This document shows, piece after piece, positions 1-64,000 of a stretch of 64,000 nt of DNA. Under the pieces are notes generated by a model. The model was not told the origin of the DNA and did no database searches. It worked only from the letters and a program-made list of their open reading frames with translations. The DNA is from Acidimicrobiia bacterium. Lineage in GTDB: Bacteria > Actinomycetota > Acidimicrobiia > IMCC26256 > JAGPDB01. The DNA is taken from NCBI GenBank assembly GCA_018057765.1, contig JAGPDB010000001.1, forward strand, positions 186,001 to 250,000, given 5' to 3'. The stretch's first letter is position 1, and each line of letters begins with the position of its first letter. The position numbers were made by a program, and so were the translations under genes.

Positions 1-837
1 TAATTCTCTTTCATCTTTAGTCCGTACATTAAAAACGTGCTGACGACCAACGTTGCCTAAATTAGTTTGGACATCGTCAACTTCATAACCGCGCATTCTT
101 TGATGCCAATGTATACCTATGATGCTTTGGAAAACATATTTCTTTAAAACCCGTGGTGGAGCGTTCAAGAAATCTATGGGACTGTCTATACCTCGACGGT
201 TTAATCTTGCTTCAAAACGATTAGCAATACCAGGCAAATCAGTAAGTTTAAGACTCCGGTATTTATCTTCGAGATTATTATGGTCAATAACAGTTAGCCC
301 ATCTGGCTTATTAAAACCTGCAGCAAGTTTTGCCAAAAACCTATTTGGAGCAATACCAATATTGCATTTCATCCAGCAGCCTAGATCTTGCCTAAGGCGA
401 TCTTTCATTTCATAACCAATATCTTCTAAAGAACGATTATTAATATTATTTCTTGTTCCATGAAAGTCGACTATTCCTTCGTCGATACTTTTCATCTGTA
501 CTTTTGGAGAATAACTTTTCATAATTGCCATAAGTTTTTCGTAGGCATAATGATATTTAGGAGGATCTGTTTCGACGACTATTAGGTCAGGTATCATAGC
601 TTTGACTTCATCAAAACGCATGCCGACTTTTGCGCCACGAAATTTCGCTTCATAGGAAAGTGCAACCATACAGCACGCTGGACTGATACGATTCGTCACG
701 CCAACAGGACGACCGCGTAAATGTGGGTTTGCTTGCTGCTCAATAGTTGCAAAACAACTATTGAGGTCAATATGCATGACGTTTGGCTCTTCTTTATTTA
801 AATCATCATTTACATAGCCAAAGCGAATATCATACAT
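1..837 (-). CDS. Y-family DNA polymerase (DinB/UmuC-like), C-terminus cut by window edge
   Basis: The reverse strand encodes 279 residues from an ATG at 837 and runs off the window start, so the little-finger domain is missing. Seen: an N-terminal MHIDLNSCFA block (metal-binding Asp, residue about 24), then YEAKFRGAKVGM, then SIDEGIVDF, which carries the catalytic Asp-Glu pair of the Y-family palm, and a helix-hairpin-helix-like LPGIANRFEARL stretch. Known: these enzymes copy damaged DNA without proofreading. The steric-gate position reads NSCFA (Cys-Phe), as in DinB-type enzymes. About 20 residues precede the usual start, so the internal Met at residue 21 is an alternative. It follows two reverse-strand genes and may be cotranscribed with them. 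Confidence 0.9.
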   Translation of the reverse strand, partial: MYDIRFGYVNDDLNKEEPNVMHIDLNSCFATIEQQANPHLRGRPVGVTNRISPACCMVALSYEAKFRGAKVGMRFDEVKAMIPDLIVVETDPPKYHYAYEKLMAIMKSYSPKVQMKSIDEGIVDFHGTRNNINNRSLEDIGYEMKDRLRQDLGCWMKCNIGIAPNRFLAKLAAGFNKPDGLTVIDHNNLEDKYRSLKLTDLPGIANRFEARLNRRGIDSPIDFLNAPPRVLKKYVFQSIIGIHWHQRMRGYEVDDVQTNLGNVGRQHVFNVRTKDEREL

Positions 838-904
838 ATGTTCGTATTATAACTATAGGGTGTGACAGTCGTCAAATCCGTTCAAGAAATCTTGCGATAC
901 AAGG

Positions 905-1183
905 CTAGTCGTCTACAACAACCTTTGAAATTAAAGTCCAAACAAGTCTTTCTGCGTCTAACTCTATGCGATAATTAGCTAGCCCATCGGACATGTCAAA
1001 GATGTGAACCATCCTGTTACCTTTAGTAGTCGGATGACGTAAACCGAGTTCAGTAAACTCCACCGTCTTGCCCCTATGTTTAATCTTTCTTGGGAAACAA
1101 TAGTCTTGCTCACTTGCACCTATATTAAAAATGCATAACACTTCTATTCTTTCATTTATCAAGTCAGCGTCTATGCTCGCCAT
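905..1183 (-). CDS. Hypothetical 92-aa protein between ygfZ and Y-family polymerase
   Basis: A short acidic soluble protein with no signal peptide or membrane segment. It begins 9 bp after ygfZ stops, on the same strand, and ends 67 bp before the polymerase start, so a three-gene transcript is likely. The residue pattern (alternating hydrophobics such as VHIFDMSDGLANYRIEL, ending VDD) suggests a small beta-rich fold. I do not recognise the family. The spacing argues that it is real rather than a chance frame. A polymerase accessory role is only a guess from position. Confidence 0.6.
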   Translation of the reverse strand: MASIDADLINERIEVLCIFNIGASEQDYCFPRKIKHRGKTVEFTELGLRHPTTKGNRMVHIFDMSDGLANYRIELDAERLVWTLISKVVVDD

Positions 1184-1192
1184 AGCCTGGCC

Positions 1193-2080
1193 CTAAACAC
1201 GAAAGTTACCATTAACTTTATCTATCTGGACAACAGGCACTTTTTCTCCTGAAGGATCGAGTACATAAACGTTGTCCTTGCTTTGTTTCAATAGCTCGCT
1301 ACCCTTCCTAGTAAATCTTCCAATAGCAGTGTACCTACCCATATACTTTTCAAAATCACCCATATCTACATCACTTAATAAAGACGACGTAACGGACCCT
1401 ATTGCTTGGTTTCCTGAAAAAACTTCTAAACCTTCCAATTCCTTTTTATCAACGCAAAGCGCAAAATAAGTAAATGGTGTAGAAGCTGAACGTGAATCAA
1501 TGCGACACACCAATTCTTGGCCTAAGAAACATCCTTTGTTAAAAGAAACAGACTTTTCTTCAAGCCCTGCTTCTTGCGCTATTGAATTATCTCCCAAATC
1601 TTTAAATACTGAAACTGCTCCATTTGATATTCGCAGATTTGTGTAATGGTGTTCATCACTAACTTCCACATTTTGATTTTTTGGTGATAATGAAAGCATT
1701 AAACCAATTTGGCCAAATAAGTTTTCATCGATGATAATGCTATCCTCTAAAGTCTGATCTGCAATTTTTGCGCTATATTTATCCGTAACATCCTCGATAG
1801 TTGCTTTGGTTCGTATCAAAAACCGCGCCAGAGAATCTTTTAGACTAACCACTCTATTTGGTTCCGATATAAGCAGAAATTCATCACTATTTAAAGAATA
1901 TACATAAAATGCGTATATTGTCTTACCTGCTGGATTCAAGAGTAAAGATGTTTGTGATGTACCTACCTTTAACGTCTCAATATCCGCACTAATTATCGCT
2001 TGTAGAAATTTCCTAGATTCCTCACCACTAATGAGTATGATATTTGGTGAAATATTGATGGTTTTAGTTTTAAAAGTCAT
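1193..2080 (-). CDS. ygfZ: YgfZ/GcvT-like folate-binding protein
   Basis: This 295-aa protein carries the YgfZ signature KGCFLGQE at residues 182-189, including the conserved Cys, followed by an Arg-rich CRIDSRS turn. The family resembles GcvT (glycine cleavage T protein), binds tetrahydrofolate and helps maintain or repair certain Fe-S enzymes, such as radical-SAM methylthiotransferases. The length is typical. The first residues are hydrophobic (INISPNIILISGEESRKFLQ), matching the usual L-x-V-x-G-x-D start of the fold. It probably heads a reverse-strand transcript with the 92-aa protein and the Y-family polymerase. Confidence 0.88.
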   Translation of the reverse strand: MTFKTKTINISPNIILISGEESRKFLQAIISADIETLKVGTSQTSLLLNPAGKTIYAFYVYSLNSDEFLLISEPNRVVSLKDSLARFLIRTKATIEDVTDKYSAKIADQTLEDSIIIDENLFGQIGLMLSLSPKNQNVEVSDEHHYTNLRISNGAVSVFKDLGDNSIAQEAGLEEKSVSFNKGCFLGQELVCRIDSRSASTPFTYFALCVDKKELEGLEVFSGNQAIGSVTSSLLSDVDMGDFEKYMGRYTAIGRFTRKGSELLKQSKDNVYVLDPSGEKVPVVQIDKVNGNFRV

Positions 2081-2209
2081 TTGTTTACTCTAATTGTATA
2101 TAAAATCCATTACAACTCTTGGTAATTTAAATTACATTATTGCCACTTTTACAGGATAATTGTAGAAAAGAACCTTGCATATATTACTAGTTAGTAGTTT
2201 AATGTAAGT

Positions 2210-2971
2210 ATGACGACCAGTGTAAATCGTCCCACTAGATTGCCGAGAATAGTTCGCCCCGATATAGAGGCGGAAAAAGATCGTTTCTATTTGGGTCTTG
2301 TTGAAGGAAATGCTAACACAGGCGAAGGCCCGTGTATCCGTGTGGGCTATAGAGTTCCACTTCCTACGCATGGTGATGCAAGGCCTGAAGACAGAGAATT
2401 ATCCAAATCAAAATTAGTAGCTATCGCTAATGAACCCATTAAAGACGGTTTTATCCAGCCAGAGCGTAAACCTGCAACCCTTACCGTATATGGTATGTCA
2501 AGAAACGCATCAGACGATTCAACATATACCTTTGCAATGGCGCTAGGAATAGTCGACGGTGCTGCATATGGAAGAATTATAAAATCTCAAGATGGAATAA
2601 ATACCAAATTTCAAGGTCGGATTATGAGTAGGGATTTACAAGGAGGACTAGCGACAGACTTTGATGGCTTCTCAACGGGTCATTCTAATCTCTTTTGCAT
2701 AATCGACCCTAATACAGGAACACTAACAGACATTGACTTAGGGTTATTACTTAAGTTAACAGTCGATGCTGGTACGATCCCGCTAGAAGGTCATGGCCAT
2801 AATGTGGAAATATCGGATAAAGATGTTCGGATACTACAAGGAGGTGAAGAAGTAAAACTAGGATTAGAAGAGATAGCAAGAATAGCTGAAGGTCTAAAAT
2901 TTGACGCGCCTAGTACACCTTCAACGATTCCTGAACACCAACCACCTTCCGGTCACTGTATTGTATACTGA
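2210..2971 (+). CDS. Hypothetical 253-aa protein, probably a secondary beta-rich domain
   Basis: I do not recognise this protein. It is soluble, with no signal peptide or membrane helix. The body (residues about 25-220) is rich in Gly, Asp and Thr, with repeated short beta-like stretches, and the C-terminal 25 residues are Pro/Ser-rich and probably disordered, ending in HCIVY. A TTTAAT box ends 7 bases before the ATG and there is no clear Shine-Dalgarno sequence, which would fit a leaderless start. A 63-aa gene follows 20 bp after its stop on the same strand and may share its transcript. Confidence 0.65.
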   Translation: MTTSVNRPTRLPRIVRPDIEAEKDRFYLGLVEGNANTGEGPCIRVGYRVPLPTHGDARPEDRELSKSKLVAIANEPIKDGFIQPERKPATLTVYGMSRNASDDSTYTFAMALGIVDGAAYGRIIKSQDGINTKFQGRIMSRDLQGGLATDFDGFSTGHSNLFCIIDPNTGTLTDIDLGLLLKLTVDAGTIPLEGHGHNVEISDKDVRILQGGEEVKLGLEEIARIAEGLKFDAPSTPSTIPEHQPPSGHCIVY

Positions 2972-2991
2972 CATATAACTATAATATTGAG

Positions 2992-3183
2992 ATGTCAAAT
3001 ACTATTACTGCTGAATTATCTTCTATATCAACACAAGCTCAAGAACTTTTAGATCGCATAACTGCTTTAGGCGATCAATATCGCCATACTCCAGATTCTC
3101 TATTTGTTGCAGAATGTAATACTGCCGAAAAAAGTCTTACACATTCAATTAGAGCAATAGAACGAGCTCAAAAACTCATTTAA
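2992..3183 (+). CDS. Hypothetical 63-aa helical protein
   Basis: A small hydrophilic protein that reads as two amphipathic helices (Leu/Ile heptad-like spacing in SSISTQAQELLDRITALG and the last 25 residues), so it could form a helical hairpin or a small oligomer. It lies 20 bp downstream of the 253-aa unknown gene and converges on nth, whose stop lies 73 bp away. No catalytic motif is visible. Being short, it could be spurious, but composition and spacing fit a real gene. Confidence 0.5.
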   Translation: MSNTITAELSSISTQAQELLDRITALGDQYRHTPDSLFVAECNTAEKSLTHSIRAIERAQKLI

Positions 3184-3256
3184 GGATTCGTCGAATTTAT
3201 ACTTTTTACCCATGTAAGGTCCAAACCTAAAGTATCTCGAAAAACTCTGTGTGAAT

Positions 3257-3919
3257 TTAATGCTTTTTAGCCTTGTCAAATTTTCCAAAACTTGGACAGA
3301 TATCTGACAGGAAACAAATATTGCACTTTGGTTTTTTAGCATCACAAATTTGACGACCATGTTCAATTAAGCGCAAAGAGAAATCGCCGCCTTCTGATGG
3401 GTCAATTAGTTTATTTAATTCGAATTCAATTTTTACTGGATCGGTTTCTACGGTGATTTTTAGCCTATTGCATAATCTAGATACATGGGTATCTACAGGA
3501 ATACCTGGTTTAGCAAATGCAACATGGAGAATGACATTTGCAGTTTTACGACCAGTTCCGGGCAATGTGACAAGATCTTCCATATTCTCAGGGACTTCCC
3601 CACCAAAAGCTGAAACTAATCTCTGAGCCATAGCTATTATATTTTTTGCTTTATTATGAAAGAACCCAGTTGATTGGATCAATTTCTCTACGTCGACTTG
3701 TGATGCACTTGCTATGTCGCTGGGATTTGGATATTTTTTGAAAAGCGCAGGAGTAACTATATTTACTCTTTTATCAGTACATTGCGCACTTAAAATTGTT
3801 GCAACTAGCAATTGGTAAGGATTTTCATGATCTAATGCACATTTTACGACAGGATAAAATTCCTTTAATCGTTTATTTATTTCAGTTGTTCGCTGTTTAT
3901 ATCCCCTTGGACGAGCCAT
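3257..3919 (-). CDS. nth: Endonuclease III (DNA glycosylase/AP lyase)
   Basis: The 220-aa product excises oxidised pyrimidines and cuts the resulting abasic site during base-excision repair. Seen: the helix-hairpin-helix LPGTGRKTA with catalytic Lys125, then VDTHVSRLCNRL with catalytic Asp143, and a C-terminal 4Fe-4S loop with Cys192, Cys199, Cys202 and Cys208 (C-x6-C-x2-C-x5-C). An upstream in-frame ATG at 3934 would add MYCVV. I prefer 3919 because MARPRGYK starts a typical basic N-terminus and a TATTGT box lies six bases upstream. It is divergent from rlmN, with start codons about 30 bp apart. Confidence 0.95.
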   Translation of the reverse strand: MARPRGYKQRTTEINKRLKEFYPVVKCALDHENPYQLLVATILSAQCTDKRVNIVTPALFKKYPNPSDIASASQVDVEKLIQSTGFFHNKAKNIIAMAQRLVSAFGGEVPENMEDLVTLPGTGRKTANVILHVAFAKPGIPVDTHVSRLCNRLKITVETDPVKIEFELNKLIDPSEGGDFSLRLIEHGRQICDAKKPKCNICFLSDICPSFGKFDKAKKH

Positions 3920-3936
3920 AACTACACAATACATGA

Positions 3937-3942
3937 GATAAT
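3937..3942 (+). promoter_or_regulatory. Probable -10 box for rlmN (leaderless start)
   Basis: GATAAT ends seven positions before the rlmN ATG at 3949, leaving a six-base gap. Transcription would then begin at or next to the start codon. No Shine-Dalgarno sequence lies in front of the ATG. No good -35 box at 16-18 bp is visible, so this is an inference from the -10 match and the repeated spacing elsewhere in the window. Confidence 0.5.
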
Positions 3943-3948
3943 GTATCT

Positions 3949-5043
3949 ATGACGATTGATAACGAAAAATTGCTCGATATTGTGAGTAATCGTAAACCTA
4001 AAGAAAAGCCAAAACAAAGTATATATTCACTAAATTTAGATGCATTAAAAGAATGGTTTGAAGCTAAGGGCGAAAAGTCCTTCAGAGCAAAACAAGTAGT
4101 CGACCAACTTTTTGAAAAAAGAGCACCTTTAGAAGAAGTGACCACATTACCTAAAGTATTGATTGATGATCTTAAAAAAGATTTTGGCTACGCTTTGGAA
4201 GTTCAGACACTAGCTGTTTCTAAAGATAAAACAAAAAAATGGTTGTTTAAATTACATGATGGTTTATTTATTGAAACTGTATTAATGGAATATGCTGGAA
4301 GAGCAACAGTTTGTGTATCTTCTCAGGCAGGTTGTGCAATGGGATGCACATTTTGTGCAACTGGACAGGCTGGCTTTGACCGTCATTTAGAGGTAGGAGA
4401 AATATTAGAGCAAGTAGCAAGAGCTTGTCATAGTACTAGTTCTCGAATTTCCAATATTGTATTTATGGGCATGGGAGAACCATTGGCTAATGTTGATGTT
4501 GTTTATAATGCCTGTCAGCGTTTAACGCGAGATTGGGGATTCTCAGCTCGCCATATTACTGTTTCCACTGTTGGAGTTGTACCTGGTATGAAAAAAATGG
4601 CCAAATGGGAACTACCAGTAACATTAGCAATTTCTTTGCATTCTCCATATGATGATATGCGTAGCGAAATGATTCCTTTAAACAAAAGATATGATATTGC
4701 TGAGGTATTAAAGGCTGGAGAAGAAGTTTCATATTCTCACGGCCGTAGGGTAAGTTTCGAATATTGTGCAATTGATCATAAAAATATTAACGATAAGTGT
4801 GCTCACGAATTAGGCAACTTACTTAGAGATTTTCAAGGTGCTGGTGGTGCCCATGTAAACATAATCCCTCTAAATCGCACTAAAGGTTTTAATGGTAAGG
4901 CTCCTCGGCATGTTGAAATACAGAAATTTGCTGATATCGTAGAAAAATATGGCGTAACTGTTTCCATCAGAAAAAACCGTGGTACTGATATTGATGCAGC
5001 ATGTGGTCAATTACGTGAACGCGAAACAACAAAAAATAATTAA
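3949..5043 (+). CDS. rlmN: Dual-specificity RNA methyltransferase RlmN (radical SAM)
   Basis: RlmN methylates C2 of an adenine in 23S rRNA and in some tRNAs using radical SAM chemistry. The 364-aa protein shows the radical-SAM cluster motif GCAMGCTFC (Cys129, Cys133, Cys136), the GMGEPLAN SAM-binding block, and the near-C-terminal DIDAACGQL Cys352 that takes part in the methyl transfer cycle. An N-terminal accessory domain (residues about 30-90) precedes the barrel, as is usual. Length and motif order are canonical. It is divergent from nth and ends just before a convergent GNAT-like gene. Confidence 0.97.
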   Translation: MTIDNEKLLDIVSNRKPKEKPKQSIYSLNLDALKEWFEAKGEKSFRAKQVVDQLFEKRAPLEEVTTLPKVLIDDLKKDFGYALEVQTLAVSKDKTKKWLFKLHDGLFIETVLMEYAGRATVCVSSQAGCAMGCTFCATGQAGFDRHLEVGEILEQVARACHSTSSRISNIVFMGMGEPLANVDVVYNACQRLTRDWGFSARHITVSTVGVVPGMKKMAKWELPVTLAISLHSPYDDMRSEMIPLNKRYDIAEVLKAGEEVSYSHGRRVSFEYCAIDHKNINDKCAHELGNLLRDFQGAGGAHVNIIPLNRTKGFNGKAPRHVEIQKFADIVEKYGVTVSIRKNRGTDIDAACGQLRERETTKNN

Positions 5044-5047
5044 TCTA

Positions 5048-5545
5048 TTAATTAGAAGGAATAATAGTGTTGGAATACCAAGGTTTATTAAATGGCCAAC
5101 TTTTTAGATAGGTTTTAATATCGCTATAGAGTAATTCGTATTTTCCAGAATCAAATGCTTTTTGAGTCACCCACCAGCTCACGTCAACATCAGCTCCCAT
5201 TGGTGTAATTATATCTTTATTTATTACACCAATCGGATATAAATAAAAACAACCAGCATATTCACCATTAAGTGCTCGGACAACAAATGCCATCGATCGT
5301 CTAGCTTCATTTTCTTTATTATGCCATTGTAAATCTTCTTCATTTTCTTCAATTGTAAATCCTTCAAAAGGCCATTGTGAATTTCGCGTTCGATTTATAA
5401 TTTCAATACTTGACATAAATGCTTTGTAATCTTTCACTAGATGATCAATATTAAGTAATTCGATTGTAAAATTAGTGGATTCAAACTTAGGTATCTTAAA
5501 ATCAATATTTAATTTCCAATTTTCTGGCAATGTGTTATTTTCCAT
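5048..5545 (-). CDS. GNAT-like N-acetyltransferase family protein
   Basis: This 165-aa protein has the organisation of RimJ-like GNAT proteins. An N-terminal stretch of short strands and helices (FTIELLNIDHLVKDYKAFM) is followed by a substrate-loop region rich in Trp, and then by a strand pair with GEYAGCFYLYPIG, resembling the central GNAT strands that hold acetyl-CoA. VDVSWWVTQKAFDSGKYELLY matches the helix after the acetyl-CoA loop, but the classic R/Q-x-x-G-x-G/A loop is absent, so catalysis is uncertain. The substrate is unknown. It converges on rlmN, with 4 bp between stops. Confidence 0.6.
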   Translation of the reverse strand: MENNTLPENWKLNIDFKIPKFESTNFTIELLNIDHLVKDYKAFMSSIEIINRTRNSQWPFEGFTIEENEEDLQWHNKENEARRSMAFVVRALNGEYAGCFYLYPIGVINKDIITPMGADVDVSWWVTQKAFDSGKYELLYSDIKTYLKSWPFNKPWYSNTIIPSN

Positions 5546-5582
5546 GGGTAAATTTTACACCTTATTGAACTAGTCTATATAA

Positions 5583-5987
5583 ATGAATAATTCTAAATTT
5601 GTTTGGTATAACCAATTTCTTCCTCAGACTTTAATGAGTGCAATGATACTTCTATATTTTAGAGGTGCTTTAGACCTTATTTTCAGCTTAAGAAGTATGT
5701 CTGTTTTATCGTTAATAGTTTTTGGTGGATATATACTTGGAGCATTTGGTATTGCTAACTTGCGTTGGTGGGGAATCATTATCGGTGTTATATCAATAGG
5801 TTATGTATTTGTTCAAGTAACTTTTATTGCACTAAAAGAAGGAGCATCAATATTTGATGTATTGGGTTTTTTCTTTAATTCAACACATATCATAAATACT
5901 TTATTTGATATAGCAATCATAGCTTTATTGGTACACCCAATGTCAATAAATTATGCAAAGCGAAATTTTACAAAAAGAATTCCGTAA
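5583..5987 (+). CDS. Small integral membrane protein, four predicted helices
   Basis: The 134-aa product is mostly hydrophobic, with membrane-like segments at about residues 14-32, 38-58, 63-85 and 98-119, and a basic tail (AKRNFTKRIP) likely to face the cytoplasm. No catalytic or transport motif is recognisable. The gene starts 37 bp from the divergent GNAT-like gene. A TAGTCT box six bases before the ATG and the lack of a Shine-Dalgarno sequence would fit a leaderless message. The function is unknown. Confidence 0.7.
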   Translation: MNNSKFVWYNQFLPQTLMSAMILLYFRGALDLIFSLRSMSVLSLIVFGGYILGAFGIANLRWWGIIIGVISIGYVFVQVTFIALKEGASIFDVLGFFFNSTHIINTLFDIAIIALLVHPMSINYAKRNFTKRIP

Positions 5988-6070
5988 ACCAAATAGATTT
6001 TTCTCAATTTGACTCACGGTGTTTAGTAACTTTTTCCTAAGTTCTTTATAAACGTCGGATTTAAGATAGA

Positions 6071-6739
6071 TTACTTAAAATCAGGATGGCCTAATTCGCC
6101 ATATAATTCATCAGCAGTAGCCCAACCAAAAGCAACAACGGATTCGCCCTTTGTGTAGTCATTATTACCAACAATTTCTAAAGCCACTTTATTAGTAGAT
6201 TTAATTGGCGCTGTATAAAAAAGCGGAGTTGATTTTTTAGACTTTTTAGTATTAAAAGTCTTTTCATCGAATGTAGACTCACAATCAAAACGCTTTGCTA
6301 AATGTCGACCCCAGTTACGTTCTTCTCCAGTAGGAGCATACCCAGGACGAGGAACGACATCTTGTCGTTGAGCCAAAAATGCATATGTTGAAGGAAAAGC
6401 AAGTCTTGTACCAATAAGTACATCTTCGTCGGGAAACGAGATGGCACTTCTTCTGTATAATTCTGAAATAAGTAGTTCTGCAGTTTCTTTACATTTCTTA
6501 CCCGGACGGATCGCACCGAAGCTCCATAGTGTTGCGGGAGTACCACCAATACGCTCTAGAGAGCCAAATAGGAAACCATCAAGTCCTGCGTTACGAGCAG
6601 TAACAATAATTGTATACTTCTCGACGTGTTCATCGATAACAGAGTCTGGGATAATATAACCAGATTCACGAATTAGCTCACCAAACTCATCGAGCTCAGC
6701 AGGTTTTAAAGATACGGTGTCGCGGGATTCAATAATCAT
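6071..6739 (-). CDS. Hypothetical 222-aa protein with GNAT-like features
   Basis: Residues about 40-100 run as a strand (KYTIIVTARNAG), a strand with DGFLFGSLERIGGTPATLWSF and a helix following RPGKKCKETAELLISELYRR. The segment IRPGKKCKETA resembles the acetyl-CoA pyrophosphate loop plus helix of GNAT enzymes, so a diverged N-acetyltransferase fold is plausible but unproven. Residues about 150-195 are Lys/Thr-rich, and the C-terminal part is mixed. No signal peptide is present. It stands alone on the reverse strand. I would call it hypothetical without a profile search. Confidence 0.6.
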   Translation of the reverse strand: MIIESRDTVSLKPAELDEFGELIRESGYIIPDSVIDEHVEKYTIIVTARNAGLDGFLFGSLERIGGTPATLWSFGAIRPGKKCKETAELLISELYRRSAISFPDEDVLIGTRLAFPSTYAFLAQRQDVVPRPGYAPTGEERNWGRHLAKRFDCESTFDEKTFNTKKSKKSTPLFYTAPIKSTNKVALEIVGNNDYTKGESVVAFGWATADELYGELGHPDFK

Positions 6740-6803
6740 TAACCATCAATTCTACAACAAAATCAGCTTATGCGCGAGTCGGTTAGAGTATTATATACGA
6801 CTT

Positions 6804-7622
6804 CTAAGCTATATCTAGCTCAAAATCATATATTCGGTGGTTTATATTCGATTCTTGAGCTGCATCACCATATTGAAATCCAGACCAACTCAAGACTATA
6901 GGGTCATCGCTAACATACCAAGTAGCGTATTCATTAGAATATCTTTTTAGTAGTTCTAATGCTCGTAATTTCGTATCAGCATTAAGACCTCTTAAGGCAT
7001 CATCAAAAACTATTGGTAAAGTCACAAAACCTGTTTTTGGTCTGTTAGCAAGGATTTGAGATATTACACTAACAACCTGATCAGGTGTTAGGCCTCCTAT
7101 AATATCATCTGATTTTAGACATTCATTTCGTTGTGCCAAATAGTTTGCTTTTTGAAGTATAAGTTCTTTACGCAATATTGCTTGTGAACCCTGTACGTTA
7201 GTAGAATCTGCATAAAGTGTATAGTTTGTAAATCCAGCCTTATTTAGCTCTTTAGTTAAATTTTTCTGCGCAACATCTAATTTCTTCCAATTATGTTTCG
7301 TAGAATTTCTCTCCGCTAAACGAGTTGCTTCAACTACTTTTAGTTGTGCTTTCTCTATAGATGGATATTTTATATCTACTTTGTCAACATCTAATTTATT
7401 AAATTTCTCTTCAACAATCGCAATATATGTTTCAATCATTCCTAACAATAAATTATTCGAATTATGACATTCTTTCTCTATCATTTCTCTAGTAATTATT
7501 ATTTGATCTACACTTCGATCTGATTCAAACATTACAAGTAGTTCTTTTGCAATTTCTTTAGCATTATCTTGTTCATTGACTACAGTGAAATGTCCATTAA
7601 TTAATCTCATGTTCTTCTCCAA
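6804..7622 (-). CDS. Hypothetical coiled-coil protein with a Walker-B-like C-terminus (SMC/RecN-like half)
   Basis: The 272-aa protein has a long charged helical region (about residues 20-175, coiled-coil-like) and a compact C-terminus. There LPIVFDDALRGLN (residues 202-214) resembles an SMC/RecN-class Walker B plus D-loop, followed by a helix and WYVSDD (235-240), placed like the H-loop strand. IIGGLTPDQ upstream (175-182) sits where an ABC signature would be. No Walker A P-loop is present, so it cannot be a complete ATPase by itself. The start could also be Met5. The gene stands alone and is divergent from a 72-aa gene. Function unknown. Confidence 0.65.
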   Translation of the reverse strand: MEKNMRLINGHFTVVNEQDNAKEIAKELLVMFESDRSVDQIIITREMIEKECHNSNNLLLGMIETYIAIVEEKFNKLDVDKVDIKYPSIEKAQLKVVEATRLAERNSTKHNWKKLDVAQKNLTKELNKAGFTNYTLYADSTNVQGSQAILRKELILQKANYLAQRNECLKSDDIIGGLTPDQVVSVISQILANRPKTGFVTLPIVFDDALRGLNADTKLRALELLKRYSNEYATWYVSDDPIVLSWSGFQYGDAAQESNINHRIYDFELDIA

Positions 7623-7831
7623 TATTTGTTAATAGATATTTCGACAATTTATTAATTTACTTAAAAGATTGAATAATTATTCTTAATATTCTCACTATTA
7701 GTGATATTTGAACCATTCTTAATTTTTATAATATCTGTGATTAAATTCGGCACGTGACTGAATACTGCTCTAGAATGTATCCTTCATGTAATTAACAATA
7801 TTTCCGGCAGAAATATGCCAGGTGGTGCAAA

Positions 7832-8050
7832 ATGGCCCGTAAAGGCAGAGCGAGACGATTTAAAGAGGCTCGAGAGCTAAAAGAGGGATTTGACGACGGT
7901 CTTTTCGAAGAGACGAAATCATCCTTAGCTGAAGTTGAAGAAGGTCAAGAGGGTTGGAAATCCTTGGATAAAGAGGATTCTGATACTGAAGTTGAACACG
8001 AACGTATTACAGATACGAAAGACGATGATTACGATCCTTTAATGGACTAA
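7832..8050 (+). CDS. Hypothetical 72-aa acidic protein with basic N-terminus
   Basis: The first 14 residues are strongly basic (MARKGRARRFKEAR) and the remaining 58 are very acidic (many Glu/Asp, ending in YDPLMD), so the protein is probably disordered and binds nucleic acid or a basic partner. AGGTGG about ten bases before the ATG is a good ribosome binding site. The gene ends directly before a strong terminator hairpin, which supports a short monocistronic transcript. Family not recognised. Confidence 0.65.
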   Translation: MARKGRARRFKEARELKEGFDDGLFEETKSSLAEVEEGQEGWKSLDKEDSDTEVEHERITDTKDDDYDPLMD

Positions 8051-8055
8051 TCGCT

Positions 8056-8121
8056 AAAAAGACCAGGCCCTTAAGTCGAGTTACCCTAATTAGGACAATT
8101 CAACCAAGGACCTGGTCTTTT
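8056..8121. terminator. Bidirectional rho-independent terminator
   Basis: The arms AAAAAGACCAGG (8056-8067) and CCTGGTCTTTT (8111-8121) pair perfectly and continue with CCTT/AAGG after one mismatch, leaving a loop of about 35 bases. T-runs lie on both strands, so it can end the 72-aa gene from the left and the RNA helicase gene from the right. Confidence 0.85.
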
Positions 8122-8135
8122 AGTATTATTAGCTT

Positions 8136-9902
8136 TTATTGTTTCAAGAATGTAATTGAACGTCCTAGTTTTCCAGCACGACCTGTACGACCTATACGGT
8201 GACAGTAATCTTGATAAATTCGAGGTGTATCGTAATTAATAACGTGACTAACGTTAGGAATATCAATACCACGAGCTGCAACATCAGTAGCAACCAATAC
8301 TTGAACAACGTCATCTTTAAATTTTTTCAAAGCGCGTTGACGGTGTGGTTGAGATTTATCACCATGGATAGATTCTGCACCAATACCCTCGTCATTTAAA
8401 CGATCACATATTTGTTGAACAAAAGATTTTGTTTCACAGAAAATGAGAACTTTATCAACTTCTTTTTCATCAAGAATTTCTAGCAGTTTCTCCCACTTTT
8501 CCATTGTGTTACGAGCATAAGCTACATCTTGTTGGACATTAGCTGAAGTGTCCCCTGTTTTAACAGATACAGTTTCAGGATTGTTCATAACAGTTCCAAG
8601 AAGTTTTTTAATTGGTTCTGTCATTGTCGCAGAAAAACAAAGAGTTTGTCTGTCTTCTGGGATTTGAGCAATAATGAAACGAATATCGTCGATGAAACCC
8701 ATATCTAGCATAAGGTCAACTTCATCTAAAACGAAAGTTGAAACATTTCGTAAATCTAAACAACCTTGTTTGAAAAGGTCTTTCAAACGTCCAGGTGTTC
8801 CGATTACAATGTGCGGATCTCTACGCAAAGCTTGCTTTTGCTTGTGGATTGAAAGACCACCAACACAAAGTGTTGAATAAAGTTTCATACCATGAGAAAA
8901 ACTCTTGAACTCTTGTTCAATTTGTTGAGCAAGTTCGCGAGTAGGTGCAATCACTAAAGAGTTAACACCTTTAGAAGCATTTTGAAATAAAGAATTAATG
9001 ATTGGTAAACAAAATGCTGCAGTTTTACCTGTACCAGTATTTGCAAGACCTAGAACATCTTTGCCTTCAAGTGCAAAATGAATTGTTTGGTCTTGAATAG
9101 GTGTCGGTGTAACATATCCTTTTTTTGTGATATTCTCAGTTAGTTCAGGGACAAAGTCAAAATCAACAAAAGCATGTTTAATTTCATGAGTTTGTTCTGG
9201 AGTTAGTTCTTTAACATCATTCATAAAAAGGTTTGGATCCAAAGCTTTCATTTTTGAACCGTAGCCTCCACGACCTCCGCGTCCACCACCGGAACCACCA
9301 CGACCGCCGCCGCGTCCTCCGCCAAATCCTCCACCTGAACCACCACGGCTTGCGCCACTACGTGATCCACCTGAACGAGCGTTCCTTGATTCTGTACCTC
9401 GAGAATCTCCGCGATGATTTTTGAATCCTCCTGAGTTACGAGGCTTGAAGCCGTCACCATCACGAGATGAACGTTCTGATCTATCACCACGAGGACGGTC
9501 ATCACGTGAACGACCTTCGCTACGCCCACGAGATTCAATGCGATCACGATCACCGCGATATTCATTACGTCCTTCAGAACGTCGATTTTGATCTCTAGCA
9601 CCGCGGTCATCTCCTCGGTTACCACCGCGGGAATCTGAACGTCCTTCACTTCTTCTATTATTCGAAGATTCGCCTGAGCCTCTTGAAGAGCGGTCATTGC
9701 GATCTGAACGTTCTGATCTTTCATTGCGACCTTCGGAGTTCCGGCGCGGATCGCTTCGCCGACCTTCGCTAGATTTATCATTTGATGATACGCGCGTATT
9801 GCGAGCAGAACCTAGACCAATGCCACGACGACTACTTGGTTTTTCTCTTGAATTTCTTTTTTCGCCAGATTTAGGCGTTGAATCATTATTAATATCAGAC
9901 AT
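8136..9902 (-). CDS. DEAD-box-type ATP-dependent RNA helicase with long RG/RS-rich N-terminus
   Basis: The 588-aa protein begins with about 215 residues of Arg/Ser/Gly/Asp-rich, probably disordered RNA-binding sequence, ending in repeated GGRGG units. The helicase core follows: Q-motif-type TPIQDQ, ANTGTGKT (motif I), PTRELAQQ (Ia), GTPGRL (Ib), SATM (III), VATDVAARGID (V) and HRIGRTGRAG (VI). Motif II reads DEVD instead of DEAD. The protein stops about 14 residues after motif VI, so the usual basic tail seems to have moved to the N-terminus. It unwinds RNA, probably in ribosome assembly or RNA decay, and is RhlE/CsdA-like in core. It lies downstream of aceE on the same strand, with a 170-bp gap. 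Confidence 0.93.
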   Translation of the reverse strand: MSDINNDSTPKSGEKRNSREKPSSRRGIGLGSARNTRVSSNDKSSEGRRSDPRRNSEGRNERSERSDRNDRSSRGSGESSNNRRSEGRSDSRGGNRGDDRGARDQNRRSEGRNEYRGDRDRIESRGRSEGRSRDDRPRGDRSERSSRDGDGFKPRNSGGFKNHRGDSRGTESRNARSGGSRSGASRGGSGGGFGGGRGGGRGGSGGGRGGRGGYGSKMKALDPNLFMNDVKELTPEQTHEIKHAFVDFDFVPELTENITKKGYVTPTPIQDQTIHFALEGKDVLGLANTGTGKTAAFCLPIINSLFQNASKGVNSLVIAPTRELAQQIEQEFKSFSHGMKLYSTLCVGGLSIHKQKQALRRDPHIVIGTPGRLKDLFKQGCLDLRNVSTFVLDEVDLMLDMGFIDDIRFIIAQIPEDRQTLCFSATMTEPIKKLLGTVMNNPETVSVKTGDTSANVQQDVAYARNTMEKWEKLLEILDEKEVDKVLIFCETKSFVQQICDRLNDEGIGAESIHGDKSQPHRQRALKKFKDDVVQVLVATDVAARGIDIPNVSHVINYDTPRIYQDYCHRIGRTGRAGKLGRSITFLKQ

Positions 9903-10073
9903 AAAGTCATTACTCTTTTCTATTTAATTATTTGTCTTGTAACAAGGACGAATAACAATAGAATTTTCATGATAAAAATTACTAGTAATTTATTACTCGC
10001 ACGTGAGGATATACATCCTATCACATAAATACTATTTGCACTAATTGGCTATCGAAGTAGCTAAATCTGGACC

Positions 10074-12770
10074 TTACCTATTTCTAGGATCATCGATTTC
10101 TGTATCGATTCCAAACTTTTCTAATGCCTTAGTAACCATATGTGGTTCTATATCTCCACTTTGTGAGAGTCCATCTAATGTTGCAACAACAATATGTCCA
10201 GCGTCAATTTCGAAATGACGTCGTAAGGCGTCGCGAGTATCACTAAATCCATAACCATCAGTACCGAGTACCACGAATGGTGAAGGTACAAAACGCGAAA
10301 TCATATCAGGTAAAGATTTCATAAAATCGCTAACAGCTATAATTGGACCTTGAACTGAACCCAAAGTTCTTGTTATAAATGGTACTTTTGCCATAGCTTC
10401 TGGGTGTAAACGATTCCAACGTTCACATTCCAAAGCGTCATTGCGCAATTCACCATAAGAAGTAACACTGTAAATGTCTACAGCTACATCAAATTCTTCG
10501 GCCAAAACTTTTTGCGCCTCAATCGCTGCTCCCATTGATGAACCAGAAGCTAAAATATTAGCCCTATATGAACACACTTTTTCTTCAGGTTTATAAAGAT
10601 AGATACCTTTAATAATTCCATCTTCAATTTCTGTTTCACCGATTGTTCCCAATCCTGGCATTGCAGGTTGGATGATATTCTCATTGTAAGTTGTTATGTA
10701 ATAGAAACCTTCTTCTGGAGCTTCCCCATACATCTTCTTTATACCATCGCGTACTATCACAGCCATCTCAAAAGCAAAAGCAGGATCATAGGCTTTACAG
10801 TTAGCAACTGTGGACGCTAAAACCAATGAATGGCCATCACAGTGTTGTAGACCTTCACCAGTAAGAGTTGTACGACCAGCGGTTGCACCAATCATAAAAC
10901 CTTTACCACGCATATCGCCAAAGGCCCAAATTAAATCACCAACGCGTTGGAAACCGAACATAGAATAGAATACAAAAAATGGTATGAATGTTTCACCAAG
11001 TGTTGCATAGGCTGTACCAGCAGCGGTAAAGCTGGAAAGTGATCCAGCCTCTGTAATACCTTCTTCTAGAATCTGGCCGTCCTGAGCTTCCTTATATGAA
11101 AGCATTAGACCAGAATCAACAGGATCATATTGCTGGCCATGAGGAGCATAAATTTTAACTTCGCTAAACAATCCGTCAAAACCAAAAGTACGACCTTCGT
11201 CTGGGATTATAGGAACAATTCTTTTACCAATTTCTTTATCTCGCAATAAGGAACGCAACATACGACTAAATGCCATTGTTGTAGATGCCTCAAGCTTCTC
11301 GCCAGAACCTACAAGTATTTCATTATAAGATTTATTATCTGGCATTGGAATTTGTTTAGATCGCACAACACGCTCAGGAGAATATCCACCTAATTCATTT
11401 CGACGTTTAACCATATATTCATATTCAGGAGAATCGAAACCAGGATGGTAATATGGAGGAGCCCCTTCTGATTCAATCATCTCATCTGTGATTTCATCTA
11501 AACGTAAAGTTGTACGAAATCTTTTTATATCGTCAAGATTCATTTTCTTAACTTGGTGTGTAGCATTACGTGAAGCTATTTGGTCTCCTAGAGTCCATCC
11601 TTTAATGGTTTTAGCTAAAATTACTGTTGGCTTACCTTTAGTGTTGGTAGCTTCTAAGTATGCTGCATAAACTTTTTTGTAATCATGGCCACCACGAGGT
11701 AGGCGTTCGATTTCCTCATCGCTTAGTATTGAGAATATTCTTTGTAGTTCTGGATCATCACCACAAAACTTTTCACGAATTTCGCCGCCACTTAATGTTG
11801 ATAATTTTTGGAATTCCCCATCTACAGTCTTGTTAAGTTTTTCAACAAGTACACCTTGCGTATCGAGATCAAAAAGAGCATCCCATTCTCTACCCCAAAT
11901 AACCTTGATGACGTTCCATCCGCAACCATGAAAAAGCGATTCTAATTCTTGTATTATTTTACTGTTTCCTCTGACTGGTCCATCAAGTCGTTGTAGGTTA
12001 CAGTTAATTACAAATGTAAGATTATCAAGACCTTCATTCGCTGCCATACGCAAAGCAGTGACAGATTCAGGTTCATCCATTTCGCCGTCACCACAAAAAG
12101 CCCAAACTCGAGAGTTCGATGTATCAACAATATCTCTATTAAGCGCATAACGATTAAACCGTGCTTGGTAACAAGCATTTATAGGACCTATACCCATTGA
12201 AACAGTTGGGTATTCCCAAAAATCAGGCATACGTCTAGGGTGAGGATATGAAGGCAAGCCTTTACCTGTAGTTTCACGTCTGAAATGATCGAGTTGCTCG
12301 CTAGAAAGTCTACCCTCTAAGAATGCGCGTGAATACATACCAGGTGCAGCGTGGCCTTGATAATAAATTTGATCGCCTACACCATCACCGTTTTTGCCTT
12401 TAAAAAAATGATTAAATCCAACTTCGTAAAGTGATGCTGCTGACGCATACGTAGAGAGATGTCCACCTAATCCATCGAAACGATGGTTTGCTCTATCAAC
12501 CATTGCGACAGCATTCCAACGAATTATTGAACGAACCTTACGTTCCATATTCTCGTCACCAGGAAACTCTGGCTCTTGATCTGTATCTATCGTGTTAACA
12601 TAATCCGTTGTTATTGGAGTGGGAAGATCAACACCGTTTTCTCTTGCATGATCCATAACTTGAGTAAGTACATAATCAGTTCTTTTCAATCCACGATTTT
12701 CAATCATTGAATCTACTGATTCAATCCATTCTTCCGTTTCTTGTGGGTCAATATCTGGCAATTTGGTCAT
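10074..12770 (-). CDS. aceE: Pyruvate dehydrogenase E1 component, homodimeric
   Basis: AceE decarboxylates pyruvate with thiamine diphosphate and passes the acetyl group to the E2 lipoyl domain, feeding acetyl-CoA to the TCA cycle. The 898-aa length is typical of the fused alpha-beta E1 of proteobacteria and actinobacteria. Seen: the TPP-binding block starting GDGEMDEPES with the downstream INCNLQRLDGPV, the YYQGHAAPGMYSRA loop with its catalytic His, and TLTGEGLQHCDGHS. No E2 or E3 gene is adjacent. A divergent persulfide operon starts 175 bp upstream. Confidence 0.97.
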   Translation of the reverse strand: MTKLPDIDPQETEEWIESVDSMIENRGLKRTDYVLTQVMDHARENGVDLPTPITTDYVNTIDTDQEPEFPGDENMERKVRSIIRWNAVAMVDRANHRFDGLGGHLSTYASAASLYEVGFNHFFKGKNGDGVGDQIYYQGHAAPGMYSRAFLEGRLSSEQLDHFRRETTGKGLPSYPHPRRMPDFWEYPTVSMGIGPINACYQARFNRYALNRDIVDTSNSRVWAFCGDGEMDEPESVTALRMAANEGLDNLTFVINCNLQRLDGPVRGNSKIIQELESLFHGCGWNVIKVIWGREWDALFDLDTQGVLVEKLNKTVDGEFQKLSTLSGGEIREKFCGDDPELQRIFSILSDEEIERLPRGGHDYKKVYAAYLEATNTKGKPTVILAKTIKGWTLGDQIASRNATHQVKKMNLDDIKRFRTTLRLDEITDEMIESEGAPPYYHPGFDSPEYEYMVKRRNELGGYSPERVVRSKQIPMPDNKSYNEILVGSGEKLEASTTMAFSRMLRSLLRDKEIGKRIVPIIPDEGRTFGFDGLFSEVKIYAPHGQQYDPVDSGLMLSYKEAQDGQILEEGITEAGSLSSFTAAGTAYATLGETFIPFFVFYSMFGFQRVGDLIWAFGDMRGKGFMIGATAGRTTLTGEGLQHCDGHSLVLASTVANCKAYDPAFAFEMAVIVRDGIKKMYGEAPEEGFYYITTYNENIIQPAMPGLGTIGETEIEDGIIKGIYLYKPEEKVCSYRANILASGSSMGAAIEAQKVLAEEFDVAVDIYSVTSYGELRNDALECERWNRLHPEAMAKVPFITRTLGSVQGPIIAVSDFMKSLPDMISRFVPSPFVVLGTDGYGFSDTRDALRRHFEIDAGHIVVATLDGLSQSGDIEPHMVTKALEKFGIDTEIDDPRNR

Positions 12771-12889
12771 ACATACAATCTAGGCCAAAAGCATGTGCAG
12801 ATGTGATATTTAGATACTTGATTTGCTTACTTAAGTTAATTCTTAATTCTTGAACTAACAATATATTTAATAAATGGTCAATATAGAAC

Positions 12890-12919
12890 TTGCAACTGCT
12901 ATACCCCAGGGGGTATACT
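12890..12919 (+). promoter_or_regulatory. Promoter with perfect CsoR/CstR-type operator
   Basis: TATACCCC-AG-GGGGTATA (12900-12917) is a perfect 8-2-8 inverted repeat of the G/C-tract type bound by CsoR-family repressors. It overlaps a promoter with -35 TTGCAA (12890-12895), an 18-bp spacer and -10 TATACT (12914-12919). Binding would block RNA polymerase. The repressor gene lies two genes downstream, so autoregulation is expected. Confidence 0.8.
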
Positions 12920-12944
12920 AATAGTAATAAATAAGGAGAAATAA

Positions 12945-13115
12945 ATGTGTAGAGCGACAAAGTGTAAGAACTGCAATAAAACAACATGGGCAGGATGTGG
13001 AAATCATATCGATTCTGTAATGCGCAATGTTGCAGAATCAGATAAATGTAAGTGCCAAAGAGATCAGTCTAATAAGAATAGCCACGGATTTTTATCTAAA
13101 ATATTTGGTAAATAA
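12945..13115 (+). CDS. Small Cys-rich protein of the persulfide operon (56 aa)
   Basis: The ATG follows AGGAGA by five bases. The product opens MCRATKCKNCNKTTWAGCG and has seven Cys (positions 2, 7, 10, 18, 35, 37 plus a His at 20), arranged as C-x4-C-x2-C...GCGxH and a later CKC. This suits a zinc knuckle or thiol-reactive site. I recall similar small MCRAxxCxxC proteins in actinobacteria and fungi, but with no known function. It is the first gene after the operator, 32 bp before the repressor gene, so a role in sulfane-sulfur or metal handling is inferred from context only. Confidence 0.8.
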   Translation: MCRATKCKNCNKTTWAGCGNHIDSVMRNVAESDKCKCQRDQSNKNSHGFLSKIFGK

Positions 13116-13147
13116 AATCTAATTACAGTTCCGAGAAAAGAGCCGCG

Positions 13148-13411
13148 ATGACACAAATACCAGGTGATATAACACCACAAATTATTACAAGACTTAAAAA
13201 AGTCCAAGGCCAATTAGGTGGTGTTGTTCGTATGATCGAGGAAGGACGCGACTGCGAAGAACTTGTGACACAACTAGCGGCGGCAAGCAAAGCATTAAAC
13301 CGAGCAGGATTTACAATAGTTTCACAAGGTTTAAAAGAATGTGTAAAATCTGGCGACTCAAGTGGCATCGATGAAAAAAAGCTAGAAAAAATGTTTCTAG
13401 CTTTAGCGTAG
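13148..13411 (+). CDS. CsoR/FrmR-family repressor, CstR-like (persulfide sensor)
   Basis: An 87-aa all-helical DUF156 protein. In CsoR copper sensors the ligands are Cys36, His61 and Cys65. Here Cys36 and Cys65 are kept, but the residue at 61 is Gly (SQGLKEC). Loss of the His with both Cys retained is the CstR pattern, in which the two Cys form di- to tetrasulfide bridges upon reaction with persulfides and release DNA. The operon partners (rhodanese-fused CoA-disulfide reductase) agree. It probably binds the 12900-12917 repeat. Copper sensing is unlikely. Confidence 0.87.
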   Translation: MTQIPGDITPQIITRLKKVQGQLGGVVRMIEEGRDCEELVTQLAAASKALNRAGFTIVSQGLKECVKSGDSSGIDEKKLEKMFLALA

Positions 13412-13424
13412 AAAGTAAAATTTT

Positions 13425-15053
13425 ATGAGAACAATAATTATTGGTGGAGTTGCTGGTGGAATGTCTGCTGCAACAAGATTACGAAGATTAGATGAGAATG
13501 CGGAAATAATAGTTTTCGAAAAGGGAAATGAAGTTTCATTTGCCAACTGTGGACTCCCCTACTTTATTGGCGATGTGATAAAAGACAGAGATGATCTATT
13601 ACTACAAACACCTACAAGCCTAAATGATAGATACAACTTAGATGTACGAGTTAATCATGAAGTTATAAAAATTACTCCTAATGATAGTTCTGTATTGGTA
13701 AAAAATACAAAAACGAATATTGAAGAAAGCTTTGAATACGATAATTTAATATTATCAATGGGAGCATCACCATTTATCCCACCAATCGATGGAATAGAAA
13801 ATGCATTTCCACTCCGCGATATGTATGATGTAGATCGCTTAGTTGTAGCCACCGAACAAGCAGTAATAAATAATGAATCAGCTGTAGTCATTGGCGCAGG
13901 ATTCATAGGTGTTGAAGTTGCAGAAAACCTCAAAAAACGAGGACTGAAAGTAACAATAGTTGAGCTATCCCCTCAAGTACTTCCTCCTCTAGATATAGAG
14001 ATGGCTTCATATGTTGCAGAAGATATCATAAAAAATGGTGTAGAGCTTAGATTAAACACTTCAGTAGAAAAAATTACGAATAAAACTGTCACTCTTTCTA
14101 CTGGAGAAATAATTGAAGCAGGAATGGTTGTAGCAAGTATAGGTGTAAGACCAGAGACAAAATTGGCTAGTGAAGCCGGGCTAGAAATTGGTGAAAGAGG
14201 TGGCGTTGTAATCGATGAATTCCTCAGGACTTCAAGAGCTAACATTTACGCAATAGGTGATATGGTTGAAAAACATGATATCCAAACAGGGAATTCTGTA
14301 TTAATCCCATTAGCAAATCTTGCAAATAAACAAGGTAGACGAGCAGCGGACATCATTGTAGGGAGAAAGCCAAGTTCATCTGCACAAGCATTGGGCACAG
14401 CAATAGTTAAAGTTTTTGACCTAGCAATAGCAACTACAGGAGCCAGCGAGAGATTATTAAAATCACAGGACAGAAATTTTAAAGCTATCCATACCCACCC
14501 TTTGGACCATGCAGGATATTATCCAGGTGCAGAAACTATGCATTTAAAAACACTTTTTGATCCAGAGACAGGAGAATTACTAGGAGCACAAGGTATTGGT
14601 TCATCGAGTGTAGCCAAAAAAATAGATGTTATTGCAACAGCAATATTTGGAAATATAAAAGCTAATGAATTAATAGATCTCGAGTTGGCATATGCCCCAC
14701 CTTACGGATCAGCAAAAGATCCCATAAATATGATCGGCTATATATCTGAAAATATATTGCAAGGAGAAAATACGATTTCGCCAGATCAAATACCATCCGA
14801 ATGCACACTAGTAGACGTACGTACTAAAGAGGAATATTATGAAGGTACAATCCCTGGCGCAATAAATATTCCGTTAGATGAATTACGATCAAGGATTAAT
14901 GAATTCCCAAAGAAGAATGTAGTGGTATTTTGTCAAATGGGTCAACGGGGCCACAATGCAATAAGCATACTTAAGCAATTAAAAATAGAGAGTTCTAATT
15001 TAGATGGTGGTTACGAGACTTGGATGTCTTTTGAAAAAGCAAAAAATATTTAA
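13425..15053 (+). CDS. CoA-disulfide/persulfide reductase fused to rhodanese domain
   Basis: The 542-aa flavoprotein has an N-terminal FAD dinucleotide fold (GGVAGGMSAATRLRR, residues 7-21), the redox Cys42 in SFANCGLPYF, an NAD(P)H fold (VVIGAGFIGVEVAENL) and the dimerisation domain. The final 90 residues form a rhodanese domain with active-site Cys503 in FCQMGQRG. Fusions of this type reduce CoA persulfide/polysulfide (Npsr, CdrA-rhodanese) using NAD(P)H. It starts 14 bp after the CstR-like gene, so the operon probably senses and removes reactive sulfur species. The 3' end overlaps the convergent SDR gene by 4 bp. Confidence 0.93.
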   Translation: MRTIIIGGVAGGMSAATRLRRLDENAEIIVFEKGNEVSFANCGLPYFIGDVIKDRDDLLLQTPTSLNDRYNLDVRVNHEVIKITPNDSSVLVKNTKTNIEESFEYDNLILSMGASPFIPPIDGIENAFPLRDMYDVDRLVVATEQAVINNESAVVIGAGFIGVEVAENLKKRGLKVTIVELSPQVLPPLDIEMASYVAEDIIKNGVELRLNTSVEKITNKTVTLSTGEIIEAGMVVASIGVRPETKLASEAGLEIGERGGVVIDEFLRTSRANIYAIGDMVEKHDIQTGNSVLIPLANLANKQGRRAADIIVGRKPSSSAQALGTAIVKVFDLAIATTGASERLLKSQDRNFKAIHTHPLDHAGYYPGAETMHLKTLFDPETGELLGAQGIGSSSVAKKIDVIATAIFGNIKANELIDLELAYAPPYGSAKDPINMIGYISENILQGENTISPDQIPSECTLVDVRTKEEYYEGTIPGAINIPLDELRSRINEFPKKNVVVFCQMGQRGHNAISILKQLKIESSNLDGGYETWMSFEKAKNI

Positions 15054-15760
15054 ATAGGATAAATGCTTCCATCATAATTTAAAAACTTTCCGTTATCATT
15101 AGGATCAAAATTCTCTATTAACTTATATAACGCGTCTGAGGCTTCTTCTGGAGTGAATTCACCATTAGGATTCATTTCTGTTATGACTTCATTCGGATGA
15201 ACCGCGAATGTTTTAACATTTTCAGGCAAATAATCAACTAAACATTTAGTAAACATAACTAAAGCAAGTTTGCTTGCCCTATATCCACTAGTTCGCGTTT
15301 TCTCATTAAAATCATCTTGAAAAGAAGCACGTTTACTTGCGACGTTTACTATAAAACTATCCTTGTTTTTCATTAAATCTATAAAGTTTTTTGCAACCAT
15401 CATTGGAGAAATAGCATTAACATCAAACATTAAAAGAAGTTTGTCTCTATCAAAACTAGGAATATCGCTAACAAACTCTTTGCCACCAAATATTGCAGAA
15501 CTTCTCGCCAATCCTGCATTGTTTATAATTAGATCAACAGAACCCTTTTCTGTTGCAATTTTTTCTGCCGCTCTTTCAATAGAAAGATCACTAGTAACAT
15601 CTAATAATATTTTTTTTACATTCTCAACTTTAGTACCATAATCTATAGCTTCGTCCAAATTTCGAACACCTGCATAAACATAAAAATTATTCTCTGCAAG
15701 ATGCTGAACTAAAGCCCTACCAAGACCCCGAGCTGCTCCTGTTACTAATGCTGTTTTCAT
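15050..15760 (-). CDS. Short-chain dehydrogenase/reductase
   Basis: A classical 236-aa SDR with the NAD(P)-binding TGAARGLGRA (residues 6-15), the NNAG strand-4 motif, a Ser in IVNVASKRA and the catalytic YRASK pair. It is a cytosolic oxidoreductase acting on an alcohol, ketone or aldehyde of unknown identity. The Arg after TGAA suggests NADP preference, as in carbonyl-reductase-like SDRs. It converges on the CoA-disulfide reductase gene with a 4-bp overlap and is divergent from the glycosyltransferase. Confidence 0.9.
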   Translation of the reverse strand: MKTALVTGAARGLGRALVQHLAENNFYVYAGVRNLDEAIDYGTKVENVKKILLDVTSDLSIERAAEKIATEKGSVDLIINNAGLARSSAIFGGKEFVSDIPSFDRDKLLLMFDVNAISPMMVAKNFIDLMKNKDSFIVNVASKRASFQDDFNEKTRTSGYRASKLALVMFTKCLVDYLPENVKTFAVHPNEVITEMNPNGEFTPEEASDALYKLIENFDPNDNGKFLNYDGSIYPI

Positions 15761-15812
15761 GAGTATTATTTTAGCAATAGCTTATGATAATCTTTCATTG
15801 AGTTGAGGAAAT

Positions 15813-16934
15813 ATGCGAGTTCTACAAATAATGGGAAGATCAAGTGACGCAATACATCAACATGTGGATTCTTTAAATACAATACTTAAACGTAATAAAA
15901 TCACATCATCTATAATTGCTCCTGTTGGCGCTATGAATGGCTTATGCAAAGAAGATTATTGTTATCCAATTCCTAGATTATCTAAACCACTCTCACTATA
16001 TTCTTGCTCTAAAGAAGTAAAGAAACTAATCAACGATTTTGAAGTGTTACATGCGCATGGAATTATAGCGGCACTCATTGCTTTGCGTGCGAGAAAATTA
16101 GCTAAAAGTAAAATACCAGTTGTTATGACTCTTCACAACTTTGCAGTGCAAAGAATCGATGGGTACAAATTTTTTATTAAATATAGAATTGAATCCATAA
16201 TTCTTAAAAAAGTTGATTATATAATTTGTCCTTCTGAATATGCTGAAAGCTACGCAAGAAAGTTTACTAATAATAGAATAGACATAACTACCATCCTCCC
16301 CGTTGGTAAGACCATATTAAAGAAGGATATTATTTCAGCTAATAATATTAGAGACCTTACACGTGATCATTTTTATATAAAGCACGATGATCCCCTTTGC
16401 ATTTCACTGAGCCGATATACAAGACAAAAAGATTTCACTACCTTAATTAGAAGTTTTAAATTAGTTGTTGAAAAAATTCCAAATGCTAAATTGATCATAG
16501 CTGGTCATAGTACTTATAAAAGTACTGTTAAATATCAAGAATTATTAAAAAAGATTAAACTTGAAAATAGCATTCATCTGTATGGAAATATCAATAATCC
16601 AGATAACTTACTAGCAGCCAGCGATTTATTTGTATTAGCTTCAATCTTTGAAACTGTTCCACTTGTTCTGATTGATGCTTTAAAATTTGGAAAACCCGTA
16701 GTAATGACAAAAGTTGGTGTTGCTAAAAAGATACTCGATGGAACTAATGGAATATCCGTCCCGATACTTGATCCTCAATCATTATCTAAAGCATTAATCG
16801 ATTGGTTAAATAAGATTAAAGAAGGAAAAGTTGATCCTAAATTAATTGAAAAATCAATTGAGAAAACTACTGATCTTAAATATACAATTGAACCCATTAT
16901 TGAAATATATAATGCTCTGTCTCAAACTAATTAG
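15813..16934 (+). CDS. Glycosyltransferase family 4 (GT-B fold)
   Basis: The 373-aa protein has the two-domain GT-B pattern. An N-terminal half carries VLHAHGIIAALIALRAR and MTLHNF, and a C-terminal half carries CISLSRYTRQKDFTTLIRSF, AKLIIAGH and LFVLASIFETVPLVLIDALKFGKPVV, where the ExxPLVLIDAL block is the EX7E nucleotide-sugar site of GT4 enzymes. It transfers a sugar from an NDP-sugar to an unidentified acceptor at the cytoplasmic membrane face. AGTTGAGGAAAT before the ATG is a good ribosome binding site. It stands alone rather than in a polysaccharide cluster. Confidence 0.88.
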   Translation: MRVLQIMGRSSDAIHQHVDSLNTILKRNKITSSIIAPVGAMNGLCKEDYCYPIPRLSKPLSLYSCSKEVKKLINDFEVLHAHGIIAALIALRARKLAKSKIPVVMTLHNFAVQRIDGYKFFIKYRIESIILKKVDYIICPSEYAESYARKFTNNRIDITTILPVGKTILKKDIISANNIRDLTRDHFYIKHDDPLCISLSRYTRQKDFTTLIRSFKLVVEKIPNAKLIIAGHSTYKSTVKYQELLKKIKLENSIHLYGNINNPDNLLAASDLFVLASIFETVPLVLIDALKFGKPVVMTKVGVAKKILDGTNGISVPILDPQSLSKALIDWLNKIKEGKVDPKLIEKSIEKTTDLKYTIEPIIEIYNALSQTN

Positions 16935-16949
16935 TATTTTACTTAACTT

Positions 16950-17582
16950 CTAGCTTCTGCTTGTAGAAGTAAGTTTATAAGCCAAACCTAAAAATATTGT
17001 CGCACTTGCACCATCTAGCCATCTTTGAACTATCCTTCGTTTCAAAAATCCACCTAATTTATTCACACTAATTGCTAAAATTGAAAACCAAATAATAGCG
17101 ACAACTACTTGAATGATAGATAATGCAATGAGTTGCGGGCCAATATTTTTCTGTCCAACAACAAACTGTGGCACGATAGCTACGAAATATAAGGCTGCTT
17201 TTACATTTAGTACATTTGTTAAAAAACCTCTAAGTATATATTTCTTTGCAGAATACGTTTTTATAGCTTTAGTATTCTCCGGCTCTTCTATATTTTTATT
17301 TTTAAAAAGATCAACAGATAATTGAATAGCTAGAAATATTAAATAACTAGCACCTATCCATTTAACTATTTCGAATGCCCTTGCTGATTTTAACAATAGA
17401 GCAGAAAGTCCGAATGTAGCAGCAGTACCATGCACTATAAGACCTGCACCAATACCAATCGCGCTAAAAACAGCTTCACGTTTACCATTCCTTAGTGATG
17501 TCCTCAAGACTAGAAGAAAGTCAGGTCCAGGTATAGATACAGCAATTAAAGCTGTAGTTGCAAATAAAATGTAATGAGCCAT
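16950..17582 (-). CDS. LysE/RhtB-family amino acid exporter
   Basis: A 210-aa membrane protein with about six helices. The N-terminal signature is IPGPDFLLVLRTSLRNGKREAVFSAIG, which holds the G-P-D motif and the positively charged loop typical of RhtB/LysE translocators. The family exports amino acids or related metabolites in exchange for protons. The specificity cannot be read. It starts 28 bp after the DsbA-like gene on the same strand, so the two may be cotranscribed, and it is convergent with the glycosyltransferase. Confidence 0.9.
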   Translation of the reverse strand: MAHYILFATTALIAVSIPGPDFLLVLRTSLRNGKREAVFSAIGIGAGLIVHGTAATFGLSALLLKSARAFEIVKWIGASYLIFLAIQLSVDLFKNKNIEEPENTKAIKTYSAKKYILRGFLTNVLNVKAALYFVAIVPQFVVGQKNIGPQLIALSIIQVVVAIIWFSILAISVNKLGGFLKRRIVQRWLDGASATIFLGLAYKLTSTSRS

Positions 17583-17610
17583 TAATATAGTTTAGTTCAA
17601 CAAAGAAAAA

Positions 17611-18300
17611 TTAAAAAATAGGGCAGGCATCACCTTCACCAGAAATTTCTGATGAAGTATCGGGAAATAACAAAGCCGTAGACTGAACATCTGGTCCAAC
17701 TTCACGAGTTCGTTTCAATTCATAAAAGGCATTTAGTGAAATCATTGTAGAAATACCATCATATAATTTAAGACTATCTTGCATAGTTGGAAGTTCTGAA
17801 ATTACTGGACCAAAAAATCCTCGATCTCCTTCAGGTGTTTCAAGAATCATGATAGGAACACCAACATCATCACCTACAGTTTCCAATGCAAGTTCTATGG
17901 ATTTCTTTATTGCAATATCGTAACTCTTATCATTCTCTGCTTTAGCATATGTTTTGTCTAAACCAATTTCGACTAATACATCTACTAGCCAATCTGTATT
18001 TTTAGACGACTCAACATGTAGACGTTTCCCGATCTCAGTATAAAATTTTGCAACCAAATCATTTGCTTGTTCGCCACAATCCTGTTTAATTTTTTCAATT
18101 ACTCTTAATAGGCCATGAGTCATACGCGCAGCAGGACCATATCCATCTTCGCTTGTATCATCTAACACATCATTTTTTGCTGCAAGGGAAAATGAACAGA
18201 ATTCAATTTCTAGATCTCTCTGAGTTGCTACTTGAGTCATCCAACGTGATGTAATCCAGCACCAAGGACAAATAGGATCAATGTAAAATCTAATTTTCAT
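17611..18300 (-). CDS. DsbA-like mycothiol-dependent nitroreductase (Rv2466c family)
   Basis: The 229-aa thioredoxin-fold protein has the redox motif CPWC at residues 11-14 within ICPWCWITSRW, a long helical insertion, and a cis-Pro region VGDDVGVPIM followed by FFGPVISELP and FYELKRTR. As I recall it, mycobacterial Rv2466c has the same order of blocks. That family uses mycothiol/NADPH to reduce nitro compounds or protein disulfides in the cytoplasm. The protein has no signal peptide. Its presence suggests that the host makes mycothiol, an actinobacterial trait. The C-terminal 20 residues (ending GDACPIF) look like an added tail. Confidence 0.85.
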   Translation of the reverse strand: MKIRFYIDPICPWCWITSRWMTQVATQRDLEIEFCSFSLAAKNDVLDDTSEDGYGPAARMTHGLLRVIEKIKQDCGEQANDLVAKFYTEIGKRLHVESSKNTDWLVDVLVEIGLDKTYAKAENDKSYDIAIKKSIELALETVGDDVGVPIMILETPEGDRGFFGPVISELPTMQDSLKLYDGISTMISLNAFYELKRTREVGPDVQSTALLFPDTSSEISGEGDACPIF

Positions 18301-18510
18301 GAAAATATCTTACAATATATACTCTGTTTTATCTCACACGTATGCGAATGTATATATGATGTAACATGATAAGCTGTTGATAAGTTTCTCAAATATGGTC
18401 AATTTGACTATCTGATAAATAAATCTTTTATTTATATCTGTGCTCGCTTAGAAATATAGTTGTTTTTCGAAGTAAGATAACTTTTCAAGTTTTTGATCCA
18501 ATCAAAAAAT

Positions 18511-18587
18511 GCGGACTTGGCTCAGTCTGGTAGAGCGTCACCTTGCCAAGGTGAAGGTCGCGGGTTCGAATCCCGTAGTCCGCTCCA
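18511..18587 (+). tRNA. tRNA-Gly (anticodon GCC)
   Basis: A complete cloverleaf: acceptor arms GCGGACT (18511-18517) and AGTCCGC (18577-18583), discriminator T, and CCA encoded at 18585-18587. The anticodon stem TCACC/GGTGA closes the loop TTGCCAA with anticodon GCC. The T-loop is GTTCGAATC. It is on the plus strand, 6 bp from the end of the convergent thrB gene. The 210 bp upstream show no gene. Confidence 0.97.
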
Positions 18588-18593
18588 TTAAGC

Positions 18594-19460
18594 CTATTCA
18601 GGCACTACTATTCGAACCCCGTCTTGAGAAACATCTAGTTTTGATACTTGAAATGAGCATCCATATTCAACTTTTTTAATTTCTTCTAATGTTTCATCTA
18701 ATTTATCATCATCGACAAAAGCTGCAACGCTAGGCCCCGAACCTGAAAGCCAAGTTCCAGAACACTCTAGAGATCTAAAACGATCGTATGCGAGCTTTGA
18801 AGGTATACATGCAGCCAATCTTGAGGGCTGGTGAATATTATCTTCAGTTACAATTTTTAAAACTTCATCATTAAAAGTATTGCCAGCCAACATTGCGACT
18901 AACATTGCAACATTGCCGATATTTTCAACTACTTGGATCTTAGGAAATTCATTAGGCAATATAGTTCTAGATTCTTTAGTTGAAGTTGTTACATCAGGTC
19001 TAAAAATTACTAAATTTAAACCCTGCTCTTCTGGTTTACAATCAAATCTAATTACATGTCCACCAACGGTTACACAAAAACCACCGTACGCGCTTGGAGC
19101 GGCATTATCATCATGACCTTCTAAATCACCTGCAATGCGAAATGCTAAATCGCGAGCATTGATTTCATCTTCTCCATTTTGTATTAATGCGCTATATGCG
19201 CCAGCGACTCTAGTTGCACCAGAAAAACCCATTCCACGAGCATAAGGTATATGGCTTTGCAACCAAATATTTTTAAGTTCTGTTACACCACCGGCTTTTT
19301 TGTATGCAACTATTGCCGGGTGAGATTCCTTTGCTGGTTCCCAGAAACCACCTCTTGGTTGTTCATTTAATGCTATTGAAAAATTTACATCGACTGCTAA
19401 ACCTAAAGAATCAAAACCAGGACCAATATTGGCACTAGATGCAGGGGCGGAAACTATCAT
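18594..19460 (-). CDS. thrB: Homoserine kinase (GHMP family)
   Basis: The 288-aa protein starts with the homoserine-kinase block APASSANIGPGFDSLGLA and has the C-terminal GHMP motif WLSGSGPSVAAFV. It phosphorylates homoserine in threonine synthesis. The ATP phosphate loop reads ARGMGFSGATRVAG instead of the usual GLGSSAA form, a noticeable divergence, so a different GHMP substrate cannot be ruled out. It is separated from thrC and hom, lying 19 bp downstream of dut as the last gene of a reverse-strand run. Confidence 0.82.
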   Translation of the reverse strand: MIVSAPASSANIGPGFDSLGLAVDVNFSIALNEQPRGGFWEPAKESHPAIVAYKKAGGVTELKNIWLQSHIPYARGMGFSGATRVAGAYSALIQNGEDEINARDLAFRIAGDLEGHDDNAAPSAYGGFCVTVGGHVIRFDCKPEEQGLNLVIFRPDVTTSTKESRTILPNEFPKIQVVENIGNVAMLVAMLAGNTFNDEVLKIVTEDNIHQPSRLAACIPSKLAYDRFRSLECSGTWLSGSGPSVAAFVDDDKLDETLEEIKKVEYGCSFQVSKLDVSQDGVRIVVPE

Positions 19461-19479
19461 GACTATAGACTAGCAAAAA

Positions 19480-19947
19480 TTATACTCCTGTGGAGCCGAA
19501 CCCGCCAGTGCCTCTATCTGAATCTTCTAAATCGTCCACAACATTCCAATTGACACTCTCATATTTCTGGATGACGAGCTGAGCGATCCTGTCACCTTTT
19601 TTTATTTCGAAAGTATTACTTTGATCCGTATTTATTAATATAACCTTTAATTCATCACGATATCCAGAATCTATCAACCCTGGACTATTTAGGACGCCAA
19701 TACCATTCTTTATTGCTAAGCCACTTCTTGGTTGAACAAAACCTGCATAACCTATGGGAATGGCAATTGCTATACCAGTTGGAACAAGTGCCCTCTCACC
19801 AGGTTTTATAATCAGATCAGCCGCACTTTGTAGATCATATCCCGCATCACCACGATTCTGAGCCTTTGGCAGGTTTACACTCTCATTTAGTTTACGCACT
19901 GGAATCGTTATTGTTGTTTCTGTTGTTGTTAATAATATATCTGACAT
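19480..19947 (-). CDS. dut: Deoxyuridine triphosphatase
   Basis: A trimeric-type dUTPase of 155 aa. It hydrolyses dUTP to dUMP, keeping uracil out of DNA and supplying thymidylate synthesis. All five motifs are visible in order: AGYDLQSA, PRSGLAIKNG, GLIDSGYRDELKV, GDRIAQLVI and the C-terminal RGTGGFGSTG arm that closes over the active site. The first 17 residues (a Thr-rich SDILLTTTETTITIPV) look like a slightly extended N-terminus. It starts 4 bp after DUF3501 stops. Confidence 0.96.
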   Translation of the reverse strand: MSDILLTTTETTITIPVRKLNESVNLPKAQNRGDAGYDLQSAADLIIKPGERALVPTGIAIAIPIGYAGFVQPRSGLAIKNGIGVLNSPGLIDSGYRDELKVILINTDQSNTFEIKKGDRIAQLVIQKYESVNWNVVDDLEDSDRGTGGFGSTGV

Positions 19948-19951
19948 GAAA

Positions 19952-20533
19952 TTATTCTACTAAATCATTTTTAAGTTGTGCGATTGATGCAGTACTTAAA
20001 ATAGCAGTATGTGTATACTGAGGATGATTGATGCTCAAGCTTATCTCATTATCACATTTTAAGAATTTTTCTCTTTGATCATCAGGAAATTCAAAGAATA
20101 TATAGTGAACAGCAGAAGTCGCTTCATCATCACGTGTCAACCGTTCTTCGTCAAGTTCATATGCTTTTACAGTTTCATCACCAAAATTAATCTGAATATA
20201 TTTCTGTATTCCTGCAAGTTTAGGGAGCCATTCCCTCAACTGAGATTCATTTGTTAATTCAATAAACATCGTAGATTTTAATATATTGCGAGAAGGGATT
20301 AAATCATTATAAACCTTTAACTCACCTTCTATTTTTTCATCTGTATAAAGTTTTTCTGCTCTTGCCATTTCTTGAATTTGAAAACGCATTGTTTCCTTAT
20401 TCTCGAACATGAATGTTAAGAATTTACCTACATGAATCCGTCTTATCTTTTTGATAGCTATAATATTTTTACGAAATTCTTCTCGCTCTTTCTCATAGGC
20501 TCTTACATCTTTAATATCATCTAGCGTTAACAT
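19952..20533 (-). CDS. DUF3501 family protein
   Basis: The 193-aa protein shows the DUF3501 profile: an opening LDDIKDVRAYEKEREEFRKNI, then RIHVGKFLTFMFENKETMRFQIQEMARAEK, an LIPSRN loop and late conserved LREWLPKL. Members are usually next to rubrerythrin and an HdrD/GlpC-like Fe-S protein, as here. The biochemical role is not known, though a part in peroxide or redox protection is inferred from context. Two extra partial copies of its first nine codons lie upstream in the 77-bp tandem repeat. The ATG at 20533 is the only one that opens the full frame. Confidence 0.9.
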   Translation of the reverse strand: MLTLDDIKDVRAYEKEREEFRKNIIAIKKIRRIHVGKFLTFMFENKETMRFQIQEMARAEKLYTDEKIEGELKVYNDLIPSRNILKSTMFIELTNESQLREWLPKLAGIQKYIQINFGDETVKAYELDEERLTRDDEATSAVHYIFFEFPDDQREKFLKCDNEISLSINHPQYTHTAILSTASIAQLKNDLVE

Positions 20534-20687
20534 AATTTCTCTTTTCCTTAACTACACTCGGAATAACCTAAAGCCATTCCTCCATCTTTAATATCATCTA
20601 GCGTTAACATAATTTCTCTTTTCCTTAACTACACTCGGAATAACCTAAAGCCATTCCTCCATCTTTAATATCATCTAGCGTTAACAT
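20506..20687. repeat. 77-bp tandem repeat spanning the DUF3501 start (2.4 copies)
   Basis: A 77-bp unit begins at 20506, 20583 and 20660, and the last copy is cut to 28 bp. Each copy carries the DUF3501 start codon and first nine codons. On the reverse strand the two upstream copies give identical 20-residue mini-ORFs, MLTLDDIKDGGMALGYSECS, at 20687-20625 and 20610-20548, each with its own stop. The 77-bp period is not a multiple of three. The copies appear identical, suggesting a recent duplication. The outermost ATG overlaps the stop of the Fe-S protein gene (TGATG). Confidence 0.93.
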
Positions 20688-22009
20688 CATTCTTCTTCTC
20701 TTTTTTTTGTAGCTTTCACTTCTCCGTTAAACATTTCATTTCCATAAGCCGCATTAAGCACTTGTATGGGATGTACGGGCAAACGACCTGTACCTTCCTC
20801 AATTGCAGTATTTGCTAAATTGCAATCTCCTGCAACTAAGTTTGATTCTTTTTTATTGACAAAATCCATAAGTGGTTTTGCTATTTTTCTAGCCATAGAG
20901 ACATTTTCTTTTCTTAGACCCCACGTGCCATCTATTGCAGAGCAACGCGTCGTCATTTCCACTTTTGCGCCAGTAAGTTTCATCAATAATGACGATTGCG
21001 GGCCCATATTTTGTGCTCCATAGTGACATGGTTGGTGCCATGTGATTGTGTCAAATGTTTGACCATCAAAATCCTTATTTAATGGACTGATTTTATGTTG
21101 CTTCATCAAATATTCACTTACATCATAAGTATTATCCGCCACTTTTTGAGCATCTTTTGAACCTAGATAGTCGATGTAATCTTTTTTCAAAACGTAACCA
21201 CAAGTTGGTTGAGGAACAACAATATCGTATCCTTCATCGATTGCTTTTGATAATATCTCAACATTCTTTTTTGCATTTTTTGTAAAACTTTTTGTATCTC
21301 CTGCATCAAGATGTGGCATCCCACAACATACCTGACCTTTTGGCAATGTACATTCAATCCCATTTTTTTCGTATACACCAACAACGGCTTTACCTATATC
21401 AGGGTTTTGATATTCAACTAAACACGTTGGAAATAAAGCAACTTTCACATCACGCTTATTAGTAATATTGCTTGTACGTTTTTTAAACCAACTAGAAAAT
21501 TTAGTAAATGTAAATGTAGGTAAAAGTCTTTCTTTGGAAATACCCGTTGCTTTTTCTATGATAACTCGCACTGGTTTTATCTCATTTGTTTTATTAAAGA
21601 TAGGTGCAACTTTTGTTACTAGTTTTCCTTGCATATCTGTCTTAGCAAGAAGTTTTGCGGAACGCGTTGTTTTACCGTCTTGATTCATTATAGATAATGC
21701 ACGTAACATTAAACGAGGAAAATCTATATTCCATTCTGTATCGGTTTCTGGATTATAAGGACAATTCGTGTAGCAAAGTTTACATTGGAAGCATTCATTG
21801 ACTATTCGGTCATTCTCTTTTTGAGTTATAGCTGATGAATCACCTTCATGAATTTCATCTACCATTTGAAATAATGATTTGAAGCTATAACAATATTTAA
21901 TGCAAAGTCGACAGTCGGCACATTGATGAAATGTTTGATCTAATTCTTTTTTTAAGTCTGCTTTATCGAAATATAGATCATCTAGTGGATCATATAATGA
22001 AGTTGTCAT
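20687..22009 (-). CDS. Fe-S cluster protein, HdrD/GlpC-like (CCG domains)
   Basis: The 440-aa protein has two 4Fe-4S ferredoxin motifs, C30-x2-C33-x2-C36-x3-C40 and C73-x2-C76-x2-C79-x3-C83, followed by two CCG-domain blocks, one with VCCGMPHLDAGD and one with TWHQPCHYGAQNMG. This is the architecture of HdrD and GlpC electron-transfer subunits. No flavin partner is adjacent. It is grouped with rubrerythrin and DUF3501, so it could pass electrons to peroxide reduction, which is inferred. The C-terminus is Lys/Glu-rich (KKREEE) and the stop codon overlaps the first repeat ATG. Confidence 0.92.
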   Translation of the reverse strand: MTTSLYDPLDDLYFDKADLKKELDQTFHQCADCRLCIKYCYSFKSLFQMVDEIHEGDSSAITQKENDRIVNECFQCKLCYTNCPYNPETDTEWNIDFPRLMLRALSIMNQDGKTTRSAKLLAKTDMQGKLVTKVAPIFNKTNEIKPVRVIIEKATGISKERLLPTFTFTKFSSWFKKRTSNITNKRDVKVALFPTCLVEYQNPDIGKAVVGVYEKNGIECTLPKGQVCCGMPHLDAGDTKSFTKNAKKNVEILSKAIDEGYDIVVPQPTCGYVLKKDYIDYLGSKDAQKVADNTYDVSEYLMKQHKISPLNKDFDGQTFDTITWHQPCHYGAQNMGPQSSLLMKLTGAKVEMTTRCSAIDGTWGLRKENVSMARKIAKPLMDFVNKKESNLVAGDCNLANTAIEEGTGRLPVHPIQVLNAAYGNEMFNGEVKATKKREEE

Positions 22010-22133
22010 CTGTTTCCTTATATTTTAATTTTACCTATAATTAGCTATTGTGAGCATCGATCGTTCTTAAATAAACGCAATTACAATTTAGCTATTTAAG
22101 CAACACGACTAAGACCTATATATTTTCTGAACA

Positions 22134-22158
22134 AAGTGGAAAACTAAATTTTCCACTT
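22134..22158. terminator. Possible hairpin after rubrerythrin
   Basis: The arms AAGTGGAAAA (22134-22143) and TTTTCCACTT (22149-22158) pair perfectly around a 5-base loop, 22 bp past the rubrerythrin stop. No long T-run follows on the reverse strand, so it may be an attenuator or RNA-stabilising structure rather than a full terminator between rubrerythrin and the Fe-S gene. Confidence 0.45.
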
Positions 22159-22179
22159 CGCCCAGTATTAATAATTAGT

Positions 22180-22602
22180 TTATGCGTCTAAGTTTTCTAA
22201 TGCTTTCGCAAAACGACCAGCATGGCTTGTTTCGGCGCGCGCTAATGTTTCGAACCATTCTGCCACTTCGTCAAAACCTTCATCTCTTGCGGTTTTTGCA
22301 AAACCAGGGTACATCTCACTGTATTCATAAGTTTCACCTACTACTGCAGATTTAAGATTATCTTCTGATGAACCAACAGGTTCTCCAGTAGCTGGGTCTC
22401 CACAATCCTCTGCTAAAAAGTCAAAATGGCCAAAAGCATGCCCAGTCTCACCTTCTGCTGTTGAACGAAATACTGCTGCAACATCTGGGTATCCTTCTAC
22501 ATCAGCTTTCTGGGCAAAATACAGATACCTTCTATTTGCTTGGCTTTCTCCAGCAAATGCTTCTTTTAAGTTTTCTTCTGTTGATGTTCCTTTTAGGGTC
22601 AT
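22180..22602 (-). CDS. Rubrerythrin (erythrin, without rubredoxin domain)
   Basis: A 140-aa four-helix diiron protein. The two iron-binding repeats are seen: Glu19 ([12 protein letters not shown]), Glu52 and His55 ([11 protein letters not shown]), then Glu90 and Glu94 (VVGETYEY) and Glu124 with His127 ([12 protein letters not shown]). Rubrerythrins reduce hydrogen peroxide to water. The C-terminal rubredoxin domain is absent, as in erythrin, so an outside electron donor is needed, possibly the downstream Fe-S protein. The gene lies 21 bp after the PerR-like regulator, with a TGAGGAGAA-like ribosome site in between. Confidence 0.95.
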
Positions 22603-22623
22603 CTTCTCTCCTTTGTTGTTTAT

Positions 22624-23043
22624 TTACATTCTTTTCGCACATGACTTACAAATCCCTTTATAAATCACTTCGGTTTTATCAATTTTTCCATATTCTGATA
22701 TTTTATTATTTATATAATCTTCGTTTCTTAAAACATCATAGACTGATTTACATTCGGAGCAGACAAAGTGGTCATGATCATCTTCAACGTATGGATCTAC
22801 TCTTAGTTGCCCCATCCCCAAATCTATTAAATTAATAGCTCCAAGCGTATCTAAATCGCTGACTATCTGATAAACAGTCTTTAAAGATAGTGTTGGCTGA
22901 TCTTTTGATACTTTTGCGAAGATCTCATCAATTGTAGGATGACTGTGGTTACCAGAAATAGCCTCTAAAACAGCTACGCGTTGTGGAGTAATACGTCCAC
23001 CGCCACTTCTTAATAAACTCACGAGTTCAATAACTGATTGCAT
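22624..23043 (-). CDS. Fur-family regulator, PerR-like
   Basis: The 139-aa protein has the Fur winged helix (RITPQRVAVLEAISGNHSHPT) and the dimerisation region. Two CxxC pairs (Cys95/98, Cys132/135) form the structural zinc site. The regulatory metal set aligns with B. subtilis PerR: His35, Asp83, His90, His92 and Asp103. The Asp at the PerR D85 position favours iron-catalysed peroxide sensing over iron homeostasis. It precedes rubrerythrin in the same orientation, which fits a peroxide-response operon. A 17-bp inverted repeat lies 19 bp upstream. Confidence 0.9.
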   Translation of the reverse strand: MQSVIELVSLLRSGGGRITPQRVAVLEAISGNHSHPTIDEIFAKVSKDQPTLSLKTVYQIVSDLDTLGAINLIDLGMGQLRVDPYVEDDHDHFVCSECKSVYDVLRNEDYINNKISEYGKIDKTEVIYKGICKSCAKRM

Positions 23044-23061
23044 ATCAACAATATATCACTA

Positions 23062-23078
23062 TTAACAATCATTGTCAA
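23062..23078. promoter_or_regulatory. Putative PerR/Fur box
   Basis: TTAACAAT-C-ATTGTCAA is an 8-1-8 inverted repeat with one mismatch, close to the PerR/Fur-type 7-1-7 palindrome. It lies 19 bp before the PerR-like start and would let the regulator control its own gene and rubrerythrin. Confidence 0.65.
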
Positions 23079-23217
23079 CAAGTGTAAATTTCCAATAATA
23101 TTTAACAAAGATATTTAGGCTCCAAATAGCATTCATTGGTTTATCTGTCCACAAGCCAAAAACCTTATAATGGACATTTGTTGAAATAAGCCACAGAAAA
23201 TCCACATAAAGAGGTAC

Positions 23218-23247
23218 TTGTGATCCACAAAGTCTTCATGGGATAAT
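23218..23247 (+). promoter_or_regulatory. Probable promoter of the 64-aa gene (leaderless start)
   Basis: TTGTGA (23218-23223) and GATAAT (23242-23247) are 18 bp apart. The start codon at 23254 is six bases past the -10 box, so transcription would begin at or near the ATG. Confidence 0.5.
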
Positions 23248-23253
23248 CAAGAT

Positions 23254-23448
23254 ATGACTTTCCAAATAACACTCACAGACAACAAATATGAAACAATCGA
23301 CTTAGCTGACGGATATGAACTTGAAGGGCCTTTAACGACTTTCTTTGCTTCTGATGGGCATACTATGCGACTTTCATCTTGGTCAACACGCTTAGCAAGC
23401 TTTAAAACATCTGAAATAATCTGTATCAGGAAAATTGACGAAAAATAA
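23254..23448 (+). CDS. Small conserved-looking 64-aa protein
   Basis: A single small beta-rich domain (alternating ITLTDNKYETIDL and EGPLTTFFA, then LSSWSTRLASFKTSEIICIRK), without membrane or signal sequence. The segment SSWSTRLASFKTSEI is compact and looks conserved in style. It sits 51 bp upstream of the glutamate-synthase-like gene on the same strand and has its own promoter. An overlapping 78-aa frame on the reverse strand looks like a shadow. The family was not identified. Confidence 0.6.
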   Translation: MTFQITLTDNKYETIDLADGYELEGPLTTFFASDGHTMRLSSWSTRLASFKTSEIICIRKIDEK

Positions 23449-23487
23449 AATAGTCTGCCAGAACACATGTGATAACTATACAAAGTC

Positions 23488-23493
23488 TATAAT
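23488..23493 (+). promoter_or_regulatory. -10 box with six-base gap to ATG
   Basis: A perfect TATAAT ends six bases before the ATG at 23500. This suggests a leaderless message for the FMN-binding glutamate-synthase-like gene. Confidence 0.55.
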
Positions 23494-23499
23494 TTTTAA

Positions 23500-24957
23500 A
23501 TGGAATTTAATTATATACTTATAGGCATTTTAGTATTTTTATTAATTATAGCTATTTATGATCTAATTCAAAATAAACATACAGTCACACGCAACTTCCC
23601 CATTATTGGCCATTTAAGATTTCTCCTTGAAAAAGTTGGTCCAGAAATCAGACAATACCTAATCACTGATAATGATTCAGAAAGACCTTTTTCAAGAGAT
23701 CAGCGTAGGATGATTTACTCAACAGCCAAGAAACAAAATACCAACTTTGGCTTTGGTACAGATCAAGATTTAGACAATACATCAAATTATATAATAATCA
23801 AACAATCAACATTCCCATTTATACCAGACAAAGATAGCGCTACAGGTGTTGGGCCAGATTGGAATTTACCATCTAAAAAAATTATTGGTGAATATAGAAA
23901 TCGCGAAAAGAAATTTAGACCAAATTCTATATTCAATATTTCAGGAATGAGCTATGGCGCACTTGGTCCTTCAGCAGTCACCGCATTAAATAAAGGTGCA
24001 AAAATAGCTGGAGTTATGCAGTCGACTGGTGAAGGATCTATTAGCCCATATCATCAAAATGGAGGTGATTTAATTTGGCAAATTGGAACAGGATATTTTG
24101 GTGCTAGAAATCTTGACGGTACTTTTAGTGAAGAAAAATTTTTAGAAACTGTTGGAAAAAATCCTACGATAAAAGCAATTGAAATAAAATTAAGCCAAGG
24201 CGCTAAAGCAGGTTTAGGCGGTATATTACCTGCATCTAAAATCACTAAAGAAATAGCGGAAATACGCGGTATCAAAATGGGGCAGGATTGCCATTCACCA
24301 GCGAGACATAGTGCATTTTCAAATGCTGACGAAATGCTAGATTTCGTTGAAAGAATTAGTTCCTTAACTGGTTTACCTGTTGGTATTAAATCTGCTGTTG
24401 GCGATATATCATTTTTTCAAGAATTAGCATTTAAAATGTCCCAAGATCCAAGTAGAGGAATTGACTTTTTGACCATAGATGGTGGAGAAGGTGGAACAGG
24501 TGCAGGCCCGTTAACCTTTACAGATCATGTTTCATTACCATTTATGATAGGTTTTCCAAGGGTTTATAATATTTTTGAAGAGAATGATTTAATAAAAGAC
24601 TTAACATTTATTGGTTCTGGTCGACTTGGATTACCCAGCCGTGCAGTTAGAGCCTTTACTTTAGGTGTCGACATGATTAATGTTGCACGTGAATCTATGC
24701 TTTCGATAGGTTGCATTCAAGCACTTAGATGCCATACTGGCCATTGCCCAACGGGAGTTGCCACATCTAATCATTGGCTGAATAGAGGACTGAACATTGA
24801 TCGTAGTGCACTTAGGTGTGCTAATTATCTCATAGAGATGAGACAACAACTTGCTACGCTTTCTCACGCATGCGGTTTAGCTCATCCTGGTGAATTCACA
24901 GATAAAGACATCGAAATCATTAACGCACAACAAAATAGTGCAAATAGGACAGAATAA
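23500..24957 (+). CDS. FMN-binding glutamate synthase family protein (GltB central/FMN domain)
   Basis: The 485-aa protein consists of an N-terminal membrane helix (residues about 4-24) and a glutamate-synthase-like FMN barrel. Diagnostic stretches are FRPNSIFNISGMSYGALG, EIKLSQGAKAGLGGILPASK, DGGEGGTGAGPLTFTDHVSLPF and CHTGHCPTGVATS. It lacks the GltB amidotransferase and 3Fe-4S/GltD parts, so it is not a complete glutamate synthase. Stand-alone members occur widely, but their substrate is undetermined. The membrane anchor suggests action at the inner membrane face. Confidence 0.92.
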   Translation: MEFNYILIGILVFLLIIAIYDLIQNKHTVTRNFPIIGHLRFLLEKVGPEIRQYLITDNDSERPFSRDQRRMIYSTAKKQNTNFGFGTDQDLDNTSNYIIIKQSTFPFIPDKDSATGVGPDWNLPSKKIIGEYRNREKKFRPNSIFNISGMSYGALGPSAVTALNKGAKIAGVMQSTGEGSISPYHQNGGDLIWQIGTGYFGARNLDGTFSEEKFLETVGKNPTIKAIEIKLSQGAKAGLGGILPASKITKEIAEIRGIKMGQDCHSPARHSAFSNADEMLDFVERISSLTGLPVGIKSAVGDISFFQELAFKMSQDPSRGIDFLTIDGGEGGTGAGPLTFTDHVSLPFMIGFPRVYNIFEENDLIKDLTFIGSGRLGLPSRAVRAFTLGVDMINVARESMLSIGCIQALRCHTGHCPTGVATSNHWLNRGLNIDRSALRCANYLIEMRQQLATLSHACGLAHPGEFTDKDIEIINAQQNSANRTE

Positions 24958-25033
24958 TTTTTTCACCGGTATTTCTACTTTATAGGCCATATTGCCTATA
25001 ATTTTACGATAAATTTGTGTCGATATAATATAG

Positions 25034-26458
25034 GTGAAAACTATATTAGAGAACTCGCGTACGACAAGGCTTGGTGCCACAGCTATCATTTTCATGATGT
25101 CGCTTTTAAGCAGTTTCATTCCTGATTTTTATAAATCTTCTGGCGCCATAATCTTAATATCTACTGCGCTATTTGCATGGCAGATATTTGAATCTATATT
25201 AAAAAATATAAAAACAGGAATCATATCTTTATCTGTTTCTGCATTATTATCCTGTTCATTAATATCTTTAACAATTATTAATTCAACTAACCCGAAAGAT
25301 TTAGAAGCATTTACCATAGCTGTCGTATATTCATTTTTAACATTATTTTGTATTAGTATAGAAAACAACAGGTCATATTTTTGGATCTTTTTCACATTAA
25401 TAATCATTTCATGTACGGCATCAAATTATTTATACAACGAAAGTAAGAATACGACATTAATTTCTATATTATTAGCATTGTCTTTAGCATGTTTTGGATT
25501 CATTGTGCATTCCAACTATATTCCACTTTTGAAAAAATTAGATATCGCCAAAAATAGAGCCGACGTTATGACAACAATTACAAAATTCTCACGAGAATTT
25601 CACACCCGTGAGCCTGAAGAAGTTATACGCAATATTGTCTCTGTAACAAAACAATTAGGATATATTTCTGCTGCTATTGTTTCCTTCGATCGTAGAAGTA
25701 AAATTGTCGAAGATGGCGTTAAAATTAATGATTTGTTACTATATGCTGAAAAGGCATCATCATTGAGAAGAGTGGTTATTGAATCAGCAAAGAGTCATAA
25801 TAATTCACAGCAAAATGATATTGCATCTGCACCAATCTGGTTTAATTCCAGATATAGCGCGGCATTGATAGTACAGTCAGCAGCAAACAAGAAAATAACA
25901 GATAATGATTCTGCTGCATTAGAACTATTAGCTGATCAAGCTGGTAGAGCATTAGAAAATGCTGTAAAAACACAAAGTGATAGAAGAGCTGTTGAACGTT
26001 TACTCGATGAGAGCCAAAGAGATAAATTAACAAATATCGGAAATAGACGTTATGCGGATATGATGATATCCACAATGGAACCTGGTGATGTACTAGCCAT
26101 GATTGATATTGATGGCTTAAAATCTACTAACGATAGATTTGGCCATGATGCAGGCGATGAATTATTAAAATCCGTTGGAACATTCTTCCAGGAACAAATT
26201 CGTGTACCAGATTTATGTGCCCGATTAGGTGGTGATGAATTTATAATTTTACTAAAAGGTGCTAAATCAGGGGCTCCGCAGATTTTAAACCGTCTCATTA
26301 AAATGTGGCAAGAAAAACAAATATATGAGACTACCCTTTCTATAGGTATGAGTGTTCATTGGCCTCACAGGGAGATTAATGAGACTATAAAAGCTGCTGA
26401 TTCTGCACTCTACCAGGCAAAACGAGAAGGTAAAAACCGTCTTATAACAGCGAGTTAA
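25034..26458 (+). CDS. Diguanylate cyclase with membrane sensor and GAF-like domain
   Basis: A GTG start is used. The 474-aa protein has about six membrane helices (residues 15-170), a GAF-like region (about 180-310, TITKFSREFHTREPEEVI...) and a C-terminal GGDEF domain. GGDEF is intact at 399-403, and the inhibitory I-site RVPD (390-393) lies five residues upstream, so product inhibition is expected. The catalytic lead-in DKLTNIGNRRY and IDIDGLKSTNDRFGHDAGDELL are complete. It makes c-di-GMP in response to an unknown signal. No EAL phosphodiesterase is nearby. Confidence 0.93.
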   Translation: MKTILENSRTTRLGATAIIFMMSLLSSFIPDFYKSSGAIILISTALFAWQIFESILKNIKTGIISLSVSALLSCSLISLTIINSTNPKDLEAFTIAVVYSFLTLFCISIENNRSYFWIFFTLIIISCTASNYLYNESKNTTLISILLALSLACFGFIVHSNYIPLLKKLDIAKNRADVMTTITKFSREFHTREPEEVIRNIVSVTKQLGYISAAIVSFDRRSKIVEDGVKINDLLLYAEKASSLRRVVIESAKSHNNSQQNDIASAPIWFNSRYSAALIVQSAANKKITDNDSAALELLADQAGRALENAVKTQSDRRAVERLLDESQRDKLTNIGNRRYADMMISTMEPGDVLAMIDIDGLKSTNDRFGHDAGDELLKSVGTFFQEQIRVPDLCARLGGDEFIILLKGAKSGAPQILNRLIKMWQEKQIYETTLSIGMSVHWPHREINETIKAADSALYQAKREGKNRLITAS

Positions 26459-26564
26459 GAGTTAAGTTAATATTAATTGGATAAAAAGTAGTACGAATAT
26501 GACGCACTAGACGAATAACGCGAAATGGTTTAATATTATAGGTAACATATACCTAAGGAATGAT

Positions 26565-27242
26565 TTGAGCGAAACATTTTTCAATAATGATACTGTAGAT
26601 TTTGGTGGATTTATACTTAAATCAGCACGTGAGACTGAAGCAAATGGAGATATGAGATCTGCTTCAAAAACATATGCCCATGCTTGGCGTGCTGGCGCAT
26701 CGGCAAATAATTTAGAGATTTCAAGTATTTCACGTTTAGAACTTTTCTCAGTTGTATTATTAATAAACGATTTGGTATTTACTTCAGTTTTATATAGAGA
26801 TCTTATTTCAACTTTTTCATTAGATAATAGATTTCATTCTGCATGTGCTCACTATGATTTAGGAAAGCTATACCGCAATTCATGGGAAAATAATGAAATA
26901 CTAAATCCATCAGATGCGACTAAACATTTATTAGCTGCAAAAGATGAGTTTTTTGATCTAAACGAATTGAGAAATACAGCGTGCGTCGAAATGGATCTTG
27001 CTCATATATATATGCACATAGATAAAATTGAACATGCTACTGAATTGCTCAGTTCAGCAAGGAACAAATGGGAAGAACTTTCTGAATTAAATGGGATGGC
27101 TGAATCTGCTTTAAGTTTGGGTGACTGCAATACATTAATAGGAAAGAACGAAGTAGCCGAAAAGTTTTATAGACAGGCATCAAATGAATTTGACCAAGCT
27201 GGCAACAATCTGATGAAACTAACTGATCGTAATTCTAATTAA
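26565..27242 (+). CDS. TPR-like helical repeat protein
   Basis: The start is TTG with AAGGAATGA just before it. The 225 residues form successive helical pairs with TPR-like Ala/Leu spacing (SASKTYAHAWRAGASANNLEISSISRL; ACAHYDLGKLYRN; ACVEMDLAHIYMHI; ESALSLGDCNTLIGKNEVAEKFYRQA). It is a probable scaffold without catalytic residues. It lies about 107 bp after the diguanylate cyclase and could be a partner, though only position suggests this. TAGGTA-5-TACCTA (26539-26555) lies 9 bp before the start and may be an operator. Confidence 0.75.
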   Translation: MSETFFNNDTVDFGGFILKSARETEANGDMRSASKTYAHAWRAGASANNLEISSISRLELFSVVLLINDLVFTSVLYRDLISTFSLDNRFHSACAHYDLGKLYRNSWENNEILNPSDATKHLLAAKDEFFDLNELRNTACVEMDLAHIYMHIDKIEHATELLSSARNKWEELSELNGMAESALSLGDCNTLIGKNEVAEKFYRQASNEFDQAGNNLMKLTDRNSN

Positions 27243-27244
27243 GA

Positions 27245-28033
27245 CTACTTACCAGAAATAATTATTTTTATTATTTCATCATGAATTAAGCCGTTTGTTG
27301 AAACGAATGTTGGTTCTCTAAAAGAATCTTTACCATCAAATGAAGTTGTACGTCCGCCTGCTTCTTCAACAATTAATTTTAAAGGTGCAACATCATAAGG
27401 CTGTACATGAGTGTCCAATCCTAAATCTATGGCACCTTCTGCCACTAACATATGCGACCAAAAATCTCCCATACCTCTTGCCCGCCATATGAATTTATTA
27501 AGATTATTTAGAGATTCTGGATAACCAGCTTTTTCGAACCCTGTAACATCGCCATAACTAGCTTGTACATCTTCGAGTTTAGATGTTTTACTTACCGATA
27601 TACTTTCTCCATTAACAAAGGCTCCACCATTTTTTAAACCCATCCATCTTCTATGAAGACTGGGAGCAGATGCGGTTCCAGCCATTGGAATATCATCGAC
27701 GCAAAAAGCAATCAATGTTCCCCAGACCGGTACACCTCTCAAAAAATTTTTAGTTCCATCAATCGGGTCAATAATCCATGTACGCGACTGAGAATGAATC
27801 TCTTTGCCAAATTCTTCACCCTCTATTTTATCATCTGGAAAAATGTCAAGGATTGCATCACGAATCTTAATTTCAGTTTCACGATCGACTTCCGTCACTG
27901 GCGACATATCATCTTTTGTCATTACAGAAAAATCTCTATCTTTAAATCTCTTTAGTGTAAATTTATCTATTTCATCACATAGTTGGGATATGAAATCGAA
28001 TTCTTTTTGATATTTGATTTTCTCGCTAGCCAT
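27245..28033 (-). CDS. Inositol-monophosphatase/histidinol-phosphatase family protein
   Basis: The 262-aa Mg-dependent phosphatase has the expected metal-site motifs: EGEEFG (motif with the first Glu), WIIDPIDGTKNFLRGVPVWG (DPIDGT core) and YDVAPLKLIVEEAGG near the C-terminus. The RARGMGDFWSH region, rather than the usual IMPase sequence, resembles the HisN subgroup that dephosphorylates histidinol phosphate. No other his gene is near, so the substrate (histidinol-P, inositol-P or another) stays open. It converges on the TPR-like gene with stops 2 bp apart. Confidence 0.88.
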   Translation of the reverse strand: MASEKIKYQKEFDFISQLCDEIDKFTLKRFKDRDFSVMTKDDMSPVTEVDRETEIKIRDAILDIFPDDKIEGEEFGKEIHSQSRTWIIDPIDGTKNFLRGVPVWGTLIAFCVDDIPMAGTASAPSLHRRWMGLKNGGAFVNGESISVSKTSKLEDVQASYGDVTGFEKAGYPESLNNLNKFIWRARGMGDFWSHMLVAEGAIDLGLDTHVQPYDVAPLKLIVEEAGGRTTSFDGKDSFREPTFVSTNGLIHDEIIKIIISGK

Positions 28034-28074
28034 TACAACATTCTAGCTTATCTATTAGAGTTCAAATACAAAAT

Positions 28075-28788
28075 TCAAGCTTTTAATAATGCAGCAAATG
28101 GTTTACCAAATTTCTTAAGTTCGCTTGAAGTAATTGTCTTAAAAAGAACAGTACCATGCATACGCATAAGAGATACCGTCTTGTTCGCATGTTCGACCAT
28201 CATATCTTCAATTTTATCAGCCGCTATATCAATCAACGCTTGAGGCATGAAGCGAATATCTCTTAATAGGGTTGCAACGCCAATTTTACTAAGGCTCCAC
28301 ACAGTTTTCTCCATAATTTCAACTATCATCTGATCATCATTTTCATCTAACTCAATGAACATTTGCATTAGAGCAGTACCTCTTTTAGGTATTTTAAGTA
28401 TCAATTTATCTACATCGTTATTAGTTGAAGTAATAAAACAAGTTTCGGTTGAAGTATTTTCTAAAACATATTTTCTTATATCGCTATATTTTGAAATTGA
28501 ATCATAAATTTTTATTTTCATTAGAAGGATACCATCAACATCGCTAAAAGTCATCGTGCCTTTTTTACGATCTATATCGCACATACCTTTTACAGCATCG
28601 TATACTAAAGTTTCATCTTCTACTAAAACATCAAATGAGTTTTGAAAGTTTCGCTTAAATAACAATGCTGAGAGAAAAGATCCACAAGAGCTATAAGGTA
28701 TTGGCTCGATACATGCCAATAAATCCCGTAGGTACGGGATGCTCTTAAATTTATCTTGAGATATAGTTACTTCATACTGGTAATTCAT
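28075..28788 (-). CDS. Hypothetical 237-aa protein
   Basis: I do not recognise this protein. It is soluble, with no signal peptide. The N-terminal half mixes strands and turns (SQDKFKSIPYLRDLLACIEP; FSDVDGILLMKIKIYD), and the C-terminal 70 residues are helical and amphipathic (MVEHANKTVSLMRMHGTVLF), ending in LLKA. It lies 41 bp upstream of the HisN-like gene on the same strand, so cotranscription is possible. It is divergent from the Ppx/GppA gene with a 63-bp gap. Confidence 0.65.
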   Translation of the reverse strand: MNYQYEVTISQDKFKSIPYLRDLLACIEPIPYSSCGSFLSALLFKRNFQNSFDVLVEDETLVYDAVKGMCDIDRKKGTMTFSDVDGILLMKIKIYDSISKYSDIRKYVLENTSTETCFITSTNNDVDKLILKIPKRGTALMQMFIELDENDDQMIVEIMEKTVWSLSKIGVATLLRDIRFMPQALIDIAADKIEDMMVEHANKTVSLMRMHGTVLFKTITSSELKKFGKPFAALLKA

Positions 28789-28839
28789 AATTATATATAG
28801 ATTCTACGTCTTAATCTAAATAAATAAAGTATTTTCTTC

Positions 28840-28845
28840 TATAAT
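28840..28845 (+). promoter_or_regulatory. -10 box with six-base gap to ATG
   Basis: A perfect TATAAT ends six bases before the Ppx/GppA ATG at 28852. No Shine-Dalgarno lies between them. This is a third case of the same arrangement. Confidence 0.55.
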
Positions 28846-28851
28846 CAATTT

Positions 28852-30432
28852 ATGAGAGTATGCGCCATTGACTGTGGTAGTAATTCATTCCATTTACTAA
28901 TTGCTGATGTTGAAAGAAAAGATCAATTTGAAATAATTGTAGAAGATAAATCGCTTCTATATTTAGGCGCGGAAGTAGCAACTAGTGGAGAGATATCGAA
29001 ATCTAGCTTATTGCGCGCGAAAAGAGTTATACGACATTATAAGACTCTAATATTAAGACATAATGTTGAAGTAGTGAAATGTGTGGCTACTAGCGCAATA
29101 CGCTCTGCAAATAATGGTGACCTAGTAATAAAGTCATTAACAAAAACACTAGGTCATGAAATAAAAGTGATCTCAGGTGTAACTGAAGCTGAATTAATTT
29201 TTCGTGGTATTTCTGCTGTTTCATCACTACCAGAAACAAGAGTATTAAATGTAGATATGGGAGGTGGTTCTCTCGAATTAATGGTTGGTCAACGTAATTT
29301 TTTAGAGTATGCAACTAGCGAACCATTAGGCGCCAGTCGACTTTCACGCACCCTTAAAGTATGCGACCCACTTAGTAAAGAAGATATAAAAGAGATAGAA
29401 AAACAATGCTCTAAATATTTCATAGATTTTAAGAAGCATTTTAGTAAAAGTTCATTTTCTAATATTGTTGTTTCATCTGGTACTTTAAATAATTTAGTAA
29501 CTATGGCAAGGTCAATGACAGATAGCTATGTACCGGCTACTAACTCTAATGTTTCTGCTTCATCGAGTGAGCTAAAAATAATATGTGATCTTTTGATTTC
29601 AAGTAATAAAAAAGATCGTAATAAAATAATAGGTTACGACAACAATAGAGATGAATATATTCAAACAGCTGCAGTAATTTGTAATTACATTTCTACTATG
29701 GCCCTAGATGACTCTCCTTGGTACTCATCATCATTCGCTTTAAGAGAGGGTCTTGTTTTAAAAGTTGGTGATGAAATATTTAAAGAAGAATATACATCTC
29801 AAAAAGATATTGCAAACGCAACAATTAATACCATTGATAAGAAATTATTAGCATTAGAAAGAACAATAATAGCAAATAACAAAAAATCGAAGGTAAACAT
29901 ATATGAACATGGCCAATATGTGGCCAAGCTCACTTCAATAGTATTTTCTGAACTAAGTGAATTACACACATTGGATAATAACGAACTTGATATTTTGGAA
30001 TATGCAGCAAGACTACATGACTTAGGTGAAACTATATCTAGAACAAAACATGATGTTCATGGAGCCTATATCCTCTTTAATACTCCCCTTCCAGGATTCT
30101 CGCCAAATGAAGCAACAATGTTACGTTCTATAGTTAGATGCCATAGGACAAAGAATCCGAAGACTTCAGATAAATATGTAGGACGCCTAAATGATAAAGA
30201 TTTAGAAAAAGCGAAATGGCTAATTGCAATATTGCGTATTGCAGATGGTGCTGATGCTGGCAAATCAAATTTAGTCGAAAATATCAAAATATCAATAAAG
30301 CCTGATGTTATTTATATCTATCTTTTTTCAAAGTTTGATCTGGAATTGGAAGTATATTCAACACGTAGGAAACGTTTGCTTCTAGAAGAGTTATCTAATA
30401 GAGATGTCATTGTATCTCAAAGTGAATATTAA
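28852..30432 (+). CDS. Ppx/GppA-family exopolyphosphatase with C-terminal HD-like domain
   Basis: The 526-aa protein carries the ASKHA ATPase-fold motifs of Ppx/GppA: IDCGSNSFHLLIADV (phosphate 1) and VDMGGGSLELM (phosphate 2). It hydrolyses polyphosphate or pppGpp. From about residue 340 it has an HD-type domain with AARLHDLGETIS followed by HDVHGAYIL, which is common in Ppx2-like longer forms. So it may have both polyphosphatase and nucleotide phosphohydrolase-like parts. The exact substrate is not visible. The stop is 1 bp from the convergent transglycosylase gene. Confidence 0.9.
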   Translation: MRVCAIDCGSNSFHLLIADVERKDQFEIIVEDKSLLYLGAEVATSGEISKSSLLRAKRVIRHYKTLILRHNVEVVKCVATSAIRSANNGDLVIKSLTKTLGHEIKVISGVTEAELIFRGISAVSSLPETRVLNVDMGGGSLELMVGQRNFLEYATSEPLGASRLSRTLKVCDPLSKEDIKEIEKQCSKYFIDFKKHFSKSSFSNIVVSSGTLNNLVTMARSMTDSYVPATNSNVSASSSELKIICDLLISSNKKDRNKIIGYDNNRDEYIQTAAVICNYISTMALDDSPWYSSSFALREGLVLKVGDEIFKEEYTSQKDIANATINTIDKKLLALERTIIANNKKSKVNIYEHGQYVAKLTSIVFSELSELHTLDNNELDILEYAARLHDLGETISRTKHDVHGAYILFNTPLPGFSPNEATMLRSIVRCHRTKNPKTSDKYVGRLNDKDLEKAKWLIAILRIADGADAGKSNLVENIKISIKPDVIYIYLFSKFDLELEVYSTRRKRLLLEELSNRDVIVSQSEY

Positions 30433-30433
30433 T

Positions 30434-31690
30434 TTATGGGGCGACGTTTTCGATTACAGGAGCAGCTACAATAGGCATAGGATTTAATCTTGGAGCCCCT
30501 AATAACTCATACTCATGACCTTTTGCTAACACAAAATCAACATAAGAATTTGAATGATTATAGGCATAGACGGCTTGTCTTCTATATTCATCATTAGTTA
30601 AATTCGGAGCAGAAGAACATAAATACTGAGCTGTTGCTAGTGCTCCATCATAAAGATTTTGAGGGTCAAATAATCCATCACCATTGCCATCGCCTTTCCA
30701 TCTATTCCAAGTGCCAGGTATAAACTGCATAACTCCCACTGCTCGATCCCATTCAGTGTCGCCATCATATAAACCTTTATCTGTGTCACGAATTGCAGCG
30801 AAGCCCTGACCGTTAAGAGGCACACCTATAATGCTTGGAGTAACTGTTCCGTTTGCACTAATAACAGCTCCACCGAATCTGCCATGATTAGATTCAGCCC
30901 TACCAATACCGGCTATCAGCCACCACGGAATAGCACATGTAGGATTATTCTGTGCAATAGTTTTCTCTGCTCGTAAATATGAGTCCATTGTCAGAACTGG
31001 TATGTCAAAGCCATCGAGTGAAGCTACTGGCAATACTGACCCAACTATACTTTTGGTAGAGTTAACTTCTTTTTGTTTAGCTAACATATCAGCAGATATA
31101 GTTTTTAAAATATTATTAATTTCTGTTACTTTATTATCTATTTTTACCTTATATGAATTGGCATCATCAACGCGTTTTTTTGTTTTATCCATTTTCTTTT
31201 TTAAATAGAACAAAACTTGATCAGCCTGCGAAGCACGTCTTTGAACATCAACAATATTTTCATTTGACTCCTTGTAGGCATCAGAGCTTTTTTGATATTG
31301 CGATATTACTATTGAATTAAGAGAATTTTGTATATTAGATAATTGCAGTTTTCTTGCAGCTAGATTATCTGTGGCAACAATTAATTCTGGTTGTAACACA
31401 ACAGATTGATCTAATAGAGAATTCTGATTTTTTGTTAAAGCAGATAATTCTGCCTCGGCTTTTGAATAGCTAATCAGTGCTGTTGCAAGCTCGGTCTTCT
31501 TAATCGGCATACCTATTAATCGAGCATCTAAAAGTGGGAATGAATCTGGTGTAGATTTAGGAACAAAACCATCAGCATATGAAGGCGAGACATTTACACA
31601 GGCGATAGTTACAAATATGCTTATCAGCATGATATTAATAATGATTGTTCTGATAGAAACTCTTTTTTGCATCCCATTATATGTCGGCAA
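30434..31690 (-). CDS. Secreted coiled-coil lytic transglycosylase (SLT/MltB-like domain)
   Basis: The 418-aa protein starts with a signal peptide (hydrophobic core at about residues 14-33, ending SYA). It continues as a coiled coil of about 140 residues and then an SLT domain: WWLIAGIGRAESNHGRFGG (catalytic Glu in RAESNHG), VGVMQFIPGTW, DPQNLYDGALATAQYLC, and YAYNHSNSYVDFVL at the end. It cleaves the glycan strands of peptidoglycan outside the membrane. The coiled coil resembles RipA-type cell-wall hydrolases and may regulate access. It converges on the Ppx gene. Confidence 0.88.
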   Translation of the reverse strand: MPTYNGMQKRVSIRTIIINIMLISIFVTIACVNVSPSYADGFVPKSTPDSFPLLDARLIGMPIKKTELATALISYSKAEAELSALTKNQNSLLDQSVVLQPELIVATDNLAARKLQLSNIQNSLNSIVISQYQKSSDAYKESNENIVDVQRRASQADQVLFYLKKKMDKTKKRVDDANSYKVKIDNKVTEINNILKTISADMLAKQKEVNSTKSIVGSVLPVASLDGFDIPVLTMDSYLRAEKTIAQNNPTCAIPWWLIAGIGRAESNHGRFGGAVISANGTVTPSIIGVPLNGQGFAAIRDTDKGLYDGDTEWDRAVGVMQFIPGTWNRWKGDGNGDGLFDPQNLYDGALATAQYLCSSAPNLTNDEYRRQAVYAYNHSNSYVDFVLAKGHEYELLGAPRLNPMPIVAAPVIENVAP

Positions 31691-31777
31691 CTAGATCTCA
31701 TCTATGAAATAGTTTTAAAGTAATTCTTATTCGCAATATTCGTTTTATTACATCTATCAGGTAAAATAAACAAAATA

Positions 31778-32719
31778 ATGCTTTCATTTTTATTAATTAT
31801 GCGTTACATTAATGATGATATGTCGGATTTTTCAGGAAAAGCATTAATTGCCGCAGGGCGGATGATAAAGGCAAAAAGACGTCAACTTAATATTAGCCAA
31901 GAAGAGGCAGCCCGACTTGCAGGTATAAGTGTTGGCACTTGGAGTCTTTTAGAACGTGGTATCCATAGGCCAAAACCAAATACAGCTGAACAAATTGAAG
32001 AAGTATTGCAGTGGGATGATAATCGTTTACAAAAGATATGTGTTCAAAAAGAAGATAATAAAGAATTAATGATGGAGTTTGGAAATAGAGTTAGAGCAAG
32101 AAGAAGAGAACTTGGTCTCTCACGTCAATCAGCATCCTTCCAAGCGGGCATCAGTGTTTCGGGATGGCAACATATTGAACGTGGAAGAATTCGACCACGT
32201 CCACATACAGCTAAACGAATTGCAGAAGTACTCGAATGGGAGCTTGATGAATTTGCATTATTGCATGAACATCCAGTTCCCCCATCTACGATTCCTGGAC
32301 TAAGTGAAGTTCAAACGAAACGTCTTGTAGATTTTGGTGAAAAAATTCGTAAAGCGAGAAAACGTGCGGACTTGACTCAAATTTCAGCGGCAAAAAAAGT
32401 CAATCTCAGTAATGCAACTTGGTCACCTTTAGAAAGAGGAAGAGTCCGCCCAGTATTATCAACACTCTTAAAAATTTGTTCACTCTTTAATTGGGACTAT
32501 CGGGAATATGCAGATTTAGTTGCACCAAATTCTGGAGCATCTATGATTTTTCTAGATAATAAAATGCAGGAGCTCGAAGTTAATAGTATTCCAGGCACAT
32601 CACTAAATGCACATATTAGTTATAATGGTGCAGAATACTATACAACGATAGATGATAAGTATAAAAATATTACAGAAGAGTTACTAAATCAAGACTCAAA
32701 TCGCGCTTCCAACGAGTAA
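31778..32719 (+). CDS. Regulator with three tandem XRE-type HTH domains
   Basis: The 313-aa protein contains three XRE/Cro-like helix-turn-helix units at about residues 24-84, 101-161 and 186-246, each with recognisable Q/S-x-x-AA/SA-x-x-x-x-I/L, then W(S/Q)xxERGxxRP. The third is the most diverged. A 65-residue C-terminal tail is predicted to be disordered. An additional Met8 and Met15 are alternative starts, since the first 14 residues are hydrophobic and lack homology-like features. TAAAAT lies 7 bases before the first ATG. It probably binds a long or repeated operator. Targets are unknown. Confidence 0.88.
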   Translation: MLSFLLIMRYINDDMSDFSGKALIAAGRMIKAKRRQLNISQEEAARLAGISVGTWSLLERGIHRPKPNTAEQIEEVLQWDDNRLQKICVQKEDNKELMMEFGNRVRARRRELGLSRQSASFQAGISVSGWQHIERGRIRPRPHTAKRIAEVLEWELDEFALLHEHPVPPSTIPGLSEVQTKRLVDFGEKIRKARKRADLTQISAAKKVNLSNATWSPLERGRVRPVLSTLLKICSLFNWDYREYADLVAPNSGASMIFLDNKMQELEVNSIPGTSLNAHISYNGAEYYTTIDDKYKNITEELLNQDSNRASNE

Positions 32720-32728
32720 ATCCTTAGA

Positions 32729-34207
32729 TCAGCAATAGGTTGTTTTCTTAGAAGCCACCCCAGTTAAAATATATTTATCTACAGTTTCGCTTACACAATT
32801 ATTAGATCTACCATATGCAGTGTGGCCTTCGCCTTTGAATTCCAGCAAAGAACCATGTTGTAATTTCTTCGCAACGTCACGTGATGCTTGAACTGGTGTC
32901 GCTGGATCACCAGTAGTTCCAATTACCAAAACTGAATTTCCCTTAGAATTATTTACTTTAAATGCTTTTGCATCACCAACATTTGGCCAATACGAACATT
33001 GAATTCCAAAAAGTACAACAGCTTCACCTATAAGTGGTGCTTTTATTCCAATTTCTTTTGCAAAAGAATACAGATCATCGCCTGAAGCTAGTTTACCGTC
33101 GGAACAGAGTATTGATAAAAAAGACATATAGGAACCATCATATGTGCCATCATAATCTCTACCTAAATAAGAATTGTATCCATTAATTATTCCGGAACTA
33201 TCGCCTAATTCTACTTCCGATAGTGCATCATCTAGTGATGGCCATTCTTCAATACCACCATAAAGATAAACGCCCGTGCCTAAGTCGAATTGAGCAGGAC
33301 CTAGAGTGCTTCCTGATCCATCATCTGAAACTATTGGATTTGCATCGATCTCAGAAGCAATTCTACTGTAAACAGTTTTTGGGTCTTCCCCATTTGCATA
33401 CTTACATATTGTTTCTTTACAGTAGTTGAAAAAACTGTCAAATGCATTAGAGAATCCAATACCTTGATCGCCCGCAGAGGTCAAAGGATTAGCACCTACA
33501 TCGACAACACCATCTAAGATAATTGTACGATAGTTTTTTGGGAATAATGTCGCATATATTTGACCAAGTACAGTACCGTATGAATACCCTAAATAATTTA
33601 ATTGCTTTTCATTTAAAGCTTGACGAATCTCATCCATATCTCTCGTAGCTTCGATAGAAGTTAAATGTTTGGCTAAATCTTTATCAGTATTGACACAATC
33701 TTGTCCAACTTTTTTATTAACATCAAGCATTGCAGTTAATTCAGTTTCGTTATCAGGCGAATAATCAATACCATCAAAAAGATAATCTAAATTGGCAGAA
33801 GTACATTTAAGTTTTGTAGATTGACCGACACCTCTTGGATCCCAACCAACAATATCAAAAGAATCCAGTATTTCAGGAGAAATAAGCGAACTTGCATATT
33901 GAACAAAGTCGACACCAGAACCACCAGGGCCACCTGGATTTATCAACATTATGCCTTTACGTTTTGAAGGTACAGCAGCGCTTAGAGTTCTTAATGCAAT
34001 ATCTATTTTCCTACCTTTTGGTTTTTTATAATCCAAAGGAACTTTTATACTCGCACACAAAAAATTTGAACATTTCTTATAGTTGACTTTTCCAACTTTA
34101 AAATTTCCGTTGTCCTTATTTGGAGTCCCATTTGAATCTTTTTTACCAATAGAGCAACCGCCCAAGACCACGCTAAGACATAATATTGCTAGAAATATTT
34201 TCTTCAT
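32729..34207 (-). CDS. Lipoprotein alpha/beta-hydrolase, tripeptidyl-aminopeptidase (TAP-like) family
   Basis: The 492-aa protein begins with a lipoprotein signal and lipobox LGGC (Cys18). The alpha/beta-hydrolase core has the oxyanion-region INPGGPGGSGVD, GWDPRGVGQS, the nucleophile elbow GYSYGT (Ser209) and a C-terminal TAP-like block with GTTGDPATPVQASRDVAKKL and a candidate catalytic His in GEGHTAYGR. Family members are secreted aminopeptidases of actinobacteria that take small peptides from the outside. The start codon shares one base with the gdh stop (TAATG), so the two may be translationally coupled. Confidence 0.9.
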   Translation of the reverse strand: MKKIFLAILCLSVVLGGCSIGKKDSNGTPNKDNGNFKVGKVNYKKCSNFLCASIKVPLDYKKPKGRKIDIALRTLSAAVPSKRKGIMLINPGGPGGSGVDFVQYASSLISPEILDSFDIVGWDPRGVGQSTKLKCTSANLDYLFDGIDYSPDNETELTAMLDVNKKVGQDCVNTDKDLAKHLTSIEATRDMDEIRQALNEKQLNYLGYSYGTVLGQIYATLFPKNYRTIILDGVVDVGANPLTSAGDQGIGFSNAFDSFFNYCKETICKYANGEDPKTVYSRIASEIDANPIVSDDGSGSTLGPAQFDLGTGVYLYGGIEEWPSLDDALSEVELGDSSGIINGYNSYLGRDYDGTYDGSYMSFLSILCSDGKLASGDDLYSFAKEIGIKAPLIGEAVVLFGIQCSYWPNVGDAKAFKVNNSKGNSVLVIGTTGDPATPVQASRDVAKKLQHGSLLEFKGEGHTAYGRSNNCVSETVDKYILTGVASKKTTYC

Positions 34208-35490
34208 TAATAAATGCCTCTAGCTGTAATGGAATCTTGCAACATTTCTAATGCAACAGCCATTGCAGCTCTTCTCATAGACACATTTAATATATCTGCT
34301 TTATCGTGTACAGCACTATAAGCCTTTATCATTTGGTCATGAAGTCCAGTAGCAACTTGTCCAGCTGACCAAGCATAACCCTGACGATTCTGGACCCATT
34401 CAAAATAACTTGCTGTTACACCACCAGCATTTGCCAAAATATCTGGAACAACAGATATGCCTCTATCCATAAATACTGCATCAGCAGCTTCAGATGTAGG
34501 ACCATTCGCTGCTTCTACAACGATCTTACAATCAAGCTTTTCTGCAATATTTTCATCAACGGCTAAGGCTAGTGCAGCCGGTACAACAACATCACAGGAC
34601 ACTTGCCAAAATTCAGAAGCGGAGATTGTTTCACCGCCATCAAAACCAATTACGCCACCAGACTCCTTAACATGTTCACCTAGAGCAGGTATATCAAGAC
34701 CACCAGGATTTGTTACGGCTCCAGTAACGTCAGCAATAGCAACAACACGCATACCTGCACTATGAAGCAAATAAGCGAGTGGCCCACCAACTTTACCAAA
34801 TCCTTGAATCGATACCCTAGAACCATTTAGATCCCAACCATTTTGTTCAAAAGCTTGTCGAACACATGTAACAACGCCATTCGCTGTTGCACCAACGTGA
34901 CCAAGTGAACCACCAATTGAAAGCGGTTTACCAGTAACTGAACCAGAAGTTTCTTGCATTTTCATCATTGAAACAGTATCCATCAACCAACCCATAACTC
35001 TGTCATCGGTATTTATATCAGGTGCTGGAACATCTCTATCGGGCCCTAACATTGGCATCATTTCAATTGTATATCGTCTTGTTAATCTTTCAAGCTCTGC
35101 TAAAGAGAGTCTTGTAGGGTCAACTCGTATTCCACCTTTGCCTCCACCAAATGGAAGATGTGAGATTGCAGTTTTATAAGTCATACCTGCAGCTAGAGCT
35201 GTGGTTTCTAGAGCATCAACTTCCATATGGAAACGTATGCCACCTTTTGCAGGTCCACGAGAAGTATTGTGATGTACTCTCCATCCGGTAAAAACTTCTA
35301 TTTCGCCATCATCCATACGCACAGGAATTGCAGCTTCAAAAACTCGTTGAGGCATCTCTAAAATTTTAACTACCCAAGGTTTAGCATTAATTAATGATGC
35401 AGCATCATGTAATATATTCAACATCTCATACCAACGTTTAACAGCGCCAGGAGAGCTATTACCTATTAAATGTTCTGCTTCTTTATCCAC
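34207..35490 (-). CDS. Glu/Leu/Phe/Val dehydrogenase, glutamate dehydrogenase type
   Basis: The 427-aa protein has the catalytic block GPAKGGIRFHMEVDALETTALAAGMTYK (substrate Lys) and LPFGGGKGGIRVDP (the second active Lys), then the NAD(P) Rossmann motif GFGKVGGPLAYLL. It interconverts glutamate and 2-oxoglutarate with ammonia. The length and the lack of a long C-terminal extension fit the small hexameric class. Cofactor preference was not determined. It is directly followed by the peptidase gene, which could supply amino acids. Confidence 0.92.
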   Translation of the reverse strand: MDKEAEHLIGNSSPGAVKRWYEMLNILHDAASLINAKPWVVKILEMPQRVFEAAIPVRMDDGEIEVFTGWRVHHNTSRGPAKGGIRFHMEVDALETTALAAGMTYKTAISHLPFGGGKGGIRVDPTRLSLAELERLTRRYTIEMMPMLGPDRDVPAPDINTDDRVMGWLMDTVSMMKMQETSGSVTGKPLSIGGSLGHVGATANGVVTCVRQAFEQNGWDLNGSRVSIQGFGKVGGPLAYLLHSAGMRVVAIADVTGAVTNPGGLDIPALGEHVKESGGVIGFDGGETISASEFWQVSCDVVVPAALALAVDENIAEKLDCKIVVEAANGPTSEAADAVFMDRGISVVPDILANAGGVTASYFEWVQNRQGYAWSAGQVATGLHDQMIKAYSAVHDKADILNVSMRRAAMAVALEMLQDSITARGIY

Positions 35491-35608
35491 GATTCCTCTT
35501 TCGTTTATAATTTGCCTATTTCAGTTTAATATTAAGCATAAAAGCATAATCTTTTTTCTTATATGAAAACTCTATTATTGCAATATTTTGTAAATACTAA
35601 CATATAAA

Positions 35609-36358
35609 TCATTTTTTTGACGTTTGGGCCTTAACTTGTTTAGATCGAATTGAGACCACTTCTTCATCTTCTATATATGAAGCAGACTCTATTGTTAAAT
35701 CATTATTGAATTTGTATAATCGTGGTGTACCAGTCGGTAATTCAAAATTTGCAATATCTTTATCTGGAATATTTTCTAATGTTTTAATTAGTGCTCGGAG
35801 TGAATTCCCGTGAGCTACTAGCATCACATTATCACCATCTAATAACCTTGGTGCCACTACACTTTCGTAAAAAGGCATAACCCTTTCGCATACATCTTTA
35901 AGGCATTCAGTCATTGGTATTAGTTTTGTAGGTATATCTGAATAGAGAGGATCATTTCTAAAATTATATTTTGAATTTTCGGAGACTTCTGGTGGCCTGA
36001 TATCGAAGCTCCTTCTCCATTTCAATACTTGCGCTTCACCAAATTTCTCAATTGTTTCTTTTTTATCAAGTCCTGTTAATTCACCATAATGTCTTTCATT
36101 TAACCTCCAGGTTTTATGCGTTTCAATATCTTTTAAACCTAGCTCATTCAATATAATATTTGACGTATCGATTGTCCTATCTAAAACCGATGTATATACG
36201 ACATCTGGTTGAAATTTAATTTCCGATATAACCTGAGCACATCGTTTTGCTTCTTCTATGCCAATTGCTGCTAATGGCACATTTTCCCATCCTGTAAATA
36301 AATTCAATTGGTTCCAAGTACTGAAACCGTGTCTAATAATCATAAGCTGTGAGTTCAT
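35609..36358 (-). CDS. gpmA: 2,3-bisphosphoglycerate-dependent phosphoglycerate mutase
   Basis: The 249-aa protein has the catalytic-His motif MIIRHGFSTWNQLNLFTGW (His10 is phosphorylated), RLNERHYGELTGLDK, and AHGNSLRALIKTLENIPD with the second active His, plus the C-terminal ELPTGTPRLY. It interconverts 3- and 2-phosphoglycerate in glycolysis. Its start codon overlaps that of the divergent metallohydrolase (shared CATG at 36356-36359). Confidence 0.96.
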   Translation of the reverse strand: MNSQLMIIRHGFSTWNQLNLFTGWENVPLAAIGIEEAKRCAQVISEIKFQPDVVYTSVLDRTIDTSNIILNELGLKDIETHKTWRLNERHYGELTGLDKKETIEKFGEAQVLKWRRSFDIRPPEVSENSKYNFRNDPLYSDIPTKLIPMTECLKDVCERVMPFYESVVAPRLLDGDNVMLVAHGNSLRALIKTLENIPDKDIANFELPTGTPRLYKFNNDLTIESASYIEDEEVVSIRSKQVKAQTSKK

Positions 36359-36983
36359 GAATAACAGTCTACGTCCTGTGAGGGATTCTCAAAGGATTAA
36401 AGTTTATAGAGCAAATACTGGCGTTTTAGGTACTGCCTATCCAAGCATGCTTGATATTGAAAAATTTTGTGTACAAGTGCAGACAAGCAAAATATGGAGT
36501 GAACTATTCCCAAGAGATAATTCCACAAAACCACCTATCTTAAAACCTGGTAAAGGTGCAAAAACTGCACATGTAATTTGGCATCATGACGGAAGAATAG
36601 AAATCGCATTCCCAAAAGCATATCGCTATGGAACTTATGTATTGCATGAACTTACACATTACGGAATTGGACTTCGGTACGATATAGCTGCGCATGGTCC
36701 CGAATTTGTAGGATATTTTCTATCATTAGTAGATGAATTCTGTTCGACAAGAACATCAAATGCATTGCGCAGAGCAATGACAACGCACAAAGTGCGCGTA
36801 TATATCCCCCACAGAATGTCTTTAATGCCTAATGAAACCCGAGCTATTAAAGATAAAGAAAACCAAGAAACTCAAGGTAACTTAAATAATGACCGTTCTA
36901 AATCTAGCCTCGGTATTGAAGAACTAAAACTTTTCGATGATCATGGCCATACCTTGACCTCCACCAACGCACATAGTTTCTAG
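36357..36983 (+). CDS. Actinobacterial putative metallohydrolase (TIGR04338-like)
   Basis: About 208 aa from the ATG at 36357. An in-frame upstream ATG at 36258 would overlap gpmA by 100 bp and adds an implausible segment, so it is rejected. The protein has RDSQRIKVYRAN, then a zinc motif HELTHYGIG with a third His in AAHGPEFVGYF (HExxH-x11-H), which I match to the TIGR04338 family of actinobacteria. The enzyme type is peptidase-like, with unknown substrate. The C-terminal 50 residues look disordered, and the last 60 bp overlap the end of the thiolase gene on the other strand. Confidence 0.8.
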   Translation: MNNSLRPVRDSQRIKVYRANTGVLGTAYPSMLDIEKFCVQVQTSKIWSELFPRDNSTKPPILKPGKGAKTAHVIWHHDGRIEIAFPKAYRYGTYVLHELTHYGIGLRYDIAAHGPEFVGYFLSLVDEFCSTRTSNALRRAMTTHKVRVYIPHRMSLMPNETRAIKDKENQETQGNLNNDRSKSSLGIEELKLFDDHGHTLTSTNAHSF

Positions 36984-38129
36984 GCCATATCGAGCATCGC
37001 TCTCATTCATATTATGAATAAGTGTTGTCATAATTCTTGCACCTGTTGACCCAAATGGATGTCCTAATGCTATTGCTCCACCATTAACATTTAATTTCTC
37101 TCGATCTATATTTAATTCGCGCATACATGGAATAACTTGTGCTGCAAAAGCTTCATTTAGCTCAACAATATCAATATCATCTATTTTTAATTTAGTTTGA
37201 GCCAATACTTTCTTAACAGCTTCTATAGGCCCTAGTCCCATAATTTCAGGATTAAGTCCTGTCGAACTTGCACCAACAATACGGGCCAAGGGTTCAAGTC
37301 CTAATTGTATAGCTTTGCTTTCGCTCATAACTACTACAGCTGCCGCCCCATCATTTAATGGACAAGCATTGCCGGGTGTAACTCTTCCATCTGATCGAAA
37401 TGCACTTTTTAATTCCGCTAATCCTTCCAATGTTGTGGAAGGACGTGGACAATCATCAATAGATATAATTGTATTCTCGTCGAGAATATATGGTGTGATT
37501 TCTTCTTTATAGAAACCTCGCTCAATTGCACTCGCTGTTTTTTGCTGAGATTCAAAAGCATACTGGTCCATCTCTTGACGAGTTATACCAAATTGATCAG
37601 CAACATTTTCACTTGTTAACCCCATTGTTATATAAATGTCAGGTAAACCTTCAGTATCACTCCATACATAACCCTGCAAAGCTGAATTTGATAAGACTCT
37701 TTTTTGCGCTTCATCGAATTTCGGATTCATGGTGTTAGGCAAAGAGTCAGAAGTTCCCATAAGAAATCTTGATGTACATTCAACGCCACCAGAGATATAA
37801 GTATCACCGAAACCCGCAGCTATGTTTCCCGCTGCTATAGCAATGGCTTGTAGAGAGGATGCGCAGTATCTATTAACTGTTGTAGCGCTTGTATTTTTCA
37901 GACCTGCAAGTAAAGTTGCAACTCGCGCAATATTATATCCCTGTTCACCTCCTGGCAAACCACAACCAATGATTATGTCATCGATGGAATCTGGATCCAA
38001 ATGAATTTTATCCATCACATCACGTATATAAAAGGCCATTAAATCGTCAGGTCGAACCCCTATCATTGAGCCTTTAAATGCTCGGCCTATAGGTGAACGT
38101 GTTGTTGATACTATTACTGCTGATTCCAT
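36924..38129 (-). CDS. Acetyl-CoA C-acyltransferase (thiolase)
   Basis: A thiolase of about 401 aa from the ATG at 38129. A start at 38168 adds 13 residues (MLELCSKRYKDIQ) that look less like a normal N-terminus, whereas MESAVIVSTTRSPIGRAF is typical. Catalytic groups are all visible: Cys in VNRYCASSLQ, His in ALGHPFGSTGARI and the C-terminal Cys in MCVGGGQGMAM. It cleaves 3-ketoacyl-CoA with CoA in fatty acid degradation (FadA type), or condenses acetyl-CoA. No FadB gene is next to it. Confidence 0.92.
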   Translation of the reverse strand: MESAVIVSTTRSPIGRAFKGSMIGVRPDDLMAFYIRDVMDKIHLDPDSIDDIIIGCGLPGGEQGYNIARVATLLAGLKNTSATTVNRYCASSLQAIAIAAGNIAAGFGDTYISGGVECTSRFLMGTSDSLPNTMNPKFDEAQKRVLSNSALQGYVWSDTEGLPDIYITMGLTSENVADQFGITRQEMDQYAFESQQKTASAIERGFYKEEITPYILDENTIISIDDCPRPSTTLEGLAELKSAFRSDGRVTPGNACPLNDGAAAVVVMSESKAIQLGLEPLARIVGASSTGLNPEIMGLGPIEAVKKVLAQTKLKIDDIDIVELNEAFAAQVIPCMRELNIDREKLNVNGGAIALGHPFGSTGARIMTTLIHNMNESDARYGLETMCVGGGQGMAMIIEKF

Positions 38130-38207
38130 CTGTATATCTTTGTATCTTTTCGAGCATAACTCAAGCATTAAACTAGATTACATAAAATATTATTTAAGGG
38201 GAAATTT

Positions 38208-39125
38208 ATGCATGACGGTGGGAAAAAGGCGATACTTGCTGCTTTTAGTGCCAACCTTGGCATAGCAATTATGAAGTTTGTAGCTTTTATTTTTACTGGA
38301 GCTGCTTCTTTGCTTGCAGAAAGCCTCCATTCTTTAGCTGATACAGGAAACCAAGCATTGCTATTACTTGGGTCTAAAAGAGCTAGCAAACTACCTACAT
38401 CTGAGCATCCTTTTGGTTTTGGTTCAGAAAGATATTTTTGGAGTTTTGTAGTTGCACTTGTATTATTTTCTATGGGTGGATTATTTGCATTATACGAAGG
38501 TCTCTCCAAATTATTTTCCACCTCGCATGAACTTGAATCTCCAATTTGGGGTTTTGTTGTTTTAAGTATCGCCATAGTTTTAGAAGGATTTTCACTTAGG
38601 ACTGCTATGACTGAATCCAAAAGAGTTAAAGGAAATAAAAGTTACTGGCAATTTATTAAACAAGCAAAATTACCTGAGTTACCTGTTGTTCTCCTAGAAG
38701 ACGTCGGTGCGCTTTGTGGTTTAGTTTTTGCACTTCTTGGTTTAAGTGTTGCAACTATAACGGGTGATTCGCGTTTTGATTCTATGGGATCAATAGCTGT
38801 TGGTTTATTACTAATTGTTATAGCATATATTTTGGCCGTCGAGATGAAATCGCTACTAATCGGTGAGGCTGTGGATTCAATAGATATGAATAATATTCGT
38901 GCGGCAATACTTGACGGCAGTGAAGCAAAAAGTATTATTCATATTCGTACAATGCATTTAGGTCCTGAAGACATATTGCTTGGTGTGAAAATCGAATCGG
39001 GGGCAAATAATTTGCGTGAAGTAACGAATGATATTAATACTATCGAGTCGAGGATCAGAGCAATTTTACCATCGGTCAAAACTATCTACATAGAGCCAGA
39101 TATTTTAAAGAATAAAGATATTTAA
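38208..39125 (+). CDS. Cation diffusion facilitator (CDF) family transporter
   Basis: The 305-aa protein shows CDF membrane architecture with about six helices. The metal-site motif in helix 2 is SLHSLADTGNQALLLLG and helix 5 has LLEDVGALCGLVFALLG with the partner Asp. The cytoplasmic C-terminal domain follows. It exports zinc, iron, manganese or a similar divalent ion. The specificity is not readable, though the HxxxD pair at helix 2 (in place of DxxxD) leans toward a particular metal. AAGGGGAAA is a good ribosome site. Confidence 0.9.
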   Translation: MHDGGKKAILAAFSANLGIAIMKFVAFIFTGAASLLAESLHSLADTGNQALLLLGSKRASKLPTSEHPFGFGSERYFWSFVVALVLFSMGGLFALYEGLSKLFSTSHELESPIWGFVVLSIAIVLEGFSLRTAMTESKRVKGNKSYWQFIKQAKLPELPVVLLEDVGALCGLVFALLGLSVATITGDSRFDSMGSIAVGLLLIVIAYILAVEMKSLLIGEAVDSIDMNNIRAAILDGSEAKSIIHIRTMHLGPEDILLGVKIESGANNLREVTNDINTIESRIRAILPSVKTIYIEPDILKNKDI

Positions 39126-39841
39126 AGACACCACTGCATTGAACATACAATAACATTAGATGCTTTTAACCAAGCATTATATCCATTTTCAATACTCGAT
39201 ATCAATACAGTTAATTCCTGATCTACGTCAATAGGTCTATGATATTCTATATAAATTTTCGTAAAATCCTTGAATTTATAAATTATGCTCGCTTCATATA
39301 ATACAATAAATGCGAATGAATTATTAGCATGGTCATTAATATCGATATCGCATTGTCTAATTTTAAATTCAAAGGATTTTATCGAATCGAGTAATTCTGT
39401 TTTTGGAACTAATGGAAGAACTCTTTTAGTGGAAATGTTAATTGCTTCAGGATATGTCTTTTCTAACCAATCCGGAATTTCTTTTGGCTTATAATTTTCA
39501 TCTAATGACACCCATATAGTTTTTGCTGAAATACAATTATCATTATCTTTAAAAATATTGACATCTCGTTGTGCTGAAACTTTTCCAAGCCCACCACAAT
39601 GAGTTTCTAATTCAACAATATCATTTCTCATTGGCCATTGCTTTTGGTTTATTGTTCGATTTAATATTTCTATAGATCTTGCTACCCATATACCTCCATC
39701 ACCAAGACCAAGATCGTTTGTATCGTCAAAACCTATGTCTTGTAAATATCTAGCTATTGAATCAATTCTAAGTTTACCTTTAGAATCACAGTCCGTGATT
39801 CTAACTCTTCTATTAGTTTTAAAAACCCTTTTTATATTCAT
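39122..39841 (-). CDS. Acyl-ACP thioesterase (FatA-like, double hotdog)
   Basis: The 239-aa protein has an N-terminal hotdog motif RRVRITDCDSKGKLRIDSIARYLQDIG, then GGIWVARSIEILNRTINQKQWP, and a second half with RQCDIDINDHANNSFAFIVLYEA, which matches the N-x-H-x-N-N catalytic pair of acyl-ACP thioesterases. It releases fatty acids from acyl carrier protein in the cytoplasm, which can affect lipid composition. Its 3' end overlaps the CDF gene by 4 bp. It begins 8 bp after yceH stops, so an operon with yceH is likely. Confidence 0.87.
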   Translation of the reverse strand: MNIKRVFKTNRRVRITDCDSKGKLRIDSIARYLQDIGFDDTNDLGLGDGGIWVARSIEILNRTINQKQWPMRNDIVELETHCGGLGKVSAQRDVNIFKDNDNCISAKTIWVSLDENYKPKEIPDWLEKTYPEAINISTKRVLPLVPKTELLDSIKSFEFKIRQCDIDINDHANNSFAFIVLYEASIIYKFKDFTKIYIEYHRPIDVDQELTVLISSIENGYNAWLKASNVIVCSMQWCL

Positions 39842-39849
39842 ATTTAATA

Positions 39850-40587
39850 CTATTTATCTTTAAGTGATTCTATAATTGTTCTGAGTGAAGCTAATTCATG
39901 ATTTAATGTTGAGACTTCTGATTCTAAATTATCAACTCTATATAACAGATTTTCTGATTCATCTAGAGTATAGTCATCTTCATTTCCATTATTTATATCC
40001 TTACCCTCACCTTCAATAAGTTGAAATGAAGGTTTACTAGGCACAGCATCCAATCTATCTTCAGTATTTAAACCGCTAAAAAAACAATGGTTAATTCTGC
40101 CTTCTTTCTGCCCTGGTTGCTTTAACATACGTGTAACTAATGCAGGTTCACATTCCACCAATTCTTCAATCGCGTCATCACAATCTTGTAAAGTTTGAAA
40201 ATCGGCCATTCGATCTGTTCTCGCTTTTATTTCACCAAGAGTTTGTGGACCACGTAATAATAATACTGCGAGAACTGCTTTTGCATCTTCTGATATTGCA
40301 AATATATTTGTAATATCATGTCTATGCTTTGGTACTCTTGAGCCAGCATAAACACCGCGTAAAGCTAAACCCTTTTCTCTTAATATTCCCAAGGTTCGTT
40401 CGATTAGCATCTCGTCATAATTGACAATCGGATGACGATTTGTTGTTTGGTTACAGGCTGAAATGATTGTATTTAAAGTCAGAGGATAATTATCAGGTAT
40501 AGTTTTCTCTTTTTCTAATAATACACCTAGAACTCTTATCTCTTCATTGCTCAAATTTAACGCTTCTTTTGTTATTGGATCCATCAT
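39850..40587 (-). CDS. yceH: DUF480 family protein YceH
   Basis: The 245-aa protein starts with LSNEEIRVLGVLLEKEKTIPDNYPLTLNTI..NQTTNRHPI, which is a hallmark of the DUF480/YceH family, followed by a second winged-helix region around LLLRGPQTLGEIKARTDRM. The C-terminus is a predicted coiled coil (ENLLYRVDNLESEVSTLNHELASLRTII). It probably binds nucleic acid or protein partners, and its function is undefined. It lies between the thioesterase and aat genes on the same strand. Confidence 0.92.
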   Translation of the reverse strand: MMDPITKEALNLSNEEIRVLGVLLEKEKTIPDNYPLTLNTIISACNQTTNRHPIVNYDEMLIERTLGILREKGLALRGVYAGSRVPKHRHDITNIFAISEDAKAVLAVLLLRGPQTLGEIKARTDRMADFQTLQDCDDAIEELVECEPALVTRMLKQPGQKEGRINHCFFSGLNTEDRLDAVPSKPSFQLIEGEGKDINNGNEDDYTLDESENLLYRVDNLESEVSTLNHELASLRTIIESLKDK

Positions 40588-40598
40588 TATAGATTAAC

Positions 40599-41297
40599 TT
40601 ATATTTGCGCCCAATTCATTGAGGGTTTAATTAATGCTTCATTTAATTGTATTGAATACTCATTTCGCGATATTTCGATTGCACCTAAACTGGCCAGGTG
40701 AGGTGTTAGCCATTGAGTATCTAATAGTAATGCTTTTTGGTCCTTTAGAATCTCAATCAATTTAATTAAAGCTACTTTAGAAGCATCGCTTTTTGTAGAA
40801 AACATTGATTCCCCAGCAAAAAATGCGCCAAGGGACACTCCGTATAATCCACCCACTAATTCATCATCTTCATATACTTCAACTGAATGGGCGAAACCTA
40901 ATTCGTGTAATTTAGTGTAATTGTAGATAAATTCATCATTAATCCAACCTCCTTTTCTTGGAAGTTCTTTGCATTTCCTCATGACCTTCTCGAATTTTTG
41001 ATCAATTTTATATGTAAATCTGTTGTAACTCTTTTTCATTGATTTAGTTATTCGTAAATTACCTAATGGAAGCACACCACGTTTTATAGGCGAAAACCAA
41101 CCCAAAATCATATTTCCATTTTCATCTGAAACTTCCATTGGGAAGTACCCGCTCGAATAAGCTTTAATGAGCGTACTAGTTTCTAAATCAGCACCAATAG
41201 AAATTAAGTCACCGAGGTTTTTATCTATTTTATTAATATTTGGAAATTCATACTGACTTAGTTCAGCTAAGTTTTGCCATGTTTTATTTACGTTCAT
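40599..41297 (-). CDS. aat: Leucyl/phenylalanyl-tRNA-protein transferase
   Basis: Aat transfers Leu or Phe from tRNA to the N-terminus of proteins, marking them for ClpAP-type degradation (N-degron pathway). The 232-aa protein contains LISIGADLETSTLIKAYSSGYFPME, then GWFSPIKRGVLPL, and LVGGLYGVSLGAFFAGESMFS, all typical of the family. The C-terminal part, WLTPHLASLGA, is also typical. The ATG overlaps the AlkA-like gene by 14 bp, so it is probably coupled. Confidence 0.94.
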   Translation of the reverse strand: MNVNKTWQNLAELSQYEFPNINKIDKNLGDLISIGADLETSTLIKAYSSGYFPMEVSDENGNMILGWFSPIKRGVLPLGNLRITKSMKKSYNRFTYKIDQKFEKVMRKCKELPRKGGWINDEFIYNYTKLHELGFAHSVEVYEDDELVGGLYGVSLGAFFAGESMFSTKSDASKVALIKLIEILKDQKALLLDTQWLTPHLASLGAIEISRNEYSIQLNEALIKPSMNWAQI

Positions 41298-41937
41298 CAG
41301 CTAATTTCCAACAATACCATGCAACAATAGTTCGATAAGGCTTATATTTGTTTGCTAAATCCTTCATTTCTTTTTCCGTTGGCATTATTCTTTTTTTAAA
41401 AAGTATTTGTGAACCAGCCCTCACTCCATAATCACCAGTGGGCCATACGTCTAATCGTTTGAGTCTATCTATAAGAAACATCTGTGCGCTCCAACGCCCT
41501 ATACCTCTAACCTGTACCAATTTCTCTATTACTTGTTCATCATCATATTTTCCTATGGATCTTAGGTTCAATTTAGATTCCATAACATGTTCTGTTAAAG
41601 ATCGAATTGATAATAATTTATTTTGAGATAAGCCTGCACTACGTAAATCTACATCGCTTGTTGACATTACATTTTCAGGCGTAACTCCACCTAGTGCTTT
41701 TAGCACTCTTGTATGAATTGACGCAGCAGCTTTACCTGCTAACTGTTGATAACAGATTGTTTCAACCAATGATGCAAAATGAGTTGATCTATCTTTTCTC
41801 CAATTAAGTTCACATGGACCAAACTTTTTTACGATTAGAGAAAAATCTTTATGTTTTTTGGCAAGGCATAGCGTAGCCTCAATAGGTGATTTAATCATAG
41901 CTTCAACATTTTTAGTGCCGTCAAGTTTTATACTCAA
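41284..41937 (-). CDS. DNA-3-methyladenine glycosylase II-like (HhH-GPD) enzyme
   Basis: The 217-aa protein has an HhH-GPD fold with ETICYQQLAGKAAASIHTRV and the helix-hairpin-helix VQVRGIGRWSAQMFLI followed by the catalytic Asp in WPTGDYGVRAG. It removes alkylated bases from DNA (AlkA or MAG type). It has no Fe-S loop, unlike nth. It starts about 84 bp from a divergent hypothetical gene. Confidence 0.92.
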   Translation of the reverse strand: MSIKLDGTKNVEAMIKSPIEATLCLAKKHKDFSLIVKKFGPCELNWRKDRSTHFASLVETICYQQLAGKAAASIHTRVLKALGGVTPENVMSTSDVDLRSAGLSQNKLLSIRSLTEHVMESKLNLRSIGKYDDEQVIEKLVQVRGIGRWSAQMFLIDRLKRLDVWPTGDYGVRAGSQILFKKRIMPTEKEMKDLANKYKPYRTIVAWYCWKLADERK

Positions 41938-42021
41938 AATTTGTCCTTTACAAGGTGTTAAAAATGATACTAGTCTTTAGTATACGAAGCATATTAATGC
42001 ATTGTATATCAGGGATGATTT

Positions 42022-42609
42022 ATGAGTATGACAGATAGATCAACACTTGCACGTACTTTGCGGACCTTATGGAGAGACGAAGAAGAGGGACAAACTCAAG
42101 AATCCTTTGAATACGTTAAACGAAACACCGCACTACTTGAATATTTAGGATATGTTGGAAATGAAGGATTTTCCGTTCAAATCACTACAGCGTTAAAGCA
42201 ATATGAAGGAAGTATTTCGTTCATAGGCAAAGATTATTTTTCCATAACCCAGCAAAATCAAATGAAATCCATATCTACAAGTACATTTCCAATACTAAAT
42301 ACAAATTATTTTATTATTTCAATAGGGAAAAAAACTAAAAATATAGTTGAAGCACATTGTGTACCTATTGAGAATATAAGTTTTAATTCATTCATAAATG
42401 AGACTTCCCTACTAAATTTAAATTGCGATATCGAATTATTAAATCAAGAATTTGCGCTAGGACAAATAGAAATATTTAAAGATTTCTTAAAAATAGTACC
42501 AAAGCATTATTTAAAAGACAGAAGTGACAGTGTTAAAGAATTTATCACTTCTCATACACAACTGATTTGCAAAAAATCGATTATTGCAGTTTCTACAGTA
42601 AGCAGCTAA
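42022..42609 (+). CDS. Hypothetical 195-aa protein
   Basis: I cannot assign this protein. It is soluble, with an acidic N-terminal stretch (WRDEEEGQTQESFEYVKRN) and a mixed alpha/beta body. AGGGA before the ATG is a ribosome site. It converges on the small HTH gene with a 14-bp gap and lies just before the Tad locus, though on its own promoter. A function related to that locus is only a guess. Confidence 0.6.
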   Translation: MSMTDRSTLARTLRTLWRDEEEGQTQESFEYVKRNTALLEYLGYVGNEGFSVQITTALKQYEGSISFIGKDYFSITQQNQMKSISTSTFPILNTNYFIISIGKKTKNIVEAHCVPIENISFNSFINETSLLNLNCDIELLNQEFALGQIEIFKDFLKIVPKHYLKDRSDSVKEFITSHTQLICKKSIIAVSTVSS

Positions 42610-42623
42610 TAAAAAATTTATTG

Positions 42624-42845
42624 TTATTTGTTTTCTGACTTGGTTTTAGTTTTTGCACCAGGCTGTTCCTTAATCCAGTCAACCAACTCATCTCGCAAGA
42701 ATCTCCAACCTCGACCTCCGGGTATTTTATGAGCAGGCACACGGTCATCTCTAACCATTTGCCTTAAATACTCTGGGTGGACACTAAGAAATTCTGCAGC
42801 TTGAACAGCTGTCATGATTGGTGGAAAATCGCTATATTCTGCCAT
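42624..42845 (-). CDS. Small excisionase/MerR-like helix-turn-helix protein
   Basis: The 73-aa protein has one winged-helix unit of the excisionase-like type: ITAVQAAEFLSVHPEYLRQMVRDDRVPAHKIPGGRGWRFLRDELVDWI. The C-terminal 15 residues are Lys-rich and disordered. It could bind DNA upstream of the divergent Tad operon (start 160 bp away). No integrase is near, so it is more likely a transcription factor than an excisionase. Confidence 0.85.
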   Translation of the reverse strand: MAEYSDFPPIMTAVQAAEFLSVHPEYLRQMVRDDRVPAHKIPGGRGWRFLRDELVDWIKEQPGAKTKTKSENK

Positions 42846-42927
42846 ATCCAGTAATCTATCACACTTATAGACTATTTACCACAAGATATTTATGAAATTT
42901 ATAACCAAATACTCTTAAAATATGCAT

Positions 42928-42957
42928 TTGACATATTAAATAAAAATTAATTATCAT
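42928..42957 (+). promoter_or_regulatory. Promoter of the Tad operon
   Basis: TTGACA (42928-42933) is followed after 18 bp by TATCAT (42952-42957), a near-consensus housekeeping pair. The leader is about 40 bases, and GGGGGG at 42991-42996 in front of the ATG at 43005 serves as an unusual, purely G ribosome site. It probably drives the nine-gene pilus operon. Confidence 0.65.
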
Positions 42958-43004
42958 CTATTAGGATCTACTTTTGTTGTAGAAATATTCGGGGGGATAT
43001 TTTA

Positions 43005-43703
43005 ATGGCATGGACGCAAAAATTATCTAAAGCACATATTATTATTATAGTAACTGGTGTCTTAGCATTTACTTCAACTTTCACTTACTTAAATTCACTA
43101 AATACAAAAATTAAAATTACTCAGTTAAAAAATGATGTTGTAGCGGGAGAAGTTATTTCCAAAGAAGATGTTAACTACATTTCTATAAATAATGATTCAA
43201 TAATATCAGACTTGATGATTTCTCAAAAGAGTATGGAGAAGAGTCCATTAGTTGCTAAATTGGATTTAAAAAAGTTAGATTTTCTAACATCAACGAACAC
43301 TATAAGACGTTCTACAAAAACAGGCTTACAATCACTTTCCATCACACTTGATATTGGCCGAGCAAACGGCGGAGATATTATTCCTGGCGATATTATAGAT
43401 ATATACGAAACTGGCGAAAATGCACGACTAGTAGCTTCCTCAGTTACAGTACGTTCTATAAAAAAACCTAATAATAGACTCGGAATATCGACGTCTAAAG
43501 AACTAATCATTGTTATTGCGTTAAAAGGAAATCAAGCTAGTGAATTATCGAAAATCATAGGTTCACAAGACATAATGGTTGTCTTATCAACTGGATCAAA
43601 AGATGTAGCCAAAACAAAAGGGGCTGAAACTTCAATGGTCACTACAACTCTTGTTCCTTCCAACTTTCAACCAATAGAGTTGAATCCAGCCATGGACAAT
43701 TAA
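43005..43703 (+). CDS. CpaB/RcpC-like Flp pilus assembly protein (SAF domain)
   Basis: The 232-aa protein has an N-terminal membrane helix (residues about 10-30) and a SAF-like domain with VVAGEVISKEDVNYISI. A periplasmic/extracellular region follows with LSITLDIGRANGGDIIPGDIIDIYETGENAR, as in CpaB/RcpC. In Tad systems this protein helps pilus assembly outside the membrane. It is the first gene of the operon, with 2 bp to the next gene. Confidence 0.88.
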   Translation: MAWTQKLSKAHIIIIVTGVLAFTSTFTYLNSLNTKIKITQLKNDVVAGEVISKEDVNYISINNDSIISDLMISQKSMEKSPLVAKLDLKKLDFLTSTNTIRRSTKTGLQSLSITLDIGRANGGDIIPGDIIDIYETGENARLVASSVTVRSIKKPNNRLGISTSKELIIVIALKGNQASELSKIIGSQDIMVVLSTGSKDVAKTKGAETSMVTTTLVPSNFQPIELNPAMDN

Positions 43704-43705
43704 TA

Positions 43706-44968
43706 ATGCCAAATATTTACGACTGCGCCCTTGTATATAGCCCACATCTCTGGGTTGAAAAGTTCCATAGGCATTGTACGAATACTGGTCAACTAAAAAT
43801 AAGATCATTCATATATGATTCAACAGTATTATTTTCAGATGAATATGATGTTGTTATAGTATCTGATAGCTGGCCTGCCTTAAGTCGAGCTCTCGTTGAA
43901 AAAATTCAAAAACGTAATGCAAAGGTTATTGGTTTATGCGAAGCAAATGATGATTCCAGAGAATTTTTAAGTTCTGTTGGTGTAGATGGAATTATTGATT
44001 CAACCAATGATGCGAAGTCTATTTGCGATGAGATCATCAAGTTGCTCGATACATTAAAAGTCTCTGAAAAAGTATTAATAGATAATGAATCCTATAGAGA
44101 AATCAAAACATTAGACATATTGGTAGATGGTCCAACAGATAATTGTTCAAGTAGAAAATGTTCTAATATATCAACAGTTATTGGTACAGGTGGAACAGGC
44201 TGTACCGAGCTAGGGATAGTATTAGCTAGTCGTTTAATCGATTCATTAATGATTGATATGGATTTTGAACATCCATCTTTAGCTCCAAGAACAAATTTAG
44301 ATATTGAACCACATATAATCGATGCTATTGAGACTGCTCAAAACAACAAAGAAAATTTTTTAGCTTGTATAAAACAAACAAATAAATTTTCTGCAATAGT
44401 TGGTTTGACACATGCTTCATTAGCAACAGATATAAGAGACTACGAGATGCAGGTTTTGCTTGATGAAGCAAGAGTACATTTTTCAAATATAATTCTTGAT
44501 TGTGGATCAATATCACAACATTCTTCGTTTTACTATCTTTATGAGACTATTTTTTCAGAAAGCAATTCATTTATTATCATTGGCGATTGTTCACCGCATG
44601 GAATTATCAGAATATTAGAAACTTTGGTAATCGTAGTTGATTTTATTAATACAAAAGATACAGATAATTCAAATAATATTATTGAAATCATAATTAATAA
44701 AACAATTCAAGATAAGAATCTCCAAAGACAAATTGAGGATGAAATTAAATTCTGTTCTAATAAAGTAAATATTACTTTCATAGCTGAAAATCAGGAAATA
44801 CATAAATCAGTATGGCTAGGCAACATCAATTACCCAAAAAAATGGTTGAATAGTTTTAACGATATTCTATATCGACTTAATGAAGTTTCTAAATCAAGTA
44901 ATTTACTTAATGAAAATGAATTAGCTGATTTAATGGACAATCAAAAAATTACTGTGGTTGATTCCTAA
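43706..44968 (+). CDS. TadZ/CpaE-like ATPase homologue with degenerate Walker A
   Basis: The 420-aa protein has an N-terminal receiver-like domain (about residues 1-110; DVVIVSDSWPALSRALVEKIQKR) and a MinD/ParA-like C-terminal domain (STVIGTGGTGCTELGIVLASR, then LMIDMDFEHPSL, ILDCGSIS). The P-loop region at about residues 159-169 reads GTGGTGCTE, so both lysines of the deviant Walker A (KGGxGKT) are missing. It is likely a non-hydrolysing or polar-localising factor for the Tad machine. TAATG overlaps the next start. Confidence 0.85.
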   Translation: MPNIYDCALVYSPHLWVEKFHRHCTNTGQLKIRSFIYDSTVLFSDEYDVVIVSDSWPALSRALVEKIQKRNAKVIGLCEANDDSREFLSSVGVDGIIDSTNDAKSICDEIIKLLDTLKVSEKVLIDNESYREIKTLDILVDGPTDNCSSRKCSNISTVIGTGGTGCTELGIVLASRLIDSLMIDMDFEHPSLAPRTNLDIEPHIIDAIETAQNNKENFLACIKQTNKFSAIVGLTHASLATDIRDYEMQVLLDEARVHFSNIILDCGSISQHSSFYYLYETIFSESNSFIIIGDCSPHGIIRILETLVIVVDFINTKDTDNSNNIIEIIINKTIQDKNLQRQIEDEIKFCSNKVNITFIAENQEIHKSVWLGNINYPKKWLNSFNDILYRLNEVSKSSNLLNENELADLMDNQKITVVDS

Positions 44969-46335
44969 TGAACGAAAGATTAACAACAATTAACCATGAT
45001 GATAAATCCTTAAAGATTCCTGTAAATATTAATATAGTAGAAAATACAGAAATCGATATGTACGATCGACTTAGACACAGTGTAATGATAATTGCTGATA
45101 AAAGCAGACTCGATCCTATACATAATCAAAATGAACTTTTAGAAGTAATAAAGAATGTAGTTAACCAAGAAATATCTAATAATGCAATCGCTGGCATATC
45201 GAGTATTATTGATTTTGAAACTACAACAAATCGATTATCGAATTCTATTTTTGGATATGGGCCTTTACATTCGTTATTAGCCAGAAACGATATTGAAGAA
45301 ATATTCATAGAAGGTGAGAGAGTTAGCTATATAGATTCGAGCGGTTTTCTAAGAGGTTTAAACGAGCCTACCACTGCATCCGAGAACCGTCATATAATTG
45401 AACGACTTTTATCCGATACAGACAGAACATTAACTGTAAAAGCTCCACTTACTCAAGCTCGTGTATTAAATGGAACAGCCAGATTAACAGCATCTATCCC
45501 ACCAGTTAGCGACAAACTGAGTGCTACGTTACGAAAATATATTGTAAAAAATATTTCACTACACGATTTAACAAAAAGGAATGCTCTTTCAGAGGAATCA
45601 GCTGGCTTCTTACATGCATTGATGCAAACTAGATCAAGAATTGTAATATCTGGTGAACCTGGGGCAGGCAAAACTACTTTACTAAGCTCAATGTTGTCTA
45701 GCGCTCCCCCTCAACATTGTATTAGGTGTTGTGAAGAAATCAGAGAGATTGCAGTTAATTTTACACATGGTGGATATTACGAAGTTAGACCTCAAGGTAT
45801 TGACGGCACTGGAGAGATATCTTTACGTGATCTTGTAAAATTCTCACTTGCAATGAGACCTGACAGAATTGTTTGCGGAGAAGTAAGAGGTGCAGAAGCA
45901 TTCGAGCTTTCTCGTGCAGTTAACTCAGGTTGCGGTTTCGCATGTACTGTTCATTCTAATAATGCAGTTGAAGGATTAGAAGCACTCGTTAACGCATCAT
46001 TGATGGCTGGCGAAAACGTTAGTGAAAATATCATGCGTAAAATATTTTCTTCAGCGATTGATGTGGTGGTCCATGTAGATAGAGAAGAAAATGCTTCTAT
46101 TTCTGATGGTCTTATGAGAGGAGTAACAGAAATTATTGCTGTTGAATCAAGCATTAGTGACAGCTTTACAACTACAACTTTGTTTTCAAGAAAGACTTTA
46201 CAAGAACAGTTGAAATTTTCAGGTACAATTCCAGATAGATTGATATCGCGTATTGAAAAATCGCTTCCTAGTGAAGTAACATTGAACAAAATCTGTACTG
46301 GTGAAATCAAATATTTACAAAGTAGATACTCATGA
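44968..46335 (+). CDS. tadA: TadA/CpaF secretion ATPase
   Basis: The 455-aa type II/IV secretion ATPase powers Flp pilin export. It contains Walker A SGEPGAGKTTLLSS, the Asp/Walker B region RPDRIVCGEVRGAEAF and the His box TVHSNNAVEGLEALV. An N-terminal domain with GPLHSLLARNDIEEIFIEG precedes the core, as in CpaF. Its ATG overlaps the TadZ-like stop and its stop overlaps the TadB start. Confidence 0.96.
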   Translation: MNERLTTINHDDKSLKIPVNINIVENTEIDMYDRLRHSVMIIADKSRLDPIHNQNELLEVIKNVVNQEISNNAIAGISSIIDFETTTNRLSNSIFGYGPLHSLLARNDIEEIFIEGERVSYIDSSGFLRGLNEPTTASENRHIIERLLSDTDRTLTVKAPLTQARVLNGTARLTASIPPVSDKLSATLRKYIVKNISLHDLTKRNALSEESAGFLHALMQTRSRIVISGEPGAGKTTLLSSMLSSAPPQHCIRCCEEIREIAVNFTHGGYYEVRPQGIDGTGEISLRDLVKFSLAMRPDRIVCGEVRGAEAFELSRAVNSGCGFACTVHSNNAVEGLEALVNASLMAGENVSENIMRKIFSSAIDVVVHVDREENASISDGLMRGVTEIIAVESSISDSFTTTTLFSRKTLQEQLKFSGTIPDRLISRIEKSLPSEVTLNKICTGEIKYLQSRYS

Positions 46336-47231
46336 TTTTTTTCTTATGTTTTCTATCGGCAATCCTAGTTTCGACTTTTGTGATTCAAATAATGACACGA
46401 TTATTTTCAATTAAACTATATAAAAAAAGAGAAGTTAAAACCCAATCTAAATTTCTTCTAAAGCGTGCTAATTGGCTTTCCCAAGCTGGTTTAAAAATGA
46501 CACCGCAACAATATTTGTTGATGACGCTAGGAAGCATATTATCAACTTTTATAATCATCATATTATTCTCAAAAACACCACTTGTAGCTATAGTACCATC
46601 GCTAGCTGCAGGTGGACTTCCTTACATGTCTATATCCAAGAAACGTAATTCCAGAATGAGGGAGCTATCTATTTCGTGGCCGGATGCACTACGTGATATA
46701 AGTGCAACACTAAGTTCTGGCCATCCACTTTCATTCGCACTTTCTACTCTAGCGACTACAGGACCAGATGCCTTAAAACCATATATGAAAAGATTTTCTA
46801 CTCTAGAAATAACTATGGGTTTTTCGCCAGCATTAGTAACCATTCGAGAAGAGATGTGTGATGCTACAACTGACCGTATAGTAGAAGTTCTTATTGTTGC
46901 TAATGAAAGAGGCGGAAAGATCATACGAGAGATAATTGATAATCTAATAGAATCAACATCAGAGGATATTGCTTTAGCCGACTCTATGCAATCTGAGTCT
47001 CTAGAAATGAAAATTAATTCTCGCGCTGTTGTCGTATTACCTTGGTGTGTTTTAATTTTACTTACTTTAAGTGGTGGAGTTTTCCGTGCATTTTATTCAT
47101 CGAAAACAGGTGCTGTAGTCATTGGCATAGGTGTGATCTTAAGTGCAGTGGGTATTTACATTCTTAGTAGATTTTCACGTGTTGATGTGGAGCCACGCGT
47201 ATTCGCATCTATTGGAGAGTTGACAATATGA
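46332..47231 (+). CDS. tadB: TadB-like inner-membrane platform protein
   Basis: The 299-aa protein has a type II secretion F domain, with helices at the N-terminus (residues 1-20), at about 60-95, and two near the C-terminus (about 230-285). The cytoplasmic core reads WPDALRDISATLSSGHPLSFALSTLA..GPDALKPYM, characteristic of TadB. With TadC it forms the membrane base of the pilus machine. ATGA overlaps join it to both neighbours. Confidence 0.93.
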   Translation: MIFFLCFLSAILVSTFVIQIMTRLFSIKLYKKREVKTQSKFLLKRANWLSQAGLKMTPQQYLLMTLGSILSTFIIIILFSKTPLVAIVPSLAAGGLPYMSISKKRNSRMRELSISWPDALRDISATLSSGHPLSFALSTLATTGPDALKPYMKRFSTLEITMGFSPALVTIREEMCDATTDRIVEVLIVANERGGKIIREIIDNLIESTSEDIALADSMQSESLEMKINSRAVVVLPWCVLILLTLSGGVFRAFYSSKTGAVVIGIGVILSAVGIYILSRFSRVDVEPRVFASIGELTI

Positions 47232-48157
47232 ATATACTTATAATCTCGACTCTTAGCATGATATTTTTCTCTTCATTGGCATTTATACTTCATAGACCAA
47301 TGCCTAAAATAGCCAAAAGGTTAGCTCCCTATAACAACGTAGTTAGAGTGCGTTTAAATACTACAGCTAATAAATATATTGTGAAAGAAAATACTCAGTT
47401 GGTTTCTTTACCTATTGCTTTAGAATTCTTTAAACCTATGTACGAATGGTTTTTAAACATCGTTGCTAAATTATCATTTTTAGGTGACGAAAATACTGCG
47501 AATCTTCGTTTACGTCAAGCAGGCTTTGAAGGTGATTTAGTAAAATATAGATTTGTACTAGCTAAACGTGCACTCACAGGGATCGGCATTGGATTACTAT
47601 TTGGGGCAGGACTCGCCAATGGCTTCGCATTAATATTCTTCCCATGCTTGTTTGGGTTTGTGATTCTTTCTAAATCTCGTGGATATATCGACAGACAAAT
47701 TTCTATACGCTGCGCAACTATTAGGTTTGAACTTTATACTATTGACCAACTTCTAGCATTGCATATTCGCACAGGTTCTGGCGTTGTTCAATCTTTACAA
47801 AATATAGCCACTCGTACTAAAGGTATAATTTCAAATGATATCGATGAAGTTTTATCACGAATTCGTACTGGTGTTTCAATAGATGAATCATTGTATATAG
47901 CAGCACGTACGACACCTGAGCCACATGCCTGTCGAACATATAAACTATTAGCTGCTGCTAGTCATCGTGGTATTGACTTAACCGGCGGACTTTTAGATTT
48001 AGCTAAAGATCTTCGACGCACTTTGCGTGAAGATATAAAGACAACTAGTGCAAAAAGAAGAGCAGCAATGCTTTTGCCAACAATTGGAATCCTAGCCCCT
48101 ATCATGTTGCTCTTCGTTGCTGCGCCTATACCCTCAATCGTCCTAGGTGGAAACTAA
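47228..48157 (+). CDS. tadC: TadC-like inner-membrane platform protein
   Basis: The 309-aa protein has a T2SSF domain of the TadC type: FELYTIDQLLALHIRTGSGVVQSLQNIATRTKG, then a second half LLAAASHRGIDLTGGLLDLAKDLR..KTTSAKRRAAMLLPTIGILAPIMLLFV. It pairs with TadB. It starts in an ATGA overlap and is followed after 24 bp by the Flp pilin. Confidence 0.93.
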   Translation: MNILIISTLSMIFFSSLAFILHRPMPKIAKRLAPYNNVVRVRLNTTANKYIVKENTQLVSLPIALEFFKPMYEWFLNIVAKLSFLGDENTANLRLRQAGFEGDLVKYRFVLAKRALTGIGIGLLFGAGLANGFALIFFPCLFGFVILSKSRGYIDRQISIRCATIRFELYTIDQLLALHIRTGSGVVQSLQNIATRTKGIISNDIDEVLSRIRTGVSIDESLYIAARTTPEPHACRTYKLLAAASHRGIDLTGGLLDLAKDLRRTLREDIKTTSAKRRAAMLLPTIGILAPIMLLFVAAPIPSIVLGGN

Positions 48158-48181
48158 TTAGTAGATATAAGAAAGGAAAAA

Positions 48182-48358
48182 ATGGATAATATAAGTAATG
48201 ATATATCGGATTCGTTTAAAGATGAATCCGGAATGACTACTGCAGAATTATTAGGCAATGCCGCACTTGCAATAGCTGCACTTGTCGGTATATGGCTTTT
48301 ACTACAGCAAATTGGTGTTGACGTAATGGGTTTTATCAGGAACCAAATAGGTATTTAG
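48182..48358 (+). CDS. Flp-type pilin (58 aa)
   Basis: The ATG follows AAGAAAGGAAAAA. The 58-residue product has a 17-residue hydrophilic leader, a prepilin site G-MTTAE (Gly18; Glu at +5 of the mature protein) and then one hydrophobic helix (ELLGNAALAIAALVGIWLLL). This matches Flp/DUF4244-like pilins of actinobacteria. Cleavage by a prepilin peptidase (not in this window) would give a mature pilin of about 40 residues, forming the shaft. Position between TadC and TadE-like genes supports it. It is too short for common ORF cut-offs. Confidence 0.88.
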   Translation: MDNISNDISDSFKDESGMTTAELLGNAALAIAALVGIWLLLQQIGVDVMGFIRNQIGI

Positions 48359-48364
48359 TGTCAA

Positions 48365-48805
48365 ATGATGTTGAATAGATTTAATTTCTATATGAAAAGA
48401 AAAAAAGATATTAGTCAAGAAGGCATGACAACCATAAGCTACGTTTTGGCATCTGCTTTATCTCTTGTCATAATTTCTTGGGCTGTTGTATTTGTCGTTT
48501 TTTCTTATACCCGTGCTTCGATTCGAGGTGCTTCAGAGCGTGCATCTCGCGCTGGTATTGTTGAATATTCTCTAAGTAAAGATCCAATTCTGGCCATTAA
48601 GGCTTGTACAGAAGCTTATACGTCAGATATCGATCAAGCTATTAAAGGCGAAATTAGAAATGATCTATATTTTCATTGTGAAATTCAGGGAAATGATATA
48701 CATGTCATTTCTACAACTTCTGTTCGTTCACTTTCGGCTTTATTCCCTAATCTAATTGTAAACGAAAATACATTTAGAACTTTTGAAAAGGTTCCTTCGA
48801 CATGA
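48365..48805 (+). CDS. TadE-like pseudopilin 1
   Basis: The 146-aa protein has a basic leader, then EGMTTISYVLASALSLVIISWAVVFVVF with a processing-like Gly-Met, and a soluble domain with a Cys pair (KACTEAY, YFHCEIQ). The +5 position is Ser, not Glu, which departs from standard prepilin sites. TadE-like proteins are minor pilins. ATG ATG at 48365 gives two possible starts. The stop overlaps the next ATG (ATGA). Confidence 0.78.
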   Translation: MMLNRFNFYMKRKKDISQEGMTTISYVLASALSLVIISWAVVFVVFSYTRASIRGASERASRAGIVEYSLSKDPILAIKACTEAYTSDIDQAIKGEIRNDLYFHCEIQGNDIHVISTTSVRSLSALFPNLIVNENTFRTFEKVPST

Positions 48806-49263
48806 AACCATTAAAATCATTTAAATCAAAAAAACAAAGTGGATATGTTGCATTAGAATTCGCTTTAGCTATGGGACTACTAGTTATTCCCACAATGATG
48901 CTAGTTTTACAAATACCAAATTTCTTAGAGAAACGAGATCGACTAGATGCCATTGTTTCAACTATTGCCCAAAGTTGCGCTAATGATGCAGACACGATCA
49001 ATGAAGGCAGAAATATTGCAACAGACTTAGCTACTCGCGAACTTTCATTTAGTACAATTTTTCATCAATCCAAACTAAAATCTGCACGTTGTATTTATGA
49101 TGCAGGCTCGGTAGAACCGAATACTAGAGTCACTGCATATATCGATCTAGAAGTGCCAAGTGCAATACTTCCGGGTATACCCGGCCTTAATGGGAATACA
49201 ATATGGACGTATCATGTACAACATAGTGTAATTATTCCACCATACAGAAGTAAGGAAGAATAA
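48802..49263 (+). CDS. TadE/TadG-like pseudopilin 2
   Basis: The 153-aa protein has QSGYVALEFALAMGLLVIPTMMLVL: Gly followed by YVALE, so Glu is at +5 and the prepilin site is intact. The soluble part has Cys in AQSCANDAD and ARCIYDA. It probably forms part of the minor pilin complex. The gene starts inside an ATGA overlap with the previous gene and has 2 bp to the next. Confidence 0.82.
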   Translation: MKPLKSFKSKKQSGYVALEFALAMGLLVIPTMMLVLQIPNFLEKRDRLDAIVSTIAQSCANDADTINEGRNIATDLATRELSFSTIFHQSKLKSARCIYDAGSVEPNTRVTAYIDLEVPSAILPGIPGLNGNTIWTYHVQHSVIIPPYRSKEE

Positions 49264-49265
49264 AT

Positions 49266-49709
49266 ATGCGGTCTTGTAGGATACGGTTTAATGAAAAAGG
49301 CACTTTTACTATCTGGGCAATAGGTTTATGTATAACTCTCTTTATGATTGGTGGTTTTAGTGTAGATCTTTGGCGCGCATTTTCCCAACGTAGAATTCTA
49401 ACTGAGATAGCAGATAGCGCTGCAAGGAGTGGTGCCAATAATATAGATATTGATCAGCGTGTACTTTATGGAAATGTAGTTATTGATTCTAATAAGGCAA
49501 AGCTTTCTGCTAAAGAATCAATCGAAAATAACGTGAGAATAAATAATGTCTATTTAAAAGATATGATTATTACAATAGACCAAGCTTCGAATGAAATAGA
49601 TGTAGAAATAAATTCAAATTATTCTTTTTTTCTTTTAGGATTTTTTCCTGGAGCCAGCGACACTAATATAAAGGCTCATGCACGAGCAAGGCCAGTTGAG
49701 GGACAGTAG
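49266..49709 (+). CDS. TadG-like pilus-assembly protein
   Basis: The 147-aa protein opens NEKGTFTIWAIGLCITLFMIGGFSVDLWRAFSQRRILTEIADSAARSGANNID, the pattern of TadG-like N-termini in actinobacterial Tad loci, where a membrane helix is followed by a DxxRA-type helix and a Ser/Ala-rich ADSAARSGAN block. A Gly precedes TFTIW, so no Glu lies at +5 and classic cleavage is doubtful. It is the last Tad gene; the convergent sigma-like gene ends 22 bp away. Confidence 0.82.
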   Translation: MRSCRIRFNEKGTFTIWAIGLCITLFMIGGFSVDLWRAFSQRRILTEIADSAARSGANNIDIDQRVLYGNVVIDSNKAKLSAKESIENNVRINNVYLKDMIITIDQASNEIDVEINSNYSFFLLGFFPGASDTNIKAHARARPVEGQ

Positions 49710-49731
49710 TTTTTTATAAAATTTAAAAGAT

Positions 49732-50628
49732 TTAACTAGCTTTTGAATTACTACCAGCATCGTCATTAGATCGAGTTGTAGATTGGTCACCATAGTGTGA
49801 ACCCAATTTTTCCAACAATGCTGGGATATGTTTTTTAAGTTGCCGAATGATAGGTCTAGGTGCTCCACGATTTCCATTTACATGATCCATAGCCCAACCA
49901 TATGCCTTGTCGCCTAAGCCTTCTGGTAAAGAATCTAACCAAGCATGAACAATAGAAACATATTCACTATTAACACATTCATCCTCTGGAGAAAATGAAG
50001 TATCAGTTAAGGTATTATCAAAAACTTCATTCCAACATTGTGGAGCAAATTGTTTCTGTAAATCACTCTCCCAATTTATTCGAGCCCCATCTGGTGAAAG
50101 CTTTTTAGCAATTTCACGTTTTTCGACATCTTCAAGCTCACGTCCTAATTTTTGTTGTCGCTCATCAACTTCAGTACGAAAAGAATTTAACATTTTTCTG
50201 TGTCTACGACTTAACCAATCATCATGACGAGCAGATTCAATAGTTGCACCTTCAATACGAAGACGTAGCAATGGCGCAAAAGTCTCTGTACGATTCCAAT
50301 CTAAAGAACGACAAGCTAATAATGCTGATTCATGAACCCGTGATTCAAGTTCACCTAAATCGGCAGACGCTGGAAGATTTCTAGATTTTGTTGCAATAAA
50401 ACGATTCAACCATGAATGTATTGAAAAATATAATTGATCTGAAAGTTTAGATTGTGGTGCCCCAACTAAATATCTTTGTTTCAGAGGCAGTAATACCTGC
50501 GTATGGAATTCAGGCATATAAGGTGATAATAACCGTGATGTTAATCTTCTTTCAATTGATTTGCTAAATGAAAAAGAAATACTTTTATCATTTATTTTCG
50601 ATATATTACCACTTTTTATTGAAGTCAT
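49732..50628 (-). CDS. Diverged FliA/WhiG-like sigma-70 family protein
   Basis: The 298-aa protein has a region-2-like block (about residues 70-145: SWLNRFIATKSRNLPASADLGELE, AC..LDWNRTETFAPLLRLRIEGATIESARHDDWLSRRHR), which follows the order of FliA/WhiG sigma factors (FxxYAxxRIRGAxxDxxRxxDW). A region-3-like helix has ELGRELEDVEKREIAKKL. A region-4-like end has LDSLPEG..NRGAPRPIIRQLKKHIPALLEKL. The first 65 and last 20 residues are unusual. I infer a highly diverged sigma factor, possibly retired into another role. It lies opposite the Tad operon and is divergent from pilin 1. Confidence 0.65.
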   Translation of the reverse strand: MTSIKSGNISKINDKSISFSFSKSIERRLTSRLLSPYMPEFHTQVLLPLKQRYLVGAPQSKLSDQLYFSIHSWLNRFIATKSRNLPASADLGELESRVHESALLACRSLDWNRTETFAPLLRLRIEGATIESARHDDWLSRRHRKMLNSFRTEVDERQQKLGRELEDVEKREIAKKLSPDGARINWESDLQKQFAPQCWNEVFDNTLTDTSFSPEDECVNSEYVSIVHAWLDSLPEGLGDKAYGWAMDHVNGNRGAPRPIIRQLKKHIPALLEKLGSHYGDQSTTRSNDDAGSNSKAS

Positions 50629-50684
50629 TTGGGGGACGTCTTCCTATAAATACTTGAATTACACATCGGTCGGTTGGGTTGAAC

Positions 50685-50785
50685 GGCCTATATAGTCATT
50701 ATGTACTATATAGCGACATTTTACAAGTAGGCCTTTAGGACTATTTACCAGAATCTCATAAAATATCATAGGTAATATGACCTAT
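50685..50785. promoter_or_regulatory. Cluster of inverted repeats between the sigma-like gene and pilin 1
   Basis: Three nested or adjacent palindromes lie in the 264-bp gap: CTATATAGT-8-ACTATATAG (50688-50713, perfect), the outer GGCCTA (50685-50690) with TAGGCC (50728-50733), and ATAGGT-6-ACCTAT (50768-50785). They lie upstream of the sigma-like start (50628) and of pilin 1 (50893), so they are candidate operators or RNA structures for either gene. Confidence 0.5.
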
Positions 50786-50809
50786 CTTTAATTTTTTATA
50801 ACTCTAAAT

Positions 50810-50837
50810 TAAAGAAGTAGATAACTTTTGACGAAAG
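50810..50837 (+). promoter_or_regulatory. FliA/WhiG-like promoter element, pilin 1
   Basis: TAAA (50810-50813), a 16-base spacer and GACGAAAG (50830-50837) resemble the FliA/WhiG consensus TAAA-N15/16-GCCGATAA. The conserved leader of pilin 1 starts at 50845, a sensible distance for the transcript start. This copy matches the -35 well and the -10 less well. Confidence 0.45.
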
Positions 50838-50892
50838 TTAAATCAAACCCCCGTTCTCGAGGGATAACACACATAGACCATAGGAGACCCTA

Positions 50893-51399
50893 ATGAACAT
50901 TAAAAAAAGAATACAAGAAGCATTGACACGTCGTCATAAGAACGAAGATGGTTTCACACTCATCGAGCTCTTAGTTGTTATTTTGATCATTGCAATCTTA
51001 GCTGCAGTAGCTATCTTTGCTTTACTATCATCACTTGACTCAGCAAAGAAATCAAATGCAGCAAGTTTAGTAAGCTCAGCACAAGTCTCTCTTGCAAGTA
51101 TCCAAGCTAGCCAAGGAGTAACAGACTATACAGGCATCACATCAAGTGATTTTACTGACTCTGAAAAAGATATTACATTCACATCAGCAATTCCTGTTGC
51201 ACAAAATAGTAATACCGTTGCAGTAGTAAAAACAGCTGGATCACCAATAATTAACTTGTATGCAGCATCAGATAAATTCTGTTTCAAAGCAACAATGCAA
51301 GCTGGCGTTCAAACTACCTACGGCAAATATAATGTTGACTGTACAACTCTTGCTACAGGTTCCACAGTTGGATCAGACAAAAAAGCAGCCTGGAAATAA
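50893..51399 (+). CDS. Type IV pilin (copy 1)
   Basis: The 168-aa prepilin has a 20-residue basic leader ending in Gly20, followed by FTLIELLVVILIIAILAAVAIF with Glu at +5, so a prepilin peptidase site is complete. A single Cys130/Cys150 pair suggests a disulfide-bounded D-loop. The mature domain is Ser/Ala/Thr-rich. It is a major-pilin candidate of a type IVa or G+-type pilus. The gene has its own promoter and terminator. The leader carries AGGAGACC 5 bases before the ATG. Confidence 0.95.
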   Translation: MNIKKRIQEALTRRHKNEDGFTLIELLVVILIIAILAAVAIFALLSSLDSAKKSNAASLVSSAQVSLASIQASQGVTDYTGITSSDFTDSEKDITFTSAIPVAQNSNTVAVVKTAGSPIINLYAASDKFCFKATMQAGVQTTYGKYNVDCTTLATGSTVGSDKKAAWK

Positions 51400-51425
51400 A
51401 GATACTCAAATATAAAAATACTATC

Positions 51426-51453
51426 AAGACGGACCTTCTAAGGTCCGTCTTTT
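51426..51453 (+). terminator. Rho-independent terminator of pilin 1
   Basis: The arms AAGACGGACCTT (51426-51437) and AAGGTCCGTCTT (51440-51451) pair perfectly around two bases and are followed by a T-run. The identical structure ends pilin 2, so each pilin is likely a separate short message. Confidence 0.93.
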
Positions 51454-51547
51454 TCCATATAAGAAAAGGTAACTTACTGTAGTCTCAGTTATTGGTACAG
51501 ACTTAACGATGAAAAACAAGAAAAACTAGAAAAACTAGAAAAACACT

Positions 51548-51574
51548 CTAGTTAACCAAAACAAGTGACGATAA
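51548..51574 (+). promoter_or_regulatory. FliA/WhiG-like promoter element, pilin 2
   Basis: CTAG (51548-51551), 15 bases and GACGATAA (51567-51574), which matches GCCGATAA in seven of eight positions. It lies 59 bp before the pilin 2 ATG, against 56 for the copy 1 element, and 11 bp before the conserved leader. Confidence 0.5.
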
Positions 51575-51632
51575 AAGAATATATAAACCCCCGTTCTCGA
51601 GGGATAACACACATAGACCATAGGAGACCCTA

Positions 51633-52139
51633 ATGAACATTAAAAAAAGAATACAAGAAGCATTGACACGTCGTCATAAGAACGAAGATGGTTTCACACT
51701 CATCGAGCTCTTAGTTGTTATTTTGATCATTGCAATCTTAGCTGCAGTAGCTATCTTTGCTTTACTATCATCACTTGACTCAGCAAAGAAATCAAATGCA
51801 GCAAGTTTAGTAAGCTCAGCACAAGTCTCTCTTGCAAGTATCCAAGCTAGCCAAGGAGTAACAGACTATACAGGCATCACATCAAGTGATTTTACTGACT
51901 CTGAAAAAGATATTACATTCACATCAGCAATTCCTGTTGCACAAAATAGTAATACCGTTGCAGTAGTAAAAACAGCTGGATCACCAATAATTAACTTGTA
52001 TGCAGCATCAGATAAATTCTGTTTCAAAGCAACAATGCAAGCTGGCGTTCAAACTACCTACGGCAAATATAATGTTGACTGTTCAACTCTTGCTACAGGT
52101 TCCACAGTTGGATCAGACAAAAAAGCAGCCTGGAAATAA
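51633..52139 (+). CDS. Type IV pilin (copy 2)
   Basis: This 168-aa prepilin is identical to copy 1 apart from Ser for Thr at residue 151, next to Cys150. The same leader, Gly20 cleavage site and Cys130/Cys150 pair are present. It could increase pilin dosage or serve as a partner for recombination with copy 1. The upstream 130 bp differ from copy 1, so its regulation may differ. The ribosome site AGGAGACC is the same. Confidence 0.95.
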   Translation: MNIKKRIQEALTRRHKNEDGFTLIELLVVILIIAILAAVAIFALLSSLDSAKKSNAASLVSSAQVSLASIQASQGVTDYTGITSSDFTDSEKDITFTSAIPVAQNSNTVAVVKTAGSPIINLYAASDKFCFKATMQAGVQTTYGKYNVDCSTLATGSTVGSDKKAAWK

Positions 52140-52165
52140 AGATACTCAAATATAAAAATACTATC

Positions 52166-52193
52166 AAGACGGACCTTCTAAGGTCCGTCTTTT
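52166..52193 (+). terminator. Rho-independent terminator of pilin 2
   Basis: The same 12-bp stem (AAGACGGACCTT/AAGGTCCGTCTT) with a T-run as after pilin 1. It separates pilin 2 from the pilT-like gene. Confidence 0.92.
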
Positions 52194-52283
52194 CTACGCT
52201 ATAAAAGGCGTATCATGTATGGTCAGACGCTACAAGACATAGACTACAAGCCAAGCTACACGAAGAAATTCAAGAAAAACACT

Positions 52284-52310
52284 CTAGTTAGCCAAAGTGG
52301 CCGACGATAA
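52284..52310 (+). promoter_or_regulatory. FliA/WhiG-like promoter element, pilT-like gene
   Basis: CTAG (52284-52287), 15 bases and GACGATAA (52303-52310), preceded by GGCC. This is the same arrangement as before pilin 2 and lies 66 bp before the ATG at 52376. Part of the flanking sequence (AGAAAAACACTCTAGTTA) is shared with pilin 2, so common ancestry rather than independent selection may explain it. Confidence 0.5.
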
Positions 52311-52375
52311 AAGAAGCATATTTACAAATTAGTCAATAAGAGTATTTACATAAATTGCATAATTAGGAGAATAAA

Positions 52376-53932
52376 ATGACATACGTGAACCCAGAAGATA
52401 GCAGCTTCGCAAACAATCAAAATCCGCAACAAATGAATTCACCTTATGCACAACAACCTATAGCCCAGCAAAATTTTCATGATCAATCGATGGGAAATGC
52501 AGATTTTTATCCGGAAAACGGTAATAAAAATACTTACCCAGAAACGCAAGCGACACCAGACACTATTCTTTATGAACAAGCACGTAATGCTGGAATACCA
52601 ATTTTAGATAACCCTAATCACGAATTAGACCCAAGTGCAGTAAGAGCAATTGAACCAGGGCAAGAAGTAATAGGTATTGGATATCACGATGGATTTCTTA
52701 TAGTTGCATGGCCACGTGTTCCACGCCCATACGAAATAGACGATATCCAATCAAAGGCAGGAATGCCAATAAGAATAGCTGTTGCGACTGCGGAAGTATT
52801 CCAAGCTTTATATGAACAAAGCGAATTGTTAAGAAACTCTAGACTTTCATTAGTTGAAGATATTCTAGAGTCAGCATTAAAACATAATGGTTCTGATATA
52901 CACTTAAGCGTTGGTACTCCCCCTCTAACTAGAGTTGGTGGACACCTTGGCCCACTTGATGATTTTGACACACTTTCGACAACAGATCTTCACGAAATTA
53001 TTGAATACTTGGCAGGACCGGAACCACTGCGAGAAGGATTTTCAGGTGACTTAGACCTTGCATGCGTCTATGGTAACTGGAGATTCCGTGCAAATATATT
53101 CCTGCAAAGGGATTCTTTAGCCGTAGCGCTTCGTGTAATCCCTAACAAGATACCTCCACTGAATTCTTTAGGCTTGCCAGAATCATTACTTAAGTTTACA
53201 AAGCTTAGACAAGGTGTTGTATTATTCTGTGGACCAACTGGATCTGGTAAGTCAACATCATTAGCATCTTTAATAAATGTGATTAACCACGAGCGTGATG
53301 AACACATTATTACTATTGAAGATCCTATTGAATATTTACATGCAAGTGTTAAATCACTAATCCACCAGAGAGAAGTTGGAGAAGATACAGAAACTTTTGG
53401 CGCAGCAATGCGTTCAATACTTCGACAAGATCCAGATGTTATTCTTGTTGGAGAGATGCGTGACCTTGAAACTATTTCTTGTGCTTTAACAGCTGCTGAA
53501 ACCGGCCACCTTGTATTTTCAACATTACACTCTACCGACGCTGCTGGAACTATCGATCGTATAATCGATGCATTTCCAAAAAATGAACAAGGACAAATTC
53601 GTATACAACTAGCTAATACTCTAGAGGGCATTGTTTGTCAATCGCTATTGCCTCATGCTACCGACCCTAATAAACGAGTTGTAATTACTGAAGTTATGTT
53701 TGCTAGTAACGCAATCAAAACGTATATACGTGAAGGATCTACACATCAGATTCCAACTGCTTTACAAACTGGAATTGATGATTATGATATGTTACCGCGA
53801 GACCTTTCCTTAGCTCGAGCAGTTGATGCAGGAGATATTACTGATAAAGTTGCAAGGAGTTGGGCAAGAGATTTGCCTAGTTATAGAGAATATTTAAATA
53901 AAGTGCGTCAAATAAAAAATGCGGAAAGATAA
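52376..53932 (+). CDS. pilT: PilT-like type IV pilus retraction ATPase with extended N-terminus
   Basis: The 518-aa protein has a Gln/Asn-rich disordered N-terminus (residues 1-60), a MshEN-like region (about 65-150) and a PilT core from about residue 160. Visible motifs are Walker A GPTGSGKST (286-294), the Asp-box IITIEDPIEYLH, Walker B DVILVGEM (354-361) and the His box LHSTDA. DIHLSVG and DLDLACVYGNWRFRANIF mark the PilT N-domain. It hydrolyses ATP to retract or turn over pili. No pilB, pilC, pilM, pilN or pilD was found in the window, so other parts must be elsewhere. Confidence 0.92.
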   Translation: MTYVNPEDSSFANNQNPQQMNSPYAQQPIAQQNFHDQSMGNADFYPENGNKNTYPETQATPDTILYEQARNAGIPILDNPNHELDPSAVRAIEPGQEVIGIGYHDGFLIVAWPRVPRPYEIDDIQSKAGMPIRIAVATAEVFQALYEQSELLRNSRLSLVEDILESALKHNGSDIHLSVGTPPLTRVGGHLGPLDDFDTLSTTDLHEIIEYLAGPEPLREGFSGDLDLACVYGNWRFRANIFLQRDSLAVALRVIPNKIPPLNSLGLPESLLKFTKLRQGVVLFCGPTGSGKSTSLASLINVINHERDEHIITIEDPIEYLHASVKSLIHQREVGEDTETFGAAMRSILRQDPDVILVGEMRDLETISCALTAAETGHLVFSTLHSTDAAGTIDRIIDAFPKNEQGQIRIQLANTLEGIVCQSLLPHATDPNKRVVITEVMFASNAIKTYIREGSTHQIPTALQTGIDDYDMLPRDLSLARAVDAGDITDKVARSWARDLPSYREYLNKVRQIKNAER

Positions 53933-54023
53933 TTAATACTTCTAAAGGTTAAATAATCATTTATTTTTTAATAGTTATAAGAGATTTTAAGAAAATACTT
54001 ATGACTATTTACGACTCAAAATA

Positions 54024-54058
54024 AAAGAACCCCGATTTGTTATAAATCGGGGTTCTTT
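54024..54058 (+). terminator. Strong rho-independent terminator after pilT
   Basis: The arms AAAGAACCCCGATTT (54024-54038) and AAATCGGGGTTCTTT (54044-54058) pair perfectly over 15 bp with a 5-base loop. The T-rich end follows. It ends the pilus region. Confidence 0.93.
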
Positions 54059-54181
54059 ATGTTCTCTTGGATAAATTTTAAACCTTTTTGAAATCCCTTT
54101 CTTCTCATGCTTGCTTGTAAATATACTATCGACAATTACTCTATATGACTTTAGCTTTCTAGATAAATATTTGATATTTTG

Positions 54182-54187
54182 TAGAAT
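54182..54187 (+). promoter_or_regulatory. -10-like box with six-base gap to ppa ATG
   Basis: TAGAAT ends six bases before the ppa ATG at 54194, though an AAGG in the gap could also act as a ribosome site. The spacing repeats that of rlmN, the GltB-like gene and the Ppx/GppA gene. Confidence 0.4.
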
Positions 54188-54193
54188 ATAAGG

Positions 54194-54700
54194 ATGACTA
54201 ATAATGATAATTTAAACGAAATAACCGTAGTAATCGAAATTCCGACAGGGTCGCGAAATAAATATGAAATAGATCACGAATCAGGCGAAATCTGGTTAGA
54301 TAGATACTTATTCACCTCTACTCAATATCCTCACGATTATGGTTTTGTGCCCAATACACTTTCCGAAGATGGCGATCCTATTGACGCATTCGTCCTATTA
54401 GAAGAACCAACTTTCCCTGGATGTCATATCCATGTTCGAGCAATTGGTATGTTAGAAATGACAGATGAAGCAGGCTGTGACGAAAAATTATTATGTGTAC
54501 CGTCAACAGATCCAAGATTTAGTAGTGTTCAAGATATCACCGATGTAAAACCACATGTTTTAGAAGAGATAAAACATTTTCTGGAAGTATATAAAGATCT
54601 AGAAAAGGATAAGCATGCCATTCTTGGAGATTGGCTTAATGCTGAACAAGCACGAACTGCTATTAATTCTGCAATTAAAAATTTCAAAAACAAGAATTAA
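54194..54700 (+). CDS. ppa: Inorganic pyrophosphatase
   Basis: The 168-aa protein is a family I soluble pyrophosphatase that hydrolyses PPi to drive biosynthesis. Seen: EIPTGSRNKYEIDHESGEIWLDRYL, YPHDYGFVPNTLSEDGDPIDAFVLLEEP (metal Asp residues) and KLLCVPSTDPRF. Length is typical for bacterial forms. It is a single gene after a long terminator and converges on the lipase-like gene, with stops 4 bp apart. Confidence 0.97.
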   Translation: MTNNDNLNEITVVIEIPTGSRNKYEIDHESGEIWLDRYLFTSTQYPHDYGFVPNTLSEDGDPIDAFVLLEEPTFPGCHIHVRAIGMLEMTDEAGCDEKLLCVPSTDPRFSSVQDITDVKPHVLEEIKHFLEVYKDLEKDKHAILGDWLNAEQARTAINSAIKNFKNKN

Positions 54701-54704
54701 ACAA

Positions 54705-55919
54705 TCATTTACAACTAGAAAAGAATTCTTTTTTATCGAAACGCTTTCTCACAAAGGATAAAACATCATTACGTGCTGATTTTAAAACTCCAGAATGATC
54801 AGCATTAGGATAAAGTTTTTTGTTCGCAGGAGTATCTAATGTACAATATTTATCGTGAATTTCTTGCGAAATAAATTCAGGAACAATGATATCATCAGTT
54901 CCCTGCGCTATAAATACAGGGACATCTATTTTTATTCCACCAGGAGAATTTTTTTCCAGGTAGGTAGCCCATGGTTCAATCGTACTTGGATCTGCGACTA
55001 ATGTTGTGCCAGTATCATCTTTAAAAGTTAATATATTGAGAATTAAACAACCTGTTTCCAGTTCTGGACTCTTATCAATGACAGATCGCGTCAACACTGC
55101 ATCAAGATTTAGATCTTTATATGCTGCCTTAAAGCCAGCAGCTCCCATAACTACAAATCCATTAGTGATTCCTAGTTTAGATACATTATTTATTAGCATA
55201 TTCAATTCACCCGCAGGGGCTATCCCAACTACGCCAGATAATTTTGCTGTAGGCGCATAGGTATTATTTAATTGACCAGCAAAAAGAGCGCCTTGGCCAC
55301 CTTGTGAATGACCAACAACCACTGCACCGGAAATTGCATTTATTGGGCCAAATTTCTGTGCAACTAATACAGAATCTAGAATTGACCTACCTTCACTAAT
55401 TCCTACAAGGTAAGGATGAACTCCCGGCGTACCTAAACCTTCATAATCAGGAGCAATAATTGCATACCCATTGTTAATATAGTCATCAAAATAAGAAATT
55501 TGCTTAGTCCCATCTTGTGCAAGAGAAGGCGCACAACCATCAGCCAAACCAGTAGTACCATGTGCCCAAGCAATTACATGATGTTTCTTATTGTCTTTTG
55601 GTGAATAGATTAAGGCTGATGCAACACTTCGACTACCATCTAACGAAGTAGTCGCATATAAAACTCTCCAACCCATGACATTGGCTTTTAAATCTGTTAA
55701 AACTTGTGAATATATTAAATCGCCATTAACAAACTTAGACAAATCTGATGGTCCATCATAAAATTCGACGAGAGATAAGGGCGCATCCTTAATCTTTCCG
55801 GGAGTTTCTAGTTCCAATTTTTTAAGAGGTTTGACACTTGAATCATTCTTAGGATCAGCACAAGAATTTAAAAAAAGAATTGCAATAACAAGAAATACAA
55901 ACATACTCTTAAATTTCAT
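54705..55919 (-). CDS. Lipoprotein alpha/beta-hydrolase, secretory lipase-like
   Basis: About 404 aa from the ATG at 55919, with a lipoprotein signal peptide and lipobox LNSC (Cys20). A start at 55952 would add 11 residues before the signal and overlap the methyltransferase stop, so I prefer 55919. The hydrolase fold shows AWAHGTTGLADGC, GYAIIAPDYEGLGTPG, nucleophile elbow VVGHSQGGQGAL (Ser205) and, late, FIAQGTDDIIVPEFISQ (Asp) and a final His in DHSGV. It resembles fungal and actinobacterial secretory lipases (LIP family). The substrate is probably an ester at the cell surface. Confidence 0.88.
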   Translation of the reverse strand: MKFKSMFVFLVIAILFLNSCADPKNDSSVKPLKKLELETPGKIKDAPLSLVEFYDGPSDLSKFVNGDLIYSQVLTDLKANVMGWRVLYATTSLDGSRSVASALIYSPKDNKKHHVIAWAHGTTGLADGCAPSLAQDGTKQISYFDDYINNGYAIIAPDYEGLGTPGVHPYLVGISEGRSILDSVLVAQKFGPINAISGAVVVGHSQGGQGALFAGQLNNTYAPTAKLSGVVGIAPAGELNMLINNVSKLGITNGFVVMGAAGFKAAYKDLNLDAVLTRSVIDKSPELETGCLILNILTFKDDTGTTLVADPSTIEPWATYLEKNSPGGIKIDVPVFIAQGTDDIIVPEFISQEIHDKYCTLDTPANKKLYPNADHSGVLKSARNDVLSFVRKRFDKKEFFSSCK

Positions 55920-55944
55920 CTTAAACCTATTTCTATATAAATCT

Positions 55945-57093
55945 TCAACCATTGTCCATGGTCATATATGAAACTGTTTCTACATGATGCGTATTTCCAA
56001 AAAGATCAAATGGTTTTGCAGATTCTAAAATATATCCAGCATTTCGTAGTAATAATATATCTCTAGCACCAGCAGCTGGATCGCAACTTATAAGAATAAT
56101 AGATTTGGCTTTTGTACTTAAAACTCCATCAATTGAAAGTTTCGTTATTCCCTCTCGTGAAGGATCAGCAATGACAAGATCGCAAGGAGATAACTCTGCT
56201 TGATAACGATATTTTGATACATCCTTATTCACAACTTCAACATCTAAATTTTTACAATTAATTTTTGCATCCTTAACCGCAATTGGATTACCTTCTATTG
56301 CAATAACTTTATGACCTTGCTTTGCTAAAGCAATGGCAAAGATGCCAACGCCTGAATATAGGTCCACACAATTTAAGCTACTACCCAATGGCTTAATTAA
56401 TTCAAGTATATATTCTGTTAGAACTTGAGGTGCATCGATGTGACTTTGATAAAAGCTTTTTGGCGAAACTCTAATCGGATCACCCATAAACAGATCTGGA
56501 GATCTACGTATAGAAATCTCATGTTCTCCACTTTCTTGGGCATATGCTACAGCAGCATCCCTTGCTAATTGTTCAGTCTCAGGATTTAATACTATACATT
56601 TTTCGACAAATACAGTGTCGTTAGAATGGCTTTTTTTAAAGCCCCAATTTTCGCCACGAGTAAAAATACGAGCAGAAGTACGATAGTTAGTTCTAATTTG
56701 TTGGCTTGTATTTAAAACTATATCCTCGACTTGTTCTATAGTACCAACTTTAGCAATGCGTACAAGTGCATCGATAATAATTTCGCGCTTGAAATCAAGT
56801 TGTGCATTTGGATCTATATGTTGCCAATCGCAACCACCACAACCTCTTGCAACATACTCACAAGGTTCTTGAACTCTTAACTCAGATTTTGTTATTAATT
56901 TCTCTATTCGTGCAAATCTTGTTTTTCCCTTACGATAAGTTTCTGCTACAAGAGCATTTTCTCCCGGTAAAAGTTTCTCAACAAAAAGGATCTCCCCCGC
57001 ATTATCACGCGAAAGAGTAAGGCCTGAAGCAACCAGCTTTTCGCCAATAACTTCATATTGATATGGATTGTCTTCATAATATGCCAAAATCAT
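55945..57093 (-). CDS. TrmA/RlmD-like 5-methyluridine RNA methyltransferase
   Basis: The 382-aa class I SAM methyltransferase has an N-terminal OB/TRAM-like region, Fe-S cysteines in CEYVARGCGGCDW plus the later KCIV, the SAM fold VDLYSGVGIFAIALAKQGHKVIAIEGN, VIADPSREG and the catalytic Cys in LISCDPAAGARD. Enzymes of this group methylate a uridine in 23S rRNA or tRNA (RlmC/RlmD/TrmA). The specific target is not defined by sequence reading. It sits between ettA and the lipase gene on the same strand. Confidence 0.92.
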   Translation of the reverse strand: MILAYYEDNPYQYEVIGEKLVASGLTLSRDNAGEILFVEKLLPGENALVAETYRKGKTRFARIEKLITKSELRVQEPCEYVARGCGGCDWQHIDPNAQLDFKREIIIDALVRIAKVGTIEQVEDIVLNTSQQIRTNYRTSARIFTRGENWGFKKSHSNDTVFVEKCIVLNPETEQLARDAAVAYAQESGEHEISIRRSPDLFMGDPIRVSPKSFYQSHIDAPQVLTEYILELIKPLGSSLNCVDLYSGVGIFAIALAKQGHKVIAIEGNPIAVKDAKINCKNLDVEVVNKDVSKYRYQAELSPCDLVIADPSREGITKLSIDGVLSTKAKSIILISCDPAAGARDILLLRNAGYILESAKPFDLFGNTHHVETVSYMTMDNG

Positions 57094-57099
57094 TTATCG

Positions 57100-58779
57100 C
57101 TAACTGGTACTTAGTTTTTTATATGTAACACGATGGGGTTGGTCTGCATCAGTACCCAAACGCTTATGGCGATCATCTTCATATTCGGTGAAGCTGCCTT
57201 CGAAATATGTAATTTCACTATCGCCTTCAAAAGCCATAATATGAGTACAAACACGATCAAGGAACCATCTATCATGACTAATTACTATTGCACAACCAGG
57301 AAAACCGAGTAAAGAATCTTCAAGTGCACGTAAAGTATCGACATCTAAATCGTTGGTTGGTTCGTCCAGCAACAAAACATTGCCTTCGCTTTTTAAGACT
57401 CTAGCAAGTTGAACACGGTTGCGTTCTCCACCCGAAAGGTCACCAACACGTTTTTGTTGTGTGGATCCAGTAAATCCAAAACCCGCAACATATGCACGGC
57501 CATGCATTTCACGACCACCAGCAATAATACGGTCAACACCTTCACAAATTTGATCATAAACACTTGAATCATCATCAAGAATATCTCTAGATTGATCAAC
57601 ATAAGCAAGTTTCACAGTTGAACCAACTTCTATGTCTCCGCTATCAGGTTTCTCAACCCCAGTGATCATTTTAAACAAAGTAGTTTTTCCAGCACCATTA
57701 GGTCCAATGATTCCTACAATCGCACCAGGTGGAATAGAAAAATCTACACCATCGAGTAATAATTTATCACCAAATGCTTTCGTCAAATCTTTAGCCTCTA
57801 TTACCTTGTCTCCAAGACGAGGTCCTGGCGGGATTAAAATTGAAATAGGATCGCCATCATTTTTTGCTGCGTTAGCTGCAACAACTAAATCCTCATATGC
57901 AGTAATACGTGCTTTAGATTTGGTATGCCGACCTTTAGGCGACATTTTCATCCACTCAAGCTCGCGTTTTAAGGTTTTTTGTTGTGCGTTATCATGTTTA
58001 TCTTCCAATGATAGGCGTTCTTCTTTTTGTTCTAACCAAGAAGAATAATTACCTTCCCAAGGGATACCTCTACCTCGATCCAGCTCTAAAATCCAACCTG
58101 CAACATTGTCTAAAAAATACCTATCATGGGTAATGGCAACAACCGTTCCAGCATATTCTTTTAAGAATCTCTCCAACCATGCAACTGACTCTGCATCTAA
58201 ATGGTTTGTTGGCTCATCAAGTAATAATAGATCTGGTTTAGATAAAAGGAGTTTACATAAAGCAACACGACGTTTTTCGCCACCTGATAAATTTACGACA
58301 GAGCTATCAGCACTAGGACAACGCAACGCATCCATAGCAATTTCCAATGTACGTTCTATATCCCAACCATTGGCGGAATCAATTTTATCTTGTAAATCAG
58401 CTTGTTTTGCTAACAACTTATCGAAATCTGCATCAGGCTCACCCATTGCGTCGCATACATCTTGATATTTTTTCAGCCAATTAGCCAGTTCTCCAAGACC
58501 ATCAGTAATATTTTCACCTACAGTTTTACTTTCATCAAGTTGGGGTTCTTGTGCCAAATATCCAACCGAAAAACCAGGAGTCATTCTTGCTTCACCAGTA
58601 TATCCGTCGTCTAGCCCAGCCATGATTTTTAATAATGTGGATTTACCTGCACCATTACCACCAATCACGCCAATTTTTGCTCCAGGATACATAGACAAAG
58701 TTATGTCTTTTAAAATGTCGCGATCAGGTGGAATAAACCTACATAAATTATGCATAGTATATATAAATTGTGGTGCCAT
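57100..58779 (-). CDS. ettA: Energy-dependent translational throttle protein EttA (ABC-F)
   Basis: The 559-aa ABC-F protein has two ABC domains, each with Walker A (GGNGAGKSTLLKI and GPNGAGKTTLFKM), signature LSGGE(K/R)(R/N)R and Walker B LLLDEPTN. No membrane part exists. The sequence carries the arm region between residues about 90 and 140 and the linker with long helices rich in Lys. EttA binds the ribosomal E site and controls the first elongation steps according to ADP/ATP. It lies 7 bp from the methyltransferase start and likely shares a transcript. Confidence 0.95.
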   Translation of the reverse strand: MAPQFIYTMHNLCRFIPPDRDILKDITLSMYPGAKIGVIGGNGAGKSTLLKIMAGLDDGYTGEARMTPGFSVGYLAQEPQLDESKTVGENITDGLGELANWLKKYQDVCDAMGEPDADFDKLLAKQADLQDKIDSANGWDIERTLEIAMDALRCPSADSSVVNLSGGEKRRVALCKLLLSKPDLLLLDEPTNHLDAESVAWLERFLKEYAGTVVAITHDRYFLDNVAGWILELDRGRGIPWEGNYSSWLEQKEERLSLEDKHDNAQQKTLKRELEWMKMSPKGRHTKSKARITAYEDLVVAANAAKNDGDPISILIPPGPRLGDKVIEAKDLTKAFGDKLLLDGVDFSIPPGAIVGIIGPNGAGKTTLFKMITGVEKPDSGDIEVGSTVKLAYVDQSRDILDDDSSVYDQICEGVDRIIAGGREMHGRAYVAGFGFTGSTQQKRVGDLSGGERNRVQLARVLKSEGNVLLLDEPTNDLDVDTLRALEDSLLGFPGCAIVISHDRWFLDRVCTHIMAFEGDSEITYFEGSFTEYEDDRHKRLGTDADQPHRVTYKKLSTS

Positions 58780-58858
58780 AATATAAATAGTTTAGTTCTA
58801 GTAGTTCATCGAAAGCGAAAAGGTTAAATCTAGGATCAATAAAAACAAATAGATGCGA

Positions 58859-60271
58859 TTAAATCATTTCTGCAGGTACTACCCAACTGTCATAATCAGA
58901 ATCTGAAACATATCCTAGCTTTAATGACATTTCTTTTAATGTTGTATTTTCTTTGTGAGCTTTTTTAGCTATTTCTGCAGCCTTATCGTATCCAATATGA
59001 GGAGCTAATGCAGTTACTAGCATTAACGAACTTTGAACGTAGCTTTCAATCTTTTCTTTATCTGCCTGCAGTCCTTCAATACAAAATTCTCGAAAAGTAT
59101 TACAAACATCTGAAACTATTTGCACTGATTGAATAAAGTTAAAAATTATCACAGGTTTAAAAACATTTAGTTCAAAATTCCCCTGAGAGCCGGCGAAAGT
59201 AATCGTATTATTATTACCAAATACTTGAGCACAAACCATAGTCATAGCTTCACTTTGTGTTGGGTTCACTTTACCAGGCATTATTGATGATCCCGGTTCA
59301 TTCTCCGGCAACACTAATTCACCAATACCACAACGGGGTCCTGAACCTAACCATCTAATGTCATTTGCAATTTTCATAAGATCAGTTGCAAGAGTTGTAA
59401 TTGCACCATGCGCAAAAACAATATCTCCATGCGAAGCAAGTGCAGCAAATTTATTTTCTGCAGAAAAAAAGTCAAGACCAGAAATATCACTTATATGCAT
59501 CGCACATCTATAACCGAACTCAGGATGAGCATTTAAACCAGTACCTACTGCAGTTCCACCGATAGCTAGTGCAGAAAGATCTTTAAGCGTGGATTCTATC
59601 CGTGCTATTGAAGATGCTAACTGTGCTACATAAGCAGAAAATTCTTGTCCCAAGCTTAAAGGAACAGCATCTTGTAAGTGAGTACGACCAATCTTTACAA
59701 TAGGATCAAACTCTTTTCTACGCGAATCCAATTCATCTTTCAATGATTTAACAGCCGGCAATAGGACTCGAACCGTTTCTTCAACTGCGGCGATATTCAT
59801 TCCAGTCGGAAAAGTATCATTACTAGATTGGCTCATGTTTACATGATCATTTGGATGTACAGGAGATTTACCCCCACGAATACCTGTTGAGATTTCATTA
59901 GCTCGAGAAGCAATTACCTCATTTACGTTCATATTGGTTTGAGTGCCAGATCCTGTCTGATAAATATATAATGGAAATTCACCATCCAATTTATGGTCAA
60001 TAATTTCATCTGCAGCTTGCACTATTAGATCACATAAATCTTTATCTAATTTTCCTAAATCCCTATTTGTTAAGGCTGCTGCTTTTTTCAATATCGCCAT
60101 AGACCTTATGACACTTTTAGGCATCAAATCATTTCCTATAGAGAAATGATGAAGACTTCTTTGTGTTTGTGCGCCCCAATATCTATTAGCAGGTACTAAA
60201 ACAGTCCCCATTGTGTCTGATTCCTCACGAGTCTCAGTATTTTCAAGATTATTTAAATTATTTTCTGTCAT
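58859..60271 (-). CDS. fumC: Class II fumarate hydratase
   Basis: The 470-aa protein belongs to the fumarase/aspartase superfamily. [21 protein letters not shown] and [28 protein letters not shown] are both visible, and [17 protein letters not shown] has His (FumC-like) where aspartase has Gln. It hydrates fumarate to malate in the TCA cycle. The MPGKVNP loop carries the catalytic Ser region. Length is normal. TAATCT lies 7 bases before the ATG. Confidence 0.94.
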
Positions 60272-60323
60272 ATCTAAAAGATTACCACCTACAACACATA
60301 AAATTGTATAAGAATGGTCGTGT

Positions 60324-61967
60324 ATGAAAAAATCTCATGAAAATCGTGATCCAGAGGATCGAGAGATATTTAATATTGCAGATGATTTTCTTAAAAAAAT
60401 TAATGATCTAAATCCATTGGAAGCTTCTGAAGAGGGATTCTCTGCATATGATGATCAAATTGGAGATTTATCACCATTAAGACATGACAATACTGCGATT
60501 CTAGCTAAAGATACTATTAAACAATTAAATAATCATTTACCAAAAGATTTTAATGAGAAACTATGTTCGGATGTACTTGGTGACTATTGTAAGGATTTAG
60601 TTGATGAATATGACTCCTTGGATTATCTTCGTGGCATTTCATTCATTGACAATCCATTGGATCTTATTCATGTATCAACATTAAATATCGATTTTTCATC
60701 GAAGCGAGCTAGAGAGAACCTCGCTATAAAAATAGCAAAAATTCCAGAGTCATTAAACAGCTATAAAGAGACATTATTGTTCGCTAAAAATAAAAAGGCT
60801 CTGCCACGCAACCGTCAAATAGCGCGTATGATTGGAAATTGTGATATATATGCAGCTGAACCGTTATTTCAAAATTCAGTTGCACCATCTGCTTTTTTAG
60901 ATTTTAAAAAATTTCTAGAGTCTAAAATTATAAATTCAACAATTGAACGAGATGCTGTAGGTATTGAATATTATAAAAGGAGTGCTCAGCGCCACTTGGG
61001 TAAAGAAATTGATGTTTATGAAACATTTCTTTGGGGTTTCGAGGAAGTAAGAACTCTACTTCGTGAAGCCGATACCGTTGCAGCAAAAATTACACCAGGC
61101 GAAGGTTATTTAGCTGCTGTAAATTTCTTAGAATCGGACCCAGAATATACATTACATACTCCTGGAGAGCTTAAATCTTTTTTAAAAATGTTAATTGTTG
61201 AAGCATTGGACGACCTAGACGGTAAGCACTTCGATATTGACCCTAGATTAAAGAATATTGAAGCAGCAACAATTGAAGAGTCTGCAACTTATTCTATGTT
61301 TTATGTTCCTGGTTCAGATGATTTCACTCGTTCAGCTAGAACCTACTATCCCATAAATGGAAAAACTAAATTTTCTACTTGGGCTGAAGCCACCACCTGT
61401 TTTCACGAATCTGTGCCGGGACATCATTTGCATTTAGGTTCTATTAAATGTTTGGGCGATGATCTATCGCACTTTCAAAAAACTCTAGCGTGTAATAATG
61501 GTATGGCTGAAGGCTGGGCACTTTATGCTGAGCGTCTCATGGTGGAATTAAACCTTATGCGCGACCCCGGTTATGTCCTAGGTATGTATGCAGCTTCACT
61601 ATTTAGAGCACTAAGAGTTGTAATCGATATAGGATTACAATGTGGATATCAAATTCCTAATGATGCTCCATTAATTTTTGAACGCGGTTCTTATTTCAAT
61701 CGTAAAATGGCAGTTGATTTACTAATTAAATATGCAAGAGAAACACCTGCTTATTGTGAAGATGAAGTTGATAGGTACTTAGGTTGGGTTGGTCAAGCGA
61801 TTTCTTATAAAGTAGGTGAAAAAACAATCCGTGAGATCCGCGAAGATGAACGTGAACGTTTACAGGGTTGGTTCTCACTTAAAGACTTTCATTCAAGAGT
61901 TTTAAGCTATGGTCATGTTGGTCTTGGCCGATTAGAGAAGCTATTTTCTGCTAATCTCCAAAGCTAA
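60324..61967 (+). CDS. DUF885 family zinc-metallopeptidase-like protein
   Basis: The 547-aa soluble protein has the DUF885 zinc motif [15 protein letters not shown] (HExxxGHH) and [15 protein letters not shown] downstream, with a helical N-terminal half. Members resemble carboxypeptidase or oligopeptidase-like enzymes with undefined substrates. No signal peptide is present. It converges on the oligoendopeptidase F gene, with the last 27 bp overlapping. Confidence 0.9.
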
Positions 61968-63731
61968 ACTTTCGGCACTATTTACCATATCTTCAATTAT
62001 GCTAAGACCATTATTCCAAAATTCAGGGTCTTCTAAATCAACACCTACAAGCTTTGCCAATTCCACAGGTGAGTTTGATCCACCAGAAGAAAGCATCTCT
62101 TCATATTTAGAAACAAAACTTTCGCCTTCTTCTTTATATTTCGCATATACACTTAACGCTAATAACTGTCCATATGCGTATGCATATACATATCCTGGCA
62201 CCTCAAAAACATGAGAAATATATGTCCACCATGAAGAGTAATCATGGTTTGGAATAATTGATTCGCCGAACATCTCTTGTTGTGTTTCTGACCAATATCT
62301 TTTAATATCTTCAATACTTAGCTCGCCAATTGTTCTGCGATGATTATGAACCTCTGTCTCAAATCTATGCATAGCAATCTGTCGAAATACTGTTGCAATT
62401 TGTCCATCTATATATTCTGCAAGCAGCACTAATCTTTCCTCTTTATTTTCAGTCATATTTAACAATCGATTAAATGTGACTGATTCAGCAAATACAGATG
62501 CAGTTTCTGCGAATGTTAATCCAGTATCTTGATGGAATGGTCCTTGTTTTGCTGCCAATACAGCATGACAGGCATGGCCCATTTCGTGTGCAAGTGTGAG
62601 AACATCATTCCTTGAATTTGTCCAGTTTAATAAGACAAATGGATGGTGATCAGATACTCCGGGAGCACAAAAAGCACCGCCAGTTTTGCCTTCTTTAACA
62701 GATGCATCTATCCAATCATTATTCATGAAATCTTCGAATATTTTTGTCATCTTGTCTGAGAAACTCGAATATGCATCATGTACAATATTACAAGCGTCAG
62801 CGTAAGTGACTTTAACTTCTACGCTTGATAAAGGTGCATATCTGTCATAGTATTCAAGTTTATCTAAACCTAATAATTTTGCTTTTAACTTATACCATCT
62901 TTGAGCTATGTCGTAACGCGATGTACAAGATTTAACTAACACCTCAACAGATTCATCACTGGCATCGTTTTCTAAATTTCTAGCACTGATCCAAGTTGGA
63001 TATTTACGCAATTTATCTTCTATATAATGATCATTTATTAATGTATTGAAAATAAACGTATGCGTTTTTAATGTTTTTTCAAAAGAGTCCGATATCGCTT
63101 TTGCTACATGTTTTCTTTTTTCACGATCAGGAGAATGGAGAAATGCTAATGCATTAGATAGCATTACAGGTTCATCTTCATCTTTTATGTCTACTACAAT
63201 TGCTGAAGATAGCTCTTCGTATAGCCTCGACCATGCAGATTCACCAGTTACACTTAATTGCGATATTAAAGATTCTTCTTTTACACTTAGTTGATATTTT
63301 TTAGATCTCCTAGTTTGAATTAAAGAATATGAACAAAATTTTGCTTCCGGCAGCGATATTATACTTTGAAATTTATCATCATCAATATCATTAATTTCAA
63401 TATCTATAAAAGATAGTTTTGCAGAAAGCTCGCTAAATTGTTCATCAATTTTTTGCATTTGTGCAGCTACAATTTCATCATTGGTTGCAACACTATATCG
63501 AAGAGTTACATAGTCCATAGCTCGAACACTTAATTCGTAGTACTCCCCATAATCTTTCATAAATGTTAAAAATGATCCGATATCTAATTGTGCTATTTTT
63601 CCTTCAAATTTTTTAAGAACAGTGGCTTTTGATTCAACTAATCCTGTTAGTTGTTCTAAGGATTCATATTTCTTAACAATATCACTAACATCCCAGTTTA
63701 CATTTTGTATTTCTTTGACTTTAAATACCAT
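61941..63731 (-). CDS. pepF: Oligoendopeptidase F (M3 family)
   Basis: The 596-aa peptidase has the zinc motif LAHEMGHACHAV (HEMGH), the downstream FAETASVFAESVTF Glu ligand helix, and the substrate-contact Tyr/Gly-rich PGYVYAYAYGQLLALS. The long N-terminal half is helical, as in PepF. It degrades peptides in the cytoplasm. The start MVFKVKEIQ is 16 bp from the stop of the HelD-like gene. It overlaps the convergent DUF885 gene by 27 bp, so two metallopeptidases face each other. Confidence 0.93.
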   Translation of the reverse strand: MVFKVKEIQNVNWDVSDIVKKYESLEQLTGLVESKATVLKKFEGKIAQLDIGSFLTFMKDYGEYYELSVRAMDYVTLRYSVATNDEIVAAQMQKIDEQFSELSAKLSFIDIEINDIDDDKFQSIISLPEAKFCSYSLIQTRRSKKYQLSVKEESLISQLSVTGESAWSRLYEELSSAIVVDIKDEDEPVMLSNALAFLHSPDREKRKHVAKAISDSFEKTLKTHTFIFNTLINDHYIEDKLRKYPTWISARNLENDASDESVEVLVKSCTSRYDIAQRWYKLKAKLLGLDKLEYYDRYAPLSSVEVKVTYADACNIVHDAYSSFSDKMTKIFEDFMNNDWIDASVKEGKTGGAFCAPGVSDHHPFVLLNWTNSRNDVLTLAHEMGHACHAVLAAKQGPFHQDTGLTFAETASVFAESVTFNRLLNMTENKEERLVLLAEYIDGQIATVFRQIAMHRFETEVHNHRRTIGELSIEDIKRYWSETQQEMFGESIIPNHDYSSWWTYISHVFEVPGYVYAYAYGQLLALSVYAKYKEEGESFVSKYEEMLSSGGSNSPVELAKLVGVDLEDPEFWNNGLSIIEDMVNSAESLALEISRK

Positions 63732-63746
63732 AATTTTTACCTTACT

Positions 63747-64000
63747 TTACTTTTGATGAGATCGAATAATTTTTGCTAAACGGTCATCGTATTTTTCATC
63801 CATTATGACAACCAAAGACTGCGTTGCCCTGGTTAGGGTAACGAAAAGCGACTTCCACCCTGCTGGCCGTTTTACATCACCTACTATTTCGTGTGGATCA
63901 TAAATGATCACGTGGTCAAACTCTAAACCTTTTGCATCTACAGCTTGGAGTATTGCTACCTTTGTATCAATTGATTTTGAATTTTCAGCACTCGCATCGA
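63747..64000 (-). CDS. UvrD/HelD-like superfamily 1 helicase, C-terminal fragment
   Basis: Only the last 84 codons lie in the window, with the stop at 63749-63747. The readable part has AVDAKGLEFDHVIIYDPHEIV (motif V) and SLFVTLTRATQSLVVI (motif VI), both diagnostic of UvrD/Rep/HelD-type superfamily 1 helicases. The DPHEIV after motif V resembles HelD/HelR-like RNA-polymerase-recycling enzymes of actinobacteria, so I lean to that type but cannot exclude UvrD. It precedes pepF on the same strand. Confidence 0.8.
   Translation of the reverse strand, partial: DASAENSKSIDTKVAILQAVDAKGLEFDHVIIYDPHEIVGDVKRPAGWKSLFVTLTRATQSLVVIMDEKYDDRLAKIIRSHQK

Follow-up and report, generated by a model that had tools for sequence, protein, structure and literature searches.

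A three-gene locus in the window analysed here (the whole stretch of DNA, 64,000 nucleotides) is very probably a self-regulated operon that senses and clears reactive sulfur species (RSS), and with which a 56-aa Cys-rich protein is co-induced. Repressor, operator and enzyme all belong to described types. The novelty lies in the small protein, a recurrent microprotein of an unnamed family and probably a component of bacterial sulfur handling that has been overlooked.

The coordinates of the features are collected in Table 1. As a sequence-only reading of this DNA had described, the locus comprises three genes in the same orientation, with products of 56, 87 and 542 aa, separated by gaps of 32 and 13 nt. 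No plus-strand terminator-like sites were found between the three genes, which we infer to be cotranscribed. A good ribosome-binding site (AAGGAG), seen directly in the sequence, precedes the first ATG, and the relatives of the small protein back this start codon, nearly all of them opening with the same Met-Cys.

Table 1. Features of the persulfide-responsive locus, in window coordinates.
Feature	Position	Strand	Basis
Predicted promoter, TTGCAA-N18-TATACT	12890..12919	+	consensus scan, 9/12
Predicted CstR-type operator, TATACCCC-AG-GGGGTATA	12900..12917	no strand	perfect inverted repeat; recurs before homologues
Gene for 56-aa Cys-rich protein, unnamed actinobacterial family	12945..13115	+	23-member alignment
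Gene for CstR-type CsoR-family repressor, 87 aa	13148..13411	+	PF02583, E 5e-22; C36, G61, C65
Gene for CoA-disulfide/CoA-persulfide reductase with C-terminal rhodanese, 542 aa	13425..15053	+	Pfam; 8a56 alignment

The same reading had placed an operator across the spacer and -10 box of the promoter, and this is borne out: a perfect inverted repeat, with two arms of 8 nt around a 2-nt spacer, lies 27 nt upstream of the small gene and spans the promoter spacer plus four bases of the -10. Symmetry by itself is not rare, with perfect 8-nt arms around a loop of at most 6 nt occurring 28 times in the window (35.7% GC); the operator stands above chance because the same sequence recurs before homologous genes. 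A pattern search of its own genome (1.76 Mb) found no other operator site with fewer than three mismatches. Across operator-bearing promoters, window included, the right arm of the operator forms the -10 TAxxxT in 15 of 30, and in several relatives TTGACA precedes the operator, which is the layout of the window promoter. We regard the promoter itself as plausible, because its hexamers match just 9 of 12 consensus positions and are equally common in shuffled sequence (27 promoter-like matches across the region vs 23.7 in shuffles, s.d. 4.8, no clear excess). Of the earlier description of it as the only promoter, the presence of a plausible promoter stands and its sole status is doubtful, since a second promoter-like match, at 10/12, lies within the repressor gene at 13321-13349.

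Two other parts of the window are of separate interest. Two type IV pilin-like genes in tandem (50893-51399 and 51633-52139, both +, 740 nt apart), almost the same in sequence, each encode 168 aa (GFTLIELLVVILIIAILAAVAI) and each have the same strong hairpin (AAGACGGACCTTCTAAGGTCCGTCTT) behind them. They are a recent gene duplication, and a PilT-like ATPase gene lies downstream of the pair at 52376. A DEAD-box helicase gene (8136-9902, minus strand) has a long, repetitive, RS/RG-rich N-terminal part (9233-9781) that opens several spurious frames.

The repressor falls in the CsoR/RcnR (DUF156) fold family, and its closest solved relative, the best of ten PDB matches, is 7mq1/7mq2 (E 1e-11), a protein deposited under the molecule name ‘copper-sensing repressor csoR’, although PMC9774590 names 7MQ2 as CstR. 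The fingerprint of Cu(I)-CsoR is Cys36-His61-Cys65 (PMC4235346). A residue check confirmed the Cys36, Gly61 and Cys65 previously read from the sequence: both sensing Cys are kept and the Cys-His-Cys copper site of CsoR is lost through replacement of the ligand His61 by Gly. An operator with C/G runs lies in the repressor's own promoter and the next gene, for the CoADR-rhodanese, is of the persulfide-handling type, as expected of a CstR. The same genome encodes a separate CsoR-family member that has Cys-His-Cys, adjoined by a 712-aa frame which by eye resembles a P-type ATPase.

The operator also separates the two kinds of repressor. Among repressor loci from relatives, ten of each kind and with the copper loci of this genome and its congener excluded from the Cys-His-Cys (CHC) group, a site resembling TATACCCC-N2-GGGGTATA with at most 4 mismatches was found at 9/10 Cys-Gly-Cys (CGC) loci and 0/10 CHC loci (one-sided Fisher test, about 6e-5, calculated by hand and ignoring kinship). 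On this partition, the operator sequence marks out the His-less subfamily among the sampled loci. It also agrees with ATACCn6GGTAT, the site bound by the sulfane-sulfur repressor of S. coelicolor (PMC7533328).

The third gene was proposed to encode a rhodanese-fused CoA-disulfide reductase, a description upheld by its Pfam domains (Pyr_redox_2, dimerisation and rhodanese) and by its alignment over residues 3-533 with E. faecalis CoAPR (8a56, E 5e-149). The catalytic Cys pair is kept, C42 and C503 aligning with C42 and C508 of 8a56. The protein misses the NCBIfam cut-off of TIGR03385 (CoA-disulfide reductase; 447.6 vs 578.8 bits), as might be expected for the rhodanese-fused branch, and by homology we class it as a CoADR-RHD/CoAPR homologue, not a TIGR03385 equivalog. 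Given the 8a56 and 7mq1/7mq2 relatives and the separate Cys-His-Cys CsoR, the repressor, operator and enzyme together constitute a standard CstR/CoAPR persulfide defence.

By analogy with characterised relatives (PMC9405070, PMC9774590, PMC7533328), both the switch and the enzyme reaction can be outlined. In the resting state, a CstR-type tetramer would sit on the operator and block RNA polymerase at the spacer and -10. A rise in low-molecular-weight persulfides or polysulfide would lead to persulfidation of C36 and C65 from neighbouring protomers, or to polysulfide bridges between them; the modified repressor would release the DNA, allowing expression of all three genes. The reductase would then pass the outer sulfur of CoA persulfide via C42 and the rhodanese C503 to H2S, using NAD(P)H and regenerating free CoA. 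The 56-aa protein, which would be induced together with the repressor and the reductase, may fold round zinc or carry sulfane sulfur on its Cys/His cluster; held near the inner membrane by its basic-hydrophobic tail, it could buffer sulfane sulfur or hand it to the rhodanese.

Two other readings of the repressor need to be weighed against persulfide sensing. That it is a CsoR-type copper sensor, and the operon a copper response, is very improbable. Membership of PF02583 and the general similarity in shape of CsoR-family operators would suit such a sensor, as would the top NCBIfam match, to the copper-sensing RicR, which is far below threshold (42.7 bits vs a cut-off of 175). However, the operon has no copper gene, and we reject the copper-sensor reading on the Gly in place of His61, on the separate Cys-His-Cys CsoR in the genome, and on an operator type that accompanies only His-less repressors in our sample. 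Also unlikely, though less so, is a His-less thiol switch that in the cell answers chiefly to some other electrophile or oxidant, be it sulfite, hypochlorite, or nitrosative or oxidative stress. Dithiol proteins of the CsoR family do have several reaction partners: sulfite, selenite and tellurite all modify S. aureus CstR (PMC5016687), and the T. thermophilus homologue TTHA1953 responds in vitro to Cu(II) and peroxide (PMC10318464). Against this, the best-studied relative of the enzyme is specific for CoA persulfide (PMC9405070), and the neighbours elsewhere are rhodaneses and sulfite exporters. A repressor of the CstR-like, persulfide-sensing type with the copper His lost, as the sequence-only reading had it, is therefore strongly favoured on Gly61, a CstR as the closest solved relative, the adjoining CoAPR homologue with both catalytic Cys, the separate CsoR and the operator partition.

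The product of the first gene is indeed Cys-rich, as had been noted, with six Cys in 56 aa (positions 2, 7, 10, 18, 35 and 37). Its core comprises C2, C7, C10, C18, H21, C35 and C37, and it ends in a basic-hydrophobic tail, GFLSKIFGK. An alignment of 23 members shows M1, C2, C7, C10, K12, T14, W15, A16, G17, C18, G19, H21 and C35 to be invariant. Searches with both the protein and the alignment returned no Pfam or NCBIfam family over the curated cut-off and nothing significant among PDB sequences; other family members gave weak matches to DUF5651 and DUF702 (best E 4e-4), and matches to NK-receptor and LRP1-type proteins were judged to be chance. A literature search for the motif TWAGCG found nothing relevant. 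An AlphaFold2 model built from the 23-member alignment is of medium confidence (pLDDT 76, pTM 0.48) and has two short strands, and a PDB fold search with it gave no match at E <1; the model is neutral with respect to a zinc knuckle. A second, tail-less small protein of 38-39 aa, MCARxTCxxCxKPTWAGCG, is encoded a few hundred nucleotides 3' of the tailed one at five loci in Leucobacter and Microbacteriaceae.

Tails with at least two basic and at least two large hydrophobic residues are present in 73 of the 79 members of at least 50 aa. Many read GF(F/L)xRLFGR, for example GFFARLFGR; the 56-aa protein has HGFLSKIFGK, and family tails are alike in sequence, often closely, to the membrane-targeting tag of E. 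coli MinD, KGFLKRLFGG (PMC5471200). The hydrophobic moment is ordinary (0.36 for the tail of the 56-aa protein, which is modelled at low confidence; family mean 0.44 vs 0.38 in shuffles) and not decisive, and amphipathicity was dropped as proof of a membrane tail.

The named genomes with relatives of the small protein are all actinobacterial (Arthrobacter, Nocardioides, Leucobacter, Corynebacterium, Brevibacterium and others), and the family is present in at least 63 of 396 genomes drawn evenly from the phylum, a figure that may be low as 16 candidates were scored per genome. We compared about 6 kb around the matches for 100 distinct proteins, a sample picked in part via the window protein and including related species, so that the fractions are descriptive. 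A CsoR-family gene lies within about 3 kb of 44/100 members, and all 44 encode proteins without the copper His: 28 are CGC, 10 CAC, 5 CSC and 1 CNC, with no CHC. A rhodanese is near 38/100 members and a CoADR near 16/100. The operator, at no more than 3 mismatches and within 260 nt upstream, precedes 29/100 members, mostly 9-90 nt from the start codon of the small gene; the corresponding counts were 32 in 3784 random 260-nt windows of the same loci (0.8%) and 8 in 10000 shuffled upstream regions, an enrichment over random windows of about 30-fold. Ten of the members with an operator lack a repressor in the stretch retrieved, as would fit control by a regulator encoded elsewhere in the genome. 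Nor is the family restricted to the CstR regulon: within about 3 kb, 37/100 members show no operator and no gene for a CstR, rhodanese or CoADR.

Gene orders around the small gene differ across families of the phylum. In one congener (G001), the trio of small gene, cstR and CoADR occurs twice in the same order, each copy with its own operator; in a second congener (G002), neither the small protein nor the repressor found a match. No constant membrane partner was found, the 82 neighbouring frames being of scattered families among which TauE (3), thioredoxin (3) and CMD (AhpD-like; 4) recur. The recurrence with His-less CsoR genes across the phylum supports the earlier view of the tiny protein as a real part of such systems; its putative role there had been put as sulfur carrier or sensor.

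On Arthrobacter pA58H2, Curtobacterium pC1a and Rhodococcus jostii RHA1 pRHL3, the small gene stands beside a His-less regulator in neighbourhoods that include rhodaneses and an MBL-fold hydrolase, together with a TauE exporter on two of the three (pA58H2 and pC1a). On pRHL3, where the small gene is RHA1_RS51140, annotated as a hypothetical protein, a perfect operator, TATACCCCTAGGGGTATA, lies about 43 nt upstream of it. The small gene is missing from the listed annotation of pA58H2 and pC1a, and one plasmid's pairing has been published with just “a small hypothetical protein” (PMC6305408). Plasmids carrying the family are many among actinobacteria (78 records, 43 from Rhodococcus and 16 from Clavibacter), and the gene is unannotated in 16 of the best 20 plasmid matches.

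The 56-aa protein is most likely a zinc- or sulfane-sulfur-binding accessory that acts near the membrane, and it is the Cys/His pattern alone, the model having no fold match, that suggests zinc. A carrier role is attractive as a proposal because TusA, present in 11 of 14 control genomes, was not found in this genome, which also encodes at least two exporters of the TauE family and three further rhodaneses. We put forward only tentatively the broader idea that the protein founds an undescribed actinobacterial family of CstR-regulated, membrane-tethered zinc/sulfane-sulfur proteins, a mini sulfur carrier that replaces TusA-type carriers and feeds the rhodanese/CoAPR or a dioxygenase. It is about equally conceivable, though doubtful, that the protein is a regulator and not a carrier, such as a zinc-finger partner modulating CstR or RNA polymerase: its small size, first-gene position, finger-like Cys/His spacing and basic tail would all suit this, but it matches no DNA-binding family or fold, and the aromatic-hydrophobic residues of the tail favour contact with membrane or protein. 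That it is a mere passenger in such neighbourhoods is improbable. The 37 members that lack relevant context are what a passenger might leave, yet the operator enrichment, the exclusive proximity of His-less CsoR genes and the reappearance in differing gene orders throughout families of the phylum all speak against it.

Most work on CstR-type persulfide sensing concerns Firmicutes and Streptomyces, and the regulons known so far list enzymes and exporters. Should a conserved Cys-rich microprotein prove a regular member of the regulon across actinobacteria, the described models miss a component, which would raise the question of whether a dedicated small protein buffers or carries sulfane sulfur. 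Such a family is easy to miss, being short, unnamed and often unannotated.

Among the known systems nearest to the locus is the cst-like operon of E. faecalis (CstR, RhdA/RhdB, CoAPR), in which a CstR-type repressor likewise controls a CoADR-rhodanese fusion with the catalytic Cys conserved; that operon has two separate rhodaneses that are absent here, whereas the window operon opens with the 56-aa Cys-rich gene. The S. coelicolor ScCsoR circuit shares an actinobacterial, two-Cys, CsoR-like sulfane-sulfur repressor and an operator of the ATACCn6GGTAT type (PMC7533328). Its sco0620 neighbourhood comprises ScCsoR, a persulfide dioxygenase, a rhodanese and a sulfite exporter, with no small Cys-rich protein among the described parts, and it oxidises persulfide by the dioxygenase, whereas the window operon's enzyme is of the type that reduces CoA persulfide. 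The SUL modules of Antarctic Arthrobacter plasmids (pA8H1, pA40H2 and pA58H2) also pair a CsoR-family regulator with a small hypothetical protein (PMC6305408), which in pA58H2 is of the same family as the 56-aa protein and lies beside operator sites; these modules list the small protein without study and carry a dioxygenase, two rhodaneses, TauE and an MFS transporter, where the window has a CoADR instead. M. tuberculosis CsoR, the Cu(I) sensor, shares the fold family and the two Cys (X and Z positions) with the window repressor, but has the copper ligand His61 at the Y position where the latter has Gly. For the small protein itself, metallothionein-3, a Cys-rich protein that holds sulfane sulfur and zinc together (PMC12618007), offers a working analogy, one of properties without sequence relation or family assignment.

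Follow-up and report, generated by a model that had tools for sequence, protein, structure and literature searches.

A 77-bp tandem repeat copying the start of a DUF3501 gene separates it from its Fe-S oxidoreductase neighbour in an Acidimicrobiia bacterium

We analysed a stretch of 64,000 nt from contig JAGPDB010000001.1 of an Acidimicrobiia bacterium (assembly GCA_018057765.1), hereafter the window, in which a short tandem repeat lies at the junction of two minus-strand genes. The upstream gene (20687..22009) encodes an Fe-S oxidoreductase (CCG / 4Fe-4S) of the RFO type, and the downstream gene (19952..20533) encodes a DUF3501 protein of 193 aa, which matches PF12007 with an E value of 6.6e-60 over profile positions 2-187 of 187. 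Genes for a rubrerythrin and a Fur-family regulator are located just upstream of this pair, on the same strand (window positions 22180-23043). A cluster of aerobic-type rubrerythrin, RFO and DUF3501 genes, in which the RFO type of Fe-S oxidoreductase adjoins the aerobic-type rubrerythrin, is described in the accessible text of PMC5114695, and the genes around the array follow that order. What this text describes is the gene order, and it makes no mention, in the accessible part, of a repeat at the RFO-DUF3501 junction.

Read directly from the window, the array (20506-20687, minus strand) is 182 nt long and has the arrangement X-Y-X-Y-X. X comprises the 28 nt with which the DUF3501 gene begins and is present in three identical copies (20660..20687, 20583..20610 and 20506..20533), the last of which is the real 5' end of the gene, the array thus extending 28 nt beyond the DUF3501 start codon. 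Y is a 49-nt spacer, present in two identical copies (20611..20659 and 20534..20582). TRF reports the same structure with a period of 77 bp, 2.4 copies, 99% matches and no indels (20506-20691), and gives it the highest score of all arrays within the window. Both approaches bear out the 77-bp tandem repeat copying the DUF3501 start that had been reported in a preliminary description of this DNA, with the correction that the copied part, given there as ATG plus nine codons, is the ATG, eight further codons and one base, i.e. nine codons in all.

The array contains three ATGs, at 20687, 20610 and 20533. The first two open mini-ORFs of 20 codons (20625..20687 and 20548..20610), which encode the same peptide, MLTLDDIKDGGMALGYSECS, and end at a TAA stop that is held by Y, 14 nt upstream of the next ATG. 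The TGA of the Fe-S ORF, which terminates at 20687, overlaps the first array ATG by 1 nt (TGATG), and the distances along the junction are therefore -1 nt from the Fe-S gene to mini-ORF 1 and +14 nt from each mini-ORF to the next ATG. One AAGGA is supplied by each Y, 11 nt upstream of the ATGs at 20610 and 20533. The two 20-aa mini-ORFs, the TGATG overlap and the AAGGA-like site ahead of the second and third ATGs had all been proposed beforehand, and each is found in the sequence. The mini-peptides themselves are probably without function.

The junction was surveyed at 32 loci, comprising the array genome, 29 relatives (of the 41 relatives with a match), the same-genus genome G001 and the locus L099. 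The Fe-S end and DUF3501 occur together at 25 of these loci (the array genome and 24 relatives); at six others the stretch lacks an Fe-S end, and the L099 locus gave no DUF3501 match. The DUF3501 start could be assigned in 23 of the 24 relatives, with no recognisable start in the remaining one (L023). In these 23, the gap between the Fe-S gene and DUF3501 lies between -11 and +33 nt (at -11 to +2 nt in 18), compared with 153 nt at the array. In none of the 24 relatives did TRF detect an array 500 nt or less from the junction. G001, whose Fe-S protein is 68% identical, is the only other genome of the genus that holds the Fe-S - DUF3501 pair, and its DUF3501 gene shares its first 11 nt with the end of the Fe-S gene, no insert being present. 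In the alignment to G001, the Fe-S end and the first X match the first part of the junction, and the region of the true start matches what follows; the first X copy falls on the G001 DUF3501 start, next to the Fe-S stop. In G002, a genome of the same genus given as 94% complete, neither the Fe-S protein nor DUF3501 has a match, and the pair may therefore be lost there. A search of the genome contigs with DUF3501 yielded no named close relative, and with the Fe-S protein it yielded four, the best of which belongs to the Actinomycetota MAG that carries L099 (52%).

Because the two genes overlap without an insert in G001, and because the relatives have short gaps and no array, the array is, to judge from the compared junctions, derived, and the ATG at 20687, within the first X copy, stands at the original DUF3501 start position. 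The same comparison shows two 77-nt units (Y + X) now separating DUF3501 from the Fe-S gene, where most relatives have the two genes overlapping or almost adjoining. The preliminary description had regarded the ATGs ahead of the DUF3501 start as decoys. Extra ATGs are indeed present, but the comparison with G001 identifies 20687 as the ancestral start and 20533 as its displaced copy.

The array occupies a single locus. The 77-nt unit has no second place in the 1.76-Mb genome, and 21-nt and 26-nt pieces of Y, searched with up to 3 mismatches, match the two array copies only, so that a source of Y was not found in its own genome. A chance match is excluded for Y, the 21-nt piece having two exact matches against 0.00 expected in shuffles. 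Y has no match in G001 or G002, nor in viral contigs and plasmids, and phages returned only seven weak records (best E 0.2, with a match spanning a third of the query). Against 450 kb of the genome, the longest exact match to Y is 14 nt, a length equalled or passed in 20 of 100 shuffles. An origin of Y as a copy of the Fe-S tail was considered and rejected, as 95 of 500 shuffles score as well. The simplest account of Y would be that a first duplication brought in filler DNA and that the complete unit was then duplicated again.

Copied starts were surveyed in the same 450 kb (the window and 20 further stretches), a start being counted when the 20 nt that begin at a possible start recurred within 400 nt upstream. 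This was observed in one of the 371 genes examined, the DUF3501 gene of the array, and a copied start is therefore no used device of this genome.

The 450-kb sample also contains other arrays with a period above 60, namely of 294, 126 (two places), 135 and 67. The 294-bp repeat is a perfect pair (L039:15943-16522). The period-126 arrays, found on two contigs (L043:11196-11716 and L054:3770-4091), probably correspond to repeat proteins, 126 being a multiple of 3. The 67-bp unit (L053:11439-11587, contig C4) occurs in 2.2 copies in the interval from tRNA-Arg(tct) to tRNA-His; each unit resembles, by eye, a decayed tRNA 3' half, which would make this array a further repeat at a gene edge in the genome. 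A perfect 25-bp tandem pair, TTGCAGGGACGGACCCTGTTGGATA, is located on contig C2 in apparently non-coding DNA (L049:2626-2675).

A stop-start overlap of -1 nt is a typical coupling junction, and the 11-nt spacing between AAGGA and ATG is longer than the usual optimum. The anti-Shine-Dalgarno sequence is present in the genome carrying the array, and the Shine-Dalgarno match computed against it is -5.1 kcal/mol at 20610 and 20533, versus -2.9 kcal/mol at 20687. A match better than -5.1 kcal/mol is found in only 10 of the 52 ATG-start ORFs of the window. As reported in the accessible text of PMC10666635, reinitiation depends very strongly on distance, and about 20 nt almost abolished coupling. In the E. 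coli experiments given there, 38 nt removed 80-90% of the coupling for two pairs and all of it for a third, and shorter distances gave pair-specific results, with a strong but pair-dependent loss at about 14 nt (PMC10666635).

Our best reading, to which we assign a probability of about 0.55, is that the array is an intercistronic tandem repeat produced by a recent start-spanning insertion/duplication, and that it changes the coupling and initiation of DUF3501. The rearrangement is supported by sequence, and from it we infer an effect on expression. The two-unit insertion would have shifted the DUF3501 start away from the stop-start overlap. A ribosome finishing the Fe-S gene would restart at the old start, 20687, and make a 20-aa dead-end peptide; since it would now restart into this mini-ORF, DUF3501 would no longer be fed by the -1 nt overlap. 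A ribosome on a mini-ORF would stop 14 nt before the next ATG, with two such steps needed to arrive at DUF3501, which would be reached through two weak reinitiation steps together with fresh initiation at the AAGGA-bearing start. The likely outcome would be a looser coupling to the Fe-S gene and a more independent initiation of DUF3501, and the ratio of DUF3501 to Fe-S protein would be expected to be altered depending on the number of units, with a net sign that may go either way. Since the Shine-Dalgarno match is better at the copied starts, the array could raise, rather than lower, DUF3501 initiation. The 11-nt spacing of AAGGA and the ordinary RNA fold of the region speak against our reading. 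It may also be near neutral, because many codirectional gene pairs lie far apart with no known effect; in this genome, 39 of 262 such pairs have gaps of 100-200 nt.

A tenable explanation, which we hold to be possible and somewhat less probable, is that the array is neutral mutational debris, i.e. a tandem duplication with filler whose downstream start was kept by chance, neither under selection nor of any real consequence for DUF3501. The identity of the copies, as expected after a recent event, would fit this explanation, as would the single locus, the one copied start among the 371 genes examined, and an array region that has no RNA family and no unusual fold. However, the relatives mostly keep the Fe-S gene and DUF3501 overlapping or nearly so, and a displacement of 153 nt is expected to have some effect, because, according to the accessible text of PMC10666635, coupling is sensitive to short gaps in the species that were examined. 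An RNA or DNA control element has also to be weighed, since Y contains an imperfect palindrome (GGAAT, 11 nt, ATTCC) that could act as an operator, or Y1 and Y2 could form an RNA duplex hiding a start. The palindrome is present in two copies, the predicted fold pairs Y1 with Y2, and a Fur-family gene is nearby, but the frequency of this palindrome in the window is that of chance (3 found versus 3.00 expected at one mismatch), and it is absent beside the rubrerythrin and Fur-family genes. We found no promoter-like or terminator-like site in the array region, the RNA fold of this region is not unusual (z -1.57, with 13 of 200 shuffles folding as well), and an Rfam search of the region gave no match. 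The operator, promoter, terminator and known-RNA readings were rejected in view of the chance-level palindrome, the lack of such sites, the weak fold and the negative Rfam search, and a control element in Y is in our estimate very improbable.

The preliminary description had also raised the worry of an assembly artefact. In that case a short-read assembler would have doubled a unit of which the cell has one copy or none. The copies are exactly identical and the draft assembly is split into 51 contigs (1.76 Mb), as such an artefact would have it, but the array is located inside an unbroken contig of 258 kb. We compared the contig starts (51) with the far ends of all contigs other than C49 and C50 (49 ends); setting aside both ends of C51, which read as N, leaves 98 usable ends, among which 13 pairs overlap, each by exactly 127 nt, with no other overlap length; the assembler k was therefore probably 127. 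The longest exact repeat at the array is 105 nt and all 127-mers are unique in the 1.2-kb region, so that the array forms no cycle and its two units are resolved at k=127. A longer array would tend to cycle at this k and break the contig. The overlaps of 127 nt, set against the longest exact repeat of 105 nt, largely answer the worry. A simple assembly artefact behind the array is unlikely, and we leave it only a marginal chance, although minor variants of the array may exist beside the assembled form.

The array, read as a start-spanning duplication that changes DUF3501 coupling and initiation, can be set beside repeats described in mycobacteria. The senX3-regX3 MIRU unit is 77 bp long. MIRUs, as related from Supply et al. 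1997 in the accessible texts of PMC12548453 and PMC2734929, are short repeats in operon intergenic regions, located at a start codon and carrying a small ORF that is coupled to the next gene, the stop of the small ORF overlapping the next start by 4 nt. Like a MIRU so described, the array lies between codirectional operon genes, at a start codon, and carries a small ORF. In contrast to a MIRU, it takes 28 nt of each unit from the downstream gene, and it is not interspersed, being restricted to one locus in the 1.76-Mb genome. The stop of each array mini-ORF is 14 nt before the next ATG, whereas the spacing described for MIRUs is -4 nt, and the only overlap, of 1 nt, is that between the Fe-S stop and mini-ORF 1. 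Because it is not interspersed and has a different stop-start spacing, the array is not a MIRU.

The other comparison is with the rnc-fpg1 VNTR (ETR-F / VNTR3239). According to the accessible text of PMC2734929, mycobacteria that do not belong to the M. tuberculosis complex have an rnc-fpg1 junction of 1 to 54 bp, mostly of a few nucleotides, whereas members of the complex have 279 to 358 bp of direct repeats there, which end at the fpg1 start codon and are built of compound units of 37 / 18 / 26 / 16 bp. Copy number varies, with six repeat-pattern classes among 32 isolates and higher mRNA for longer arrays (PMC2734929). The array resembles this VNTR in being a lineage-specific tandem array at a downstream start, absent from relatives (0 of 24), and differs from it in copying the first 28 nt of the gene itself, a feature that the accessible text of PMC2734929 does not describe for rnc-fpg1.

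In outline, the array may work like the MIRU and rnc-fpg1 repeats, which are its closest precedents. The earlier suggestion that it could alter DUF3501 translation is plausible, and these mycobacterial cases are precedents for it. A further proposal, which we consider doubtful, is that the number of units would set the fraction of ribosomes lost in 20-aa dead ends, so that copy-number slippage would tune the ratio of DUF3501 to Fe-S oxidoreductase in an oxidative-stress operon, and the array would be a gene-derived, single-locus counterpart of a MIRU. Our literature search for start-spanning tandem duplications and repeat-borne mini-ORFs, judged from titles and the openings of abstracts, returned nothing on point, and we do not claim absence from print beyond it.

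The array is real, derived and confined to a single locus, and with its mycobacterial precedents it is a modest find. It would represent, outside the mycobacteria, an early stage after a start-spanning insertion into a compact operon junction, with the ancestral arrangement still readable in a relative. Versions with 0, 1 or 2 units would provide a clear measure of the cost of a displaced start and, if the number of units varies, the array would be a simple means of adjusting how much of one operon protein is made relative to the other.
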